64,000 nt of DNA from an uncultured Gammaproteobacteria bacterium. Lineage in GTDB: Bacteria; Pseudomonadota; Gammaproteobacteria; UBA4575. Under the pieces are notes generated by a model. The model searched no databases and was not told the DNA's origin. It was given only the letters and a program-made list of their open reading frames with translations. Each line of letters starts with the position of its first letter. Position 1 is the first letter of the stretch. Of this stretch, positions 1-64,000 are shown one piece after another. Where the stretch lies: positions 62,001 to 126,000 of the forward strand of contig OX638335.1 of assembly GCA_951812785.1 (NCBI GenBank), read 5' to 3'. Both the position numbers and the translations under genes were made by a program.

Positions 1-65
1 AAGAAAAAGAGCGCGGCATTCTAACGACTAAGTACTGGCAGGTCAATCGCCTTGCCTACTAGAGT

Positions 66-94
66 TTGACCGTTCATTATTATGACGACAGAAT
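66..94 (+). promoter_or_regulatory. candidate sigma-70 promoter for ispB
   Basis: TTGACC at 66-71 and CAGAAT at 89-94 are separated by 17 bp and lie about 110 bp upstream of the ispB ATG. The -35 fits well, the -10 only moderately. Nothing else coding is visible in bases 1-203. Confidence 0.3.
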
Positions 95-203
95 AAATAT
101 ACACCCAATAATGCCAAGAAGGTATTGATGAATGAGACTATCTAATAATATATATGCGATCGCTTTGCGATGGTGTATTTCTAGCAAAACCCCATAAATC
201 TAC

Positions 204-1172
204 ATGCGACTTAATGAAATTCAGGCGCTTGTTGCCAAAGACATGGATGGCGTCAACGCCAGTATTCGAGCCCAGCTACATTCTGATGTGGTGCTTATTG
301 AGCAAATGGGAGAATACATCGTCAACAGTGGCGGTAAAAGACTGCGCCCAGTGATCGCGGTGCTGGCGGCAAGAGCCTGCGGTTATAAGGGCGAAAAACA
401 TTATTTAACCGCGGCGATTATTGAATTTATTCATACGGCAACCTTACTACATGATGATGTGGTGGATTCTTCGGAGCTTCGCCGTGGTAAAGAAACCGCA
501 AATTCCATATGGGGAAATGAGGCAAGTGTGCTGGTGGGTGATTTCATTTTCTCGCGCGCGTTCGAAATGATGGTCAAAGTGGGTGATATGCGAGTGATGG
601 ATATTCTCTCAACCACCTCCAATACCATTGCCGAAGGTGAAGTGTTGCAGTTAATGAATTGTAATGAACCGGGCACTACCGAAGACCAATATATGCAGGT
701 TATTAAATGTAAGACGGCAAAATTATTCGGTGCGGCTGCACAGATTGGAGCCTTATTGGCTGGAAGATCTTTAAAGGAGGAACAGGCATTAGAAAATTAC
801 GGTAAACATTTAGGGACAGCATTCCAATTAATTGATGATGTTTTGGATTATCGAGCAGATGCAGAAACTATGGGGAAAAATGTCGGTGATGATTTAGCCG
901 AAGGAAAACCAACTCTACCGACTATTTATGCATTAAAAAATGCTTCAGCAGAGCAAGCAAAACAACTTGCAGAAATAATAGAGAAGGGTGATCGAGATAG
1001 CTTCAAATTTGTTATGGGGGTTATCCAGCAAACTAAAGCGTTAGATTACACGGAGAATATGGCTAGGCAAAAAGCTGAAAAGGCTAAGCAAGCGTTACAG
1101 TGTTTGCCAGATAGCGAATATAAAACAGCATTAAGTAGTTTGGTAGAATTTTCTGTATCTAGAGTATATTAA
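204..1172 (+). CDS. ispB: octaprenyl diphosphate synthase (trans-polyprenyl synthase)
   Basis: Makes the long polyprenyl diphosphate side chain of ubiquinone by adding isopentenyl diphosphate units to an allylic primer, in the cytosol. The 322-residue protein has both aspartate-rich motifs of the family: DDVVD at 84-88 followed by RRG, and DDVLD at 211-215. The GGKRLRP stretch near residue 43 is the usual substrate-binding segment. Length matches E. coli IspB (323). It is followed after 39 bp by cysS on the same strand. The product chain length (C40) is assumed from the family, not read from the sequence. Ubiquinone genes ubiE, ubiJ and ubiB lie elsewhere in the window, consistent with a quinone role. 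Confidence 0.95.
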   Translation: MRLNEIQALVAKDMDGVNASIRAQLHSDVVLIEQMGEYIVNSGGKRLRPVIAVLAARACGYKGEKHYLTAAIIEFIHTATLLHDDVVDSSELRRGKETANSIWGNEASVLVGDFIFSRAFEMMVKVGDMRVMDILSTTSNTIAEGEVLQLMNCNEPGTTEDQYMQVIKCKTAKLFGAAAQIGALLAGRSLKEEQALENYGKHLGTAFQLIDDVLDYRADAETMGKNVGDDLAEGKPTLPTIYALKNASAEQAKQLAEIIEKGDRDSFKFVMGVIQQTKALDYTENMARQKAEKAKQALQCLPDSEYKTALSSLVEFSVSRVY

Positions 1173-1211
1173 TTTATGCTTGCTTAAAATTATTAAACGT
1201 ACATAAATAAT

Positions 1212-2588
1212 ATGACGATCAAACTTTACAATACACTTACTAAAAAAAAGCAGGAATTCGAGCCTTTAAATCCTGATTGCGTGACCATGTATGTGTGCGG
1301 GCCAACAGTATATAGCTATGCACATATTGGTAATGCGCGACCTGCAGTTGTGTTTGATGTATTGGTTAAGTTGCTACGTAAGCAGTATAAAAAAGTTATA
1401 TACGCAAGAAACTTAACGGATGTTGATGACAAGATTAATGCCGCTGCTAATGAGCAAGGGGTAGAGATAGATGTGGTGACTAAAAAGTTTACTGACATTT
1501 ATCATCAAGATATGGACGCGTTGGGTGTTGATATGCCAGACATAGAACCGCGTGCAACAGGTCATATTGACCAAATTATCTCTATGATCGAACAACTCAT
1601 TAGCAAAGGGTTTGCCTACGAGGCTGAGCAACACGTGATATTTAATGTACCTGCATATAAAGCGTATGGCGAACTTTCTGGCCGTAACCGCGATGACATG
1701 ATTGCCGGGGCGCGTGTTGAAATTGCACCATATAAAAGAGACCCTGCTGATTTCGTTTTATGGAAACCCTCAACACCAGAGCAACCCGCTTGGGAAAGTC
1801 CTTGGGGTGCTGGTCGCCCTGGTTGGCATATTGAATGTTCTGCGATGATTGAAAAGCATTTGGGGAGCACTATTGATATTCATGGTGGTGGACAAGATCT
1901 AATTTTTCCGCATCATGAAAATGAAATTGCCCAAAGCAATTGTGTGCATGATCATGAGCAGTTATCTCGATACTGGATACATAATGGTTTTGTCAATGTT
2001 AATTACGAAAAAATGTCTAAGTCGATCGGTAATGTATTGTTGGTTCACAAATTACTAGAAAATGCGCCAGGTGAAGCGGTGCGATACGCATTACTCAGTA
2101 CTCATTACAGAAGTCCACTTGATTGGACGGATGAATTGCTATCTTCATCAAAGAAAAGTTTAGATAGGCTTTACGGGACATTAGAAGAATTAGCTACAGT
2201 GCAAGTCATGACACCTTCAGAGCAGTTAACCGAAAAATTTTATAATGCGGTAAAAGAGGATCTAAACATGCCATTAGCATTTAGTGAATTGCATGCTTTG
2301 GCTAAGCTTGTCAATAATGCAAGTGATGATCAATTACGTGCCGAACTAAAAGGCGCGCTACTTGAGTGTGGACAGTTAGTTGGTTTGTTGCAGCAAGACC
2401 CTAACGCTTGGTTTGGGGCAGGTAGCAGTAAGCTTGATGAGCCCAAGATAGACAATCTAGTTGCTCAACGTAAGCAGGCGCGCAGCAACAAAGACTTTGC
2501 TAGCGCTGATCGAATCAGGGATGAGCTCGCAGAGTTAGGAATAGAAATACTAGATCGGCCAGAAGGTACAAGTTGGCGTAAAATATAG
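1212..2588 (+). CDS. cysS: cysteinyl-tRNA synthetase
   Basis: Class I aminoacyl-tRNA synthetase that charges tRNA-Cys. The 458 residues are the normal length. Visible signatures are the HIGN form of the HIGH motif at 38-41, KMSKS at 267-271, and the zinc ligands expected for this enzyme: C29 in VCGPT, C209 in HIECS, and H234/E238 in FPHHENE. The C-terminal DALR-like helical region and anticodon-binding end are present, finishing with SWRKI. It starts at an ATG 39 bp after ispB and is probably co-transcribed with it. No oddities. Confidence 0.98.
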   Translation: MTIKLYNTLTKKKQEFEPLNPDCVTMYVCGPTVYSYAHIGNARPAVVFDVLVKLLRKQYKKVIYARNLTDVDDKINAAANEQGVEIDVVTKKFTDIYHQDMDALGVDMPDIEPRATGHIDQIISMIEQLISKGFAYEAEQHVIFNVPAYKAYGELSGRNRDDMIAGARVEIAPYKRDPADFVLWKPSTPEQPAWESPWGAGRPGWHIECSAMIEKHLGSTIDIHGGGQDLIFPHHENEIAQSNCVHDHEQLSRYWIHNGFVNVNYEKMSKSIGNVLLVHKLLENAPGEAVRYALLSTHYRSPLDWTDELLSSSKKSLDRLYGTLEELATVQVMTPSEQLTEKFYNAVKEDLNMPLAFSELHALAKLVNNASDDQLRAELKGALLECGQLVGLLQQDPNAWFGAGSSKLDEPKIDNLVAQRKQARSNKDFASADRIRDELAELGIEILDRPEGTSWRKI

Positions 2589-3097
2589 ATTAATTGGTAG
2601 CAATATAGATCACTATGATGGAAGTCAATTACGATGTCTTTGGTCTACATGAGTTCTACAGCGTGTCTTCGTTACAAGTAGTATAGCTATACACTTAAGC
2701 CGTGCCGCCACTTACTGTACCTAGAGCACTTTGGATTAGTAGAAAAGCCATTTCAATCATGCTTGATCCGCGTTTCTTATATATGAGTCGGCGCCATCGT
2801 GGTGAGTTTGTGCACTTATTTATATAGTGCTTTTACCAATGGTGAAAAAAGATATTACTAAAGAAGTATTGGGTAAATTTTCAAAGAATAAGCAGAAGCT
2901 TTCTATAGGATGGCCCGCTATCGATGAGATTGCAGTTGCATTTTATATGGTGAGGTATAAACAAGGTGATTACTTCCTGGTGGTAGAGCATTCGTGTCAG
3001 CTATAGTTCCTGAAGATGTAGTAATTTTAGGAAAGCTAATAGAACATAGTCAATAGAAGTAAGTCAGATAATTAAGCAAATGAATAAGGAACGTTCG
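2589..3097. other. 510-bp region with no recognised gene
   Basis: Between cysS and ppx there is no ORF with family resemblance. Frames are short and broken. The only frame worth noting is a 55-codon ORF listed separately. No clear terminator follows cysS. A good Shine-Dalgarno (AAGGAA, 3087-3092) at the right end belongs to ppx. The region may be a decayed gene. Confidence 0.5.
2839..3006 (+). CDS. hypothetical 55-residue ORF, possibly a gene remnant
   Basis: ATG-initiated frame of 55 codons in the cysS-ppx gap, beginning MVKKDITKEV and ending VVEHSCQL. Composition is protein-like (lysine-rich start, a hydrophobic patch AVAFYMV), but there is no strong Shine-Dalgarno and I recognise no family. 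The surrounding sequence has stops in every frame, so this is as likely a fragment of a lost gene as a real small protein. Confidence 0.2.
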   Translation: MVKKDITKEVLGKFSKNKQKLSIGWPAIDEIAVAFYMVRYKQGDYFLVVEHSCQL

Positions 3098-4616
3098 ATG
3101 CGAATACGGGGGGTGTACAATTTCGCTCAGCGATGAAAATGAACCGGAAATTATTGCAGCACTGGATTTGGGCTCAAACAGTTTTCATATGGTGGTTGCG
3201 GCCAATCATCATGGTCGATTAAAAATTATAGACCGTTTACGCGAGATGGTACGTTTGAGCACAGGTCTAAACTCTACACGAGAACTCGATAAACAAGCGA
3301 TGCAACGCGCAATCGTATGTTTAGAAAGGTTCGGTCAACGCTTGCGAGATATGCATGCTGATTCAGTTCGAGCAATTGGTACGAATGCATTACGCCAAGC
3401 AAAAAATTCTCGTAAGTTTTTAAAATCAGCCCAAGCAGCATTAGGTCATCCTATTGAAATAATATCGGGCATAGAAGAAGCACGTCTTATTTACCAAGGA
3501 ACCACCTACGCTATATCTCGTCCAAATGATCGGCGTATGGTGGTTGATATTGGTGGTGGAAGTACAGAGATTATTGTCGGTGAAGGAATGCAGCCATTAA
3601 GAATGGAAAGTCTTTTTATGGGCTGTGTTTCAATGAGCGAGCAGCATTTTGCAAATGGTAAGGTGACTCGAAAGAATTTCGATCAAGCTTTTATGGTGGC
3701 AAAACAACAGTTGCGGCCATTTGTTAGAGCTTATAAGAAAATTGGTTGGGACTTAGAGATTGGTACATCCGGTACGATTAAAGCAATTAGTGAAGTTGTA
3801 ACCAGCCAACTTGAGGGGAATAACGAAATATCATTAGATGCTTTACTAAAGCTACGTGATTTGCTGGTAGCTAAAGAATTAGATCTATCCAGTGTTAAAA
3901 AAGAACGCTTACCGGTATTCCCAGGGGGGCTGGTTATATTGTTGGCAGTTTTTGATAGCCTCAATCTAAATCAAATGAATTTCTCAGATGGCGCATTACG
4001 GGAAGGCGTATTGTTTGACTTACTAGGGCGTCTTCGCTTAGAGCACGAAGACGTACGTGCTGATACGGTGCGAGGGTTTGAACGTAGATACCATGTTGAT
4101 TTTGATCAAGCTAATAGAACAGAGTTAAGTGCATGTATGTTGCTTAACAAGGTTAAAAAAGAATGGGGTTTAGTTCATGCAGAACATGAACATCAATTGA
4201 GGTGGGCGGCTCGTTTGCATGAGGTAGGTTTAGATATTGCCCATTCCGGATATCATCGCCATGGTGCTTACTTGTTGCAGAATTCAGATATGCCGGGATT
4301 TGCCAGTAGCGAACAACAAATATTGGCATGTTTGGTGGGATGTCATCGTAGGAAGATTCGGTCAGAGTCGTTTGATATCTTACAGGGCGATGATGGTGAG
4401 CTAGTAAAATATCTCCTGGTATTGTTGCGGCTTGCTATCTTACTTAATCGAGATCGCATGGATAGTGACTTCCCGGTAACAGCGATTAGCGCTAAAAAAA
4501 GTGAAATAGAAATAAAGTTTGATCAAGGGTGGATTGACCAGTCACCCTTAACACAAATTGATTTAGAGCAGGAAAGCGATTACTTAAAAGCGATTGATAT
4601 TAAGCTTTCATTTTAG
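3098..4616 (+). CDS. ppx: exopolyphosphatase (Ppx/GppA family), 5' end frameshifted
   Basis: Releases phosphate from polyphosphate ends. The ASKHA-type phosphatase core is clear: DLGSNSFHMVVA, GIEEARLIYQG and VVDIGGGSTEIIVG, then an HD-like C-terminal domain with LHEVGLDIAHSGYHRHG. The conserved frame is open from 3084 but has no ATG, GTG or TTG before the TTG at 3168, which would cut into the DLGSNS motif. An ATG at 3098 with a good Shine-Dalgarno (AAGGAA) leads in another frame to a run of six Gs at 3108-3113. Removing one G joins it to the conserved frame and gives about 505 residues, the expected size. I therefore place the start at 3098 with a frameshift. The 3' end overlaps convergent ppk1 by 17 bp. 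Confidence 0.85.
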
Positions 4617-6699
4617 AGTATTTTTTTAGTAATTCTAATTGGGCGGTAATTTTTTTATCTTTTTTATGTGCCTGCTGACGGACGTACTCTCCATCTGATT
4701 GCAGTATCCATGCGTTTTGATTGTCTTTAATGCATAGTTCAAGTTCTGACAGCACACGTTTTTTTATAGCTCTGTCTTCAATTGGCCAGGCAGTTTCTAC
4801 GCGACGGAAAAAGTTTCTGTCCATCCAGTCCGCACTAGAACAATAAAGCTTAGAGCGGCCACCATTGTAAAAATAAAAGACACGTGAATGCTCAAGAAAT
4901 CTGCCGACAATTGAACGCACTTCTATATTCTCAGAAATCCCTTTGACGCCCGGTCTCAGGCAACATGGGCCACGCACAATTAACTTAATCTCAACACCAG
5001 CAATTGAAGCCCGATAAAGTGCTTGTATTAATTGAGGTTCAATTAATGAATTCACACGCGCAATAATATTGGCTTTACGTTTTTGTGATGCGCGTTTAGT
5101 TTCTTTTTCTATGTATTCAATAATCGTTTTATATAGAGTAAACGGTGCTTGCAATACATTGTTCAATCTTGGAATTTTGGTGAAGCTGGTTAGCTGCAAA
5201 AATATCTCATGCAAATCAGTTGTAATGTCAGGATTACAAGTGAACATGCCGTAATCGGTATATAGTTTTGCGGTTGATTGATGATAATTTCCAGTGCCTA
5301 AGTGTGCGTATCGAACTAACTGGTCGTTTTCGCGACGAATAATTAATATCATCTTGGCGTGAGTTTTAATGCCTACAATGCCATAAACCACATGCGCGCC
5401 TGCTTTTTGTAATCGTTGAGCCAATGTGATGTTTGCTGCTTCATCAAATCGGGCCATGAGTTCAATGACTACAGTGACTTCCTTGCCTGAAGTCGCTGTA
5501 GTCACTAGAGCGTCCACAATGCGAGAGTTAGCACCGGTTCGATAAAGCGTTTGTTTTATCGCAAGTACTTTTGGGTCTTTAGCCGCTTGGTGAATAAAAT
5601 TGAGTACTGGCGCAAACGATTGATAGGGATGATGTAGCAAGATATCTTGTGTGGAAATCACCTTAAATAGATTCGAATCAGGCGTAATAGGTTTTGGTAG
5701 TAGAGGTTTGAAACCGCTATATTTCAAATCAGGACGATCAATTAAATCATAGGTATTGAGGAGTCGATTTAAATTGACGGGACCATTCACCTTGTACAAA
5801 TCAATTTCATCCAATTCAAAACGCTGAAGTAAATATTCAACCAAATGATCCGGAGTATTTTTGTATGTCTCTAAGCGTGCAGCGGCACCATATCGACGTG
5901 AAGCTATTTCTCCCTCTAGAGCTAAAGGCAAATTGTCAATTTCATCATCAACATATAAATCACTATTACGTGTCACGCGGAATTGGTAGCACCCATGGAC
6001 TTGTAATCCTTCAAATAGATCATGTACAAATTCATGGATCACAGAGGATAAGAAAACAAAATTAACTGATCGATCATTTTCATTGCCTGGGATTTGAATC
6101 AACCTGGGTAATGATCGAGGTGCTTGCACGATGGCCAGGTGACCAGTGCGACCAAATGCATCTAAACCACCTACCTCGACTATAAAATTCAAACTTTTAT
6201 TTAATATACGTGGGAAGGGGTGGCCGGGGTCAATACCAAGAGGGCTTAGTACCGGTTCTACTTGATTGGTAAAGTAATTTTGAATCCAATCACGTTGTGT
6301 TGACGTCCATTTTTCTCGCGCTAAAAAATGAACCTCTTCATTCGCCAATGCGGGCAATATTACTTCATTGAATACTCGGTATTGTTCTTCCACCAAGATG
6401 CTTGCAGATTCATGAATCTCACGTAAAACTTGTTTTGCAGGCTTTTGATCAGCAGATGTATAGCCTGTCGAAAATTCGATATGTTGTTTAATACCAAGCA
6501 CACGAATTTCAAAAAATTCATCTAAATTTGAACATGAAATGCAAAGAAATTTTAAACGTTCTAATAATGGTGTATTGGGGTCTTTTGCTTGTTCCAGAAC
6601 TCGCTGATTAAATTTGAGCTGACTGATTTCTCGATTGATGAATAACTCAGGTAGACTGACATCAACGGTATCTACAGTATCTTTTTTAGAATTTGGCAT
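4600..6699 (-). CDS. ppk: polyphosphate kinase 1
   Basis: Makes polyphosphate from ATP at the membrane through a phosphohistidine intermediate. The 699 residues match PPK1. The N-terminal domain carries the SNLDEFFEIR segment near 57-66. Catalytic histidines equivalent to E. coli H435 and H592 are H447 in KTHAKM and H604 in EHSRVFYFYNGG. The ATG at 6697-6699 gives the usual short N-terminus. It lies 29 bp downstream of two same-strand glycosyltransferase genes, so it is probably the last gene of that operon. It converges on ppx with a 17-bp overlap, an arrangement that could allow antisense interference between making and degrading polyphosphate (inference). Confidence 0.97.
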   Translation of the reverse strand: MPNSKKDTVDTVDVSLPELFINREISQLKFNQRVLEQAKDPNTPLLERLKFLCISCSNLDEFFEIRVLGIKQHIEFSTGYTSADQKPAKQVLREIHESASILVEEQYRVFNEVILPALANEEVHFLAREKWTSTQRDWIQNYFTNQVEPVLSPLGIDPGHPFPRILNKSLNFIVEVGGLDAFGRTGHLAIVQAPRSLPRLIQIPGNENDRSVNFVFLSSVIHEFVHDLFEGLQVHGCYQFRVTRNSDLYVDDEIDNLPLALEGEIASRRYGAAARLETYKNTPDHLVEYLLQRFELDEIDLYKVNGPVNLNRLLNTYDLIDRPDLKYSGFKPLLPKPITPDSNLFKVISTQDILLHHPYQSFAPVLNFIHQAAKDPKVLAIKQTLYRTGANSRIVDALVTTATSGKEVTVVIELMARFDEAANITLAQRLQKAGAHVVYGIVGIKTHAKMILIIRRENDQLVRYAHLGTGNYHQSTAKLYTDYGMFTCNPDITTDLHEIFLQLTSFTKIPRLNNVLQAPFTLYKTIIEYIEKETKRASQKRKANIIARVNSLIEPQLIQALYRASIAGVEIKLIVRGPCCLRPGVKGISENIEVRSIVGRFLEHSRVFYFYNGGRSKLYCSSADWMDRNFFRRVETAWPIEDRAIKKRVLSELELCIKDNQNAWILQSDGEYVRQQAHKKDKKITAQLELLKKYSKMKA

Positions 6700-6728
6700 T
6701 GGCGAGTTAGTGTGTGTAATCAGCTATA

Positions 6729-7874
6729 TTACAATATTTGTTGATAAAACTTTAACATGTTATCGGCAAGCATGGCTGAGTCCCATTGTTTAGCATAGTT
6801 TACAGCAGCTAACTTTGTTTTTTCATATGTTTGGTCGCCTTTTAGCAAACGGACGATTTTTTCGCTGAAATCATCGACTTCGCCAGTCGCGACAAGTGCT
6901 CCTGGACAATCTAATAGAATATGTTTGGTCCCCATGGCGGCAACAGAAACAACAGGCGTCCCCGCGGCCATGGCTTCTAAAAGTACTAACCCCTGTGTCT
7001 CTGTGACAGAGCTGAACACAAAGATATCGGCACTATGGTAGCAATCAAGCAATTCGCTATCGCGATCTAAATAGCCTACAAAAGCAATGTTATTTTCTAG
7101 GTTTAATTTTTTTGCTTGTTGCTGATAAGTATTCTTGGCGGGACCTTCACCAGCGATGATGAGTAAAATTTCAGGAACTTCGTGTTTAATTTTATTAACC
7201 ACCTCGAGCAGAAGGCCAATATTTTTTTCAAATGCAACACGACTGACGTTTAATAGAATTTTTTTGTTGTTTGGAATATTAAAAGAAGCTTTGAATTTTT
7301 CACCAGCACCAGAGGCAAACTTTTTGCTATTAATTCCAGTAGGGATAACATTTATTTTATTATTAACGCCATAGGATTTTAATAGTTTTACGATTATAGA
7401 GGATGGTGCAATCACACCTTTTACATGATTGCACTGACTAGAAGAAAGTCTGAGTGCGAAGAACTTTAAGATTCTTTTGGGAATAACGGGAATGTAGTGG
7501 TAAAGGTATTCTTCAAATAGAGTGTGATAAGTAATCACGCAGGGGATGTTTAAAGATTTTCCAATATCAACTCCTGAATAATGGGCAACAAATGGCGTTT
7601 GAATATACACAATATCAAAATTATTTTCTTTTAATTCTGGAATTATCTTTGTGATCTCGCCTACCTTCATCATTCTGTCTTCTGGATCAAAAGGAATAGC
7701 GCGTGAAGGTATGCGAATGATTGAGTCATCAGTGCAATCGTGATTTGAATATTGAGGAGCAATTAGCGTTATTTGATGGCCGATTTTTTCAAATTCAGCT
7801 TTAAATGTTTGAATAGAAGTTGAGACGCCATTAATTCTAGGGAAGTAAACATCCGAAATCATCAATATATTCAT
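6729..7874 (-). CDS. glycosyltransferase, GT4 family (retaining, GT-B fold)
   Basis: A GT-B glycosyltransferase of 381 residues. The N-terminus has the typical Rossmann start MNILMISDVYFPRINGVS with its Gly-rich acceptor loop. The C-terminal donor site has the E-x7-E motif, ETQGLVLLE, at E292 and E300, followed by AMAAGTPVV. An upstream TTG at 7925 would add 17 residues and overlap the gene before it. I prefer the ATG at 7874 because the family begins there. It is the second gene of a run with another glycosyltransferase and ppk. Related enzymes sugar-modify lipids (mannosyl- or glucosyl-diacylglycerol types), but the acceptor here cannot be read from sequence. Confidence 0.85.
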   Translation of the reverse strand: MNILMISDVYFPRINGVSTSIQTFKAEFEKIGHQITLIAPQYSNHDCTDDSIIRIPSRAIPFDPEDRMMKVGEITKIIPELKENNFDIVYIQTPFVAHYSGVDIGKSLNIPCVITYHTLFEEYLYHYIPVIPKRILKFFALRLSSSQCNHVKGVIAPSSIIVKLLKSYGVNNKINVIPTGINSKKFASGAGEKFKASFNIPNNKKILLNVSRVAFEKNIGLLLEVVNKIKHEVPEILLIIAGEGPAKNTYQQQAKKLNLENNIAFVGYLDRDSELLDCYHSADIFVFSSVTETQGLVLLEAMAAGTPVVSVAAMGTKHILLDCPGALVATGEVDDFSEKIVRLLKGDQTYEKTKLAAVNYAKQWDSAMLADNMLKFYQQIL

Positions 7875-7914
7875 GTCATTTATCAACGGCATGCATAAAC
7901 TAATATGCAGTATA

Positions 7915-8955
7915 TTAGGCAGCAATGGCTAAAGTGAGGTTATTTAGGAATTGTTGTGTTGCTTGTTCCCAGGTGTATTGAAGTGCTTGATTAATACAGT
8001 CTTGAGGGTTCAGTGTTAATGCTTCGAGTGCTGCTGCTTGCAAATTCTCATTTAAAATACCTGTGACGCCATCACGTACAACGTCACGTGGGCCGGTTAC
8101 TGGAAAAGCAGCGACTGGAAGCCCGCAAGCCATCGCCTCTAACATGACCACGCCAAAAGTGTCAGTCAGGCTTGGGAATACAAATACATCTCCGCTGGCG
8201 ATATACGTGGCAAGGTCTTCACCAAATTTATAGCCTTCAAATTTCACGCCTGGGTATTTCTGTTGTAGGCCAACGGTGGCAGGGCCATCACCAATGACAA
8301 CTTTAGTGTCAGGCAAGTCTAATGACAAGAACGCCTCGATATTTTTTTCTACAGCAACGCGGCCTGCGTAAATCCAAATAGGACGTGGATAATCTAGATA
8401 ATGCTTATCTCTTGGTTTGAAAATGTTTGTGTTTACACCACGTGTCCACAAAGAAATATTTTTAAATCCCCGCTGTTGTAAAATTTTTCGTTGATGCGGG
8501 GTTCCTACCATGGTGCATGCAGCTTTACTATGAAAGTGTCGGAAATATTTATAAGAGATGCTTAATGGAATCGGAAGTCTTTCTCTAATATATTCAGGAA
8601 ACTGAGTATGGTAAGAGGTCGTAAAGGCGAGTTTATCTCTAAGGCAATATTTTCTTGCGGCTTGACCCAGCGGCCCTTCAGTTGAAATATGAATATGAAT
8701 ATGGGTCGGTTGAAAATCTGTTATTTGTTTTTCAACATGATTTCTAGCACCTAATGCCAAACGTATCTCAGGGTAAGTAGGGCAAGCAATGGTTTTACAT
8801 TCGCTAGGATTAATAACATGAACCTGATGACCTAATTGAATGGATGTGTCTTGAGTTTTACCCAGCGTTGTGACAACACCATTCACCTGTGGCTTCCATG
8901 CATCTGTGACGATGACTAAGCGAATTTTGCTTTTAAGCAACATACCGATTGTCAT
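7915..8955 (-). CDS. glycosyltransferase, GT4 family, lipid-type
   Basis: GT-B protein of 346 residues. It starts with RLVIVTDAWKPQVNGVVTT, the pattern common in diacylglycerol and alpha-mannosyl glycosyltransferases. The donor motif reads TDTFGVVMLE, so the first acidic position of E-x7-E is Asp265 and the second Glu273. STEGPLG and YHTQFPEY near 91-121 are typical of the bacterial glycolipid enzymes (from memory). Start is the ATG at 8955; an internal ATG at 8943 is possible, and neither has a strong Shine-Dalgarno. It is first in the presumed operon with the next glycosyltransferase and ppk, and is divergent from the PAP2 gene. Location inside a Pho block suggests phosphate-free glycolipid synthesis (inference). 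Confidence 0.82.
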   Translation of the reverse strand: MTIGMLLKSKIRLVIVTDAWKPQVNGVVTTLGKTQDTSIQLGHQVHVINPSECKTIACPTYPEIRLALGARNHVEKQITDFQPTHIHIHISTEGPLGQAARKYCLRDKLAFTTSYHTQFPEYIRERLPIPLSISYKYFRHFHSKAACTMVGTPHQRKILQQRGFKNISLWTRGVNTNIFKPRDKHYLDYPRPIWIYAGRVAVEKNIEAFLSLDLPDTKVVIGDGPATVGLQQKYPGVKFEGYKFGEDLATYIASGDVFVFPSLTDTFGVVMLEAMACGLPVAAFPVTGPRDVVRDGVTGILNENLQAAALEALTLNPQDCINQALQYTWEQATQQFLNNLTLAIAA

Positions 8956-9108
8956 TGTTCGCAGTATTTTGGTTTAGTAAATAGGTTTTGTATCCTTCAT
9001 GTATGCGTATTTCTTAATAACAGTAGTCAGTACGTATTAATCAAACTATTTTTCTGTGTCATTAGTCGTTTAGGCGACGGCATATTTTGGTATGCCTTAG
9101 CGACGTTC

Positions 9109-9480
9109 ATGATTTTTACGCAAGGCGTTTTTGCAGTACTGCATGTGATGGTAACGGGTTTGTGTGTGTTGGGCACTTATAAGTTTTTAAAAACTAGGTT
9201 AGTGCGTGAAAGACCTTTTATAAGCTGTGACGTAATTAAGCAAGCCGCACCCGCGCTTGATCGTTACAGTTTTCCTTCAGGACATACTATGCACGCAGTG
9301 GCCTTTGCAATGATGTTTAGTAGCTACCTGCCGGCATTAAATCCGTTAGTTTGGGGATTTGCGATGCTAGTAGCGATGTCTCGTGTGATTCTTGGATTGC
9401 ACTATCCGACTGATATTGCTGCTGGTGCACTACTGGGGGCTTTGATGGCAAATTTGAGTTTATTTATCTTTCCCAGTTAG
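9109..9480 (+). CDS. PAP2-family lipid phosphatase, 5' end unresolved
   Basis: Membrane phosphatase related to PgpB and phosphatidate phosphatases. All three PAP2 motifs are seen: KTRLVRERP, FPSGHTMH and SRVILGLHYPTD, with hydrophobic helices between them. The first ATG (9109) is not the true start: the same open frame continues upstream with the conserved segment ISRLGDGIFWYALA (from 9061) and, before it, LNNSSQYVLIKLFF. The frame is open back to a stop at 8917, but no ATG, GTG or TTG occurs before 9109. Either a rare start is used or the 5' end is damaged. It is divergent from the glycosyltransferase-ppk operon. Dephosphorylating phosphatidate to diacylglycerol would feed those enzymes (inference). 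Confidence 0.75.
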   Translation: MIFTQGVFAVLHVMVTGLCVLGTYKFLKTRLVRERPFISCDVIKQAAPALDRYSFPSGHTMHAVAFAMMFSSYLPALNPLVWGFAMLVAMSRVILGLHYPTDIAAGALLGALMANLSLFIFPS

Positions 9481-9547
9481 TTTGATTTTTCATTACCAGC
9501 GTTCAAATAAGAATCAACTGCATAGAAATAAAGAAAATCGGGCAGTT

Positions 9548-9576
9548 TTGTCATGAAACTGTAATTTTTGTGAAAT
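9548..9576 (+). promoter_or_regulatory. Pho box upstream of the porin gene
   Basis: Three 7-mers at an 11-bp period: TTGTCAT (9548), CTGTAAT (9559) and GTGAAAT (9570), with A/T-rich 4-bp spacers. The E. coli PhoB repeat is CTGTCAT; the first two copies match 6 of 7. TAAACT at 9591-9596 could be the -10. This predicts PhoB activation of the porin. Confidence 0.7.
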
Positions 9577-9658
9577 AAGATCCTGCTCACTAAACTTTTA
9601 GACCAGCAGGTCGATAAACGACTTATTTAAAATAATTATTCATTACAGAGAGTTAAAT

Positions 9659-10936
9659 ATGAACTTAAAATATATTCGTGTGGTTTCTTTAGTTGCGCTT
9701 GTGGCATTCACGGGCCCAGTATTTGCGACTAACGACGCAATGGTTGAATTGCTCAAGGTGTTGCGCGATAACGGCACCATAACTGATGAAGCGTATAACC
9801 TTCTTAAGAACTCTGCAGCAGCAGATGAAGAAAAGACAGATGCAAAAATAGAAGAGACTGCTGAGAAGAAATTAGCTTCTGTTAATAAAATCTCTGACAA
9901 GCTGAAATGGGCAGAAAAGATAAAATTGAAGGGTGATCTTCGTTTGCGTCGCCAATACCAAGAAGCAGATCCAGAAAATGGTAACAGTCAAAGTCGAGAG
10001 CGTTATCGCTATCGTTTACGTCTTGGTGCTGAAGCAAAAGTGACTGACGATGTTAATGTAGGTCTAGGATTTGCAAGTGGTGGTGGTGATGCGCGATCAA
10101 CTAATGAGACATTAGATGACGGTTTCTCGACTAAAGATGCTCGTATAGATTACGCATTTGCAGAATGGAAGCCTACTGAATGGGCGAGCGTTGTAGGTGG
10201 TAAGTTTAAGCGCAAGAAGTACTTATGGGCACCTACCGATCTATTGTGGGACGGCGACGTTAACCCTGAAGGTGTATCAGTCCATTTGCAAGCTGATAAC
10301 TCATTTGGTACTGCGTACGGAAATGTAGGTCACTGGATTCTTGAAGAATATAGAGCTGTAAGTGACGACCCGACTTTGACTTATGCACAGGTAGGCCACA
10401 AGTTTAAGTCAGGTAATTTCTTTGGTAACGTCGCTGGTACGTACTATGCGTTTGACGGCCTAGAAGACCAAGCTTCGATTGTTGGCGGTGGCAGTAACAA
10501 CACCTTAGTTGGCGGGAACTATATGTTTGACTATGATGCTATCGGATTATCTGCCGAAGTTGGTGTAAAAGATGTGTTTATCCCTGGAAAGAACTTTTCA
10601 ATATTTGCTGACTTCGTTAAAAATGATGACAGTGATGAAGATAAGGGTCGTGCATTTGGTTTTAAATATGGTGATAAAAAAGTTAAAAATGCAGGCACCT
10701 GGCAGGTTAAATTCATTAATGCTGATCTAGAAGCAGATGCGTTCCCGGATTTCTTGCCTGATTCAGATCGATTGAGTGGGATGACTGGTGTTGAATCTAA
10801 TGAGATTGCTTTCAAATATGCAATCGCTAAAAACATTATTCTTGGGCTTGACTACTATGACTCAGAGCAGGATGCGCCTGGGTTGGATGACGATGAAGAA
10901 AAAGTCTTGCAAACAGACCTCTTATTCAAGTTCTAA
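9659..10936 (+). CDS. outer-membrane porin, probably phosphate-starvation induced
   Basis: The 425-residue protein has a signal peptide at 1-23 (cleavage after PVFA). A short helical/coiled segment follows, with MVELLKVLRDNGTITDEAY, the usual N-terminus of 'putative porin' families of proteobacteria. The remainder looks like a beta-barrel of alternating strands and acidic loops, and the C-terminal residue is Phe (LLFKF), the outer-membrane insertion signal. The Pho box immediately upstream and phoBR downstream suggest uptake of phosphate or polyphosphate, as for OprP/OprO, but it is not clearly an OprP orthologue. A strong terminator follows, so it is transcribed alone. Function is inferred from context. 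Confidence 0.8.
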   Translation: MNLKYIRVVSLVALVAFTGPVFATNDAMVELLKVLRDNGTITDEAYNLLKNSAAADEEKTDAKIEETAEKKLASVNKISDKLKWAEKIKLKGDLRLRRQYQEADPENGNSQSRERYRYRLRLGAEAKVTDDVNVGLGFASGGGDARSTNETLDDGFSTKDARIDYAFAEWKPTEWASVVGGKFKRKKYLWAPTDLLWDGDVNPEGVSVHLQADNSFGTAYGNVGHWILEEYRAVSDDPTLTYAQVGHKFKSGNFFGNVAGTYYAFDGLEDQASIVGGGSNNTLVGGNYMFDYDAIGLSAEVGVKDVFIPGKNFSIFADFVKNDDSDEDKGRAFGFKYGDKKVKNAGTWQVKFINADLEADAFPDFLPDSDRLSGMTGVESNEIAFKYAIAKNIILGLDYYDSEQDAPGLDDDEEKVLQTDLLFKF

Positions 10937-10960
10937 TCTAGCTTAAGATATAACGTTTTA

Positions 10961-10990
10961 AAAAGGGCAGTATTTCACTGCCCTTTTTTT
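10961..10990 (+). terminator. rho-independent terminator of the porin gene
   Basis: Perfect 7-bp stem GGGCAGT/ACTGCCC with a 5-nt loop, followed by seven Ts and preceded by four As. Confidence 0.9.
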
Positions 10991-11011
10991 ATGTTTGTAT
11001 TTAATTCGTCT

Positions 11012-11029
11012 TTGTAACAAAATTTTAAT
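11012..11029 (+). promoter_or_regulatory. weak Pho-box-like repeat upstream of phoB
   Basis: TTGTAAC and TTTTAAT start 11 bp apart, each matching the PhoB half-site at 4 of 7 positions. Autoregulation of phoB is usual, but the match is poor on its own. Confidence 0.35.
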
Positions 11030-11086
11030 GCAGGGAATGGACAATCCTAAGGTTATTTAAATGATTAAGCGCAAGCTTGGGTTATT

Positions 11087-11827
11087 ATGGATTTACAATT
11101 AGACATACAGACACATAAACTTCCTCCTCAGCAGATGAAAAAACGCCGAATACTCATTGTCGAAGACGAAAAGCCAATCCGTGATATGGTGTATTTTGCG
11201 CTGGATAGCGATGGATATGAGATTGTAGAAGCAGTAAATGGAAAAGAAGCGGTAGAGCAACTTGCTCAAGAATCACCAAGTTTAATCTTAATGGATTGGA
11301 TGTTGCCCGACGTCTCGGGACTTGAATTGGTTAGGCGAATTAAGCGCGATGAAATTACTAGCCATATTCCCATCATAATGCTGACGGCAAAAACAGAAGA
11401 GCGAGACAAAATAGAAGGTCTTGATTCTGGTGCAGATGATTACATTACTAAACCTTTTTCTGTCAGGGAGCTGTCCGCAAGAATACGAGCAGTAATGCGC
11501 CGGATTGATGGTGAAGAAGGGAATAATAAGCTTACTTATGGAAAGTTAATACTAGACCTTGATGCGCACCATGTAATCATTGAGAATGACCAAATTGAAG
11601 TGGGGCCTACCGAGTTCCTCTTATTGGAGTTTTTTATGACGCATTCAGATAAGGTCTACAGTCGGGCACAGTTGCTAGACTTTGTATGGGGTCGCAGTAA
11701 GTTCGTAGAAGAGCGGACGGTTGATGTACACATTCTGCGTTTGAGAAAGCTATTAAAACCCTACAACTGCCAAAATATGGTTCAAACAGTAAGAGGTTAC
11801 GGTTACCGCTTCGTTATTGAGAAATAA
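11087..11827 (+). CDS. phoB: phosphate regulon response regulator PhoB
   Basis: OmpR/PhoB-type transcription factor that activates phosphate-starvation genes when phosphorylated by PhoR. The receiver domain shows the acidic pair in VEDE, phospho-acceptor D70 in LMDWMLP, and the switch lysine in TKPFS. The C-terminal winged helix has the typical WGRSKFVEERTVDVHILRLR. In total 246 residues. Most PhoB proteins begin at the second Met here (position 17, base 11135), just before KRRILIVEDE. Neither start has a convincing Shine-Dalgarno, so the N-terminal 16 residues may not be translated. It overlaps phoR by one base. Confidence 0.95.
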   Translation: MDLQLDIQTHKLPPQQMKKRRILIVEDEKPIRDMVYFALDSDGYEIVEAVNGKEAVEQLAQESPSLILMDWMLPDVSGLELVRRIKRDEITSHIPIIMLTAKTEERDKIEGLDSGADDYITKPFSVRELSARIRAVMRRIDGEEGNNKLTYGKLILDLDAHHVIIENDQIEVGPTEFLLLEFFMTHSDKVYSRAQLLDFVWGRSKFVEERTVDVHILRLRKLLKPYNCQNMVQTVRGYGYRFVIEK

Positions 11828-13137
11828 TGCGTATCGCATCATTCTGGATTGAATTAAGACAAGCTTTATTTGTATTTATAGTCAGCCTAATCGTAGGTTT
11901 CATTAGCGGTTATTGGGCGTTATCCATTTCTATTGGCTTGTTTGCTTTTATTATTTGGCAATTGCGCCAGATAATGCATTTGCGCCGTTGGATTCATGAT
12001 GGTGCTTCACTTGAGTCTGTGCCAGATCTACATGGTTCAGCGTATCAAATCATCTCGCAAATCTGTGATATCAAAGAACAAGAGCAGATAAAACATGACA
12101 ATCTAGAGGCATTGCTGGCTAGATTTGATGAAGCTACTAAAGTGATGCCTGATGCCATGCTGATTATTGATCAGATGCAAATGATTGAATGGTCCAATCC
12201 TGCAGCAAAAAAAATATTAAATATAGATATGCAGCGAGATATTGGTCAACGCATCGATAACATTGTGCGTGACCCTGTTATTACAGGTTATCTCAATAAC
12301 GGTGTGTATAAAGAACCATTAGAATTCTCATCAGCAAGTAGTCTGGAAAACGATCTTATGCTGAGAGTAGTGACCTATGAGGATAGTAAAAAATTATTGA
12401 TTGTGCATGATCATGCAGATCTTTTGCATTTACAAAATGTGAGAAAAGCATTTGTATCCAACGCTTCTCATGAAATGCGCACACCACTGACAGTAATTAT
12501 TGGTTATCTAGAAACACTTTGTTTGCGCGAAGAAATGTCTGGACTGACAAAACGGGGGGTTGAAGGTGCCTTGGAGCAAGCACAACGGCTTAAACAACTG
12601 ATCGAAGATTTGCTCTCGTTATCACGTTTAGAAAGTTTGCCATTAAGTAAAAGCGATGTGGACCAAGTGGATATTTCAATGTTAGTACATGAAAGTATTG
12701 AATTGATAAAGTCATCCGATACTTATAAACAACAACACTTTGAGCTGTCATTAGATTCTCGGGTACAGGTTAATGGTGATTATCGTGAACTACAAAGTGC
12801 CATTCAGAACATTTTAGATAACGCGGTTAAATATTCAGCGGAAGAAACACAGATTGATGTGAATTGGCAAAAGATGACCGATGGCACTTCAGTACTTAGC
12901 GTCACTGATAAAGGTGTCGGGATTGAAGAGTCTCATATTCCCAGGTTAACCGAGCGATTTTATCGAATTGATCAAGGACGCTCGCGAGATATGGGAGGGA
13001 CTGGATTAGGGCTATCTATTGTCAAACATGTGATGGAACGACATGGAGGTAACTTAACGATTGTGAGCAAGCAACAGAAGGGAACAAATGTTCAATTACA
13101 ATTTCCCTCTAATCGTATGTTTATGTGCAATAAATAG
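11827..13137 (+). CDS. phoR: phosphate regulon sensor histidine kinase PhoR
   Basis: Membrane sensor kinase that phosphorylates PhoB. The 436 residues begin with two membrane helices (about 11-47) and no large periplasmic domain, as in E. coli PhoR. A PAS region follows around 97-190, then the HisKA box SNASHEMRTPL with H215, and the ATPase domain with N-box NILDNAVKYSA and G-boxes DKGVGI and GGTGLGLSIVKHVM. The TAATG overlap with phoB implies translational coupling. Signal input is expected to come from the PstSCAB-PhoU complex encoded immediately downstream. Confidence 0.95.
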   Translation: MRIASFWIELRQALFVFIVSLIVGFISGYWALSISIGLFAFIIWQLRQIMHLRRWIHDGASLESVPDLHGSAYQIISQICDIKEQEQIKHDNLEALLARFDEATKVMPDAMLIIDQMQMIEWSNPAAKKILNIDMQRDIGQRIDNIVRDPVITGYLNNGVYKEPLEFSSASSLENDLMLRVVTYEDSKKLLIVHDHADLLHLQNVRKAFVSNASHEMRTPLTVIIGYLETLCLREEMSGLTKRGVEGALEQAQRLKQLIEDLLSLSRLESLPLSKSDVDQVDISMLVHESIELIKSSDTYKQQHFELSLDSRVQVNGDYRELQSAIQNILDNAVKYSAEETQIDVNWQKMTDGTSVLSVTDKGVGIEESHIPRLTERFYRIDQGRSRDMGGTGLGLSIVKHVMERHGGNLTIVSKQQKGTNVQLQFPSNRMFMCNK

Positions 13138-13156
13138 ACAGATTTTATATTGAGCG

Positions 13157-13185
13157 ATGTCATACAGGTGTAACAAAGCGGTAAT
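13157..13185 (+). promoter_or_regulatory. Pho box upstream of pstS
   Basis: ATGTCAT (13157), GTGTAAC (13168) and CGGTAAT (13179) repeat at 11 bp and match CTGTCAT at 6, 4 and 5 positions of 7. The site lies about 70 bp before the pstS ATG. Confidence 0.6.
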
Positions 13186-13251
13186 ACAGTGCAGCCTACT
13201 TATTTAATCTAACTGTCTAAATTTTACGACAATAATAATTTAGGAGAATAA

Positions 13252-14226
13252 ATGAACTTTAAACAAATGACCGCAATGCTGACCATGTTAGTAGCGGGTT
13301 CAACCACCGCTGCATTGGCTGAAGCAAAAGTTGATGAAGGCTTAAAAGATTACACGGTCGCCAGTGGTGTATCTGGTAATCTATCCAGTGTCGGTTCGGA
13401 TACATTGGCGAACTTAATGACACTATGGGCCGAAGACTACAAGCGTTTCTACCCGAATGTGAATATTCAAATTCAAGCAGCGGGATCATCGACTGCGCCT
13501 CCGGGACTCACCGAAGGTACTTCAAACATTGGTCCCATGAGCCGTAAAATGAAAGACAAAGAAATTGCGGCATTTGAAGAAAAATATGGTTACAAGCCAA
13601 CAGCTGTGCCAGTGGCCATTGATGCATTAGCCGTATTTGCTCACAAAGATAACCCAATAAAAGGTCTATCAATTGAGCAAGTGGATGCGATCTTCTCAAG
13701 CACGCGTAAATGTGGTGCTAAAGATACGGTAGATAATTGGGGTGACCTAGGCTTAACGGGTGACTGGGCGCGTAAGGATATTCAATTATTTGGTCGTAAC
13801 TCAGTGTCTGGAACTTACGGTTACTTTAAGAAGAAAGCGTTATGTAAAGGAGACTATAAGTCGACAGTGAACGAGCAGCCGGGCTCAGCATCGGTGGTCC
13901 AATCGGTGACACAGTCATTAAATGGTATCGGTTATTCAGGTATCGGTTATAAGACAACTGGAGTACGTGCATTACCCATTGCTAAAGGTGGTTCAGACAA
14001 TTATGTCGAGGCAACGTCTGACACGGCTATTTCCGGGAAATACCCACTTGCTCGCTTCTTGTACGTCTACGTGAATAAGCACCCCAATAAAGCACTTTCT
14101 CCATTAGAAGGAGAGTTCATTAGGTTGGTGTTATCGAAGGAAGGTCAGAAAGTGGTAGTTAAAGATGGATATATTCCATTACCAGCTAAGGTTGCGGAGA
14201 AAACTCTGAAGTCACTTGGTATGTAA
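13252..14226 (+). CDS. pstS: periplasmic phosphate-binding protein PstS
   Basis: High-affinity phosphate-binding component of the Pst ABC importer. The 324 residues carry a signal peptide ending ALA at 21-23. The ligand-site segments of the family are visible: [27 protein letters not shown], and the SGTYGYF loop that holds phosphate. A perfect AGGAG Shine-Dalgarno sits 7 bp before the ATG. It is the first pst gene, with a Pho box upstream and a hairpin downstream that may keep pstS mRNA more abundant than the rest of the operon. Confidence 0.96.
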
Positions 14227-14262
14227 TCCAGCCAGACGACTAGAAAAACTGAAGCAGTTCCT

Positions 14263-14292
14263 GAAAGCCTTATAGATTAATATAGGGCTTTC
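14263..14292 (+). terminator. intercistronic hairpin between pstS and pstC
   Basis: GAAAGCC/GGCTTTC 7-bp stem around a TATA-rich loop, followed by a poor T tract (TTTATTAT). More likely an attenuator or mRNA-stabilising hairpin than a full terminator. Confidence 0.5.
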
Positions 14293-14349
14293 TTTATTAT
14301 CCTGCTTATATAATAACTCCCCGACCAAAGATTCAGAATCGTTTAGGAA

Positions 14350-16602
14350 ATGGAAGCCAGTAATCCCTCAGACCGAATGACCCAAGGCCAGCGCAGATGG
14401 AAGATGCGTAAAGCTATCGATGTTGTAGCGCGCAGGGTTGTCGAAATAGGTGGCATCAGTGTGATAGCCGCCATTGCATTAATCTTTATATTTTTGCTTA
14501 GCGTGGTCTACCCATTGTTTGATCAGCCATCGATTAAGGCTATTGGCCAGTATGAAACACCCGGCACGAACGATGAAACCTTATATTTAGCCATAGAAGA
14601 ACAGGCAGAAATTGGTTTGCGCGTAGGCCAATCCGGAAGCTTGTTATTTTTCAATGTGGAAAATGGGGAAGTAATAAGCGAAAAGTCTTTGCCCATCGTT
14701 GCGGATAACCACATCACTTCATTTAAAGTGGTGAATGAAGCTAATCGCTTATTAGCCGTTGGTTTGCAATCTGGTGAACTGCTATTTTTCCAACATCACT
14801 ATGAATTAGAGTTCACAGAAACGGCCCGTATTATTCATCCAGATATTTTATATCCCTATGGTGAAGAAGCCTTCCGTGTTACAGACGGCCCGATACTGGA
14901 TTTTGCGATTGGTGACAATGAAGATTCAACCGCAGTGATCGTGCGGACTGACCATGGGAAAGTGGTTTATCAGTCTTTCGATAAAGAATCGTCATTTATC
15001 GATGATGCCACGACACTGGAATCAAGTGACAAAGATGAAATTCTGACTGTTGATCCAGTGCTGGGTTTGTTAGTCGACCCAGAGCAAGAATGGGCATATA
15101 TATTGACAGAAGATGGAAATTTATCAGCTTATGATATACGCGGTGATAGTTTTGATTTGAGGGAAAAAGTGCAAGTCACCGAAGGTGATGTGCGCCCTAC
15201 GACGATTAAATTTCTCACAGGGGGGATCTCACTATTAATTGGAGATAGCAGCGGTAAATTATCCCAATGGTTTCAAGTACGAAGCGATGGCGATCTGGAA
15301 TTCCGTTTAGACAAAATACGTGATACCCAAATTGATAATTCACCCGTTGTTAGTTTAGCCACCGAACAATTGCGTAAAGGTGTCATCGCTGCCAGTCAGG
15401 CAGGAAAGATAAAATTGCTATACACCACCAGTGAGCGAGATTTATTGTCTTTATCCGCAAGTGACAGTGCAATTCAAACATTGGCAGTGGCACCGCGGGC
15501 AGATATTTTTATTGCAGAAGATCGTCACCGAAATATCAAGGCGTGGCATATTGATAATCATCACCCTGAAACATCATTGTCTGCCATATGGGGAAAGATT
15601 TGGTATGAAGATTATGTGAAGCCAGATTATATTTGGCAGTCCTCTTCAGCAAGTAGTGACTTTGAGCCTAAATATAGCTTGGTGCCATTAACCTTTGGAA
15701 CGTTGAAAGCAGCTTTCTACGCTATGTTGTTTGCAATGCCTCTGGCCATTTGTGGTGCAATTTTCACTGCCTATTTCATGGCGCCATCTATGCGCGCTAT
15801 CGTTAAGCCTTCAATTGAAATTATGGAAGCGTTACCTACGGTGATTCTAGGTTTTCTTGCAGGGTTGTGGTTGGCTCCATTTGTAGAATTACATTTGCCT
15901 GGCGTATTCAGTATTTTTGTATTGATGCCGCTAGGGATTATTGCTTTAGCTTTAGTGTGGTGGAAACTTCCCGGGTCAGCAAAGCGTTACATTCCAGAAG
16001 GCTGGCAAGCAGCCGTACTCATAATACCTGTGATACTGATTGCATTGCTATGTGTCAGTGTGTCGCCTTTTATTGAACGCATATTATTTGATGGTGATAT
16101 TCGTATATGGATGAGCGAAGAACTAGGAATTGGTTTCGATCAGCGTAATGCTTTAATTATTGGTATCGCGATGGGATTTGCTGTGATTCCCACAATCTTC
16201 TCAATTGCAGAAGACGCAATCTTCAGTGTGCCAAAACATCTGACTTCCGGGTCATTAGCCTTAGGTGCAACACCGTGGCAAACATTAATACGTGTTGTAT
16301 TGTTATCCGCCAGTCCAGGTATTTTCTCTGCCGTGATGATTGGGTTTGGTCGTGCAGTGGGTGAAACCATGATTGTTTTAATGGCAACCGGTAACACACC
16401 TGTGATGGACTTTAGTATTTTCCAGGGAATGCGTACCTTGTCGGCTAACGTGGCAGTCGAACTGCCGGAATCTGAAATGGATAGTACCCACTACCGCATT
16501 CTATTCTTAGCGGCATTTGTTTTATTTATTTTCACTTTCTTCTTTAATACGGTGGCAGAAATTGTGCGCCAACGATTAAGAAAGAAATACAGTAGTTTAT
16601 AA
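14350..16602 (+). CDS. pstC: phosphate ABC transporter permease PstC, long form
   Basis: Inner-membrane permease subunit of PstSCAB. At 750 residues it is more than twice E. coli PstC (319). One N-terminal helix (about 34-56) is followed by a roughly 380-residue soluble domain with repeated strand-rich segments (such as LAVGLQSGELLFFQ and TTSERDLLSLS) resembling a beta-propeller. The six-helix permease domain starts near residue 443. The EAA loop, EDAIFSVPKHLTSGSLALGA, near 620, contacts PstB. Long PstC forms are known in other gammaproteobacteria. The soluble part probably faces the periplasm. It is followed two bases later by pstA. Confidence 0.93.
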   Translation: MEASNPSDRMTQGQRRWKMRKAIDVVARRVVEIGGISVIAAIALIFIFLLSVVYPLFDQPSIKAIGQYETPGTNDETLYLAIEEQAEIGLRVGQSGSLLFFNVENGEVISEKSLPIVADNHITSFKVVNEANRLLAVGLQSGELLFFQHHYELEFTETARIIHPDILYPYGEEAFRVTDGPILDFAIGDNEDSTAVIVRTDHGKVVYQSFDKESSFIDDATTLESSDKDEILTVDPVLGLLVDPEQEWAYILTEDGNLSAYDIRGDSFDLREKVQVTEGDVRPTTIKFLTGGISLLIGDSSGKLSQWFQVRSDGDLEFRLDKIRDTQIDNSPVVSLATEQLRKGVIAASQAGKIKLLYTTSERDLLSLSASDSAIQTLAVAPRADIFIAEDRHRNIKAWHIDNHHPETSLSAIWGKIWYEDYVKPDYIWQSSSASSDFEPKYSLVPLTFGTLKAAFYAMLFAMPLAICGAIFTAYFMAPSMRAIVKPSIEIMEALPTVILGFLAGLWLAPFVELHLPGVFSIFVLMPLGIIALALVWWKLPGSAKRYIPEGWQAAVLIIPVILIALLCVSVSPFIERILFDGDIRIWMSEELGIGFDQRNALIIGIAMGFAVIPTIFSIAEDAIFSVPKHLTSGSLALGATPWQTLIRVVLLSASPGIFSAVMIGFGRAVGETMIVLMATGNTPVMDFSIFQGMRTLSANVAVELPESEMDSTHYRILFLAAFVLFIFTFFFNTVAEIVRQRLRKKYSSL

Positions 16603-16604
16603 CC

Positions 16605-18272
16605 ATGATGAATACAGAAAAGCTGGGCTTCTTTAAAAGCGGTACGCCTTGGGTTTGGTTAAACGCAGGTGCTGTCTCTATCAGCATGATTATGGTGGTG
16701 GGTTTATTGATTTTGATTGCAGTCAGAGGTCTTGGACATTTTTGGCCAAAGACAATCTGGGAAATCGATTACCTCGAAGGTGGCAACCAAGTTGTCTTAT
16801 TAGGTGAACGATCAAAAATTGAGGCAGTGTCTGCCAAACAACTAGTTGCATCAGGGCTGCATTTAGACTTTGAAGAAGAGTTTGTAGAAAGAACCTTGCT
16901 TAAAGTCGGAAACCGAGACATGTATGGGGTCGATTTTAAACTCATCGTCAAGCCAGCAGAAATTGAAGTGCGTAAGCCGGTCGACGCCATAGTATTTGAG
17001 CGCACACAATGGGGTAATTTTTATGGATTTCTACAATCCATTAATGAAAATGGATCTACGCTAGCGGTTAAGCCAGAGATGTTGTGGAGTGAGCTTCAAG
17101 AGCGATTAAAACGAGTGGATGAATTGCGTGATGAGATTCATGAAATCGAAAAATTTGATATTGGAAAAATCAATTATAAACTTGAAAAGTTGCGTTTAAG
17201 CGAACGCAGCATTGAATTAAGTGGGATTCAAGATGCAGAAGCGATTGCAGAAATTGCTGCCCAACGCAAAGTATTGGATGACGAATATGAAGTGCTAAAA
17301 GGGAAGTTAGGAAAATTATATGTTGCGATCTCACGTGATCAAGCATTAATGACCATTCAAAATGGCCAGGAAAAATTGATTAAACTGGCTGGTGTGATTA
17401 AAGCATCAAAACCCAATGCGATGGGTGTGGGGACAAAACTAATCCATTATTTTGTTAACCTTAAAAACTTTGTTTCTGATGATCCGCGAGAAGCGAATAC
17501 TGAAGGTGGTATCTTTCCAGCGATCTTTGGCACCGTAATGATGGTGTTATTGATGTCAGTGATTGTCACACCTTTTGGTGTAATTGCGGCTATTTATCTG
17601 CGTGAATATGCTAAACAAGGGTTTGTTACAAGATTAGTCAGAATCTCGGTAAATAATCTAGCAGGGGTACCATCGATTGTTTATGGCGTATTTGGTTTGG
17701 GATTTTTTGTCTATTTTCTGGGTGGTAATATCGATCAATTGTTTTATCCAGAAGCGTTGCCATCACCGACATTTGGTTCAGGTGGATTATTATGGGCTTC
17801 ACTAACGTTGGCATTGCTAACATTGCCAGTTGTGATTGTGGCAACGGAAGAAGGCTTAGCGAGAATTCCACGTTCAGTGAGAGAAGGTTCGTTAGCTTTA
17901 GGAGCAACTAAAGCGGAAACACTTTGGCGTACAGTCATTCCCATGGCAAGTCCGGCGATGATGACAGGGTTGATTTTAGCGGTAGCACGGGCAGCAGGAG
18001 AAGTTGCACCATTAATGTTAGTTGGGGCGGTTAAGTTAGCACCATCTTTACCGCTGGATCTAAATGCGCCGTTTCTGCATTTAGAAAGAAAGTTTATGCA
18101 CTTAGGTTTTCATATTTATGATGTTGGCTTCCAAAGTCCCAACGTTGAAGCTGCACGTCCATTGGTTTACGCCACTGCGTTAATCCTGGTGGTTGTGATT
18201 GTATTGCTGAATTTATCGGCAATATATATTCGTAACCATTTGCGAGAAAAATATCGCACCATGGAACACTAA
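16605..18272 (+). CDS. pstA: phosphate ABC transporter permease PstA, long form
   Basis: Second permease subunit, 555 residues against 296 in E. coli. An N-terminal helix at about 20-42 is followed by a soluble region to about 300 that includes a charged, probably coiled-coil stretch (about 155-250, LKRVDELRDEIHEIEK). The permease domain begins at GGIFPAIFGTVMM, and the EAA loop is EEGLARIPRSVREGSLALGA. Start ATG lies two bases after the pstC stop. The extension parallels that of PstC, so the two added domains may form one periplasmic assembly (inference). Confidence 0.93.
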   Translation: MMNTEKLGFFKSGTPWVWLNAGAVSISMIMVVGLLILIAVRGLGHFWPKTIWEIDYLEGGNQVVLLGERSKIEAVSAKQLVASGLHLDFEEEFVERTLLKVGNRDMYGVDFKLIVKPAEIEVRKPVDAIVFERTQWGNFYGFLQSINENGSTLAVKPEMLWSELQERLKRVDELRDEIHEIEKFDIGKINYKLEKLRLSERSIELSGIQDAEAIAEIAAQRKVLDDEYEVLKGKLGKLYVAISRDQALMTIQNGQEKLIKLAGVIKASKPNAMGVGTKLIHYFVNLKNFVSDDPREANTEGGIFPAIFGTVMMVLLMSVIVTPFGVIAAIYLREYAKQGFVTRLVRISVNNLAGVPSIVYGVFGLGFFVYFLGGNIDQLFYPEALPSPTFGSGGLLWASLTLALLTLPVVIVATEEGLARIPRSVREGSLALGATKAETLWRTVIPMASPAMMTGLILAVARAAGEVAPLMLVGAVKLAPSLPLDLNAPFLHLERKFMHLGFHIYDVGFQSPNVEAARPLVYATALILVVVIVLLNLSAIYIRNHLREKYRTMEH

Positions 18273-18306
18273 TAAAAATTGTAAAAAAATATCGAGCAAT
18301 TAATTT

Positions 18307-19128
18307 ATGGCTATTAATACCCCAGTATCCGATCAAGTCTTCCGCGGGAATGAATCTAAAAAGATCGAAGACGAAGAAGTTTGTATGCAGTGCAATGATT
18401 TCTCGCTTTTCTATGGCGAAAAGCAAGCGTTGTTTTATATTAATATGAATATTCCTTCGGAACGTGTCACCGCATTTATTGGCCCTAGTGGTTGTGGTAA
18501 ATCAACATTGTTGCGTTGTATGAATCGAATGAACGACCTTGTCGACAGTGTCACTCTCAGAGGTGAATTGCTGTTAAGAGGTGAAGATGTTTATGACAGA
18601 AGTGTCAATGTTACCGATTTGCGTAGAAGAGTGGGTATGGTGTTCCAAAAACCAAATCCATTCCCAAAATCTATTTTTGAAAATGTTGCTTATGGGTTGC
18701 GTCTACAGGGTGTCTCAAATAAAAGAGAAATTGAAGATCGTGTTGAATGGTCATTAAAACGTGCAGCACTTTGGGATGAGGTCGGGAATCGCTTACAAGA
18801 AAATGCTTTTGCTCTATCGGGTGGACAACAACAGCGTCTAGTGATTGCCAGAGCAATCGCAATCCAACCTGAAGTGTTACTGCTAGATGAGCCTGCTTCA
18901 GCCCTTGACCCTATTTCAACACTTAAAATTGAAGAGTTAATTTTTGAGCTTAAGTCTCGGTATACGGTAGTGATTGTGACCCATAATATGCAGCAAGCTG
19001 CACGTGTTTCAGACTACACCGCATTCCTATATTTAGGAGAGCTAATTGAGTTTGATGCCACGGACCGCTTGTTTACCAATCCAACAGAAAAGAAAACAGA
19101 AGATTACATAACAGGGCGTTATGGATAG
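18307..19128 (+). CDS. pstB: phosphate ABC transporter ATPase PstB
   Basis: ATPase that powers the Pst importer. The 273 residues show Walker [10 protein letters not shown] at 59-67, Q-loop [10 protein letters not shown], signature [14 protein letters not shown], and Walker [13 protein letters not shown]. The family usually reads DEPCSALDP; here Cys is Ala, which is not catalytic. It starts 34 bp after pstA on the same strand. The N-terminal 27 residues before [12 protein letters not shown] are variable. Confidence 0.97.
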
Positions 19129-19148
19129 CTGGTGTAAATAAATTCATA

Positions 19149-19183
19149 AAATGTATATACAAAGCATGCAAATGTATATACAA
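19149..19183. repeat. tandem palindromic repeat upstream of phoU (candidate operator)
   Basis: AAATGTATATACAA occurs twice (19149-19162 and 19170-19183), 21 bp apart, exactly two helical turns. Each copy contains the perfect 10-bp palindrome TGTATATACA, and the spacer holds another palindrome, GCATGC. It lies between the pstB stop and the phoU start. The layout suggests cooperative binding of a dimeric regulator. It does not resemble a Pho box. Confidence 0.6.
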
Positions 19184-19215
19184 TACAGTTAATACAATCG
19201 TAGGACTTTACCGTT

Positions 19216-19938
19216 ATGTCTATACAAAACGTCGGACAACATATACTTCACCAGTTTGATGATGACTTGGAGTCAACTCGAAACAAGGTGTTAACTATGG
19301 GGGGACTTGTTGAGAAGCAAGTCGAAAACAGTTTGTTAGCCCTAGTTAATTCCGATAGCAGTTTAGCTGAACAAGTTGCGACGAGTGATTATCATGTCAA
19401 TTCCATGGAAGTGGCCATTGATGAAGGATGTAATCATATCATTGCGTTACGTCAGCCAGCGGCAGGTGACTTGCGTCTAGTGGTTGCCATTATTAAAACC
19501 ATCACTGATCTTGAAAGAATCGGTGATGAGGCAGAAAAAATTGGCCGTTATGCAGTGGATCTAGCCACTGAAGAACGCAATGAAATGTATTTTTCTGAAC
19601 TTAAATTGCTGGGTGATCAGGTTAAAACGATATTGCGAGAGTCTTTAGATGCTTTTGCGCGTATGGATGTCGCCAGTGCTTTTCAAACTGCAGCTACAGA
19701 CAAAGCTATCAATAAAGAATACGACGTTATTACGCGTAAGTTGGTCAAGTCCATGTCTGAAGATCGCGCTTCAGTAGAGCGAGGTTTAAAAGTCATGTGG
19801 TGTGCTCGTGCGCTAGAACGTATTGGTGACCATGCGAAGAATATTTGTGAATACGTAATTTTTACTGTTGAAGGCAAGGATGTTCGTCATACCAGCTTTC
19901 AACAGGCTCTAGCCGAATTTCAAGAAAAATCTGACTAG
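19216..19938 (+). CDS. phoU: phosphate signalling protein PhoU
   Basis: Cytosolic regulator that links PstB to PhoR and represses the Pho regulon when phosphate is plentiful. The 240 residues form two similar three-helix repeats, each with the family's metal-binding pattern: RQPAAGDLRLVVAIIK with DLERIGDEAEKI in the first, and MWCARALERIGDHAKNI in the second. Length is normal. It follows pstB by 87 bp and is separated from it by the double palindrome, so it may also be expressed from its own promoter. Confidence 0.97.
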   Translation: MSIQNVGQHILHQFDDDLESTRNKVLTMGGLVEKQVENSLLALVNSDSSLAEQVATSDYHVNSMEVAIDEGCNHIIALRQPAAGDLRLVVAIIKTITDLERIGDEAEKIGRYAVDLATEERNEMYFSELKLLGDQVKTILRESLDAFARMDVASAFQTAATDKAINKEYDVITRKLVKSMSEDRASVERGLKVMWCARALERIGDHAKNICEYVIFTVEGKDVRHTSFQQALAEFQEKSD

Positions 19939-19961
19939 ATCTTAGTCAGTAGTAAAAGCGA

Positions 19962-20008
19962 GTAACACAAAAAAGCCCCGCAAATATTGCGGGGCTTTTT
20001 TGTGTTAC
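19962..20008. terminator. bidirectional terminator between phoU and the small ORF
   Basis: A perfect 20-bp inverted repeat with a 7-nt loop (AAATATT). The core is GCCCCGC/GCGGGGC flanked by A6 on the left and T6 on the right, so it works in both directions. It serves phoU on the plus strand and the 26-codon ORF on the minus strand. Confidence 0.95.
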
Positions 20009-20019
20009 TTTATTAACTA

Positions 20020-20100
20020 TTAGACAAATACGAATGCCATGACAAGCGCAATTACGACAACGGCAACACCGACTAATAGTGCAGGAAGATCATAGTTCAT
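20020..20100 (-). CDS. 26-residue single-helix membrane protein
   Basis: A very small ORF, MNYDLPALLVGVAVVVIALVM onward to FVFV, predicted as one membrane helix with no charged residue after Asp4. Support comes from the start region: GGAG lies 8 bp before the ATG, and a TATAAT at 20119-20124 on the same strand could be its -10, giving a short leader. A perfect terminator lies 12 bp after the stop. I recognise no family. Its position next to phoU suggests, but does not show, a link to phosphate transport, as other small proteins bind transporters. Confidence 0.5.
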   Translation of the reverse strand: MNYDLPALLVGVAVVVIALVMAFVFV

Positions 20101-20665
20101 TGGAACTCCAGTAAATTTATTATAGATAAGTAAGCAGCTAAATATGGTGACTGAGATTATATTGGCTAAGCAACGTCCGTACAATAGTTATGCGTGAGAC
20201 TGTGATAATAATCTAACCATATGAATAATCTGCCATTTTTAATGGCGAGTTGGTTTTATACCCAAATTTCCTAAGAATTGGCGTGTGACACCGAGCTTTT
20301 TTGTAATCATCACCCGAATAGCTGTGAGGGTGTACTCGGGAGATTCATCTGTAAGTAAACTTGCCACTTCATAACATCTAGATACAGATTTTTATTTCCT
20401 AGCCGAGTTTCTTCGATTGACAGAGGTTTCTACTCTGTGTATATGACTGGCCAATGAATTTTTGAGCTAGACTTCATTTGGATTTTCCTAAAGAATCTTT
20501 TGGATTCAAAAATGTGATTAGTAGAATGTGCCTAGCATTTTTAAGATATTAGCTAAATATCCAGACGATATATGGTTAAGGATCAGAGAGTTATAGCAGC
20601 GAACTTTATTAACTTGTTAGTTTCTAATGAGCAGTCCACAAAATTATAAAAACGGGGGTTAGTCA
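20101..20665. other. 565-bp region without a recognisable gene
   Basis: It contains the promoter region of the small minus-strand ORF at its left end and that of the lipoprotein gene at its right end. Short imperfect hairpins occur, such as GCCATT/AATGGC near 20232-20246 and ACAGAG/CTCTGT near 20430. No ORF longer than about 20 codons looks real, and no sRNA can be supported. Confidence 0.5.
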
Positions 20666-21343
20666 ATGAAATTAAAACGGATAGTAAATTTTGCAATTAC
20701 AGCAACTTTAGCTTTTAGCTTAGTTGCTTGTACAACTATCAATCCTTACACGGGAGAACAACAAACCAGCAAAGCAGTCAAAGGTGCCGGTATTGGTGCC
20801 GCCGCAGGTGCAGTAGTGGGTTTGATTAGTGGTGATAACGGGCGTGAACGAAGAAAAAGAGCATTAATTGGTGCTGGTTTAGGTGCAATTGCTAGCGGTG
20901 GTGTGGGTTACTACATGGATGTCCAGGAGGCTAAATTACGTCAAAAGTTAGCAGGTACAGGAGTGAGTGTTACACGAGATGGAGATAACATAATTCTTAA
21001 TATGCCGAGCAATATTACCTTTGCTGTTGATAGTGCAAATATAAGTAGCGATTTCTACCAAGTACTTGAATCTGTGACTATTGTAGTTAATGAATATGAT
21101 AAGACACTGATTGAAGTCATGGGCCATACTGATAGTACAGGCCCTAAGCAACATAACCAGCAGTTATCTGAAAAAAGAGCGCGTAGTGTAACGGCTTACT
21201 TTGCTAGCAGAGAAATCAATCCTGGCCGTTTGCAAGATTATGGCTATGGAGAAGGTTATCCGGTTACGAATAATGATACAGAGCAAGGTCGTGCGCAAAA
21301 TCGAAGGGTAGAAATTGCCTTAGTGCCTATTTCCACTGGTTAA
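20666..21343 (+). CDS. OmpA-family lipoprotein with glycine zipper (YiaD-like)
   Basis: Outer-membrane lipoprotein of 225 residues that probably anchors the membrane to peptidoglycan. The signal peptide ends at lipobox LVAC with C22. A glycine-zipper segment follows (KGAGIGAAAGAVVGLISG, then GAGLGAIASGGVGYYMD), and then an OmpA-like peptidoglycan-binding domain with FAVDSANI, VMGHTDSTGP and QLSEKRARSV, including the Asp and Arg that bind diaminopimelate. The start is preceded by a G-rich stretch (GGGGG). A decayed IS element begins only 2 bp after its stop, so the native terminator may be displaced. Confidence 0.92.
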   Translation: MKLKRIVNFAITATLAFSLVACTTINPYTGEQQTSKAVKGAGIGAAAGAVVGLISGDNGRERRKRALIGAGLGAIASGGVGYYMDVQEAKLRQKLAGTGVSVTRDGDNIILNMPSNITFAVDSANISSDFYQVLESVTIVVNEYDKTLIEVMGHTDSTGPKQHNQQLSEKRARSVTAYFASREINPGRLQDYGYGEGYPVTNNDTEQGRAQNRRVEIALVPISTG

Positions 21344-21345
21344 TC

Positions 21346-22420
21346 TGTAATAGTTCAGACCCGATCTGACAATTAGCAATCCACAAGGGTTGCAAAAGCG
21401 AGAGTTACCCGTTTTGATAAAGGTGTTGAAATCTTTAAATCAAATCAAAAAGGCAGGTAACTCTCATGCTTGATACTAACAATCCAATCCTTAAACACAA
21501 GGCGGGCTTGCTTAACTTAGCAGAAGAACTGGGCAACGTATCTAGCGCCTGTCAAGTCATGGGGGTGTCGCGAGACACATTCTATCGTTATCAACAGCGG
21601 GTTGAAGAAGGTGGCATTGACTCACGGATTGACAAGAGTCGTAGAACAGCCGATGTTAAAAACCGTGTGGATGAACCCACAGCACATGCAGTGGTGACGT
21701 CAGCGATTGAACAGCCCGCGGTTGGGCGACATCGAACCAGCAATGAACTGGTGTGTTGATCGCTGGTAGCGGTGTGCGTTCCGTTTGGCTGCGCCATCAT
21801 TGAGAGCACTTCAAGAAACGACTCGCCGCCCTTGAGAAACAGGATGACGAGGCCTGTGGTGAGATTAACACGGCACATCCTGGTTACCTAGGCCACCTCA
21901 AAGGTGTTGGTCGGCTATACCAGCAAACGTTCGTAGACACCTACAGCAAGATCGCCTTTGCGGCACTCTACACGACTAAGACGCCGATTACCGCCGCAGA
22001 CCTACTCTTTGATGAGGTGCTACCGTTTTTTGAAAAGCATGCCTTGCCGATGCTACGTAGTTTAACCGACAGAGGCACAGAATATTGTGGGCGCGTGGAG
22101 CATCATGACGATCGGTGATACCTGGCCATTAACGACATTGATCACCGCAAACCCATGGCATCTCTGAATGAGTTTTATCAAATTACCTTCAGGAAAAAAC
22201 GGTACTCAACCAGGGAGGATTGACCAAAAGATCAAGACAACTGGATAGAAACTGATCACAATGAACGCACTCATCAAGGCAACATGGGCGGTGGTAGAAT
22301 ACCCATGGACAGGTTAATGGATGGTAAATTGATTTGGGCTGAAAAGAATTTAGCTCACATCTAAACTGACAGACTCCTATCAATAACCGGTAACGGTACG
22401 ATCAGGTCTGAGCTACTACA
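21346..22420 (+). mobile_element. degenerate IS481-family insertion sequence
   Basis: A 1075-bp element bounded by 21-bp inverted repeats: left TGTAATAGTTCAGACC onward (21346-21366) and right at 22400-22420, matching at about 18 of 21 positions. It carries a broken transposase gene. No clear target duplication is seen. The right end abuts an IS110-type fragment exactly, suggesting the element inserted beside or within older IS DNA. Confidence 0.8.
21466..22364 (+). pseudogene. IS481-family transposase, multiply frameshifted
   Basis: The first 97 codons are intact and give the helix-turn-helix region (LLNLAEELGNVSSACQVMG, then SRDTFYRYQ). After a stop near 21757 the rest survives in pieces in different frames: GSGVRSVWLRH; HPGYLG then LKGVGRLYQQTFVDTYSK; LTDRGTEYCGRVE; LAINDIDH; and a C-terminal GKLIWAEKNLAHI ending at 22364. 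Between IDH and LNEFYQ the ICERFHKT region of intact homologues is missing. The DDE catalytic set is therefore incomplete and the gene is dead. Family call is from remembered homologues. Confidence 0.85.
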
Positions 22421-22590
22421 TTTTATCCACCATTCAATGCAATCCGATGATCAAAAAGAAATATCAGCAACTCTTACAACAAGGCAAGCCGAAGAAAGTC
22501 GCCCTCATTGCTTGTGTGAGAAAAATGATTGTGATCCTCAATGCGATGGTCAGAGACAACACATCGTGGAATGAAAAAATTATGGCTTAA
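22421..22590 (+). pseudogene. IS110-family (IS1111-type) transposase C-terminal fragment
   Basis: In frame from 22423 to a TAA at 22588-22590 the sequence encodes the conserved C-terminus of IS110-family transposases: NPMIKKKYQQLL, GKPKKVALIACVRKM, ILNAMVRDNTSWN. The upstream remainder is absent, replaced by the IS481-type element. The downstream tail runs to about 22620, where an attC-like end begins. Insertion of IS1111-group elements into integron attC sites is a documented habit of that group, and the position here fits. Confidence 0.75.
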
Positions 22591-22620
22591 TTAAAAAAGG
22601 AAAGCCGTTAGTTTTTAACA

Positions 22621-22646
22621 GTTGACACCATAGGAACTTGTTAGGC
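22621..22646 (-). other. truncated attC site (site A)
   Basis: On the minus strand GCCTAACAAGTTCC begins at 22646, matching the R'' end of an attC. The remainder is missing and is replaced by the tail of the IS110-type fragment. The R'' box overlaps the higA stop codon, as is usual for cassettes. Confidence 0.6.
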
Positions 22647-22934
22647 GGCATTAAGTGGAATTTTTTGAACTTTACCTAGTTTTATTTGTTTACGTGCTTG
22701 CCATAAATCATAGTTGTGTTGCATAGCAAGCCAACTTTCAGGATTTCGGCCGAGAGCTTTCGATAAACGGAGTGCCATTTCAGGGCTGATGCCACTCTGT
22801 TTTTTTAATACACGATTTAGAGTAGAAGCCGCAACATTGAGCTTTGATGCAAGGTAACGGCAACTTAAGCCAAAAGGCTCCATATAGGTGTCATAAATAA
22901 ATTCGCCAGGGTGGGGTGGTTTGTGCATAGCCAT
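22641..22934 (-). CDS. higA: HigA-type antitoxin
   Basis: XRE-family DNA-binding antitoxin of 97 residues that should neutralise the HigB toxin and repress the operon. It shows the HigA start HPGEFIYDTYMEPFGLS, the helix-turn-helix LASKLNVAASTLNRVLKKQSGIS, and the SKALGRNPESWLAMQ helix. Toxin precedes antitoxin, as in higBA modules. Its ATG overlaps the higB stop by one base (TAATG). The stop codon lies inside the R'' box of the adjoining attC. Confidence 0.92.
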   Translation of the reverse strand: MAMHKPPHPGEFIYDTYMEPFGLSCRYLASKLNVAASTLNRVLKKQSGISPEMALRLSKALGRNPESWLAMQHNYDLWQARKQIKLGKVQKIPLNAA

Positions 22935-23212
22935 TAGTGATAATCCTCATAATTGAAGATATATACATTTCCGTCCTCAAATTTAAAGGTCAGTCGCCAG
23001 TTTGCATTTACGGAAATTGACCAAATGCTTTTTCTGCTGCCTGATAATTGATGTAATCGATATCCGGGAATATCCAAATCATCGACAGTATGGGCTGTAT
23101 CCAATGCTGCTAATTGCATTCTGAGTTTTCTGGAATGATCTACTTGAATGCCTTTTGTAGTGCCACTTTCATAAAACTTCTCTAGACCTTTATGTTTGAA
23201 GGACATTATCAT
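22934..23212 (-). CDS. higB: HigB-type (RelE superfamily) mRNA interferase toxin
   Basis: 92-residue toxin of the HigB/RelE fold, expected to cut mRNA on the ribosome. Recognised from MSFKHKGLEKFYESG, LRMQLAALDTA, DIPGYRLHQLSGSRKSIWSISV and NWRLTFKFEDG, ending NYEDYH. ATGs at codons 1 and 3 are both possible; homologues usually start MIxSFKHKGL, supporting the first. There is no Shine-Dalgarno and the leader is very short. A palindromic candidate operator lies 8 bp upstream. It forms a complete cassette with higA in the usual cassette orientation. Confidence 0.92.
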   Translation of the reverse strand: MIMSFKHKGLEKFYESGTTKGIQVDHSRKLRMQLAALDTAHTVDDLDIPGYRLHQLSGSRKSIWSISVNANWRLTFKFEDGNVYIFNYEDYH

Positions 23213-23220
23213 TGCTAAAG

Positions 23221-23239
23221 TGTTTCGTATTGCGCAACA
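23221..23239 (-). promoter_or_regulatory. candidate HigA operator
   Basis: TGTTTCGTATTGCGCAACA is an imperfect palindrome (7 of 9 pairs) directly upstream of higB. TTGACT on the minus strand at 23247-23242 could be the -35 of the same promoter. Autorepression through such a site is typical of higBA. Confidence 0.45.
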
Positions 23240-23251
23240 CTAGTCAAGGCT

Positions 23252-23361
23252 GCCTAACGCCGCCAACAGCTGCGACTTTGTAGTTGGTTGCGCACTGGCA
23301 GCGACCAGCGCATAAACCAAGCAGCGGAAAAAAGCCGTCAGACTGCTTGGCCTTGTTAGGC
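23252..23361 (-). other. attC recombination site (site B)
   Basis: 110 bp bounded by GCCTAAC and GTTAGGC. On the minus strand L'' reads CCAAGCAG and L' CTGTTGG, pairing fully except one extrahelical G, the feature that makes integron integrases use one strand. It follows the lipoprotein cassette. Confidence 0.85.
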
Positions 23362-23386
23362 TTGCTGCTAGATGTCCCAGGTTAGT

Positions 23387-23791
23387 TTATGACTCCGCAT
23401 TTTTTGGCGGGATAGGAATGGTTACATTTCCTTGATATGTTCTGTGTTTATCAGTTATGGCGTCAGTTATACCTAGATCCCAAAAGAACACACTCGCAGC
23501 CATTTTTCCGCCTTCCATTTCACTTCTAATAGAGCCCGTTACTTCTCTTCCATCTTTAGTTTTGCAGTCATATATAAGTGCATCATCAGATCGTCGAATA
23601 TATACGCCAGGTGTTGGTATTTTCGATTCCCAAGCACCGCGTTTATTTTTAAATGTACAATGACCCGCAGACCCATCTGAAAAACTAACAGCTAATGGAA
23701 TGTTTGCATCGTTAACTATTGTGGCACAGCTGGACATTAAGATTGCTGTACAAACTCCACCAAAAATCTTCATTGTTTTTTTCAATTTCAT
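23387..23791 (-). CDS. cassette-encoded lipoprotein of unknown function
   Basis: 134-residue predicted lipoprotein. The signal peptide ends at lipobox LMSSC (C22), followed by ATIVNDANIPLAVSF, a mature start I recall from a widespread family of small uncharacterised lipoproteins. Later segments GHCTFKNKRGAWE, RRSDDALIYDC and GGKMAASVFFWDLGITD are also conserved in that family. The start is supported by AAGGAAA 6 bp before the ATG; an internal Met at 7 is less likely. It has the usual orientation in the cassette array and is flanked by attC sites on both sides. No function can be assigned. Confidence 0.8.
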   Translation of the reverse strand: MKLKKTMKIFGGVCTAILMSSCATIVNDANIPLAVSFSDGSAGHCTFKNKRGAWESKIPTPGVYIRRSDDALIYDCKTKDGREVTGSIRSEMEGGKMAASVFFWDLGITDAITDKHRTYQGNVTIPIPPKNAES

Positions 23792-23843
23792 ATTACTTTC
23801 CTTTTTATTAAAAAACTATTTTTAAAACTAAATTCCAAATGAA

Positions 23844-23902
23844 GCCTAACGCCTCAAACACCGGCGGCGTTGACGCCGTCCGAGTGCTTTGACTTGTTAA
23901 GG
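23844..23902 (-). other. attC recombination site (site C), classic 59 bp
   Basis: Exactly 59 bp, from GCCTAAC to GTTAAGG on the plus strand. On the minus strand L'' CAAAGCAC pairs with L' GTGTTTG except for one extrahelical G. A GC-rich inner hairpin (GGCGTCAACGCC) completes the fold. The textbook attC of the window. Confidence 0.92.
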
Positions 23903-23905
23903 GGA

Positions 23906-23924
23906 TTGGCACATAATGTACCAA
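23906..23924 (+). promoter_or_regulatory. candidate ParD operator
   Basis: TTGGCACATAATGTACCAA is a 19-bp palindrome with 8 of 9 pairs matching, starting 4 bp after attC site C and 24 bp before parD. ParD proteins bind such sites with their ribbon-helix-helix domain. Confidence 0.55.
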
Positions 23925-23947
23925 TATGTAATACAAGATGACTGAAT

Positions 23948-24178
23948 ATGCCCCGAAATACAAGTGTAACTATTGGCAACCATTTTGAAAATTTTATAGC
24001 CCAGCGAATTGATGAAGGCCGATTTGGCAGCGCCAGCGAGGTTGTACGAGCTGGATTGAGGCTGTTGGAAGAGCAAGAGGCACGAGTAGAGCAATTGCAA
24101 GCCGCCCTTATTGAAGGAGAAAGCAGTGGCTTTGTTGAATACAGCCTCCAAGAGTTTATGGATAGCTTGAAAAAATAG
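23948..24178 (+). CDS. parD: ParD-type antitoxin
   Basis: 76-residue ribbon-helix-helix antitoxin. The N-terminal strand and helices (RNTSVTIGNHFENFI, RFGSASEVVRAGLRLLEEQE) bind DNA and dimerise, and the C-terminal tail should wrap ParE. It lies on the plus strand, opposite to the other cassette genes, but is bounded by attC sites C and D. The parE start follows its stop after three bases. Confidence 0.93.
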   Translation: MPRNTSVTIGNHFENFIAQRIDEGRFGSASEVVRAGLRLLEEQEARVEQLQAALIEGESSGFVEYSLQEFMDSLKK

Positions 24179-24181
24179 CTT

Positions 24182-24484
24182 GTGAAGAAATTTAGGCTTT
24201 CTAAAACGGCCGATGCAGACTTGCGCAAAATTACAGAATATACGCAGCAGCATTGGGGCGTAAAACAACGAGATGCTCATAGTAAAGAAATTTTTGGTGC
24301 CTTTTCGCAGCTTGCGAAGGCCCCACAAATTGCAGTAAAAATGGATGCTGTTCGTGAAGGCTATAGAAAATTTCCTCAAGGTAGCCTTGTTATATTTTTC
24401 CGAGAAGGCGATACCTGTGGTATTGAAATCATACGCGTCTTGCATAAACGTATGGATGTAGATGCGCACCTAGATTCCCCTTAA
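24182..24484 (+). CDS. parE: ParE-type (RelE/ParE superfamily) toxin
   Basis: 100-residue toxin, expected to poison DNA gyrase. Family features: FRLSKTADADLRKITEYTQQHWG, then GYRKFPQGSLVIFFRE and GIEIIRVLHKRMD. It starts with GTG at 24182, three bases after parD. Its TAA stop lies inside the R box of attC site D, so gene and recombination site share bases. Reverse orientation is tolerated for toxin-antitoxin cassettes because they carry their own promoter. Confidence 0.93.
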   Translation: MKKFRLSKTADADLRKITEYTQQHWGVKQRDAHSKEIFGAFSQLAKAPQIAVKMDAVREGYRKFPQGSLVIFFREGDTCGIEIIRVLHKRMDVDAHLDSP

Positions 24485-24569
24485 CGCCAAGCTAAGCGGA
24501 CAGCCGGAGCGAAGCGTAGGGAACAAAAAAACAACGCTTTTTGCTGTTCGATTGAACGCCTTGTTAAAT
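24479..24569 (-). other. attC recombination site (site D)
   Basis: 91 bp between CCTTAAC and GTTAAAT. On the minus strand it starts ATTTAACAAGGCG and ends GCTTGGCGTTAAGG, with inner complementarity ACAGC/GCTGT. The inner arms pair less well than in sites B and C. Confidence 0.7.
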
Positions 24570-24887
24570 TTACTCACTCCAGAACTTCCACCATTTTTTG
24601 CTGTTTGACTCACGTGAGGCTTTCCCTTTTTCAGAACCTTTATCTAGCTCCTTTTGAACTTGCTCTGACTTCTTAGACTTTTGTTTTTCTTGGCCTTTTA
24701 GCTTGTCAGTTTTTTCTTTCTTATCTTTCGTTTCCTCGTCTAAATCTTCTTTCGCTTCCATAGCAGCTTGATGTGTGGCCTTTTGCTCATCAGTTGGTTT
24801 GCCTTTGCCAGCCCATTCAGGTTTGTCGGCTACGACTGGAGTTACAAAAGCACCTGCTAAAAGTAATACCAATAGATTTTTCTTCAT
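24570..24887 (-). CDS. cassette-encoded exported charged protein, unknown function
   Basis: 105 residues. A clear signal peptide (MKKNLLVLLLAGAFVTPVVA, cleaved before DKPEW) is followed by a highly charged Lys/Glu-rich helix (about 35-92) and an aromatic C-terminus KKWWKFWSE. Probably a periplasmic helical or coiled-coil protein. The start is supported by GGAGA 8 bp before the ATG. The stop abuts attC site D directly. I know of similar short proteins ending in WWKFW but no assigned function. Confidence 0.75.
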   Translation of the reverse strand: MKKNLLVLLLAGAFVTPVVADKPEWAGKGKPTDEQKATHQAAMEAKEDLDEETKDKKEKTDKLKGQEKQKSKKSEQVQKELDKGSEKGKASRESNSKKWWKFWSE

Positions 24888-24911
24888 GTGAGATTCTCCA
24901 GTTGTATTGAA

Positions 24912-24981
24912 ATTTAACGCCTCGCATCAGCGGCAGACAAAACACGTAGCGTTTTGGATGTCTGCCTGCGACAGGTAAAAG
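24912..24981 (-). other. degraded attC site (site E)
   Basis: ATTTAAC at 24912-24918 is a good outer box, and the inner arms GGCAGAC/GTCTGCC and TCGCA/TGCGA pair. The other outer box is degenerate: GTAAAAG instead of GTTRRRY near 24975-24981. An IS3-family element begins 9 bp further on. Confidence 0.6.
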
Positions 24982-25050
24982 GGGTCAAAGTAAGGCAGCC
25001 TGGGTTTAACGGACAGTTCAAAAAAGAGACAATACTTTTAGAGGTGATCT

Positions 25051-25334
25051 ATGTCAAAACGTCAAACGTATACCCGAGAGTTTAAACGAGAAGCGGTACG
25101 GCTTCTTGAGCAAAGTGATCAAACCACTGCTGAATTGGCCATTCATTTAGGCGTTCGTCGCAACCAGCTCTATAAATGGCAAGAAGAAGTCAACAAGCAT
25201 GGTGTGGATGCTTTTCCAGGTTCAGGGCGCCGTGAAGAAAGTGAAGTTGTCCAGCTGCGGCGCGCACTTAAGCGTGTGAGGAACGCGACATTCTAAAAAA
25301 GGCCGCACAGTTCTTTGCCAAGGAACTCGAGTAA
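25051..25334 (+). pseudogene. IS3-family orfA (DNA-binding subunit), frameshifted
   Basis: The start MSKRQTYTREFKREAVRLLE and the helix-turn-helix LAIHLGVRRNQLYKWQEE are typical of orfA. The frame breaks near 25276-25281 and stops at 25296, but the usual orfA C-terminus (ERDILKKAAQFFAKELE) continues in another frame to a TAA at 25332-25334. One base, or 1+3n bases, are missing. The A6G stretch at 25295-25301 where IS3 elements shift -1 into orfB is still present. Confidence 0.8.
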
Positions 25335-25363
25335 AATATGGCTTTATTCAAACTCATCGCTTT

Positions 25364-26194
25364 GTGTTTAGTATTAGTGCGATGTGCCGTGTGCTGAATG
25401 TGGGTAGCAGTGGCTATTACGACTGGCGTGATCGTAATGAAAGTCTACGTGCTCAGGAAGATCAAGTGCTCTTAGCGAAGATTCAGAAGATCCATGTTCA
25501 GTCCAAACATGCCTATGGTTACGTGAAAACTTGGAAGGCCTTGCACACTCAAGGTATTCAATGCGGGAAACATCGCGTGGTCAGGTTACGCAGGCAACAT
25601 CAAATCGAAACTAAACGCAGCAAGCATTTTAACATCACAACACGTTCTAAGCACCGTCATTGGATTGCACCAGATCATGTTAAGCGGATGTTTACAGCAG
25701 CACAGCTAAATCAAGTCTGGGCAGGTGATGTCACCTGTGTGCCGACACGGCAGGGATGGTTATATCTCGCCATTTTGCTCGACATGTATTCACGTAAAAT
25801 CATTGGTTGGTCGATGTCGCGTCGCAACAATCAACCGCTTGTGCTGAATGCACTACAGATGGCGATCATACAACGGCAACCTAGTGCTGGTCTCATTCAT
25901 CATACTGATCGCGGCCGACTCTATGCGGCTGATCAATATCGTGCATTGATGCAACAACACCATATTATCCCGAGTATGAGTCGCAAGGGAGATTGCTATG
26001 ATAATGCGGTGTCAGAAACATTTTTTAGCACATTAAAGAATGAACTCATTCATGGGAGAAATTACACGACAAGAGAACAAGCAAAAAGTGATATCTTTGA
26101 ATACATCGAATGTTTTTATAATCGTAAACGCATTCATCAAACGTTGAATTATCAAACACCGTTTGAATATGAAAATAATCATGCGTATGCTTAA
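25364..26194 (+). CDS. IS3-family transposase orfB (DDE integrase domain)
   Basis: 276 residues from a GTG, though the natural product is an OrfAB fusion made by -1 frameshifting, and the reading frame is open upstream to about 25301. The catalytic triad is visible: D in WAGDVTCVPT, D in HHTDRG, and E in NAVSETFFSTLKNE. The motif usually reading HSDRGSQY is HTDRGRLY here. The C-terminus YNRKRIHQTLNYQTPFEYE is normal. Because orfA is frameshifted, the element may no longer move by itself. Confidence 0.9.
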   Translation: MFSISAMCRVLNVGSSGYYDWRDRNESLRAQEDQVLLAKIQKIHVQSKHAYGYVKTWKALHTQGIQCGKHRVVRLRRQHQIETKRSKHFNITTRSKHRHWIAPDHVKRMFTAAQLNQVWAGDVTCVPTRQGWLYLAILLDMYSRKIIGWSMSRRNNQPLVLNALQMAIIQRQPSAGLIHHTDRGRLYAADQYRALMQQHHIIPSMSRKGDCYDNAVSETFFSTLKNELIHGRNYTTREQAKSDIFEYIECFYNRKRIHQTLNYQTPFEYENNHAYA

Positions 26195-26316
26195 CTAATC
26201 TGTCCGCTTAACCTGGACTGCCTTAGAGTGATTTTTAAGGTAGATAAGTGCGCTTTTAACCAAGTTTTGTAGTTGTTCTTGCTAGTCTGTATTTTTAACT
26301 ATATTTGAAAATATAG

Positions 26317-26612
26317 ATGCCTCGAAAACCTCGTTTTTCCCTGCCTGGTGTTCCATGCCATATTATTCAACGAGGTAATAATTGCGAACCAATATTCTTT
26401 GAACGTGAAAATTATCAAGTTTACCTTCAATGCTTAGGTGAAGCGCTTGATCGTTACGACTGTCTTTTGCATGCCTATGTATTATACGTAATGCTTGTCA
26501 AACGGGTACGTCATTAGGTAGTCGTAGATTTAAACAACAGATTGAGTTGGTTTTAAAAACCAAGGTAGGCTACGTTCAGCGTGGAAGGCCAAAGAAAATA
26601 AAAGGGCTTTGA
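26317..26612 (+). pseudogene. REP-associated tyrosine transposase (RAYT), internally deleted
   Basis: The N-terminus MPRKPRFSLPGVPCHIIQRGNN and HAYVL are characteristic of the Y1/RAYT family. Directly after HAYVL the frame changes, and in another frame the C-terminal signature GTSLGSRRFKQQIELVL, then GRPKKIKGL, follows and stops at 26610-26612. The middle, including the HVHLL metal-binding motif and the catalytic Tyr, is missing (roughly 130 residues, from memory of family size). The gene is therefore dead. Confidence 0.8.
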
Positions 26613-26632
26613 CCTCTTTATTACTGTAGTGG

Positions 26633-27109
26633 CTACTTAAGCAAGTAGTCGACTGCTGCTTTAATCGCGTCATCTGACATGTCTGCACGTCCGCCTTTTG
26701 CAGGCATTGCACCAATCCCATTAATAGCATTGGCATACAAGGCATCATTACCTTTAGCGAGACGCGGTGCCCATGCTGCTGCATCACCAGGTTTAGGCGC
26801 ATTGAGGACGCCTGCAGCATGACAAGAAGCACACACTTGTTGATACACTTGTTCACCACTTAAATCAGCAGTAGCGACTTGTGTTGACACTGCTGTTGCC
26901 GCAGGTACACCTGCCTTTGCAGGAACACTACCGATGTAAACTTCACCGACGGGCTTGACTCTTTCCGAGACTGCTTTTTGTACACGCATATCTGACTCCA
27001 TCGCGTCACCTTTGTACAACAAATTAGCAATCACAAGAATGGCAATTGTGAACCCCACTAAGCCGACTAATACGGCCATAAACATCGTTGTAAACTGTCT
27101 ATCTTCCAA
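26633..27109 (-). CDS. membrane-anchored cytochrome c5
   Basis: 158-residue monohaem c-type cytochrome. One N-terminal helix (about 11-31) anchors it in the inner membrane. An Ala-rich linker follows and then a class I cytochrome domain with haem motif CASCH at 93-97 and axial Met135 in GAMPAKGG. It should carry electrons between respiratory complexes. Start is TTG at 27109, chosen because AGGAG lies 7 bp upstream and homologues start with similar acidic residues (MSEHDKQF). A TATAAT-like -10 lies in the upstream leader. Cytochrome c4 and dsbA, which aids such proteins, lie upstream on the same strand. Confidence 0.9.
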   Translation of the reverse strand: MEDRQFTTMFMAVLVGLVGFTIAILVIANLLYKGDAMESDMRVQKAVSERVKPVGEVYIGSVPAKAGVPAATAVSTQVATADLSGEQVYQQVCASCHAAGVLNAPKPGDAAAWAPRLAKGNDALYANAINGIGAMPAKGGRADMSDDAIKAAVDYLLK

Positions 27110-27341
27110 GTTAACTCCTGATCAATATACTTGCCTAAAAATTTAGGTCGCGATTATAAATCATATGTGTCGTTATCACCACGTAGTAAGCACGACTGAA
27201 TTTCATTGTTTTGCCTGCTATATGCTCTTTAGTTATCGGGCCGCGTTAGAAATCTGTCAATGAAGTCATTGATCGAAGAAAAACTAGCCTGCTATCAGTC
27301 GCTCAGGATGCTATGCATAAATCTCGCTACTGACGTTTACA

Positions 27342-27986
27342 TTATTCGCTATTTTTAGCGGTCAGCTCGTTAATTATGCCAACTAACTGCTCATAACCAC
27401 CTGCTTCCGATGCAGACGTCTTATACTCCCCATCCACAATCACTGCAGGTACACCCGTTACTTGATATTGACGAATTAGCTGTTTAGCTCGATTGATTTT
27501 GGTCTCTACTGCAAATGAAGCAAAGTTTTCTCTGAATTTTGCTTCATCAATATCATTCGCGGCTAAAAACCTTGCCATAGAATCTAGGTCATGTAATCCA
27601 CGACCCTGTTCATGTATACCGCTGAATAGTAGCTCGTGGCCCTGTTCTAGCTGATCCATTATCTCTAATGCATAGTAAGCGCGTGCATGTTGTTCCCAAC
27701 GCGCATTAAATATTGCAGGCACTCGTACGAAATTGATGTCTTCCGCTTTTTCTTGCTTCCACTTCTTGATATGTGGTTCAAAGTCAAAACAATGTGAGCA
27801 TCCATACCAGAATAGTTCTACCACTTCGTGGCGGGCATCATTCTCAACCAATCTTGGCACGGCAGGATCTAAACTCGTATAGCCTTGACCACCTTGCGGG
27901 TGATTGTGGCTATCAGCAGCCATCGCCGCTGAAGTAATCATGAGTAAAGCAAGAAAACCCGTGACCTTTAATATTTTATTCATCAT
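27342..27986 (-). CDS. dsbA: thiol:disulfide interchange protein DsbA
   Basis: Periplasmic oxidase that forms disulfide bonds in exported proteins. The 214 residues have a signal peptide (cleaved near AMAA, 21-24), the thioredoxin-fold active site FWYGCSHCFDFEP with C63 and C66 (CSHC dipeptide differs from the E. coli CPHC), and the cis-proline loop TGVPAVIVDG. Downstream of cytochrome c4 with a 111-bp gap. A His-rich patch after the signal (DSHNHPQGG) is unusual but not diagnostic. Confidence 0.94.
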   Translation of the reverse strand: MMNKILKVTGFLALLMITSAAMAADSHNHPQGGQGYTSLDPAVPRLVENDARHEVVELFWYGCSHCFDFEPHIKKWKQEKAEDINFVRVPAIFNARWEQHARAYYALEIMDQLEQGHELLFSGIHEQGRGLHDLDSMARFLAANDIDEAKFRENFASFAVETKINRAKQLIRQYQVTGVPAVIVDGEYKTSASEAGGYEQLVGIINELTAKNSE

Positions 27987-28097
27987 TTCTTATCCAGTTA
28001 AACCATTCATTGACTATTAATCATCCAAATACGCGTATATGCTTGATTACGCTGATATTTAGAATATCATGAAAATGGATAGTTCCGCGCTTTAATC

Positions 28098-28718
28098 TTA
28101 GTGCAGCCCCTGAATGTACTGTGCTAATGCTTTAATCTCGGTATCTGTTAAACGTTCTGTCACACTCACCATAATTGAAGCAGCAGGATGAATATCTTTT
28201 TCTAACGTAGGATCAATCGCTCGATACGCGACCAATCTACTCTCTGTATAAGTCGCATGTTGGCCACTTAACTTAGGAAACTTAGCGGGTGGATTACCAG
28301 AACCATTAGGACTGTGACACGCCGCACAGGCAGTTACATCTTTCTCAATAATACCACCGCGATAGATGGCTTCACCCATCTCAACTAATTCTTCGCTCGC
28401 TGCACCGGGTGTTCCTGTCTGTGACGCATAGTATGCCGCCAAGTCGTGCATATCTTGTTCGCTTAACGCAGCCGCTTGTGGTGCCATTAGCGCGTTGGCA
28501 CGTACGCCGTCCTTGAACATCTGTAATTGGGTAAATATATAAGGCGCACCTTGTCCAGCTAATTTAGGCCAAGTTGGGTTGACGCTATTACCATCTGCGC
28601 CATGACAAGCAGCACATGGGGCTGACTTAGCCTTTCCTGCTTCAGCATCCCCTGCTGCAAATAATGAATGACTACCGAATACAAATAGTAGAATTAATAA
28701 TTGGATGGAAATTTTCAT
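28098..28718 (-). CDS. dihaem cytochrome c4
   Basis: Periplasmic two-domain cytochrome that passes electrons to terminal oxidases. There are two CAACH haem sites, at 35-39 and 131-135 of this 206-residue form, with axial Mets in NALMAP and ASIMVS. The signal peptide ends near LFAAGD. An upstream ATG at 28739 would add 7 residues, but the ATG at 28718 is preceded by GGAAGG and fits the family. Position next to dsbA, engB and polA is common in gammaproteobacteria. Confidence 0.93.
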   Translation of the reverse strand: MKISIQLLILLFVFGSHSLFAAGDAEAGKAKSAPCAACHGADGNSVNPTWPKLAGQGAPYIFTQLQMFKDGVRANALMAPQAAALSEQDMHDLAAYYASQTGTPGAASEELVEMGEAIYRGGIIEKDVTACAACHSPNGSGNPPAKFPKLSGQHATYTESRLVAYRAIDPTLEKDIHPAASIMVSVTERLTDTEIKALAQYIQGLH

Positions 28719-28838
28719 GTGACCTTCCCAAAAGTGCATAATCTAAGTTAAACAACCCGTGTGTGTCTCACACCATTTAGTGCGGGCGCCTTGTATACCA
28801 TAAAACTATAAGACCTCGCAAAACTAACCCTCAGAATT

Positions 28839-29447
28839 ATGGATTTTAAAAACCAACTAGCAAATACCTCATTCTACACTAGCGCCTCATCTCCTGACTC
28901 GCTGCCAGCTGATGAAGGCTATGAAGTCGCCTTTGCGGGACGCTCAAATGCGGGTAAATCCAGTGCAATTAACCGCCTGTGCAACCAAAAAAGTTTAGCG
29001 CGCACCTCAAAGACCCCTGGACGCACCCAATTAATCAACTTTTTTAGTGTTTCCCCAGTCAATAAGCTCGCTGATTTACCTGGATATGGTTATGCAAAAG
29101 CGAGCCATAGTAAACAGCGGCAATGGTTAGAATTACTTGAATATTACTTTACTCACCGACAAGCGTTAAAAGGCACGATAATTGTGATGGATATCCGCCA
29201 CCCATTTCAGGACGCTGACCAAAAAATGATCAATTGGTGTACGCATCACCACTGCGATGTTCACATACTGCTAAACAAGTCAGATAAGCTCAGTCGTAAC
29301 AAAGCACATAATCAGCTACAGGCCGCAAGTAATATTTTATCTCATGATAAAAATGCTTCAAGCAGCATTCAGTTATTCTCCGCTATGACCGGCTATGGTG
29401 TGGATGAGGCAATGAGTAAGATATACAGCTGGTTTGGAACTAGTTAA
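28839..29447 (+). CDS. engB: ribosome biogenesis GTPase EngB (YsxC/YihA)
   Basis: Essential GTPase involved in assembly of the large ribosomal subunit. The 202 residues contain G1 GRSNAGKS at 34-41, G2 around TSKTPGRTQ, G3 DLPGYGYAKA at 79-88, and G4 NKSD at 146-149. It is divergent from cytochrome c4 and converges on polA, the order also found in E. coli (yihA-spf-polA). Confidence 0.96.
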   Translation: MDFKNQLANTSFYTSASSPDSLPADEGYEVAFAGRSNAGKSSAINRLCNQKSLARTSKTPGRTQLINFFSVSPVNKLADLPGYGYAKASHSKQRQWLELLEYYFTHRQALKGTIIVMDIRHPFQDADQKMINWCTHHHCDVHILLNKSDKLSRNKAHNQLQAASNILSHDKNASSSIQLFSAMTGYGVDEAMSKIYSWFGTS

Positions 29448-29556
29448 AAGCCCTGAAGTAAGTTGTATTACTCCAGGGAAAATAACAGGCTTGGAATCGG
29501 GGAAAACCAAACCTTCCGCTCAGGGAGGGAAGCGGTTGGTGCATTAACTGCACATA
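29446..29556 (-). ncRNA. candidate sRNA downstream of polA (Spot 42/ErsA position)
   Basis: The 180-bp gap between convergent engB and polA is where E. coli has Spot 42 and Pseudomonas has ErsA. On the minus strand there is a terminator-like hairpin, CCCTG/CAGGG extended by AGTAA/TTACT (29451-29478), followed by CTTTT. Upstream is a C-rich loop on a CCGCT/AGCGG stem near 29512-29540. GAACTA (minus, 29589-29584), about 16 bp, then TCCTA resembles a sigma-E/AlgU promoter, the class that drives ErsA. The T tract is short and sequence identity to known sRNAs was not established. Confidence 0.4.
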
Positions 29557-29628
29557 ACAACTTAGGACTTAGCTATTTAGGATTAGTTCAAAAAAGTAAT
29601 ATTAAAAACTTCTGTTATAGACACGCAA

Positions 29629-32343
29629 TCAATGGGCCTCATCCCAATTCAAGCCGGTATTGGCATCAACCACTAAAGGCACGCTTAAATCTGCTGCAGA
29701 CACCATCAGCGAAACAATATTTTGCGTTACATTATCGATAACTTTCTGATTTACCTCGAAAACCAGCTCATCATGCACTTGCATAATCATAGAAGCAGAC
29801 GTTTTTGGCCTATTAATCCATTCATCAATACTAATCATCGCGCGCTTAATAATATCAGCCGCACTACCCTGCATCGGTGCATTAATCGCAGTGCGTTCTG
29901 CATATTGGCGGCGCTGTGCATTGCGCGAATTGATTTCTGGCAAATATAAACGACGGCCAAAAATCGTTTCAACAAATCCTTGTTCGTGAGCGAGTTCACG
30001 CGTGTCATCCATATATTTTTTTACACCCGGATAGCGCTCAAAATATAAATCTATGTATTGTTGCGCTTCCCCTCGGTACACACCTAGCTGTTTTCCCAGC
30101 CCGAAAGCAGACATTCCGTAAATTAATCCGAAATTAACCGCTTTAGCAGCACGACGTTGTTCTTTAGTTACCGACTCAAGATTGACTGAAAATACTTCTG
30201 CCGCAGTGGCACTATGTACATCTTTTTCTTCAGCAAAAGCAGCGACTAGTCGTTCATCTTGCGAAAGGTGCGCCATAATACGCAATTCAATTTGGGAGTA
30301 GTCTGCTGCTAACAGTACTTTCTTTTTAGCAGGAATAAATGCCTGACGAACACGCCGTCCCTCTTCAGTACGAATTGGGATGTTCTGTAAGTTGGGATCC
30401 GTTGAAGATAATCGCCCAGTTGATGCAACTGCTTGATGGTAAGACGTATGCACACGACCTGTCGACTGACATATTTGCTGAGGCAGTTTTTCAACATAGG
30501 TGGTTTGTAGTTTCTTCAATGAACGATATTCAAGAATAAGCTTAGGAAAGTCATAATCATTCGCTAACTCTTGCAACACATCCTCAGCCGTTGACGGTTG
30601 TCCCTTAGGTGTCTTACGAATAACAGGAAGCTCTAACTGTTCAAATAATATTTTTTGTAATTGTTTTGGTGAATCCAAATTGAATTCATCACCCACTTCT
30701 TCATAAGCTTGTTGTTCAAGTTCGTCTATTTTGATTGACAATTCCTCGCTTTGTATAGCTAACAACTTAGCATCAATTAACACACCATTACGCTCAAGCC
30801 TTGATAACACAGACACCATTGGTATTTCTATTTCACGATACAATGTTGTCTGTTTCTCTAAGCTAGACAATTGCGGCCAAAAAAAGTGGTGCAAGCGTAA
30901 AGACATATCGGCATCTTCAGCGGCATAGCCCAAAGAAACATCAAGGGAAACTTTGTTAAACGTTATTTGTTTTGCCCCCTTTCCTGCAACTTCCTCGAAC
31001 TTGATATTTTGATGATCTAAATGTAGTTCGCATAACGTATCCAGGTCATGTCGGCTTGCAGTAGAGTTAACGATATAAGACTCAAGCATTGTGTCGTGTT
31101 GAATCCCCGCCAGCTGTACATCGTAACGCGCTAATACAGATTGATCGTATTTCAGATTGTGTCCAACTTTTGCAATATCAGGGTTTTGTAAAATATCAGT
31201 AAGTTGATTTAATACAAACGCCAATGACAACTGTCGGGGTGCATCGTCATAATCATGCGCTATTGGCAAATACGCGGCCTCTCCTGCTTTTACTGAAAAA
31301 GACATTCCCACTAAATTAGCAGCCATGTAGTCCAGGTTATCTGTTTCTGTATCAAATGCGAATAGCTCAGCTGCTTTTAATTTCTTTATCCATGCTGTCA
31401 ATTGTTGATAGGTAAGAATGAGTTCATACTCGGTTTTTTCTGGTGCTGATGCCTGATTGGGTTTTTCGTCACTCGATTGATCTCCAGCAATCTCACCAAC
31501 CTCATTCAACCAGGTTTTAAAATTTAGCTCTGTGTATATTTTTTTTAGTGTTGCATTATCTTTTTCTGCAAGCTGCAAATCATTCACACTAAGATCCAAT
31601 GCCACATCATTTTTAATGGTTGCCAGTTCATATGACAATGGCAATTGACCGACAGCCGCACGCAATTTCTCTCCAATTTTACCTTTGACTTCGTCTGCAT
31701 GATCAATTACACCTTGCATAGTTTCAAATTGCTGCAACCATTTGACTGCGGTTTTAGGTCCAACACCTGGTACACCTGGAATGTTATCCACTTTGTCTCC
31801 CATCAGCGCCAGGTAATCGATAATCTGTGCTGGATTAACTCCAAACTTTTCAATAACCCCGGCTTCATCCATACGCACATCATTCATTGTGTTAATTAAA
31901 CTAATGCGTTCATCAACCAATTGCGCCATATCTTTATCGCCGGTGGAAATGAGCACGCGATAATTTTCAGCCGAAGCAACTTTAGCTAAAGTCCCAATCA
32001 CATCATCAGCTTCCACGTCAGGCACAGATAAAAGCGGAATACCTAACGCTTCAATTAATTGATGTAACGGGGCAATTTGCACTTGCAGATCATCAGGCAT
32101 CGGCGGACGATTCGCCTTGTAATCTTTATACATTTTATGCCGAAATGTTTTCCCTTTAGCATCAAAAATAACCGCCACATTTTGCGGTTGTTCTTCTTCA
32201 ATTAATTTACGCACCATGCGCACCACGCCATACACAGCACCTGTTGGCGTACCTTCATGATTCGTTAAAGGAGGCAAGCCATGAAATGCTCTATATAAGT
32301 AAGAAGAGCCATCAACCAGTAGTAACAAAGGATCTTTTTTCAT
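29629..32343 (-). CDS. polA: DNA polymerase I
   Basis: Repair and Okazaki-fragment polymerase of 904 residues with all three domains. The 5' nuclease starts LLLVDGSSYLYRAFHGLPPL and has DVEADDVIGTLA and GDKDMAQLV. The 3'-5' exonuclease has DTETDNLDY with its catalytic Asp and Glu, so proofreading should be active. Polymerase motifs are A (AADYSQIELRIMAHLS), B (RRAAKAVNFGLIYGMSAFG) and C (QVHDELVFEV). The ATG start at 32343 is followed by KKDPLLLLVDGSS. The gene is divergent from the LOG-family gene. Confidence 0.98.
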   Translation of the reverse strand: MKKDPLLLLVDGSSYLYRAFHGLPPLTNHEGTPTGAVYGVVRMVRKLIEEEQPQNVAVIFDAKGKTFRHKMYKDYKANRPPMPDDLQVQIAPLHQLIEALGIPLLSVPDVEADDVIGTLAKVASAENYRVLISTGDKDMAQLVDERISLINTMNDVRMDEAGVIEKFGVNPAQIIDYLALMGDKVDNIPGVPGVGPKTAVKWLQQFETMQGVIDHADEVKGKIGEKLRAAVGQLPLSYELATIKNDVALDLSVNDLQLAEKDNATLKKIYTELNFKTWLNEVGEIAGDQSSDEKPNQASAPEKTEYELILTYQQLTAWIKKLKAAELFAFDTETDNLDYMAANLVGMSFSVKAGEAAYLPIAHDYDDAPRQLSLAFVLNQLTDILQNPDIAKVGHNLKYDQSVLARYDVQLAGIQHDTMLESYIVNSTASRHDLDTLCELHLDHQNIKFEEVAGKGAKQITFNKVSLDVSLGYAAEDADMSLRLHHFFWPQLSSLEKQTTLYREIEIPMVSVLSRLERNGVLIDAKLLAIQSEELSIKIDELEQQAYEEVGDEFNLDSPKQLQKILFEQLELPVIRKTPKGQPSTAEDVLQELANDYDFPKLILEYRSLKKLQTTYVEKLPQQICQSTGRVHTSYHQAVASTGRLSSTDPNLQNIPIRTEEGRRVRQAFIPAKKKVLLAADYSQIELRIMAHLSQDERLVAAFAEEKDVHSATAAEVFSVNLESVTKEQRRAAKAVNFGLIYGMSAFGLGKQLGVYRGEAQQYIDLYFERYPGVKKYMDDTRELAHEQGFVETIFGRRLYLPEINSRNAQRRQYAERTAINAPMQGSAADIIKRAMISIDEWINRPKTSASMIMQVHDELVFEVNQKVIDNVTQNIVSLMVSAADLSVPLVVDANTGLNWDEAH

Positions 32344-32431
32344 TGTTAAAAAATAACTTTCATTGTCGTAAATTAAACAGTGTCGAACGTTATCATGTAC
32401 ACTCGCGCAAGGGAAAATTGAATATCAAAGC

Positions 32432-33154
32432 ATGGAGAATAAAACACAAAAACAGCCACTCACAGGCCCTGGAAAATCCAGCACCTTATCACGTGAAAGC
32501 TGGAAAATATTTCAAATTATCGCCGAGTTTGTTGAAGGTTTTGAACGCCTCTCAAAAATTGCGCCATCTGTGAGTATCTTTGGTTCTGCACGCACACCCA
32601 CTGATCATGCTTTTTATAAACTGACTGAAGCGATTGCTCGAGAGTTATCCGATGCAGGCTTTACCGTTGTCAGTGGTGGTGGACCCGGCATTATGGAAGC
32701 TGCTAACAAGGGTGCATTTGCAGGCAAGTCACCCAGTGTCGGCTTAAATATCATGTTACCTAATGAGCAATCTGGGAACCCTTTCCAAGATATTTCATTA
32801 AACTTCAGACATTTCTTTTCTCGAAAAGTCATGTTTGTAAAATATGCTTCTGCTTATGTTGTACTTCCTGGTGGCTTTGGCACGCTTGATGAACTTGCTG
32901 AAATACTCACACTAGTACAAACAGGTAAATCGCGAAAAATTCCTATTATTTTAGTTCAATCAGATTTCTGGGAAGGGTTATTAGACTGGTTCAAAGAATC
33001 TCTACTCAAGAACGGAACGATTTCTGCAGCAGACTTAGATTTGATGCAGGTGATCGATGACCCATCTGAGGTTGTCACTGCTATTTTTGATTACTATGAA
33101 GGCAGAACATTTGAGCCTTCCGCAGAAGAACAAGAAAAACTTCTAGAACTGTAA
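32432..33154 (+). CDS. LOG-family nucleotide phosphoribohydrolase
   Basis: 240-residue protein of the LOG/'lysine decarboxylase-like' family, now known to release the base from nucleoside 5'-monophosphates (cytokinin-activating or nucleotide-salvage type). Signatures: Rossmann SVSIFGSARTP, SGGGPGIMEAANKGA at 81-95, and PGGFGTLDELAEILT at 146-160, the second catalytic motif. The true substrate is not predictable. It is divergent from polA across 88 bp. Confidence 0.9.
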   Translation: MENKTQKQPLTGPGKSSTLSRESWKIFQIIAEFVEGFERLSKIAPSVSIFGSARTPTDHAFYKLTEAIARELSDAGFTVVSGGGPGIMEAANKGAFAGKSPSVGLNIMLPNEQSGNPFQDISLNFRHFFSRKVMFVKYASAYVVLPGGFGTLDELAEILTLVQTGKSRKIPIILVQSDFWEGLLDWFKESLLKNGTISAADLDLMQVIDDPSEVVTAIFDYYEGRTFEPSAEEQEKLLEL

Positions 33155-33189
33155 TTCCTCAGCGCTAAGCAAACACCAGTTTAAATGTG

Positions 33190-33693
33190 ATGCTAGAAAA
33201 ATTTCAGTCACTGATAAATAGTTTTAACGAGTGGATTGGTTGTTGCGTTGCATGGTTTGTCATTGCCATGGTCATCATTACATTTTTCAATGTAGTCATG
33301 CGTTACGGCTTTAATTTTGGCCTGATAGCTATCCAAGAAAGTGTTATCTACTTTCATAGCTTCACCTTCATGCTTGCCATTGCTTACACTTATAAGCATA
33401 ACGAACATGTCAGAGTTGATATTTTTTACTCAAAATATTCTGACACACAAAAAGCCTGGACTGATCTTCTAGGTACATTATTTTTGTTATTCCCTTTCTG
33501 TCTTTACTTAATATTTTCCAGCTGGGAATATGCTAACAACTCATGGAGGCTACTTGAGGGCTCGCGTGAAGCAGGCGGCTTACCTCTCGTGTTTGTTCTA
33601 AAAACGCTTGTTCCATTAATGCCAGCATTATTGTTATTGCAGGGCATATCAACATTTTGCAACAGCCTTATGACGCTTCGTTCTAAATCATAG
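33190..33693 (+). CDS. dctQ: TRAP transporter small membrane subunit DctQ
   Basis: Four-helix small integral subunit of a tripartite ATP-independent transporter, about 167 residues. Helices lie at about 17-39, 50-68, 89-108 and 130-152, with the conserved AIQESVIYFHSFTFMLAIAYTYKHNEHVRVDIFY (given only as position 45-79) linking helices 2 and 3. ATG at 33190 or the GTG immediately before it. It is followed by dctM after 5 bp. Confidence 0.92.
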   Translation: MLEKFQSLINSFNEWIGCCVAWFVIAMVIITFFNVVMRYGFNFGLIAIQESVIYFHSFTFMLAIAYTYKHNEHVRVDIFYSKYSDTQKAWTDLLGTLFLLFPFCLYLIFSSWEYANNSWRLLEGSREAGGLPLVFVLKTLVPLMPALLLLQGISTFCNSLMTLRSKS

Positions 33694-33698
33694 CTACC

Positions 33699-35069
33699 AT
33701 GGAACTTATCGCTTTCATTATGTTTTTAGTTGTCATTGCTGTGTTGATGACCGGTTACCCAGTGGCATTCACTTTAGCCGGGGTGTCACTTGCTTTCGCA
33801 TTCCTTGGTAATTTCATAGGCGGCTTTGACTCTTCATTAATGCATGCATTACCTAGTCGCATCTTTGGCATTATGAATAACGAAACATTACTTGCTGTAC
33901 CGTTATTTGTGTTTATGGGGGTCACTTTAGAGCGATCCAAGATCGCTGAGAATTTGCTCGATACCATGTCACAATTGTTTGGCAGCATGCGCGGTGGCTT
34001 AGGCTATTCTGTTGTTATTGTTGGCATGTTGCTGGCGGCTAGCACTGGCATTGTTGGCGCAACCGTGGTCGCCATGGGTCTGTTGTCGTTACCTACTATG
34101 TTAAAAAGAAATTACGACCCTGCCCTTTCTAGCGGCATCATATGTGCTTCAGGCACACTCGGACAAATCATTCCCCCTTCAATTATTTTAGTATTGCTCG
34201 GCGATGTCATTTCCTCTGCCTATCAACAAGCACAGTTGGACCAGGGAATCTTTTCGCCAGACACAGTGACGGTGAGTGATTTATTCACTGGTGCTATTGT
34301 GCCAGGAATAATATTAGTCACTTTCTACATTTTATATTTAACCTACATTGCACTAACAAAACCTGCATTGATGCCCGCCACACCGACTCACGGCATACAA
34401 ACACACTTGTTTTCTCGGTGTATACGCGCACTATTCCCGCCTGTCGCATTAATTGTTGCCGTACTAGGATCGATCATTGGCGGATTAGCCACACCCACTG
34501 AGGCAGCCTCTGTAGGCGCGGTCGGCGCAATATTGTTAGCATTATTTAATCGGCAATTAGACCTTCCTTGCATTCAACATATTATTCGCAGCAGTGTACG
34601 TGTCACTTGCATGGTCTTTGCAATCTTTATCGGTGCCTCTATATTTTCTTTGGTGTTTCGCGGATATGGTGGGGATGATGCAATACACGCATTTTTAACT
34701 CAGCTTCCCGGCGGAGTATTCGGTGCCGTCGCTATCGTCATGTTAGTGATGTTCTTGCTCGGTTTTGTATTAGACTTTATTGAGATCACTTTTGTCGTCG
34801 TACCAATTGTAGGACCAATCTTACTGATGATGGGTGTGGACCCAGTTTGGCTAGGCATCATGATTGCCATTAACTTGCAAACATCATTCTTAACGCCCCC
34901 ATTTGGGTTCGCGCTATTTTATCTGAGAGGCGTTGCGTCGAAGGTTGTTACCACTCGACAGATTTATAAAGGCGTATTGCCTTTTATAGTCATTCAGCTG
35001 CTAGTGCTTGGGTGTCTCGCCAAGTGGCCAGGGTTAGCCACTTGGTTACCTGAGAAACTGAATTCTTAA
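33699..35069 (+). CDS. dctM: TRAP transporter large membrane subunit DctM
   Basis: Twelve-helix transport subunit of 456 residues. Conserved landmarks are ALPSRIFGIMNNETLLAVPL, the glycine-rich segment AASTGIVGATVVAMGLLSLP, ASGTLGQIIPPSIILVLLG, and TPTEAASVGAVGA. It works with DctQ and a periplasmic binding protein and is driven by an ion gradient. The binding protein gene is on the opposite strand downstream rather than in this operon. Confidence 0.95.
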   Translation: MELIAFIMFLVVIAVLMTGYPVAFTLAGVSLAFAFLGNFIGGFDSSLMHALPSRIFGIMNNETLLAVPLFVFMGVTLERSKIAENLLDTMSQLFGSMRGGLGYSVVIVGMLLAASTGIVGATVVAMGLLSLPTMLKRNYDPALSSGIICASGTLGQIIPPSIILVLLGDVISSAYQQAQLDQGIFSPDTVTVSDLFTGAIVPGIILVTFYILYLTYIALTKPALMPATPTHGIQTHLFSRCIRALFPPVALIVAVLGSIIGGLATPTEAASVGAVGAILLALFNRQLDLPCIQHIIRSSVRVTCMVFAIFIGASIFSLVFRGYGGDDAIHAFLTQLPGGVFGAVAIVMLVMFLLGFVLDFIEITFVVVPIVGPILLMMGVDPVWLGIMIAINLQTSFLTPPFGFALFYLRGVASKVVTTRQIYKGVLPFIVIQLLVLGCLAKWPGLATWLPEKLNS

Positions 35070-35072
35070 ACT

Positions 35073-35306
35073 TTAGTAAGAAGATATTTTTGGTACTAAT
35101 TGGAAGTAACCAACAACGACTAAGATTAAGTAAGCTAACCCAATCGCAAAGGTAAACCCTTTTTTAGCTACTGTGCCTTCATTGGTGGCACGCAATGGCC
35201 CTGACATGATAATTAGTGCAATGATTGCGCTAACAAAAAAGAATCCCTGAGTACCCCATTCCTTCGCGTCCCACATTACTTTCCATTTGGTTAAAAGATC
35301 GTCCAT
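35073..35306 (-). CDS. 77-residue two-helix membrane protein of unknown function
   Basis: Short protein with helices at about 21-36 and 50-70 and a charged N-terminus (MDDLLTKWKVMWDAKEW). A strong GGGAGGAAC Shine-Dalgarno 5 bp before the ATG supports translation. It sits 148 bp downstream of dctP on the same strand and stops 3 bp from the convergent dctM end. Location suggests a link to the TRAP system but I know of no such subunit. Confidence 0.7.
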   Translation of the reverse strand: MDDLLTKWKVMWDAKEWGTQGFFFVSAIIALIIMSGPLRATNEGTVAKKGFTFAIGLAYLILVVVGYFQLVPKISSY

Positions 35307-35454
35307 TGTTCCTCCCGTGTTATGGCAGTCTATTATCGTTAATTATAAATTTTGGGCATTATATCAGCCACTTAAAATTTATTCTTTGTTTATCTGATGG
35401 ATATTTGAGTTGATCAAGAATTCTATTAACTATATAAAAATCAATTACTTATTA

Positions 35455-36567
35455 TTATCTCATATTCAAATAGGCACGTTCGGACAGATTGTACCAAGCT
35501 TTAGATTTTGCCAGGAAACCCTGATAAGAATCATATATCTCACGAGCAAATGGATCGCTCCCGACTACGTCTGCCACCACCTGCTCTGACAATGCACGTA
35601 GTTTCTCAATCACATCGGCTGGAAATTCTCTTACATCCACTTTGTGTTCATTGACTAGCGTTTCTAAGGCATCATTATTACGCGCAACATACTCCAGCAT
35701 CATATCTTGATTTGCTACCCTTGCTGCATTACGCACAATACTTTGTAAGTCGCCTGGAAGGCTATTGTAAGCTTCTTCATTAATAAAACATTCAAGTGTA
35801 GTACCTGGCTCATGCCAGCCTGGTGAATAATAATATTTAGCCGCTTTATGCAAGCCAAAAGCTAAATCGTTATATGGTCCTACCCACTCGGTCGCATCAA
35901 TAACACCTTTCTGCAAAGACACAAACAAATCCCCGCCAGGAATATTCACTGGTGTGCCTCCAGCAAGACGCAACACTTCTCCACCTAGCCCAGGAATACG
36001 CATTTTTAAACCTTGCAAGTCTTCCACTGAATTAATCTGTTTATTAAACCATCCTCCCATTTGCACCATTGTGTTACCCGCTGCCATCGGTACTAACCCA
36101 AAGGGCTTATAAGCACGCTGCCATAATTCCATGCCGCCACCATGATACAACCAGGCGTTCATTTCATTGGCTGACATACCGAAAGGTACCGTTGAGAAAA
36201 ATTGCAATGCAGGATTTTTGCCTTTCCAATAATAGGCAGAGCCATGGCCCATTTCAGCAGTGCCTGCCGTCACCGCATCAAAGATCTCCAATGCAGGAAC
36301 AATTTCACCCGCACCATAAACTTTAATATTTAATCGGCCATTGGACATCTCTTTAATTGTTTGCGCCAAGAATTCTGCACCTGTGCCCAACCCTGGGAAA
36401 TTCTTAGGCCAGGTAGTGATCATTTTCCAGTTAAATATTTGATCACTGACCACAGAAGGAGACTTTGCTTGGTGAGATGTCTGTTCATTACACGAGGTAA
36501 CCGTGCAACTAGCAGCACCGACCCCAAGATATTGTAAAAACTTTCTACGTGTATTTTTATCGCTCAT
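35455..36567 (-). CDS. TRAP transporter substrate-binding protein, TakP-like
   Basis: 370-residue periplasmic binding protein of the DctP family. The N-terminus has a twin-arginine pattern (RRKFLQYLG) and a possible lipobox (VTSC), so it may be Tat-exported and lipid-anchored. Segments WKMITTWPKNFPGLGTGAEF, MGHGSAYYWKGK, KMRIPGLGGEVLR and ATEWVGPYNDLAFG match the branch that includes the 2-oxo acid receptor TakP (from memory), suggesting pyruvate or related keto acids. The ATG at 36567 is preferred over the TTG before it because AGGTGG lies at the right distance. It probably serves the DctQM pair encoded convergently. Confidence 0.88.
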   Translation of the reverse strand: MSDKNTRRKFLQYLGVGAASCTVTSCNEQTSHQAKSPSVVSDQIFNWKMITTWPKNFPGLGTGAEFLAQTIKEMSNGRLNIKVYGAGEIVPALEIFDAVTAGTAEMGHGSAYYWKGKNPALQFFSTVPFGMSANEMNAWLYHGGGMELWQRAYKPFGLVPMAAGNTMVQMGGWFNKQINSVEDLQGLKMRIPGLGGEVLRLAGGTPVNIPGGDLFVSLQKGVIDATEWVGPYNDLAFGLHKAAKYYYSPGWHEPGTTLECFINEEAYNSLPGDLQSIVRNAARVANQDMMLEYVARNNDALETLVNEHKVDVREFPADVIEKLRALSEQVVADVVGSDPFAREIYDSYQGFLAKSKAWYNLSERAYLNMR

Positions 36568-36601
36568 CAAATGCCACCTTTTACATCACTGAATTTATTT
36601 T

Positions 36602-38785
36602 TTAATTCAACACAGTCAAATTAGCATAGGCTAATACCAACCATTTACTTCCAGTACCTTCAAATTTGACTTGCACGCGCGCGCTGCTGCCATTGCCTTC
36701 CTGGTCCATCACCACACCCTCACCAAACTTTTTATGCGCTACACGCTGCCCTACACGGATACCACCTTCGCCATCATCGACTCTTCTTTTTACTTTTGGC
36801 ATAGGTTCAGGCGTATGTACAGTTTGCGTGACTCTCGCACGCGGCCTAACCTCAACGATTAGCTCTGCAGGAATTTCGTTAATAAAACGCGATGGTGGAT
36901 TATAATTCTCATTACCATAATGACGGCGAGACTCAGCAAAACATAGCATTAAATTTTCACGTGCGCGTGTAATTCCTACATAACATAGCCGCCGTTCTTC
37001 TTCGACACGGCCCGGTTCATCCATAGACATGCTGCTAGGGAAAAGACCTTCTTCCATACCCACCAAAAACACTAAAGGAAATTCAAGTCCTTTAGCGGTA
37101 TGCAGCGTCATCAACTGTACACAATCTTCCCATTTCGATGCCTGGCCTTCACCCGACTCTAGTGCTGCATTAGCTAAAAATGCATCTAGCTCTGACAACT
37201 CTTCTCCATCTTCACTTTCGTAACGAAAACCACGCGCTGCCTCAATTAATTCATGTAAATTTTCTACTCTCGACTGACCTTTTTCACTACGGTCTTTTTT
37301 AAAATGAACTTGAAGTCCAGACAAGCCAATGACCTGCTCTACCTGTTCTTCTAGTTCTTTATCTTTAAGCTCATCTGACAATCTTTCGATTAATTCAATA
37401 AACTTAACAAGCGCACCTTGCGCTCTCGCTGCAAATGAACCTTGAGCAACAATTGTTTTTGTCGCATCCCACAAGGGTACCGACTCCGCTCGCGCATGAT
37501 CCCTGATTACTTGTAATGTTCTATCGCCAATGCCACGCGGAGGATGATTAACAATACGTTCAAATGCCGGATCATCAATTCTGCTAGAACTTAAACGTAA
37601 ATAAGCCAATGCATCTTTAATTTCTGCACGCTCGAAGAAACGCAAACCGCCATAGATGCGATAAGGAATTTGTTGAGCAATGAGATTTTCTTCAAATACG
37701 CGTGACTGCACGTTAGAACGATATAAAATAGCGATTTCACTGTGCTTGCGCCCCTGTTGATTAACCCACTCCTTAACTCTTTCTATAACAAAACGCGCCT
37801 CATCATGTTCGTTATAGGCGGCATATAACTGTACCGGCGCACCTTCGTTGCCTTCAGTCCAAAGTTTTTTCCCAAGACGGCCTTGATTATGATCAATCAA
37901 CCCATTGGCAGCAGAAAGAATGGTGCTGGTTGAGCGATAATTTTGTTCAAGACGAAATGTTTGCGTATCAACATAATCTTTACTAAATGAAAATATGTTT
38001 TCTATTTTCGCACCGCGCCAACCGTAAATTGATTGGTCATCATCACCCACTGCAAATACTGGATTGTTTTTTCCTGCCAGCAATCTTAGCCAGTCATATT
38101 GAATTGAGTTTGTATCTTGAAACTCATCAACTAATATATGACGAAATCGATTGCGATAATGAGTAATAATATCTTCATTGTTTCTCAGCAACTCTAACGA
38201 TCTTAGTAATAACTCAGCAAAGTCTACCACTCCTGCGCGTTCACATGCGGCCTCATACGCCACATATACTCTTAGTAGTTGACGTGTTGTAAGATCACCG
38301 CCGTCTTGAATTTGGCTCGCACGTAGTCCTTCATCTTTGCGTGCATTAATAAACCACTGGGCTTGTTTGACTGGCCATTTTGACTCGTCTAATTCTAGCC
38401 CCTTCATAATGCGCTTGACTAAGCGATATTGATCATCGGAATCTAGAATTTGAAATGCTTGCGGTAAGTTGGCCGCCTGCCAATGCGCTCGCAACATACG
38501 ATGAGCAATACCATGAAAGGTTCCCACCCACATGCCTGACAAGCTTACCTCAAGCAACTCCTCAACCCTTGAACGCATTTCTGCAGCCGCTTTATTAGTA
38601 AACGTCACTGCCAACAAACCGTAAGGCGATACGCCTTCAACATTACATAGCCAAGCGATTCGATGAACAAGAACGCGTGTCTTACCACTCCCCGCGCCAG
38701 CTAATATTAACGCGGGACCAGGTGCAGCGGTTACTGCATTACGTTGCTCTTGGTTTAGCCCATCAAGTATTGGAGATACATCCAC
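36602..38785 (-). CDS. uvrD: DNA helicase II (UvrD)
   Basis: Superfamily 1 helicase for nucleotide excision and mismatch repair, 727 residues. Motif I AGAGSGKT at 29-36, motif II DEFQDTN, motif III GDDDQSIYGWRGA, motif IV FRLEQNYRS, motif V LMTLHTAKGLEFPLVF, and motif VI EERRLCYVGITRARE are all visible. The C-terminal Tudor-like end with VAHKKFGEGVV, then FEGTGSKWLVLAYANL distinguishes UvrD from Rep. Start ATG at 38785 gives the usual N-terminus. Confidence 0.97.
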   Translation of the reverse strand: MDVSPILDGLNQEQRNAVTAAPGPALILAGAGSGKTRVLVHRIAWLCNVEGVSPYGLLAVTFTNKAAAEMRSRVEELLEVSLSGMWVGTFHGIAHRMLRAHWQAANLPQAFQILDSDDQYRLVKRIMKGLELDESKWPVKQAQWFINARKDEGLRASQIQDGGDLTTRQLLRVYVAYEAACERAGVVDFAELLLRSLELLRNNEDIITHYRNRFRHILVDEFQDTNSIQYDWLRLLAGKNNPVFAVGDDDQSIYGWRGAKIENIFSFSKDYVDTQTFRLEQNYRSTSTILSAANGLIDHNQGRLGKKLWTEGNEGAPVQLYAAYNEHDEARFVIERVKEWVNQQGRKHSEIAILYRSNVQSRVFEENLIAQQIPYRIYGGLRFFERAEIKDALAYLRLSSSRIDDPAFERIVNHPPRGIGDRTLQVIRDHARAESVPLWDATKTIVAQGSFAARAQGALVKFIELIERLSDELKDKELEEQVEQVIGLSGLQVHFKKDRSEKGQSRVENLHELIEAARGFRYESEDGEELSELDAFLANAALESGEGQASKWEDCVQLMTLHTAKGLEFPLVFLVGMEEGLFPSSMSMDEPGRVEEERRLCYVGITRARENLMLCFAESRRHYGNENYNPPSRFINEIPAELIVEVRPRARVTQTVHTPEPMPKVKRRVDDGEGGIRVGQRVAHKKFGEGVVMDQEGNGSSARVQVKFEGTGSKWLVLAYANLTVLN

Positions 38786-38851
38786 AATATTTTTTCGCTC
38801 GTTATTAGACGCTTATGCTCACGCATATCGCTTCTACGTTATTTGAATTTT

Positions 38852-40417
38852 TTAAAAGTAATATGCAATGGCTGCAGCTGCGCTAATTGCAAGCAATGTA
38901 GTTAAAATGGACATTTTTCTTTGCTGTTTATACTGACGTTCTAATCGTTGTACTTCCAGCTTAAGCATTTCATTTTGTTGCTTAGGCGCTTGTTCTGCAC
39001 GTACTAAGTACCCATGTATTAACGAAGGAAGTTCAGGTGCCTGCTCTAACGCCTTAGGCAAATGTTTACGCATGCCCTTGACTAATGCATGCGCACCTAC
39101 TTGCTCACTCATCCAACGATCTAAAAATGGTTTAGCTGTTTTCCACAAATCCAAATCTGGGTCTAACTGACGACCAAGCCCTTCTATATTCAACAAGGTT
39201 TTTTGCAATAAAACCAACTGTGGTTGCACTTCCATTTGAAATCTTCTAGCCGTTTGGAATAAGCGTAGCAATAAATTGCCAAAAGAAATCTCACTAATAG
39301 GGTTTTGAAAAATTGGTTCACATACGGTTCTAACGGCAGACTCAAAATGGTCAATTCTTGTATTTGCAGGCACCCATCCAGATTCCAAATGTAATTCTGC
39401 AACACGACGATAATCTTGATTAAAGAAAGCCAATAAATTTTCTGCCAAGTAACGCTGATCTTCTATCGACAATGTCCCCATAATGCCAAAATCCACCCCT
39501 AAGTATTTAGGGTCTTCAGGCGTTTCATAAGAAACAAAAATATTGCCAGGGTGCATATCTGCATGAAAGAAATTATGCTTAAATACTTGGGTAAAAAAGA
39601 TATTAACGCCACGCTCAGACAACTTTTTCATATTGACGTTATTTTCAGCCAACGTTTTAACATCATTTACCCCGATACCATGTATGCGTTCCATTACCAT
39701 TACATTGAGGCGACAGTGATCCCAATATACTTTAGGCACATACAGGTCTGAGCAATCTTTAAAATTCCGTCGCAATTGACTTGCATTAGCGGCTTCTCGC
39801 AATAAATCTAATTCATCCATGACTGTTTGCTCATAGTCATCGACTATTTCACGTGGCCTCAATCTCGGCCCATCTGCCCAATAACGATGTGCTAAGTCTG
39901 CAATTAAATGCAGCACTTCAAGGTCTCTTTTTATATGTTTACGCACATCGGGTCTTAGCACTTTGACCACAACATCTGAACCATCATGTAATGTGGCAGC
40001 ATGTACTTGTGCAATGGAGGCTGATGCTAAAGGTGTTTCATCAAACTTAGAGAATATTTCACTAACATCACAACCAAATGCTTTCTCGACAATTTGTCTC
40101 GCTTGACCTCCAGGAAATGGGGGCACACGATCTTGCAATTTAGTTAGCTCATTAGCAATATCATCAGATAGCAAATCACGACGTGTCGACAGCGCTTGAC
40201 CAAACTTTACAAAAATAGGACCCAAGTCTTCTAAGGTTCGGCGTATGCGTACACCGTGAGAAATATCTACTCTTCGAAACCAGTGCCAGGGAAGCAATAG
40301 CAACAAGAAACGTACCGGCCTAAACAAATGGATAGCAAAAATAACTTCTTCCAAACCATGACGAACCAAAACAATATTGATTTGGATAATGCGGAAGAAT
40401 TGGCGAAGTAAACGCAT
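38852..40417 (-). CDS. ubiB: ubiquinone biosynthesis atypical kinase UbiB
   Basis: ADCK/ABC1-family atypical kinase/ATPase needed for ubiquinone biosynthesis at the membrane. The 521 residues contain the hallmark KFGQ at 71-74 in the extended N-terminal region, SASIAQVHAATL, the Ala-rich-loop form of the nucleotide site, and HADMHPGNIFV with VDFGIMG for metal binding. Hydrophobic residues at the extreme C-terminus (LLAISAAAAIAYYF) form the membrane anchor. It follows ubiJ by 14 bp. Confidence 0.96.
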   Translation of the reverse strand: MRLLRQFFRIIQINIVLVRHGLEEVIFAIHLFRPVRFLLLLLPWHWFRRVDISHGVRIRRTLEDLGPIFVKFGQALSTRRDLLSDDIANELTKLQDRVPPFPGGQARQIVEKAFGCDVSEIFSKFDETPLASASIAQVHAATLHDGSDVVVKVLRPDVRKHIKRDLEVLHLIADLAHRYWADGPRLRPREIVDDYEQTVMDELDLLREAANASQLRRNFKDCSDLYVPKVYWDHCRLNVMVMERIHGIGVNDVKTLAENNVNMKKLSERGVNIFFTQVFKHNFFHADMHPGNIFVSYETPEDPKYLGVDFGIMGTLSIEDQRYLAENLLAFFNQDYRRVAELHLESGWVPANTRIDHFESAVRTVCEPIFQNPISEISFGNLLLRLFQTARRFQMEVQPQLVLLQKTLLNIEGLGRQLDPDLDLWKTAKPFLDRWMSEQVGAHALVKGMRKHLPKALEQAPELPSLIHGYLVRAEQAPKQQNEMLKLEVQRLERQYKQQRKMSILTTLLAISAAAAIAYYF

Positions 40418-40431
40418 AATTATTTTATTGG

Positions 40432-41022
40432 TTAATTGCGATTGTGCAATCGATTTAAACGAGCTTCTAAGCGATCAGTCTTTGCACGTACGCTATCGAC
40501 ATCTTGTATAAACTGATCAACTTCATCTTGCGTAACGGATGCTTGTATATTGTCTTGTAAATAATCACGTATGTCTTGGCGCATATTTTCACGTAGATGA
40601 CGCCCAAGCGTATGCACGGCTTCAACCCCTCGCCCCACTTGATAAGCAACAGCATCGCCCGTGTATTTTGATAACAACTCTTCCCAGTCAATTTCGATTT
40701 CACGCAATGTATTTTGGAATACACTGGCAATATGCGCATCGCCTTTTATTTCAATGCCACCATTTTTGATTAATTTATCTTGGTCAGCACCCAGCAAAAA
40801 CTCTGGCAGTATTTTCAGTGAAACAGAAATATCTACATCGGGATTTACATCGCCATCGGATACTTCTTTTAGGTAGCGGTGTTCCACTCGTAACGACAAA
40901 GTTTTATCTATCTCGCGAATAGTTAAACGAATTAGCTTGCCTTTGATTTGATCTAGCCCGGCAGCACGCTCTTGATCAGATGCTATATAACGATTCAATC
41001 CCGCAATGATTACTTCTTTCAT
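40432..41022 (-). CDS. ubiJ: ubiquinone biosynthesis accessory factor UbiJ
   Basis: SCP2-domain protein of 196 residues that binds lipid intermediates and organises the Ubi metabolon. Start taken at the ATG (41022) one base after the ubiE stop, giving MKEVIIAGLNRYIASD, the family's usual start; an upstream in-frame ATG would overlap ubiE. The C-terminal helical tail (about 150-196) contains charged heptads. Position between ubiE and ubiB is diagnostic. Confidence 0.92.
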   Translation of the reverse strand: MKEVIIAGLNRYIASDQERAAGLDQIKGKLIRLTIREIDKTLSLRVEHRYLKEVSDGDVNPDVDISVSLKILPEFLLGADQDKLIKNGGIEIKGDAHIASVFQNTLREIEIDWEELLSKYTGDAVAYQVGRGVEAVHTLGRHLRENMRQDIRDYLQDNIQASVTQDEVDQFIQDVDSVRAKTDRLEARLNRLHNRN

Positions 41023-41023
41023 G

Positions 41024-41770
41024 CTAATACTTATATCCAATATGAGCGGCCACAATACCTCCACTCATATTCACATAGCGACAACGATCAAAGCCTGCAT
41101 CTACAAACATTTGTTTGAGTGTCGGTTGATCTGGATGCATACGAATTGATTCAGCCAAATAACGATAGCTGTCTTCATCCTTGGCAATCCACTCGCCTAG
41201 CTTTGGCAAAATGGAGAACGAATACATATCATAGACGGGACGCAACCAAGGGGAAGGCTTAGAAAACTCCAAGACAATAAATTTTCCAGCAGGCTTTAGT
41301 TTTGCATAGGCTGATGCCAAACAACGTTCCTTATAAGTCACATTACGCAAACCAAATGCCATAGTGATGCAATCAAAACTATTATCCGCAAAAGGTAATG
41401 CCTCAGCATTCGCTTGCACGTAATTCAGGTTATTCAATAAGCCACGGTCAATCATTCTTTCGCGACCGACACCCAGCATACTGGCATTGATGTCACATAG
41501 AACTACTTGACCTTGTTCGCCTACGCTCTTATGCAGTTCCGCAGCCAAGTCACCCGTGCCACCTGCCAAATCAAGAATTTTTTGTTTAGGTCGTACCCCG
41601 GCTATATGTAACGCAAACTTTTTCCATAAACGATGCAAGCCCATAGACATCAAATCGTTCATTACATCGTAGTTATCCGCAACAGATTCAAACACCTGTC
41701 TAACACGCTGGGTTTTTTCTCTTGGACTTACATCGGTATAACCGAAATGAGTTTTCTCTTGCTCGCTCAT
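41024..41770 (-). CDS. ubiE: ubiquinone/menaquinone C-methyltransferase UbiE
   Basis: SAM-dependent C-methyltransferase of the quinone ring, 248 residues. [19 protein letters not shown] and the SAM motif [15 protein letters not shown] at 65-79 are typical, as are [16 protein letters not shown] and the C-terminal [14 protein letters not shown]. It is first of ubiE-ubiJ-ubiB and follows the DUF971 gene by 9 bp. Confidence 0.97.
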
Positions 41771-41779
41771 AGATAAATT

Positions 41780-42148
41780 TTAGTGAGTGCTTCGCTTATG
41801 TCCCGCAGCGTCTAATCGATCGAGATAGTTCTGCCACTTCTCATCTTTATTTGCACCCAAATCATGCAAGTGCTCCCAACTATATAGCCCGGTGTCATGA
41901 TTATCATCAAACACAAGTCTTACAGCATAATTTCCTACTGGTTCAATTGCACTAATATTGACATCTTCTTTACCCACTTGCAGCACTTCAGTCCCAGGCC
42001 CATGCCCTGCCACTTCTGCAGAGGGAGAATACACACGCAAGAGTTCACAACTTAATTCATATCGTGAGCCATCATCAAAAGCAATTTCTAGCATTCTAGA
42101 CTTTTGATGTAATTGTATTTCTATCGGAACAACTTTAGCCATGCTCAA
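41780..42148 (-). CDS. DUF971 (GBBH-like N-terminal) domain protein
   Basis: 122-residue protein with the small domain also found at the N-terminus of gamma-butyrobetaine hydroxylase. It has FDDGSRYELSCELLRVYSPSAEV and the end motif GLYSWEHLHDLG. Stand-alone versions next to hslU and ubiE are common in gammaproteobacteria; a role in iron-sulfur protein maturation has been discussed for the family but cannot be read here. It lies 39 bp after hslU. Confidence 0.88.
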   Translation of the reverse strand: MSMAKVVPIEIQLHQKSRMLEIAFDDGSRYELSCELLRVYSPSAEVAGHGPGTEVLQVGKEDVNISAIEPVGNYAVRLVFDDNHDTGLYSWEHLHDLGANKDEKWQNYLDRLDAAGHKRSTH

Positions 42149-42187
42149 TTCCTTGCTTTAATTTATTTCTTATCAGCCTATTACTTA

Positions 42188-43531
42188 CTACAAAATATAA
42201 CGGCTTAAATCTTCGTCCTTACTTAACTCAGAGACATTGTCATCAACATATTGCTTATCGATAACAATCTTCTGCCCGCTTTTATCTGGCGCTTCAAATG
42301 ATAGTGTTTCTAGCAAACGCTCCATAATGGTATGCAGCCGGCGCGCACCAATATTTTCAGTACGCTCATTAACATCATAGGCAGTTTGGGCGATACTTTG
42401 GATGCCCTCTTTTGCAAACTCCAGTGTCACCCCTTCAGTCGCCATCAATTCAACATATTGTTCGGTTAGTGATGCTTTCGGCTCAACTAAAATGCTCACA
42501 AAGTCTTCTACTTTTAATGCATTTAATTCTACTCTAATTGGCAGACGCCCCTGTAACTCTGGAATTAAATCTGTTGGTTTTGACAAGTGAAAAGCACCAG
42601 AAGCAATAAACAGGATATGGTCTGTTTTTACCACCCCATGTTTTGTTGACACGGTGCAGCCTTCCACTAACGGCAATAAATCACGCTGCACGCCTTCACG
42701 CGAAACATCAGTACCACTGTACTCACCACGTTTAGCCACTTTATCTATCTCATCCAGGAACACTATTCCGTTTTGTTCAACCTGCCTTAGCGCACGCGAT
42801 TTAACGTCATCTTCATTAATTAATTTCTGCGCCTCTTCATCCACCAATATTTTAAATGCATCTTTAACTTTCAGTTTGCGTAGATTAGTTTTTTGCGTGC
42901 CCATATTTTGGAACATGCCTTGTAGCTGACTAGCCATATCTTCCATGCCAAGTGGTGTCATGATTTCAACACCAAGAGGGTTTGCTTTTACATCTATTTC
43001 AATTTCTTTATTGTCCAGATCACCTTCACGCAATTTTTTCCTGAATTTCTGCCGTGTTTCGCTGGCGAAATCTGAATTGTTATTTTCATTCACTTCGAAA
43101 CTTTCAGATTTAGGTGGCGGCACAAACACATTGAGTATTCGCTCCTCTGCTGCCTCTTCTGCACGAAATTTTACTTTTGTCATTTCAACTTCGCGCGTTA
43201 AGTTAATTGCACTATCCATTAAGTCACGGATAATCGACTCAACATCTCGACCGACATAACCCACTTCAGTAAATTTAGTCGCTTCTACTTTTATAAAAGG
43301 TGCATTAGCTAATTTAGCTAAACGCCGGGCAATTTCTGTTTTACCCACCCCTGTAGGCCCAATCATTAAAATATTTTTAGGGGTAACCTCTACCTGAAGG
43401 GCTTCAGGCAATTGCCTTCTGCGCCATCGATTACGCAGAGCAATCGCCACCGCTCGCTTGGCATCATCTTGTCCCACTATATGCCGATTTAATTCTTCAA
43501 CAATTTCACGTGGTGTCATGCTAGACATCAT
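42188..43531 (-). CDS. hslU: ATP-dependent protease ATPase subunit HslU
   Basis: AAA+ unfoldase of the HslUV protease, 447 residues. Walker A GPTGVGKT at 58-65, the pore loop [12 protein letters not shown], Walker [14 protein letters not shown], and a C-terminal DLSRYIL that docks into HslV. The I-domain between them is acidic and of normal length. The gene is 17 bp downstream of hslV. Confidence 0.98.
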
Positions 43532-43548
43532 TAATTCCTTTTAAAAAA

Positions 43549-44067
43549 CTAAAGTTCCTCAATAGCAACATTGTTATTTGTGTAAATACATATACTCGAG
43601 GCAATTCCTAATGCATTGTCTACAATTTCACGTGCACTTAACTGACTGTGATCTAACAAAGCACGCGCAGCGGCTTGCGCAAATGGCCCGCCGGAACCGA
43701 TAGCAATTAATGAATCTTCAGGCTCTACGACATCGCCGTTCCCTGAGATCACTAACGACGTGGTTTCATCCGCAACAGCAAGCAATGCTTCTAGACGTCG
43801 CAATATTCGATCTGTACGCCAATCTTTAGCCAACTCTACTGCCGAACGTGTCAGGTGGCCACCATGTTTTTCTAACTTGCCTTCAAATCGCTCAAATAAA
43901 GTGAATGCATCCGCTGTTCCACCAGCAAATCCCGCAATCACTTGTCCATTGTATAATCTGCGTACTTTTTTCGCGTTGCCCTTCATCACCGTGTTACCCA
44001 GAGTCACCTGTCCGTCACCGCCGAGTACTACCTGACCATCACGTCTTACTGAAACTATCGTAGTCAT
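43549..44067 (-). CDS. hslV: ATP-dependent protease peptidase subunit HslV
   Basis: Proteasome-like peptidase of 172 residues. After removal of Met1, Thr2 is the nucleophile ([19 protein letters not shown]). K34 in the [11 protein letters not shown] region and [14 protein letters not shown] are conserved. The 99 bp upstream, between it and xerC, contain TACAAT as a possible -10, so hslVU probably has its own promoter. Confidence 0.98.
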
Positions 44068-44166
44068 GCTTTCGCCTTTAAATCGACCATTAAATTTAAT
44101 AGGCGCGAATTGTACACGACTGTGTGTATCTGGGGTTATCTACCAAAGTAGAGAATGATGCAGAAA

Positions 44167-45066
44167 TTACTTGTTAGAGGTTTTTTTTGCTCGAGGGTGG
44201 GCTTGATCATAAACCTTAGCTAAATGCTGGAAATCTAGCTGGGTATATACCTGTGTGGTGCTAATATTTGCATGCCCCAGCAATTCTTGGACAGATCTTA
44301 GATCACCGCTCGACTCCAATAAATGGCTAGCAAATGAGTGACGCAGCATATGCGGATGAAGGTGGACACCTAGCTCTGCACGTTGGGCTTGTTCACGCAA
44401 TCTTTTTTGTACGGCTCGTTGCGAAAGCCGCGATCCGCGATTGTTCACAAAAACTGCATTTTCACCAGCAAGTGCTAAATTCTTGCGCAGATCTAGCCAC
44501 GCACTCATAGCTGCCCTTGCTTGCTGGCCTATTGGTAAATATCTTGTCTTTTTACCTTTACCAAGCACTATTACCTGACCTGCTGGTAAATCTATATCCA
44601 ACAAATCCAGGTTAACCATTTCTGTTAGACGCAATCCCGATGAGTACATCAGCTCCATCATGGCGTGATCGCGCATTTCCAATGGACTGTTATGAGTGCC
44701 ACTTAGCAGGCGATCAACTTGGTCCACATCTAACACCTTAGGTAGTTTCTTAGCTCCTTTGGGTGCGCGCACATCTGCGGCAGGATTGGTTCCGATTTGA
44801 TTATTTTTTAATAGGTGCTTATAAAAACCGCGCAATGATGATAGCAGCCGCTGCATGCTACTTTCTGCCATGCCTTTTCTATGACAACTGGAGATATAAG
44901 CCCGAATATCTTGGATACTAGCTTCAGCAATATCGTTGATTTCTTGCGCAGATATAAATCCAAAGAATCCTTGAATATCGCGTTGATAAGCTTCCAGGGT
45001 CGCAGGAGAGTAATGCTTAATAGTGCGAAGATAATTTAAGTACTCTTGTAAAGACTGGCTAAGCAT
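44167..45066 (-). CDS. xerC: tyrosine recombinase XerC
   Basis: Site-specific recombinase that resolves chromosome dimers at dif with XerD. The 299 residues carry the catalytic set: R146 in SSGLRLTEM, K in GKGKKTR (about 170-173), H239 and R242 in HPHMLRHSFASH, H265 in LGHANIST, and nucleophile Y274 in TQVYTQLD. It follows the DUF484 gene, the normal gammaproteobacterial order, which supports XerC rather than XerD. It is not an integron integrase: the extra alpha-helix insert of IntI is absent. Confidence 0.95.
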   Translation of the reverse strand: MLSQSLQEYLNYLRTIKHYSPATLEAYQRDIQGFFGFISAQEINDIAEASIQDIRAYISSCHRKGMAESSMQRLLSSLRGFYKHLLKNNQIGTNPAADVRAPKGAKKLPKVLDVDQVDRLLSGTHNSPLEMRDHAMMELMYSSGLRLTEMVNLDLLDIDLPAGQVIVLGKGKKTRYLPIGQQARAAMSAWLDLRKNLALAGENAVFVNNRGSRLSQRAVQKRLREQAQRAELGVHLHPHMLRHSFASHLLESSGDLRSVQELLGHANISTTQVYTQLDFQHLAKVYDQAHPRAKKTSNK

Positions 45067-45083
45067 CTTCGCAACTATATTAA

Positions 45084-45812
45084 TTATTGTTTAAGCAACT
45101 TCTTCAACTTGCGACTAAGCAAATCAGAAAGATATTCTAAAAACAATGTTCCCATCCCCTCGTAGAAACGGTTTTCATTAGAGCTACCTAGCAGTAATAC
45201 ACCAAAATTCTTATTGGTGCGCAATAGTATAGCAACACCGGATTTAACATCGACACGCCTTACAAACAGATCAACCAGGCCCTTGCCATGCAAGAAAATG
45301 CAATCTCGGCAATTCTCTTGAATAACTTGTTTATAGAACACATGATCCAAATCAGCAGCAGTAATGTTGTTTTCTACTGGCACTGTGTATTCAGGCGCTA
45401 CACCATATAAACTTAAACGAATTTGCAATGATGGAAACTCATTGTTTAATAGGTCATTAATGATAGGAACAATATTCTTATTATGATCGATCTCAATTAA
45501 ACGACGCGCAATTCTATGCAGTTGCTCCTCAAGAACTTCATTATCCTGAGCAATTTGCACTAGATGAAGAATTTTTTTCTCTAGACTTCCATTTTTATCA
45601 CGTAGCAACTGTATTTGGCGCTCAACCAACGAGACAGCCGCGCCAGATTCATGCTTAATATCAATATCACGCAAAAGTGCGGGGTGTTGATTAAAGAATT
45701 CTGGATGCTGCAATAGGTAGTCTTTAACTGCAGATGGATCAATAAACGGCACCGCTTCACTACGTCTAGTGCTGGCATTGGCACTCGCGTGAACTTCGGT
45801 TTTAGTTGTCAT
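45084..45812 (-). CDS. DUF484 family protein
   Basis: 242-residue protein with an N-terminal helical segment (SAVKDYLLQHPEFFNQHPALL), a coiled coil near 65-110 and a GAF-like C-terminal domain (ILLRTNKNFGVLLLGSSNENRF). It sits between dapF and xerC in many gammaproteobacteria, overlapping dapF by 4 bp. Function unknown; a link to XerC has been suggested only by position. Confidence 0.9.
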   Translation of the reverse strand: MTTKTEVHASANASTRRSEAVPFIDPSAVKDYLLQHPEFFNQHPALLRDIDIKHESGAAVSLVERQIQLLRDKNGSLEKKILHLVQIAQDNEVLEEQLHRIARRLIEIDHNKNIVPIINDLLNNEFPSLQIRLSLYGVAPEYTVPVENNITAADLDHVFYKQVIQENCRDCIFLHGKGLVDLFVRRVDVKSGVAILLRTNKNFGVLLLGSSNENRFYEGMGTLFLEYLSDLLSRKLKKLLKQ

Positions 45813-46636
45813 ACGTTAACACTCCCCTCAAAACTAAACTCAGTCGGCCCTGTCATTAACAAACATCCATTTTCATTACGGTGGATTTCCAGCATTCCGC
45901 CAGGCATTGTAATCTGAACTGTGTCATCCACCCTATTTTTTTGCTGCGCAACAGCTGCTGCCGCACAAGCTCCAGAGCCACTCGCCATTGTTTCACCGAC
46001 TCCTCGTTCAAAAATTCTTTGAATAATGTTTTGTCTGTTCTTTACTTGAACAAACTGAATATTGGCACGTTTGGGAAACCGTTCATCTATTTCCAAACGA
46101 CTACCTACTTCTTGCACATCTGCCAAGTTTACGTCATCAACAAATATAACGGCATGCGGGTTTCCCATTGAAACTACTGCAAACTCTATCTGCTGACCAT
46201 TGTGCTCAAACATATAAGCATTATTTTCACTCTGCTCGCTAAATGAAATTTCCCCCACCTCAAACTCTGGCTTACCCATCTCCACGGTAACGTTGATGTT
46301 ATCGCGAACATGGAGCACAAAAATGCCTGCAAGCGTTTCAACTTTTATGACTTCTTTGTCTGTTAGACCAAGTCGCCTTACAAACTGGGCAAAACATCGT
46401 ACGCCATTTCCACACTGCTCAACTTCACTGCCGTCACTATTGAATATTCGGTAACGAAAATCAACATCTTCCTTACTAGACGATTGCGCAATTAACAGCT
46501 GATCACAACCAATTCCAAACTTTCTATGTGATAAGTCACGAATATTGTCTGTTGTTAAATTGAAATTTTGGCTAATACCGTCAAGCAAAACAAAGTCATT
46601 GCCAAGACCATGCATTTTTACAAATTTAAGTTTCAC
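45809..46636 (-). CDS. dapF: diaminopimelate epimerase, second catalytic Cys replaced by Ser
   Basis: Interconverts LL- and meso-diaminopimelate for lysine and peptidoglycan. The 275 residues are of normal length and otherwise typical: MHGLGNDFVLLD, NSDGSEVEQCGNGVRCFA with catalytic C75, and ERGVGETMASGSGACAA. The family's second catalytic cysteine lies in the motif GETxACGSGA. Here that position is Ser219 (AGT at 45982-45980), a one-base change from TGT. C224 nearby is a separate, commonly present cysteine. The rest of the pocket looks intact. A true enzyme with Ser there would be expected to racemise poorly, so this is either a sequence error or a functional change. Confidence 0.92.
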   Translation of the reverse strand: MKLKFVKMHGLGNDFVLLDGISQNFNLTTDNIRDLSHRKFGIGCDQLLIAQSSSKEDVDFRYRIFNSDGSEVEQCGNGVRCFAQFVRRLGLTDKEVIKVETLAGIFVLHVRDNINVTVEMGKPEFEVGEISFSEQSENNAYMFEHNGQQIEFAVVSMGNPHAVIFVDDVNLADVQEVGSRLEIDERFPKRANIQFVQVKNRQNIIQRIFERGVGETMASGSGACAAAAVAQQKNRVDDTVQITMPGGMLEIHRNENGCLLMTGPTEFSFEGSVNV

Positions 46637-46674
46637 TGTATTTGCCGTGAGTTATAAGATTTATTTAATAACTA

Positions 46675-47094
46675 TTATTGCTTATCAATATTATCAAGAC
46701 CCAAACAAACAATTTCTTTATAGATACATCAATCCATAATGATAGAAATTCCTGCTTGCTGGGCTTTTTTTTCTGCCTCTAAACTAATTATACCTTCTTG
46801 CAACCAAATTTTATTAATCCCCAGACTTGCACATGAGTCAACAATACCCGGCACATATTTAGGTGCACGAAAAACATTAATTAAATCCACTTCAAATGGA
46901 ATATCCTCCAGTGATTTATAAACAGCCTGGCCCAATATTGTCGTTACACCTGGACGTACCGGTATTACTGTATACGATAATCCTTGTAAGCACTTGGCAA
47001 CTCAATGGCCAGGCCTATTTTGCTTTGGAGACAATCCGACAACTGCAATAATGTTAACGCTTTGCAGCAACTTAATGATAGCTTGATCATTCAT
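46675..47094 (-). pseudogene. YccU-like CoA-binding protein with two internal TGA stops
   Basis: Reading from the ATG at 47094 through to a TAA at 46675-46677 gives 139 codons, the full length of the family (E. coli YccU, about 137). It is colinear throughout: IIAVVGLSPKQNRPGH, PVRPGVTTILG, then DLINVFRAPKYVPGIVD and KIWLQEGI. Two TGA codons interrupt it: codon 31 (47004-47002), where homologues have Gly in PSHGVA, and codon 122 (46731-46729), where they have Arg or Lys in MDRC. Each could be one substitution (GGA or CGA to TGA). The 68-codon piece from 46935 is unlikely to function alone. Confidence 0.8.
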
Positions 47095-47129
47095 CGCATA
47101 AACTCAGCATAAGTCACTTATATATGAAA

Positions 47130-48395
47130 CTAATCCGTTGGCAATAAAATCTCATTTTGCCAAAGTTCATCCAGCGCATCTCTACGTCTAATTAAGTGGG
47201 TATTCCCACCATCTATCATTAACTCACATGGCCGTTGGCGTGTATTGTAATTACTCGCCATTGTCATCGCGTATGCACCCGCAGACATCACCGCAAGTAA
47301 TTCTCCTGGCTGTAACTCTTTCATTTCGCGTTTCTTCGCGAAGAAATCACCGCTCTCACAGACTGGACCGACGATGTCGTAAACCTTATCTACTCGTTTT
47401 GCGTTGAGTGTAACAGGCAACACTGTATGCCAAGCTTGGTATAATGCGGGCCGCATCAAGTCGTTCATGGCAGCGTCCACCAACACAAATTCATTCACCT
47501 CTATATCTTTTATATATTCAACCGCAGTAACCAATATACCTGCATTGGCAACAATTGATCTTCCTGGCTCTAATACTAGTTGATAATGCTTACCTTTAAA
47601 CAGCGGTGTAATCACTTCTGCATAGTGACTAAATGCAGGAGGTTTTTCATTATCGTAGGTGATACCAAAACCACCGCCTAAATCGATATGCTTTAGCTCT
47701 ATACCCAGTTGTTCTAATTTTTCTACAAATTCAAAAACATGCTTGGCTGCCTCTACATAGGGCTGTGTTTCTGTGATCTGCGACCCAATATGACAATCAA
47801 CGCCAACCGGTCTGACCCAGGGATCGTCTTTAATTGATGTATATAACTTAAGTGCCAGCTCACTGGTAATGCCGAATTTACTTTCTTTTAAACCTGTAGA
47901 GGTATATGGATGTGTATTTGGATTCACATCAGGATTTATCCTCAGTGAAACATTCACATGCATTTTCATATCCGCTGAAATAGCACAAATACGCGTTAAT
48001 TCGTACTCAGACTCAACATTAATACAGCCGGTCTGGCAATGAATCGCCTTACGAATTTCATCTTCTCTTTTAGCGACGCCTGAGAACATCACCTTGCTCG
48101 CATCACCACCTGCTGCTAATACGCGCTCAAGCTCGCCCACTGAAACAATATCGAAACCCGCTCCCCATTGAGCTAGCATTTGCAAAATAGCAATATTGGA
48201 ATTTGCTTTAACTGCGTAACAAGGCAAAAAATCTATAGAAGAAAATGCCGTACATAATTCTACCCAACGCGAAGTCAATGCAGATTTAGAATAAATATAA
48301 AGTGGTGTTCCGTATTCCAGCGCCATACGAGGAATATCAACCTCTTCGACATATAAGTTATCTTGTCGATATTCAAAACCAGGAAATTGATTCAC
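47130..48395 (-). CDS. lysA: diaminopimelate decarboxylase
   Basis: PLP enzyme for the last step of lysine synthesis, 421 residues. The PLP lysine is K63 in PCYAVKANSN. HIDLGGGFGITY binds the cofactor phosphate, EPGRSIV follows, and GPVCESGDFFAK near 335-350 provides the catalytic Cys across the dimer. It stands between lptM and the dead CoA-binding gene, with dapF further downstream, so it belongs to the lysine/peptidoglycan group. Confidence 0.97.
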   Translation of the reverse strand: MNQFPGFEYRQDNLYVEEVDIPRMALEYGTPLYIYSKSALTSRWVELCTAFSSIDFLPCYAVKANSNIAILQMLAQWGAGFDIVSVGELERVLAAGGDASKVMFSGVAKREDEIRKAIHCQTGCINVESEYELTRICAISADMKMHVNVSLRINPDVNPNTHPYTSTGLKESKFGITSELALKLYTSIKDDPWVRPVGVDCHIGSQITETQPYVEAAKHVFEFVEKLEQLGIELKHIDLGGGFGITYDNEKPPAFSHYAEVITPLFKGKHYQLVLEPGRSIVANAGILVTAVEYIKDIEVNEFVLVDAAMNDLMRPALYQAWHTVLPVTLNAKRVDKVYDIVGPVCESGDFFAKKREMKELQPGELLAVMSAGAYAMTMASNYNTRQRPCELMIDGGNTHLIRRRDALDELWQNEILLPTD

Positions 48396-48455
48396 TATAG
48401 CGCCTGCTGAGTTATTAAGTGTGTGTTCTTAACTATATTTAGGTGAGAAAGCGGA

Positions 48456-48614
48456 TTATTCTTTTTCTTCTTGTGTTTTTTCTTCGCTCCCTGTGTCTTC
48501 TGTTTGTACAGGAGCAGTTTCTTCTGTAGGTGCATATAGCGGGCCATATTGACCACAAGCGCTGAATATCATCATGCTTGCTAACAAAAACAACACCAAA
48601 GTGATTCGATTCAA
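48456..48614 (-). CDS. lptM: LptM/YifL-type small lipoprotein
   Basis: 52-residue lipoprotein in the position, beside lysA, typical of LptM, which helps the LptD/LptE translocon mature. Signal peptide MNRITLVLFLLASMMIFSAC with C20 as the lipidated residue, followed by the LptM hallmark GQYGPLYAP (GQKGPLY in E. coli). The C-terminus is an acidic Glu/Lys-rich tail. The start is TTG at 48614, preceded by AGGTAGAG; in-frame ATGs fall inside the signal peptide. Confidence 0.85.
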   Translation of the reverse strand: MNRITLVLFLLASMMIFSACGQYGPLYAPTEETAPVQTEDTGSEEKTQEEKE

Positions 48615-48711
48615 GTTACTCTACCTATTTTTAAGTCAGCGATATATTATCAGCGCGTAATTATAACGATGTACGCACAGATATAATATAGTGATCTATA
48701 ATGGATACGAT

Positions 48712-49377
48712 ATGGAAAGTTTAGATTACATAGAAGAAATTCACGGAGACAATCCCGATGCCGCTATTATTTGGTTACATGGTTTAGGCGCGGACGGTTA
48801 CGACTTCAAACCGATGGTCAAACAACTTAACTTACATAGCGATCTTTCAATTCATTTTGTTTTCCCCCATGCTCCCGTACAACCAGTGACGATCAACCAA
48901 GGCATGTCAATGAATGCCTGGTATGACATTTTAGAACTCAGTTTGGAAGCAGAAGAAGATGAAACCGGTATCAATGCATCCATGCATGCGATTGAATCGT
49001 TAATTCAATCTAAATTTCCCCACATTGATTCGAGCAGAATTATTTTAGCTGGCTTCTCGCAGGGTGGCGCTTTAACACTGCATACCCTGTTGCATGGCAG
49101 TGTCGCGATTGGTGGTGTGATTGCTTTATCAACGTATTTACCATTGAGGTTTACAGCACCCGAGGCGAAAAAAAATAGAGTCGTTGGGCACAATATCTTT
49201 ATGGCTCATGGCACAGATGATGACGTTCTGCCGATCGACATAGGTGGCCTAGCAAGAGGCATACTACTTACTCTTGGGGCCAAACTAGTCTGGCACGCTT
49301 ACCCCATGGCTCATCAATTATGCAATGAGCAAATTCTAGACATCCGAAGTTGGATTATTAAACAACTTGCACGTTAA
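48712..49377 (+). CDS. carboxylesterase / acyl-protein thioesterase family hydrolase
   Basis: Alpha/beta hydrolase of 221 residues. Oxyanion region [12 protein letters not shown] at 21-32, nucleophile S116 in GFSQGGA, Asp near 170 in HGTDDDVLP, and His201 in YPMAHQLC. Related esterases hydrolyse short-chain esters. I start at the ATG 48712, since the GTG at 48691 only adds residues before the conserved region and overlaps a TATAAT (48682-48687) promoter element. Its stop overlaps the convergent argH stop by 4 bp. Confidence 0.9.
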
Positions 49378-50801
49378 ACAATCTTGTCACGCGCAGCCTT
49401 AATTTGCAGGCGCACTTGCTTAGGACATGTTCCTCCCGTGACTTGCTTAGACTCAGCAGAACCACGCGTTTGTAATACTGGATAAACATCCTCAGATACC
49501 ACTTCGGAAATAGATTGGTACTGTTGTATCGATAACTGCGGTAATTCTTTATCTTCATCTATCGCTAATCGTACTGCACGACCAACAATTTCATGCGCAT
49601 CTCGAAATGCCACGCCTTTTGCCACTAGATAATCTGCCAAATCAGTGGCCGTGGCATAACCTTTATTCGCAGCTTGCGCAAGATTGTCTGATTTAAAAAC
49701 AATGTGAGGAATCATATCTGCGTACACACGCACACTGCCCATCACCGCATCGATTGTGTCGAATAACGGCTCTTTGTCTTCTTGATTATCTTTGTTGTAC
49801 GCCAGCACCTGTGACTTCATTAATGTCAGTAGTGACATCAAGTTACCAAACACACGTCCACTCTTTCCGCGCACCAATTCTGGAACATCAGGATTTTTCT
49901 TTTGCGGCATAATGGATGAACCCGTACAAAAACGATCTGGTAGCTCAATAAATTCAAACTGCTGTGATGCCCACAATACTAATTCTTCTGACATGCGTGA
50001 TAAGTGCATCAACAACACAGACGCAAATGAACAAAATTCTATTGCAAAGTCACGATCACTGACTGCATCTAAAGAGTTTTTAGTAATGGAATCAAAGCCC
50101 AATTGCTTAGCAACAAAATCACGATCCAGCGGAAATGGTGTCCCCGCTAATGCAGCAGAGCCTAATGGCATGACATTAACGCGCTTTTTACAATCCGCTA
50201 AACGCCCACGGTCTCGCGTTAACATTTCAAACCAAGCCATTAAATGATGGCCCACAGTAATCACTTGAGCCACTTGTAAATGAGTAAAGCCAGGCATTAA
50301 GGTATCTGCTTCTTTTTCAGCGACACTTAGAATAGCGTGCTGCATACGTTGGAGCTCAGCATCAATAAATTCCATTTGCTCTCGCAGATATAGCCTTATA
50401 TCTGTGGCCACTTGGTCATTTCGAGATCGTCCTGTGTGCAATTTTTTACCCGGATCGCCGATCTTTGCTACTAAGCGAGATTCAATATTCATATGTACAT
50501 CTTCAAGATCAACACGCCATTCAAATTCACCCGCTTCAATTTCTGTACGAATGTCATCTAGGGCGCTCACAATAGCATCGCATTCATTGGCAGTAAGCAC
50601 CTTAATTTTAGCCAGCATCCGCGCATGTGCTTGAGAGCCAGCAATGTCTTGCGCGTACATTCGTTGATCAAATGCCACAGATGCCGTAAATTCCTCGACG
50701 AATGCATCCGTCGACTCAGTGAAACGACCGCCCCATGGTTTACTACCGTCAGGTTTTGTTTGTTGGGGATTGGTTTTTTTATCGTTGTTGTTTTTAGACA
50801 T
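49374..50801 (-). CDS. argH: argininosuccinate lyase
   Basis: Last enzyme of arginine synthesis, splitting argininosuccinate to arginine and fumarate. With the start at 50801 the protein is 475 residues, close to E. coli (457). The fumarate lyase signature [15 protein letters not shown] is present, as are [28 protein letters not shown] and [10 protein letters not shown]. An in-frame start at 50921 would add 40 unrelated residues and run into the algZ 5' region, so it is rejected. Divergent from algZ. Confidence 0.96.
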
Positions 50802-50862
50802 AACAGCTAATCGATCAAATGTGGCGTGAGTATACCTAGGAACGTAGTGTTTAAAAATAAAC

Positions 50863-51950
50863 TTGCTGTGCAACATCAAATGCAAATGGCTAAAACCCTT
50901 TCCCAACAACCACAGCGCCAAGATATTAAGTCAAACTGAACCTAGCTTTTTACCTGATTTCTGCAACGCACGCGTTATCTTCCTAGTGATCTTGGGTGCA
51001 ATTTTATTAGCTTTTGTACTTTCGCTATCATCCATGCAAGCTGGTGAAGACTACTGGATTAATTTATCCATGATCGCGTTATTCATCGTTTGGATCGCTT
51101 TTGGCAATATTCTAGTCTTGTGCGTGAGTAGAAAATTCCTGCATGGCTTAACGCCTATCGTAGCTGCTTTCTCATGCTATAGATTAAGCTTATTAGCCAC
51201 ATTAATCATATCTATAGTTGCGGTGCTCACTACCCCTCAAGAAACCACGCTGATTTCTACGAGTGACTCATTACTTATGAATGGCTTCCTACTTAAGAAA
51301 CCTTGCGATCAGCGCCATCGTAAGCGCGGTTGCTTTACGTTACTTCTATGTACAACACCAATGGAAATCTAATATTCAGACCGAAGCACGCTCTAGAATC
51401 CAAGCATTACAGGCAAGAATTCGTCCGCATTTCTTATTCAATAGCATGAATACTATTGCCAGTCGACCCGATTAAAGCAGAAAAAGCCATCTTGGATTTA
51501 GCTGACCTATTCCGCGCCTCTTTAAGCCATCAAGACAAGGTTACCCTGCGCGAAGAACTAGATTTCACCGAACGCTATATCAGTAGCGAGGAACTCAGAC
51601 TAGGAGGCCGACTAAAAATTGAATTGCGCTTGCAAGACGGTCTCAGTTTAAGCACACTCATACCCGCATTAATCCTGCAACCTTTGGTGAAAAATGCGAT
51701 ATATCATGGTATTGAGCCACTGACAGAGGGGGGCGTCCGAATTGAAATCGAGAGTACAGGCCACGAGCTACAGCTTACCATCACGAACCCGAAACCATTT
51801 GAGCGTGACCCGCTTCGACCTGGCAATAAAATGGCGCAGGATAATATCCGTCAGCGCTTACAGCTTGCATATGGCGATCAGTCCAAAATGGAAATAAGAG
51901 AATCCGACGAAGATTATTCAGTTAGCTTCCGTATTCCCATAGAGGCTTAA
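50863..51950 (+). pseudogene. algZ: AlgZ/FimS-type sensor histidine kinase, two frameshifts
   Basis: LytS-like membrane kinase paired with AlgR. The frame 50863-51295 gives SFLPDFCNARVIFLVILGA and four membrane helices. Near 51295 one extra base shifts the frame: FLLRNLAISAIVSAVALRYFYV would need CTTAGA where CTTAAGA stands. Frame two gives RIRPHFLFNSMNTIAS with the phospho-acceptor His, then stops at 51475. A second shift near 51461 leads to VDPIKAEKAILDLADLFRASL and the ATPase domain to 51950. The N-terminus is also uncertain: a Met at 50886 in another frame ([10 protein letters not shown]) looks plausible. Without correction no complete kinase is made. Confidence 0.85.
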
Positions 51951-51967
51951 TCTAAGAGGCTTAATAC

Positions 51968-52699
51968 ATGAAAGTTTTAATTGTGGATGATGAAGCTCCA
52001 GCACGCGACCGATTAATACATATGGTTTCTTCCATAAATAGCATGGAAACCAGCGGGCAAGCATCCAATGGCCTAGAAGCTGTTCAAATGGTGCAAGACT
52101 CACAGCCAGATGTGGTGTTAATGGACATTCGCATGCCCGGCATGGACGGCTTAGAGGCCGCTCGCCACTTAAGCGAAATGGGTGAACCACCAGCGATTAT
52201 CTTCACAACTGCTTATAGTGAACATGCTCTAGAAGCTTATGATGCTAATGCTGTTGATTATCTCGTTAAGCCAATTCGCCAAGAAAAATTAGAGGAATCC
52301 CTATCCAAGGCAAGAAAGTTAACTAAAGCGCAAGTTACTGCGTTAAACATCGAAACTAACAATATTGGCCGCAGCCATATCTGCGCACGTATTCGCGGTA
52401 ACCTTGAGCTGATTCCTGTCGACGAAATTGTTTATTTCCAAGCGGATCAAAAATATATCACCGTGCGTCACTTAGGCGGGGAAGTGTTAATTGAAGATGC
52501 GCTGAAAAATCTAGAAATTGAATTCGAAGATCGCCTAATTCGTATTCACCGTAATGCACTGGTAAGCACCAATTACATTATTGGCATGGAAAAAAATATC
52601 GATGGCCGTTTTGTCGTTAGCTTTAAAGAAATTGAAGACAAACTAGAAATCAGCCGTAGACATGTCGCAGAAGTACGTAAATTCTTAAAGTTCAGATAA
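51968..52699 (+). CDS. algR: LytTR-family response regulator AlgR
   Basis: Intact 243-residue regulator with a receiver domain (VDDEAPARDRL, phospho-acceptor D53 in LMDIRMPGMDGLEA, switch Lys in YLVKPI) and a LytTR DNA-binding domain (VDEIVYFQADQKYITV, then RIHRNALVSTNYI). Homologues control alginate, pili or other surface traits in Pseudomonas. Its usual partner kinase gene just upstream is frameshifted. Downstream haem genes follow, as in Pseudomonas. Confidence 0.93.
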   Translation: MKVLIVDDEAPARDRLIHMVSSINSMETSGQASNGLEAVQMVQDSQPDVVLMDIRMPGMDGLEAARHLSEMGEPPAIIFTTAYSEHALEAYDANAVDYLVKPIRQEKLEESLSKARKLTKAQVTALNIETNNIGRSHICARIRGNLELIPVDEIVYFQADQKYITVRHLGGEVLIEDALKNLEIEFEDRLIRIHRNALVSTNYIIGMEKNIDGRFVVSFKEIEDKLEISRRHVAEVRKFLKFR

Positions 52700-52728
52700 C
52701 TGATACACCACGCACTCGGTTTGAATAA

Positions 52729-53652
52729 ATGTCACGTATTCGAATAGCTACACGTGAGAGCCAACTTGCCCTATGGCAGGCGAATGAGGTATCACAGCTA
52801 CTATCATTACACCACCCTAGTATTGAAGTCGAAATTATCGGCATGACTACTGAGGGAGACCGATTCTTGCAAGCATCGTTAGCAGCTGCAGGCGGTAAAG
52901 GTTTATTTGTTAAAGAGCTTGAACAGTGCTTGCTCAACAACAATGCTGACATTGCCGTACATTCGATGAAAGATGTCCCTTATGAATTACCTGCATCTCT
53001 AGAAATCCACGCTATCTTAGAACGCGAAGACCCTCGTGATGCATTTGTCTCTAATAAATATAAATCCCTCACTGACTTACCTATTAATGCCGTCGTAGGC
53101 ACTTCTAGCACTCGGCGCGAATGCCAAATACGCGCATTAAGAAACGATCTGGATATACAACCTCTGCGCGGCAACGTAAACACACGTTTAAAAAAACTAG
53201 ATGACAGCGAATACGATGCCATCATCCTGGCCAGTGCTGGGCTTAAGCGTTTAGGCTTTGAAGATAGAATTGCCAACTTTATAGAAACAGACACCAGCTT
53301 ACCTGCTATTGGCCAAGGTGCAATTGGAATCGAGTGTAGAGATAATGATTCAGATACTAGAGAAATTCTTGCCCCTCTACATCATCATGCGACATCCTTA
53401 GCAGTGATTGCGGAACGTGGTGTCAGCACCGCACTATCAGCTAATTGTCACCTACCGATTGCAGCTCATGCTACCCAGTCAGCAGATTCATTAATGCTAA
53501 AAGCACTCGTCGGATTGCCTGATGGCAGTAAAATTATAAGTGCTTCAGCGACAGGAGCGCATAATGAAATCGCCCAAATCATCCAACAAGTAGTCAACGA
53601 GCTTATGGAGCAAGGTGCTAATGAACTCGTAGATTCATTACGAGAAGAGTGA
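52729..53652 (+). CDS. hemC: porphobilinogen deaminase (hydroxymethylbilane synthase)
   Basis: Joins four porphobilinogens into hydroxymethylbilane for haem. 307 residues. RIATRESQLALWQA starts the protein; HSMKDVPYELP and VVGTSSTRRECQIRA hold substrate-binding arginines; the dipyrromethane cofactor is attached to C240 in ALSANCHLPIAAHA (family LxxxCxxP). Its stop overlaps the hemD GTG by 4 bp. Confidence 0.97.
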   Translation: MSRIRIATRESQLALWQANEVSQLLSLHHPSIEVEIIGMTTEGDRFLQASLAAAGGKGLFVKELEQCLLNNNADIAVHSMKDVPYELPASLEIHAILEREDPRDAFVSNKYKSLTDLPINAVVGTSSTRRECQIRALRNDLDIQPLRGNVNTRLKKLDDSEYDAIILASAGLKRLGFEDRIANFIETDTSLPAIGQGAIGIECRDNDSDTREILAPLHHHATSLAVIAERGVSTALSANCHLPIAAHATQSADSLMLKALVGLPDGSKIISASATGAHNEIAQIIQQVVNELMEQGANELVDSLREE

Positions 53653-54428
53653 CCCTGGTGAAACAGAAGTTGCCCTTGAGCAAAACTTCTATCGTCGTCA
53701 CTCGCCCTAGCCAGCAAAATAAAAACATCTGTTCTCAGCTAGCTGCGTTAGGAGCAAACCCCATCGCTTTCCCTTGCATCGAAATTAGCCCTCTCACCGA
53801 TTTTGACAAAACAGCACTAAATAATCTTATTCCGCACTGTGAGCTGATTATTTTCATTAGTACAAATGCTGTTCACTATGGCTTGCAAACATTATCTAAT
53901 CTGACTACACAAATTCCTGCGTCATGCCAATTTGCTGCGGTCGGTGCTTCAACTGCTCAAGCTTTGTACACCCATGGGATAGACGAGGTAGTGACCCCTT
54001 TAAGCAATTTTGATAGTGAAGAATTACTGAAATTACCTCAGTTGCAAAACGTTAAACAGAAATCAGTATTGATTATTAAAGGTGAAGCCGGGCGTGGACT
54101 ACTGCACGAAATCCTAGAAAGTAGAGGCGCTAACACTTATTCAATTGACGTTTATCAACGAACTCTACCTAAATCTGTCAATTTGGATGCACTCAACGCT
54201 AAAATTGATCTACTATTGTTTACCAGCAGTGAAGCTGTAAACAATTTCCTAGTATTGACTCCAGAATCGTTGCACAACAGTCTATTAGACTGCCAAACAT
54301 TGGTGGGACACCCACGAATTGCAGACAAAGTAACGTCTCTTGGCTTCAAAAAATTGCCTATAATAGCCGCGACCCCATCAGACGCGGACATGCTGGGCGC
54401 AATTAATCAATGGGTTCATAGCACGTAG
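53649..54428 (+). CDS. hemD: uroporphyrinogen-III synthase
   Basis: Closes and inverts ring D of hydroxymethylbilane. The 259 residues are poorly conserved as usual, but IVVTRPSQQNKNICSQL, FISTNAVHYGL, FAAVGASTAQAL and LLFTSSEAVNNFL are recognisable. Start GTG 53649 overlaps hemC (GTGA). Followed by hemX after 19 bp. Confidence 0.9.
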   Translation: MTLVKQKLPLSKTSIVVTRPSQQNKNICSQLAALGANPIAFPCIEISPLTDFDKTALNNLIPHCELIIFISTNAVHYGLQTLSNLTTQIPASCQFAAVGASTAQALYTHGIDEVVTPLSNFDSEELLKLPQLQNVKQKSVLIIKGEAGRGLLHEILESRGANTYSIDVYQRTLPKSVNLDALNAKIDLLLFTSSEAVNNFLVLTPESLHNSLLDCQTLVGHPRIADKVTSLGFKKLPIIAATPSDADMLGAINQWVHST

Positions 54429-54447
54429 AAATAAACGGAGAAAAACA

Positions 54448-55605
54448 ATGAGCACTAAGGGTGACACGGAACCCAAGACAACAAACCCGCCGACAAAACC
54501 TGAGGCGAATACAAATAAACAAAAGTCCGGTGGAGCTCTATTAGGCTTTTTTGTTTTTTTGACTTTTTTATTAACGGCTTCAGCCATTGGTGCAGGCTAC
54601 TATGTATGGCAGCAGACACAGGAACAATTGCAAACAGCAGAAGTAGAGCGCAAAGCGCTTGAGCACGCCTTAAGCACGGTCGATGAGAATCCTCGTATGC
54701 AAAAATTTAGCCGTAACTTCAACAAAAAAATTGAAGACACTAATTCAAGTGTAGCCAAGCTATCTAAAAACATTGAATCAATTAACGGCGAACAGCAGCG
54801 TCTCGCCGCTGCTGTTGAAGACACTAGTGATATTCTTAGTCGCGGCCAGAATGGTTGGATGCTTAAAGAAGTAGGGCATGTATTACGCATGTCTCAACAT
54901 CGCTTGCTACTTGATCGCGACTTTGACGGCGCACTTGCTGGCTTAAAAGCTGCCGATCAACGCCTAAATGATATTCATGACATACGCTTAATTCCTATTC
55001 GTAAATCGATAGCCAAACAAACACAAGCTTTAAATCAGTTTCCACACCCTGATTACACCGGTATCCAACTTCAACTTGATACCACTATGGCTAAACTTAA
55101 AAATGGTTTATTGAAGCAAGCAAGTCAACAGGTTGCTGACAACCAACAAGACAAACCATCAGCAGCATCTGTTAGTGAAAACACTAGCACTAGTGACAAG
55201 CCTTTTGATGCAGAAAAGTTATTAGCACTTGGCAAACAATTTTTTTTAGATGCTATCGAAAGCACCAAGGCTGCTGTTAGTGACTCAGTCAACGTGACTC
55301 ATGGCGAGCAAAAAATTGCTTTATTCATTGAAGAACAAGAGAAGAAACGCGCATACGACTTTTTACACAGCAAGCTATTAGGTGCAAAGTATTCTGTTAG
55401 CACTCGAGATGATGCCGCTTTCCACCAGCAATTAAACGCTGCACATGCATGGTTAGAGAGCAATGATCAATTCACTAATCAACTATCTTTAACTAAAGAA
55501 ATCGATATATTAAATAAAAACAATCTAATGCCTTTGCTACCCGACATATCAGAACCTTCTACATTGTTAGCAAAGCACATAAACAGCCTTAAGGACAAGA
55601 AATGA
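54448..55605 (+). CDS. hemX: HemX-family membrane protein
   Basis: 385 residues. A disordered Thr/Pro/Lys-rich start (1-28), one membrane helix (about 30-53), then a long probably coiled-coil periplasmic part (54-130) and a helical domain. Often annotated as a uroporphyrinogen-III methyltransferase, but no methyltransferase motif is present; a scaffold role is more likely. Good Shine-Dalgarno CGGAGA. It overlaps hemY by 4 bp. Confidence 0.9.
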   Translation: MSTKGDTEPKTTNPPTKPEANTNKQKSGGALLGFFVFLTFLLTASAIGAGYYVWQQTQEQLQTAEVERKALEHALSTVDENPRMQKFSRNFNKKIEDTNSSVAKLSKNIESINGEQQRLAAAVEDTSDILSRGQNGWMLKEVGHVLRMSQHRLLLDRDFDGALAGLKAADQRLNDIHDIRLIPIRKSIAKQTQALNQFPHPDYTGIQLQLDTTMAKLKNGLLKQASQQVADNQQDKPSAASVSENTSTSDKPFDAEKLLALGKQFFLDAIESTKAAVSDSVNVTHGEQKIALFIEEQEKKRAYDFLHSKLLGAKYSVSTRDDAAFHQQLNAAHAWLESNDQFTNQLSLTKEIDILNKNNLMPLLPDISEPSTLLAKHINSLKDKK

Positions 55606-56798
55606 TTAAGCGAATTTTATTCATTTTACTGCTTGGATTAACTATTGCTGGAGTCGGTATATTAATCATGCGCGAACCAGGATTCGCTGTGTTTAGTTAC
55701 GGCGACACAACGGTAGAAATCTCACTCATTAAGTTTTACTTTGGTGTAATTACAGTGTTTATTACATTGTATTTCTTATTCCGCATTATTGGCGCACTAT
55801 TTCGACTGCCTAGCCGCATGCGAGCTAAGCGTCAGCAGAAACGCAATTTAGAAATTATGCAATCACTAGAATCATCAATGCTTAATTTCAGCCAATTTAA
55901 TTGGCCCGAAGCAACACGCTCTGCGACCAAGCATGTTAAGCAAAGCCCTATGAAAAAAGCGCAGCATTTATTTGCCGCTCATTGCGCGCATAACTCAGGA
56001 CAATACGATACGCGTGACGCACATGTATCTAGTCTACGCAAATTAGAAGGCGGCAAATCATTAGCCAATACTATTGAAGCTGAATTCTGTTCGGAAGACG
56101 GCCACGCTGAAAAGGCGTTAATGCTATTACGCGAAGAAAGCACTGACAACATCTGCAATCTAAATACGCTTTGTCATGCTTACATTAAAACCAACAATAT
56201 TGCAGGCATAGAACAGTCATTGCCTAAATTACTTCCTCACGCCGACAGAGCTGCGCGCATTCAATACACAGTGAATCGAAGCTTGAAATGGATGATCGAC
56301 TATTACGACACTAATTCATCCGATAGAAAGTTAGCTGACTTATGGAAAATCTATTACAAACAATTACAATCCAACCCATCGCTATTACACGCTTATGTGC
56401 ACACTCTTATTAAGCATGGCCGCGATACCACTGCCGAGCAAATCATAAAGACACAGCTTGCTAGTAATTGGGATGAAACCTTAATCCAGGAATACGGATT
56501 ATTAAAAATTGATAACGTAGAGCAAAGAACCAAGCAAAGTGAAGGGTGGTTACAACAGCACAAAGACAGCGCCGGCTTATTGTTAACATTAGGGCGTTTG
56601 AATAAAAGCCAAAAACTTTGGGGGAAAGCTAGAAGTTATTTTGAATCCAGTTTAAGTCGCAAACCATTAGTCGCCACTTATGCCGAACTTGCCGAGCTAT
56701 ATGAATTATTAGACGAGCCTATCGATGCACAACGATGCGCCAAGAAAGGCTTACACATAGCCACCAGAGATGTAGCCGTAGCAAAACGCACATTTTAG
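55602..56798 (+). CDS. hemY: HemY-type TPR membrane protein (proteobacterial)
   Basis: 398 residues. Two N-terminal membrane helices (about 4-22 and 42-66) with the conserved DPGY-like loop as EPGFAVFSYGDTTVEIS, then tetratricopeptide-like repeats, for example LLTLGRLNKSQKLWGKARSYF near the end. It is the gammaproteobacterial HemY of unknown biochemical role, unrelated to the protoporphyrinogen oxidase HemY of Bacillus. ATGA overlap with hemX. Confidence 0.9.
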   Translation: MIKRILFILLLGLTIAGVGILIMREPGFAVFSYGDTTVEISLIKFYFGVITVFITLYFLFRIIGALFRLPSRMRAKRQQKRNLEIMQSLESSMLNFSQFNWPEATRSATKHVKQSPMKKAQHLFAAHCAHNSGQYDTRDAHVSSLRKLEGGKSLANTIEAEFCSEDGHAEKALMLLREESTDNICNLNTLCHAYIKTNNIAGIEQSLPKLLPHADRAARIQYTVNRSLKWMIDYYDTNSSDRKLADLWKIYYKQLQSNPSLLHAYVHTLIKHGRDTTAEQIIKTQLASNWDETLIQEYGLLKIDNVEQRTKQSEGWLQQHKDSAGLLLTLGRLNKSQKLWGKARSYFESSLSRKPLVATYAELAELYELLDEPIDAQRCAKKGLHIATRDVAVAKRTF

Positions 56799-56801
56799 CT
56801 A

Positions 56802-57692
56802 GTGAAAACCGGTAATACTCCGCAGCCAGTAATCATCGGTTGCGGATTCTTAGGTAGGCATCTGGCGAAGTTATTACTCAGTCAACAACAGTCGCCTAGT
56901 TGTGTCGTTCAATCTCAATCAAGTTACGACCAGTTAATTAATCAGCAACTTGATAGCGTAATTTACGATCTTGATCACCTGGACAACGAGAGTGTTACAT
57001 TCGCCCTAGCAGGCAGGCAGGTGTATTACTTTGCACCTCCAAGCAATACAGATGACAAAGACCATCGCATCGATAATTTCTTAATGTTATGCAAAACTAA
57101 CTCTCCTAGCAAAATTGTATATATCAGCACTTCAGGGGTATATGGTGATTGCCAAGGGAGTTGGGTCACGGAAGAAACCCCTCTTGCACCAATATCGACC
57201 AGGGCTAAACGCCGAGTCTATGCAGAAAAAGCTTTGCTTGATTACTGCGCCCAACGTGACAGTGATTATATTATTCTGCGTGTTGGCGGAATTTATGGCC
57301 CTAACCGACTGCCTATAAAACGACTCAAAAACATTACCGTTATCTGCCCCGAGCAAGCGCCCCATAGCAACCGAATCCATGTCGCCGATCTTGCATCGGT
57401 ATGTTATTCAGCCATGACTAATAACATACAAAATGAAGTGATAAATGTTGCAGATGGCCACTCAACTTCTATGACTGACTACTATTACAAAATTGCAGAT
57501 TTCGCAGGATTACCGCGACCAACATGCGTACCAATGTCGCAAGCTCAAGAAAAATTATCTGCCGGAATGTTGTCGTTTATAAATGAGTCCCGACGCCTAT
57601 CCACTGAAAAAATGAATAAGCTTTTGGATGTCGAAATTAAATTTCCTACCCTTGAATTAGGGCTTGAGGATTGCTTTAAAAATCAGCTTTAA
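56802..57692 (+). CDS. NAD-dependent epimerase/SDR-like protein (YeeZ type)
   Basis: 296-residue extended SDR protein with cofactor motif GCGFLGR at 13-19, YISTSGVYGDCQG, and RVYAEKALLDY where Tyr and Lys form the SDR dyad (YxxxK). IILRVGGIYGPNR and VADLASVCYSAM are typical. Starts with GTG three bases after hemY, so probably co-transcribed. Substrate unknown. Confidence 0.85.
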   Translation: MKTGNTPQPVIIGCGFLGRHLAKLLLSQQQSPSCVVQSQSSYDQLINQQLDSVIYDLDHLDNESVTFALAGRQVYYFAPPSNTDDKDHRIDNFLMLCKTNSPSKIVYISTSGVYGDCQGSWVTEETPLAPISTRAKRRVYAEKALLDYCAQRDSDYIILRVGGIYGPNRLPIKRLKNITVICPEQAPHSNRIHVADLASVCYSAMTNNIQNEVINVADGHSTSMTDYYYKIADFAGLPRPTCVPMSQAQEKLSAGMLSFINESRRLSTEKMNKLLDVEIKFPTLELGLEDCFKNQL

Positions 57693-57758
57693 AAAATTTG
57701 TAATATGGCCTTGGTATAGGTATGTTAATGATTACTCATTGACAAATAACAACTAACC

Positions 57759-58238
57759 TTGAAAACAGTCATTCTTAGTTTTACCAGCTTATTTTTACTT
57801 TGGTTATTGCTATCTGGTTACTTCAAAGCCAACCTGACTATCTTTGGCATTATTTCCTGCACATTAGTGACATATATATCAATCAAACTTAAGATTTATA
57901 GTTCTCACCATGAACGAATTAAGTTTAATTTGCGTTTACCTTTTTATATCCCTTGGCTACTTAAAGAAATAACTAAATCTAATCTTCATGTCGCACGCTG
58001 CATTCTAGATTCAAATAATAGAACCCAACCACAAGTTGTGTACTCAAAACCTAGTCAAAAAACCAACACTGGGCTTGCCGTATATGCTAATAGCATCACT
58101 CTAACTCCCGGCACAATTAGCATCGATATCAATGACAATGAAATTCTTGTGCATGCATTAACAAATCATACCGCTCAAGGCATTATCAACGGTGACATCG
58201 ACAAGCGAGTCACCAAACTAGAAAGTGGCATACATTGA
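57759..58238 (+). CDS. mnhE: Mrp/Mbh antiporter subunit E (MnhE/MbhA type)
   Basis: 159 residues with two or three N-terminal helices (about 3-40) and a C-terminal cytoplasmic domain containing TPGTISIDINDNEILVHAL, the usual MnhE end. Start is TTG at 57759, no clear Shine-Dalgarno. First gene of the antiporter cluster and overlaps mnhF by 4 bp. Membrane-bound part of a sodium(potassium)/proton antiporter complex. Confidence 0.9.
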   Translation: MKTVILSFTSLFLLWLLLSGYFKANLTIFGIISCTLVTYISIKLKIYSSHHERIKFNLRLPFYIPWLLKEITKSNLHVARCILDSNNRTQPQVVYSKPSQKTNTGLAVYANSITLTPGTISIDINDNEILVHALTNHTAQGIINGDIDKRVTKLESGIH

Positions 58239-58510
58239 TCACCGCCGCACTAATTTCAATGATGGTAGTTATGGTTATTGTATTTCTGCGCGCATGGTTA
58301 GGCCCGTCTCTATATGACCGTATACTGGCGATTAATATATTTGGTACAGCAACCGTATTAATCATCGCAATTCTAGGTTTCTATATGCAGCGACCCGCAT
58401 TTATGGATATCGCACTGGTGTATTCACTGATTAATTTTATCGGTACCGTGGCTATATTAAAGTTATACCGCTTTGATGATTTAGGTCATCGCGAAGAGAA
58501 AGAATCTTAA
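58235..58510 (+). CDS. mnhF: Mrp/Mbh antiporter subunit F (MnhF/MbhB type)
   Basis: 91 residues, three helices, conserved RAWLGPSLYDRILAINIFGT and FMDIALVYSLINFIGTVA. Starts with TTG overlapping mnhE. Adjacent ends of mnhF and mnhG overlap by one base. Confidence 0.93.
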   Translation: MITAALISMMVVMVIVFLRAWLGPSLYDRILAINIFGTATVLIIAILGFYMQRPAFMDIALVYSLINFIGTVAILKLYRFDDLGHREEKES

Positions 58511-58833
58511 TGCCAGCATTGATGAATGGATTAAGTGCTTTGTTGGTTTTAGCGGGTTGTGTGTTTTGTTTAATTGGTGCATTTGGCATGATGAAAATGC
58601 CTAGCTTCATTACCCGCGTGCATGCCGCCAGCTTAATCGATAGCCTTGGCGCTATTTTGATTATTAGCGGATTAGTGCTACAAGCTGGCTTTACCCTGAC
58701 CACTATTAAGCTAATTTTAATTTTGCTATTCCTATTAGTCACCGGTCCTACTGCGATTCATGCATTAGTAAATACTGCGTTACACGAAGATAGAAGTTAT
58801 ATCACTGGCAAGGACTCATCATCGAACACCTAA
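58510..58833 (+). CDS. mnhG: Mrp/Mbh antiporter subunit G (MnhG/MbhC type)
   Basis: 107 residues with three helices. GAFGMMKMPSFITRVHAASLIDSLG and LLFLLVTGPTAIHAL (positions 21-45 and 76-90) are the family signature. Follows mnhF directly. Confidence 0.93.
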   Translation: MPALMNGLSALLVLAGCVFCLIGAFGMMKMPSFITRVHAASLIDSLGAILIISGLVLQAGFTLTTIKLILILLFLLVTGPTAIHALVNTALHEDRSYITGKDSSSNT

Positions 58834-58853
58834 CTCCTATATTCTTCTTAAGC

Positions 58854-59363
58854 ATGCTTGCGATAACTGCTATCGCTATTATTGCCATGCGCAATATCTT
58901 GTCTGTGATTATGCTAGGAGGAATTTATAGCTTAATTTCTGCTACCTTGTTTGTCGTTCTAGATGCCGTTGATGTTGCCTTCACTGAAGCTGCTGTTGGC
59001 GCAGGTATTTCAACTGTACTGTTTTTAAGTGCGCTCGGTATTACTGGTAAACATCAAGTACTTGCTCGCAAGAACCATTTAGTGCCTATATTTGTTGTAT
59101 TAGTGACAGGCGCAGGATTGATCTATTCAACCAGCGACATGCCAGCTTTCGGTGATCCAAATGCCCCGGCACACAATCATGTCGCACCTCGTTACATTGA
59201 GCAAAGCGGAGAGGAAATTGGTATTCCTAATATGGTGACATCAGTACTCGCAAGTTACCGCGGCTTTGATACTTTAGGTGAAGTGGCTGTTGTATTCACT
59301 GCCCTGATTGCCGTATTACTTTTGCTTGGACTCAATAGAGGCTCGCGCCAGGATAAATCATGA
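58854..59363 (+). CDS. DUF4040/MbhD-MbhE-type subunit (MrpA C-terminal equivalent)
   Basis: 169 residues matching the C-terminal part of MrpA, which in archaeal Mbh is split as MbhD and MbhE. VFTEAAVGAG-like core (VAFTEAAVGAGISTVLFLSALG) around residues 43-64, then GFDTLGEVAVVFTALIAVL. The first ATG is 58854, but the conserved frame continues upstream (IIEHLTPIFFLS) with AAGGA at 58810-58814, 6 bp before an ATC at 58821. No ATG, GTG or TTG is available there, so the true start may be a rare codon. Confidence 0.88.
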   Translation: MLAITAIAIIAMRNILSVIMLGGIYSLISATLFVVLDAVDVAFTEAAVGAGISTVLFLSALGITGKHQVLARKNHLVPIFVVLVTGAGLIYSTSDMPAFGDPNAPAHNHVAPRYIEQSGEEIGIPNMVTSVLASYRGFDTLGEVAVVFTALIAVLLLLGLNRGSRQDKS

Positions 59364-59782
59364 GCGTAAGAAAAAACCCTATCCTGCGTGAAACTAGTCA
59401 TCTGCTAATTCCTGCCATTCTTTTATTTGCCTTATATGTACAGTTTCATGGTGATTATGGTCCTGGTGGTGGATTTCAGGCAGGAGTAATTTTTGCCAGT
59501 GGCATTATTCTCTATGCTTTGTTACACGGTACAAAACGCGCTGAAAAAGTAATCTCTCTAAATCTAGCAAAAACTTTTGCGGCTATTGGGTTGCTCCTAT
59601 ATGCAGGTATAGGTGTATTTGGCATTTTATTGGGTGGGAATTATCTTGATTACAATGTGCTCACACAAAACCCCGTGCACGGACAGCATTGGGGCATTTT
59701 AATTATTGAATTAGGCGTAGGCATAACAGTTGCTGCGGTAATTATTTCTATTTTTTACGCGTTTGCTAAGTTCAAGAAATAA
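59360..59782 (+). CDS. mnhB: Mrp/Mbh antiporter subunit B (MnhB/MbhF type)
   Basis: 140 residues, four helices. Conserved GDYGPGGGFQAGVIFASGIIL and GLLLYAGIGVFGILLGGNYLDY (positions 27-47 and 72-93). Overlaps the previous gene by 4 bp (ATGA) and mnhC by one base. Confidence 0.94.
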   Translation: MSVRKNPILRETSHLLIPAILLFALYVQFHGDYGPGGGFQAGVIFASGIILYALLHGTKRAEKVISLNLAKTFAAIGLLLYAGIGVFGILLGGNYLDYNVLTQNPVHGQHWGILIIELGVGITVAAVIISIFYAFAKFKK

Positions 59783-60144
59783 TGATCGAACTTATTGCCA
59801 ATCAATATAGTTACTGGATAAGCATTCTGCTAATGATGGCAGGCTTATATATTGTCATTGACCATACCAACTTACTTAAAAAACTTATTGGGCTAAATAT
59901 TTTTCAAACCTCTGTTTTTATTTTATTTATTTCCATGGGAAAAATTGATGGGGGAACAGCACCAATCATAGAAGAAGGCTATAAAGTATTTTCAAACCCT
60001 CTTCCCCATGTACTTATCCTCACCGCAATTGTTGTAAGTGTTGCCACAACAGCAGTGGGTTTAGCATTGGTCGTCAACATAAACAAACGCTTTCAATCTA
60101 TCGATGAACAAGAAATTGAAGAAATAGAGTTGGAAGAAGAGTGA
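59782..60144 (+). CDS. mnhC: Mrp/Mbh antiporter subunit C (MnhC/MbhG, NuoK-like)
   Basis: 120 residues, three helices, NuoK-like. LKKLIGLNIFQTSVFILFIS and HVLILTAIVVSVATTAVGLAL are diagnostic, with an acidic C-terminal tail. TAATG overlap with mnhB. Confidence 0.95.
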   Translation: MIELIANQYSYWISILLMMAGLYIVIDHTNLLKKLIGLNIFQTSVFILFISMGKIDGGTAPIIEEGYKVFSNPLPHVLILTAIVVSVATTAVGLALVVNINKRFQSIDEQEIEEIELEEE

Positions 60145-61613
60145 TCGGATCACACTACCCTATTTTGCAGGTTGTTATTCCTTTAATGGCTGCACCATTA
60201 TGCAGCTTGCTGCCTAGAACCAAATTACCTTGGCTATTCGCCACTACGGTTAGCTGGATTGCATTCGTAATTTCTATCATGTTAATGCTAAAAGTAAATA
60301 CGAACGGCGCTTTAATCTATGAACTTGGTAGTTGGCCAGCGCCTTGGGGTATTCAATATCACATAGATGCTATCAGCGCATTTGTATTAGTGGTAGTGAC
60401 AACCGTAGCATCAATCACACTACTTGCTTCACGCCAATTAGTAGAAAATGAAATAACCGCCACTAAACACTCTTTATTTTATACCGCATTCTTACTTTGT
60501 CTCACCGGCTTATTAGGCATTATTGCCACTGGTGATGCGTTTAATGTATTTGTATTCTTAGAAATTAGCTCTCTCTCTTCCTACGCCATGATTGCCATGG
60601 GAGATAACCGTAAAGCATTAACGGCATCCTATGAATATTTAATTATGGGCACTATCGGTGCTACCTTTATTCTTATTGGTATTGGTCTACTTTACATGCA
60701 GACCGGCACGTTAAATATGCTTGATCTACAAGTACGCATTCATGAGATTGATGGCTTTCGTAGCGTGCACGCTGCATTTGCATTCTTTACTGTTGGTATT
60801 TGTTTAAAACTAGCTTTATTCCCATTGCACCAATGGTTGCCTAATGCTTACGCGTACGCTCCTTCCGTAGTCAGCATTTTTTTAGCGGCCACCGCAACTA
60901 AAGTTGCCTTGTACTTATTGTATCGAGTTTTTTACACCATTTTTGGTTTTGATTTTTCGTTCGACGTACTTAATCTCGGTTACATTCTGCTACCGCTATC
61001 AGTCATTGCTATTGTAATCAGTTCATTTACGGCCATATTCCAACCTGGGGTAAAACGTTTATTAGCTTATTCCAGTTTGGCTCAAATTGGATATATGACC
61101 TTAGGTATCGCACTAGGTACTCAGGCCGGATTAATCGCCAGTATTATTCATTTATTTAATCACGCCTTCATTAAGGGTGCTTTATTCATGTGTATGGCAT
61201 GTTTATTAACGTACACGCATTCAACACGTTTAGTCGATTTAGCAGGCGCAGGCAAAACCATGCCATGGACATGTGCTGCATTTGTTGTCGGCGGACTTGC
61301 ATTGATTGGTATGCCTCTCACTTCTGGTTTCATAAGTAAGTGGTATTTAATCCTCGCCATCTTAGAAAAAGACTGGTGGTGGTTAGCCGCTATTGTTTTA
61401 TTCACTTCATTACTCTCAGTTATTTACGTTTGGCGTGTAGTTGAGCAACTGTATTTCCGAAGGCCTAGGCCAGAATGTTCGTACGCAAAAGAAGCACCAC
61501 CGTTATTACTCGCCTGCACATGGTTAATGATTCTCATCACAGTGTATTTTGGTATTGATAGTAGTTACCCCATCCAAATGGCGACTTCTGCAGCAGAGGT
61601 ATTACTTAGGTAA
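60141..61613 (+). CDS. mnhD: Mrp/Mbh antiporter subunit D (MnhD/MbhH, NuoM/N-like)
   Basis: 490 residues, about 14 helices, the ion-pumping subunit. Conserved helix-5 Glu is in FVFLEISSLSSYAMIAMG; a helix-7 Lys in CLKLALFPLHQWLP; and YAYAPSVVSIFLAATATK, the discontinuous-helix region; HLFNHAFIKGALFMC carries the later Lys. GTG start overlaps mnhC by 4 bp. First of three related subunits in a row. Confidence 0.95.
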   Translation: MIGSHYPILQVVIPLMAAPLCSLLPRTKLPWLFATTVSWIAFVISIMLMLKVNTNGALIYELGSWPAPWGIQYHIDAISAFVLVVVTTVASITLLASRQLVENEITATKHSLFYTAFLLCLTGLLGIIATGDAFNVFVFLEISSLSSYAMIAMGDNRKALTASYEYLIMGTIGATFILIGIGLLYMQTGTLNMLDLQVRIHEIDGFRSVHAAFAFFTVGICLKLALFPLHQWLPNAYAYAPSVVSIFLAATATKVALYLLYRVFYTIFGFDFSFDVLNLGYILLPLSVIAIVISSFTAIFQPGVKRLLAYSSLAQIGYMTLGIALGTQAGLIASIIHLFNHAFIKGALFMCMACLLTYTHSTRLVDLAGAGKTMPWTCAAFVVGGLALIGMPLTSGFISKWYLILAILEKDWWWLAAIVLFTSLLSVIYVWRVVEQLYFRRPRPECSYAKEAPPLLLACTWLMILITVYFGIDSSYPIQMATSAAEVLLR

Positions 61614-63085
61614 TGACTGAACTGGGCCAAAGCATACAAATGAATATTTTAGCTAGCCTATTAGCGCCACTGGCAGGTGCTTTGCTTATTTTTACTTTTT
61701 CAAGATTCCGTGGATTAATAGAAGTTATTTTTGTCGCCACTGCTTTGTGTTTACTTGGCGTAACCATTTCTATGGTTAATCTGGGATCAGAAGCTTTTCA
61801 ACAAAGCATTACTCTTTTCTCAATACTGGACTCCATTCCTATTGCGTTTCACATAGAACCCTTAGGCATTTTTTACGCTTGTGTTGCCTCTGGCTTATGG
61901 CTAATAACAACTATTTATGCGATTGGCTATATGAACGCCAACCACGAAAAACATTTAGCTCGCTTCTATATGTGTTTCTGTATCGCCATGATGGCAGTGA
62001 TGGGCATTGCTTATTCTGCCAATCTGCTCACCTTATTTATTTTTTACGAAGCACTTACTTTAAGCACCTACCCATTAGTCGCGCACAAGAGTACTGATGA
62101 CGCCAAATTGGGTGCACGTATTTACTTAGGTATTTTACTCAGCACTTCAATTGGTTTTTTATTAATCGCTATTATTTGGACATGGCAAGCCACCGGAACC
62201 ATGAACTTTACTGCTGGTGGTATTTTAGAAAACAAACTACCAGACACGTTGCTGATGTTACTGTTTGCGCTGTATGCATTTGGCATAGGTAAAGCGGCTT
62301 TAATGCCTTTTCATCGTTGGCTGCCCGCAGCGATGGTGGCACCCACTCCTGTCAGTGCATTACTGCATGCAGTAGCAGTTGTGAAAGCTGGCGTATTTTG
62401 TGTCTTAAAAATTACTGTTTACATTTTTGGCATTGACCTGCTCAATACCACAGGTGCGAACTCTCCTATTATTTGGATTGCCACTGCTACCATGTTGTTA
62501 GCTTCTTTAGTGGCACTGCAACAAAACAATCTAAAAGCACGCCTTGCTTATTCAACTATCAGCCAGCTTGCATATATAGTGCTCGGCGCTGCCTTAGCCA
62601 CCTCCGCAAGTATTATGGGTTCATCATTACATTTAGCGACCCACGCAGTGGGGAAAATCACATTGTTCTTTTGTGCAGGTGCTATTTACACTGCTACCAA
62701 GAAAACATTGGTAAGCGACCTAAATGGATTAGGCCGTCTCATGCCATTTACCTTTGCTGCTTATACTATTGCTGCCATTAGTATAATTGGCTTGCCTCCG
62801 CTTGCCGGCAGTTGGAGTAAGTGGTTTTTAATTGATGGCGCCATCACAGCAGATAGATTAATTATTGCGATTGCATTCTTAATCAGCACTATACTTAATA
62901 TAATCTACCTCATGCCAATTGCTATTAATGGCTTCCTGTTAAAACCTGCTGGTAGTAACTGCGCAATTAAAGAAGCCCCTCTTGCGGTGGTGGTACCATT
63001 ATGTGTCACAGCAGGCTTGTGTTTTGTACTGTTCTTGTTAATGCCTTATGTCTATGACTTTTTACTTTTACTCAACTTGCAATGA
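61613..63085 (+). CDS. second MrpD/NuoM-like antiporter subunit
   Basis: 490 residues, about 14 helices, parallel to mnhD but distinct. It has the helix-5 Glu in LFIFYEALTLSTYPLVAH, the helix-7 Lys in GIGKAALMPFHRWLPAAM, APTPVSALLHAVAVVKAG typical of NuoL/NuoM, and HLATHAVGKITLFFCAGA. Overlaps mnhD by one base. Such a second copy resembles the H' subunit of some archaeal Mbx/Mbs clusters. Confidence 0.93.
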   Translation: MTELGQSIQMNILASLLAPLAGALLIFTFSRFRGLIEVIFVATALCLLGVTISMVNLGSEAFQQSITLFSILDSIPIAFHIEPLGIFYACVASGLWLITTIYAIGYMNANHEKHLARFYMCFCIAMMAVMGIAYSANLLTLFIFYEALTLSTYPLVAHKSTDDAKLGARIYLGILLSTSIGFLLIAIIWTWQATGTMNFTAGGILENKLPDTLLMLLFALYAFGIGKAALMPFHRWLPAAMVAPTPVSALLHAVAVVKAGVFCVLKITVYIFGIDLLNTTGANSPIIWIATATMLLASLVALQQNNLKARLAYSTISQLAYIVLGAALATSASIMGSSLHLATHAVGKITLFFCAGAIYTATKKTLVSDLNGLGRLMPFTFAAYTIAAISIIGLPPLAGSWSKWFLIDGAITADRLIIAIAFLISTILNIIYLMPIAINGFLLKPAGSNCAIKEAPLAVVVPLCVTAGLCFVLFLLMPYVYDFLLLLNLQ

Positions 63086-63306
63086 TTTATAGTAAAAAAT
63101 TCATTAACTTTATTGTGTATACACTGTACGCACTTTGTGCGGCAGTATTATTAGTTGATGTGTTTCACCATAAGCACGGACATTTTGAATTTGAAGAGTG
63201 GTTTGGCTTTTATGCATTTTATGGTTTTGCCGCCTACATGATCATTGTTAATTCAGCCAAGTTATTGCGCAAATTGCTCAAGCGAGATGAAGATTACTAT
63301 GATTGA
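63082..63306 (+). CDS. 74-residue two-helix membrane protein within the antiporter cluster
   Basis: Two helices (about 8-27 and 44-62) joined by a His-rich loop (VFHHKHGHFEFEEWFGF) with FYAFYGFAAYMIIV after it. I recall similar small proteins ending the same way beside Mrp-like subunits in other proteobacteria, but no assigned function. It overlaps the preceding gene by 4 bp and the next one by 8 bp, so it is translationally coupled and almost certainly part of the complex. Confidence 0.8.
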   Translation: MIYSKKFINFIVYTLYALCAAVLLVDVFHHKHGHFEFEEWFGFYAFYGFAAYMIIVNSAKLLRKLLKRDEDYYD

Positions 63307-64000
63307 TTTCTTCTCGAATGATTTCATCAACCATCCCGGCATTATTTTAATCTTGGGTGGCATCGCTATGATGTTCATGCCTGGCAACATGCGTAGAATT
63401 GTTACCATCGCCTTACCCGTTATCGCTATGTTGGGTTTCTTAAGTTATCCAGATGAGCTTATCCTCACTGTCAATGCATTTGGCTACACATTAGATCCCA
63501 TACGCATTGACGGCTTAAGTTGGATTTTCACGTTAATTTTTATCATTGCTGCATTTATTACCGCACTGTATTCATTGCATAGCTCTAACAAAACTGAGCA
63601 ATCAACCATTGCCATCTATGCAGGCTCCGCCATGGGCGCGGTGTTAGCAGGTGATTTACTCACGCTGTTTATTTTTTGGGAAATTAGCGCACTGTCATCA
63701 ACAGTGATTATCTGGGCTGGAAATCGTAATCAATCTAAGCAAGCCGGTATGCGTTATCTGTTAATACACATTACCTCAGGCCTGTTATTACTACTAGGTA
63801 GCATTCTTCATTACCAGGAACATCAGTCGATTCTATTCAATGCCATGAATATTGATTCTTTGGCAGGCTTGTTAATATTCTTAGCCTTCGGTATTAAATG
63901 CGCATTTCCTCTGCTACACAACTGGTTACAAGATGCCTACCCACAAGCCAGCCCTGTCGGTACAGTAGCGCTCTCCGCTTTTACCACCAAGTTAGCCGTG
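63299..64000 (+). CDS. third MrpD/NuoL-like antiporter subunit, partial (runs off the window)
   Basis: Open from the ATG at 63299 to the window end, 234 codons seen. Helix-5 Glu is in LFIFWEISALSSTVIIWAG, helix-7 Lys in FGIKCAFPLLHNWLQDAYPQ, and ASPVGTVALSAFTTKLAV shows the start of the discontinuous helix. Its start overlaps the 74-residue gene. What follows outside the window would show whether this cluster is a pure antiporter or joins other redox subunits. Confidence 0.93.
   Translation, partial: MIDFFSNDFINHPGIILILGGIAMMFMPGNMRRIVTIALPVIAMLGFLSYPDELILTVNAFGYTLDPIRIDGLSWIFTLIFIIAAFITALYSLHSSNKTEQSTIAIYAGSAMGAVLAGDLLTLFIFWEISALSSTVIIWAGNRNQSKQAGMRYLLIHITSGLLLLLGSILHYQEHQSILFNAMNIDSLAGLLIFLAFGIKCAFPLLHNWLQDAYPQASPVGTVALSAFTTKLAV

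Follow-up and report, generated by a model that had tools for sequence, protein, structure and literature searches.

A serine in place of the second catalytic cysteine defines a natural clade of gammaproteobacterial diaminopimelate epimerases

Diaminopimelate (DAP) epimerase, DapF, serves cell-wall and lysine synthesis and is conventionally defined by two catalytic cysteines, which are also regarded as the target of its covalent inhibitors. In Anabaena DapF, LL-aziDAP bonds to Cys75 and DL-aziDAP bonds to Cys224 (PMC12039745). Engineered Cys-to-Ser forms of Mt-DapF and of the homologue PddB have faint activity, below 0.1% for PddB (PMC8225329), and the same kind of mutation is used by crystallographers to arrest enzymes of this type (PMC12039745). 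Natural variants with Ser or Thr for a catalytic Cys are known in related racemases. The 4-hydroxyproline 2-epimerase B9JQV3 (Avi_0518), a member of the proline racemase superfamily, is a natural, active enzyme with a Ser/Cys pair (PMC4113996). The aspartate/glutamate racemase EcL-DER carries a natural Cys-to-Thr replacement and was reported to have one-way or asymmetric kinetics (PMC8142540). In an enzyme of related fold that lost one catalytic Cys, the reaction became a dehydration, unlike the DAP case. DAP has no beta-leaving group. For DapF itself, we found no report of a natural Ser-type enzyme in the open-access papers searched.

The dapF gene described here lies in a 64,000-nucleotide stretch of DNA from an uncultured gammaproteobacterium, referred to below as the window (Table 1). 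Its product matches the DapF equivalog model TIGR00652 over its full length (285.6 bits, cut-off 114.65), and the translation of 45809-46636 (- strand) includes the motif GVGETMASGSGACAA. An earlier sequence-only reading had noted that Ser stands at the ACGSG position while the first catalytic Cys is present. Both observations were borne out: the codon at 45982-45980 is AGT, the encoded residue aligns with position 217 of H. influenzae (Hi) DapF, and Cys75 is in place. Ser219 of the window thus aligns with Ser217 of 2q9j, the structure of the H. influenzae C217S mutant, in which the wild-type residue is Cys217. Canonical DapF (TIGR00652/PF01678; E. coli 4ijz, P. aeruginosa 8qzy, H. influenzae 1gqz) shares with the window protein its full-length sequence and fold, Cys73, the other active-site residues that were checked and the operon context. 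The window protein differs from it by Ser for Cys217 and by a cluster of further changes, at Hi 192, 194, 204, 206, 228, 234 and 242. The engineered mutant 2q9j has the same residue at the same place but lacks these other substitutions. B9JQV3 is similar in its related fold and in having Ser/Cys rather than Cys/Cys; its family and substrate differ and, as we read the numbering, its Ser is in the N-terminal domain, whereas that of the window protein is in the C-terminal domain. EcL-DER is likewise a case of one catalytic Cys naturally replaced by a hydroxyl residue, but belongs to the Asp/Glu racemase superfamily, with another fold and with Thr instead of Ser. Since one textbook feature of DapF is missing and the remaining ones that could be checked are present, the window protein is classed by homology as a DapF variant rather than among the canonical two-cysteine enzymes.

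Table 1. Features of the dapF locus (window coordinates)
Feature	Position	Strand	Remarks
xerC, downstream in the same conserved cluster	44167..45066	-	TIGR02224
DUF484-type gene, overlaps the dapF stop	45084..45812	-	
dapF, diaminopimelate epimerase	45809..46636	-	275 aa, GTG start, sole genome copy; TIGR00652 285.6 bits, single PF01678 protein
AGT codon, Ser219, in the place of H. influenzae catalytic Cys217 (ASGSGA vs ACGSGA)	45980..45982	-	
Gln206 (Hi 204)	46019..46021	-	Leu in 24/24 Cys-type, Gln in 8/8 Ser-type DapF
Gln194 (Hi 192)	46055..46057	-	Gly in 22/24 Cys-type, Gln in 8/8 Ser-type DapF
TGT codon, Cys75 (Hi Cys73), remaining catalytic Cys	46412..46414	-	
lysA, diaminopimelate decarboxylase (meso-DAP user), upstream of dapF	47130..48395	-	TIGR01048 511.7 bits

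DapF was detected in 54 of the 55 genomes searched, comprising the window's own genome and its relatives. In the window's family, the eight DapF sequences read from genera g1, g5 and g2, the window's among them, all have Ser at the position in question, encoded by AGT or AGC. The sister genera g3, g4 and g6 of this family have Cys, as do the other gammaproteobacteria that were read. In a tree computed without the Cys/Ser column, the eight Ser-type sequences formed one clade (support 100/100) and the Cys-type sequences of the family formed its sister clade (support 100/100), so that a single Cys-to-Ser change is needed. The sequence-only reading had allowed for a sequencing or assembly error and had proposed aligning DapF from relatives at this column; that alignment gives Ser in every one of the eight clade members. 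An error would take a single base, AGT for TGT, but eight separate genomes carry this serine, some as AGT and others as AGC, which refutes an error, and chance with it; the residual probability of an error is negligible. The Ser-type DapF is, on this evidence from sequence, a real natural variant fixed in the clade. Beyond the clade, the exact pattern GETxA-G[ST]GA with an AGY serine (TCN serines lie outside this pattern) was found among 369 gammaproteobacterial genomes in G000, the window's genome, and G002 only, both of the window's genus. A looser motif was matched in 278 of the 369, and among the matches listed the codon was TGY by eye. In a sample of 398 genomes from across the phylum, the AGY-Ser motif occurred in the window's own genome alone. 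Neither survey with the exact motif therefore revealed a convergent AGY-Ser DapF outside the window's genus.

The sequence-only reading had also described the rest of the protein as normal. This holds for the textbook active site: Cys73, in QCGNGxR, is present in 8/8 Ser-type and 24/24 Cys-type sequences, and Asn11, Gln44, Asn64, Asn157, Asn190, Glu208, Arg209 and Gly218 (Hi numbering) are unchanged in all eight Ser types. The substrate-contact position Ser/Thr219 in Hi numbering, which is distinct from Ser219 of the window, is also retained. Only the second Cys, within GETxACG[ST]GA, is missing, with Ser in all eight clade members. The description does not hold for the surroundings of the Ser helix, where several class-conserved positions have changed together. 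Ten positions were at least 85% conserved within each of two groups, the Cys-type gammaproteobacteria and the Ser clade, but with a different residue in each, and eight of these fall within residues 192-242 around this helix (G192Q, M194V, L204Q, V206I, C217S, G228A, L234V and L242M, Hi numbering). In contrast, when the same test was applied to the sister Cys clade, three positions were returned, all in the N-terminal domain and none in 192-242. An AlphaFold model of the window protein (pLDDT 84.4) has the two-domain DapF fold and superposes on E. coli DapF 4ijz with Z 36.9 and rmsd 1.9 over 273 residues. In the model, strands span residues 192-200 and 203-210, and a helix of residues 220-232 begins just after Ser219 (window numbering). 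We read the clustered substitutions as remodelling around Ser219, in a region that was chosen post hoc; they could instead reflect unrelated drift, as the branch is long (0.44). A relocated catalytic Cys was sought in the alignment, and no new clade-wide Cys was seen in the Ser types. Alignment columns 79 and 223 hold Cys in every DapF sequence aligned. Close to the active site, Cys-type gammaproteobacteria commonly have a Cys in GIGCDQ; this residue is Phe in three Ser-type sequences (L007, L009 and L010), as in H. influenzae, and marks a variable site rather than a replacement Cys.

NG86 estimates of dN/dS were about 0.07-0.18 and mostly ~0.1 for Ser types, with synonymous sites near saturation in the distant pairs involving L007, and about 0.07-0.09 for the Cys types of the family. 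Close Ser-type pairs gave values of about 0.08-0.13 (e.g. 0.089/0.921 and 0.076/0.949), compared with 0.071/0.903 for a Cys-type family pair. These ratios indicate that the Ser-type dapF is maintained under purifying selection about as strong as that on the Cys types. The gene order is also conserved: a lysA-like ORF lies upstream of dapF at every Ser-type locus, and the DUF484 and xerC genes come after dapF wherever the retrieved Ser-type stretch is long enough.

The two bypasses named in the sequence-only reading, a DAP dehydrogenase and a second dapF, were both searched for without success. PF01678 gives one protein in the window's genome, and ddh (PF16654) was absent from that genome and from 11 family relatives, while control genomes matched as expected. 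No proline-racemase homologue (PF05544) was found in eight family genomes. The demand for meso-DAP in wall and lysine synthesis looks unchanged, since the DNPR motif is kept in MurE (in the window's own genome, G002, G005 and G008, as well as in the Cys-type G014) and the LysA of the window is canonical (TIGR01048). The dcw cluster looks normal. From these sequences meso-DAP still appears to be required in the Ser clade. The earlier statement that it is essential needs a caveat, as E. coli dapF mutants are viable, with sacculi that have fewer cross-links (PMC8741058). Glutamate racemase (MurI, TIGR00067) was absent from eight family genomes, Cys-type members among them; weak PF01177 matches were considered as MurI candidates, and those translated were PanB. 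A Dat-like D-amino-acid transaminase was present in all eight family genomes searched (TIGR01121, 247-286 bits against a cut-off of 277) and is probably the source of D-Glu in the family.

With error excluded and the named bypasses not found, tolerance of Ser by the enzyme, which the sequence-only reading had listed among its options, is left as the best reading, here refined to an adapted Ser/Cys enzyme. The Ser-type DapF is thus probably a natural variant that functions, not an error, and we think it likely, by analogy with its homologues, that the window protein is an active, single-copy epimerase with an asymmetric Cys/Ser acid-base pair. The near-inactivity of the engineered Ser mutants (PMC8225329) counts against this. 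Their trace activity is equally what one would cite for a crippled but tolerated DapF, a small fraction of activity being enough for slow growers, with the Ser having drifted to fixation while the ancestral population was small and the other changes being unrelated. The survival of E. coli dapF mutants (PMC8741058) and the decay of a neighbouring gene in the window's genome point the same way. We nevertheless consider a crippled enzyme unlikely, given that no reversion has occurred in eight lineages of three genera although AGY to TGY is one base, that purifying selection is about equal to that on Cys types and that the co-substitutions are clustered.

Quite improbable is a loss of DAP epimerisation altogether, in which MurE would take LL-DAP, lysine would come from elsewhere and DapF would have another role. 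LL-DAP can enter E. coli peptidoglycan, going by the title of reference 73 in PMC8741058, but the substrate-contact residues that were checked are conserved in 8/8 Ser types, dapF still adjoins lysA, whose product requires meso-DAP, and MurE retains DNPR. A shade less credible again is that the Dat-like protein, found in every family genome searched, relieves DapF by D-amination of L-2-amino-6-oxopimelate directly to meso-DAP. By our own reasoning this reaction would be chemically analogous to that of ddh; we found no paper describing it for Dat, Cys-type relatives have the protein just as the Ser types do, D-Glu synthesis is already a task for it where MurI is lacking, and strong selection on DapF persists. 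That same lack of MurI, together with the PanB identity of the translated PF01177 matches and the bifunctional Chlamydia DapF (PMC5885031), could suggest that the Ser-type protein now racemises a different amino acid, such as glutamate. We give this the least weight of these readings of the protein's role: Cys-type relatives also lack MurI and D-Glu can come from the Dat-like enzyme, so that there is no call for a bifunctional DapF, and the Chlamydia activity requires both cysteines (PMC5885031). The window protein also scores 104.8 bits against the model for the Chlamydia-type bifunctional DapF/glutamate racemase (NF038284), below its cut-off of 350.

How an adapted Ser/Cys DapF might work is suggested by the aziDAP bonding of the Anabaena enzyme, which indicates that the Cys73 equivalent faces the LL proton and the Cys217 equivalent the D proton, and hence that the replaced residue is the proton donor in the biosynthetic direction. 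Cys75 thiolate would take the alpha-proton of LL-DAP, and the Ser219 hydroxyl, where the C-terminal-domain helix begins, would protonate the opposite face to give meso-DAP. Ser219 would be needed as a base in the reverse reaction only, where it is expected to be poor. We infer both the assignment of residues to isomers and the activity of the enzyme from homologues. Although an alcohol makes a poor base, it can in principle donate a proton to a carbanion, and saturation kinetics could therefore turn asymmetric. The equilibrium ratio of LL- to meso-DAP is fixed, and the Haldane relationship ties the kcat/Km of both directions to it; only the kinetics and saturation behaviour of the Ser enzyme, not the equilibrium, can be asymmetric. 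The Cys-to-Ser change would go back to a single event in the common ancestor of three or more genera. The strands and helix around residue 219 would have been remodelled with it, and purifying selection would have preserved the change since. The further proposal that the Ser lineage is remodelled, efficient and strongly asymmetric in its kinetics, so that a thiol/thiolate pair is not obligatory in the DapF family, is a tentative one, to which we give not far short of even probability. A Ser/Cys DapF that is maintained as the only copy would demonstrate that nature can break the Cys pair, and would offer a ready system in which to study how protons at an amino-acid alpha-carbon are moved by a weak acid/base, with the accompanying substitutions of the Ser clade as candidates. 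It also predicts a lineage whose DapF is not alkylated by DL-aziDAP at position 217.

Signs of gene decay were seen near dapF and elsewhere in the window's genome. A decayed gene of ~140 aa, CoA-binding-like by eye, lies between lysA and dapF (46678-47103, - strand). It is intact in relatives, with 75% identity to the copy at L033. In the window two TGA codons interrupt its frame, at 47002-47004 and 46729-46731; L033 has Arg at both places. Outside the window, a Mur-ligase-like gene, perhaps mpl, is seemingly split over two frames at G000:C1:845767-846317 (L099), which adds to the signs of decay; a complete Mur-ligase match in G002 may be the same gene.
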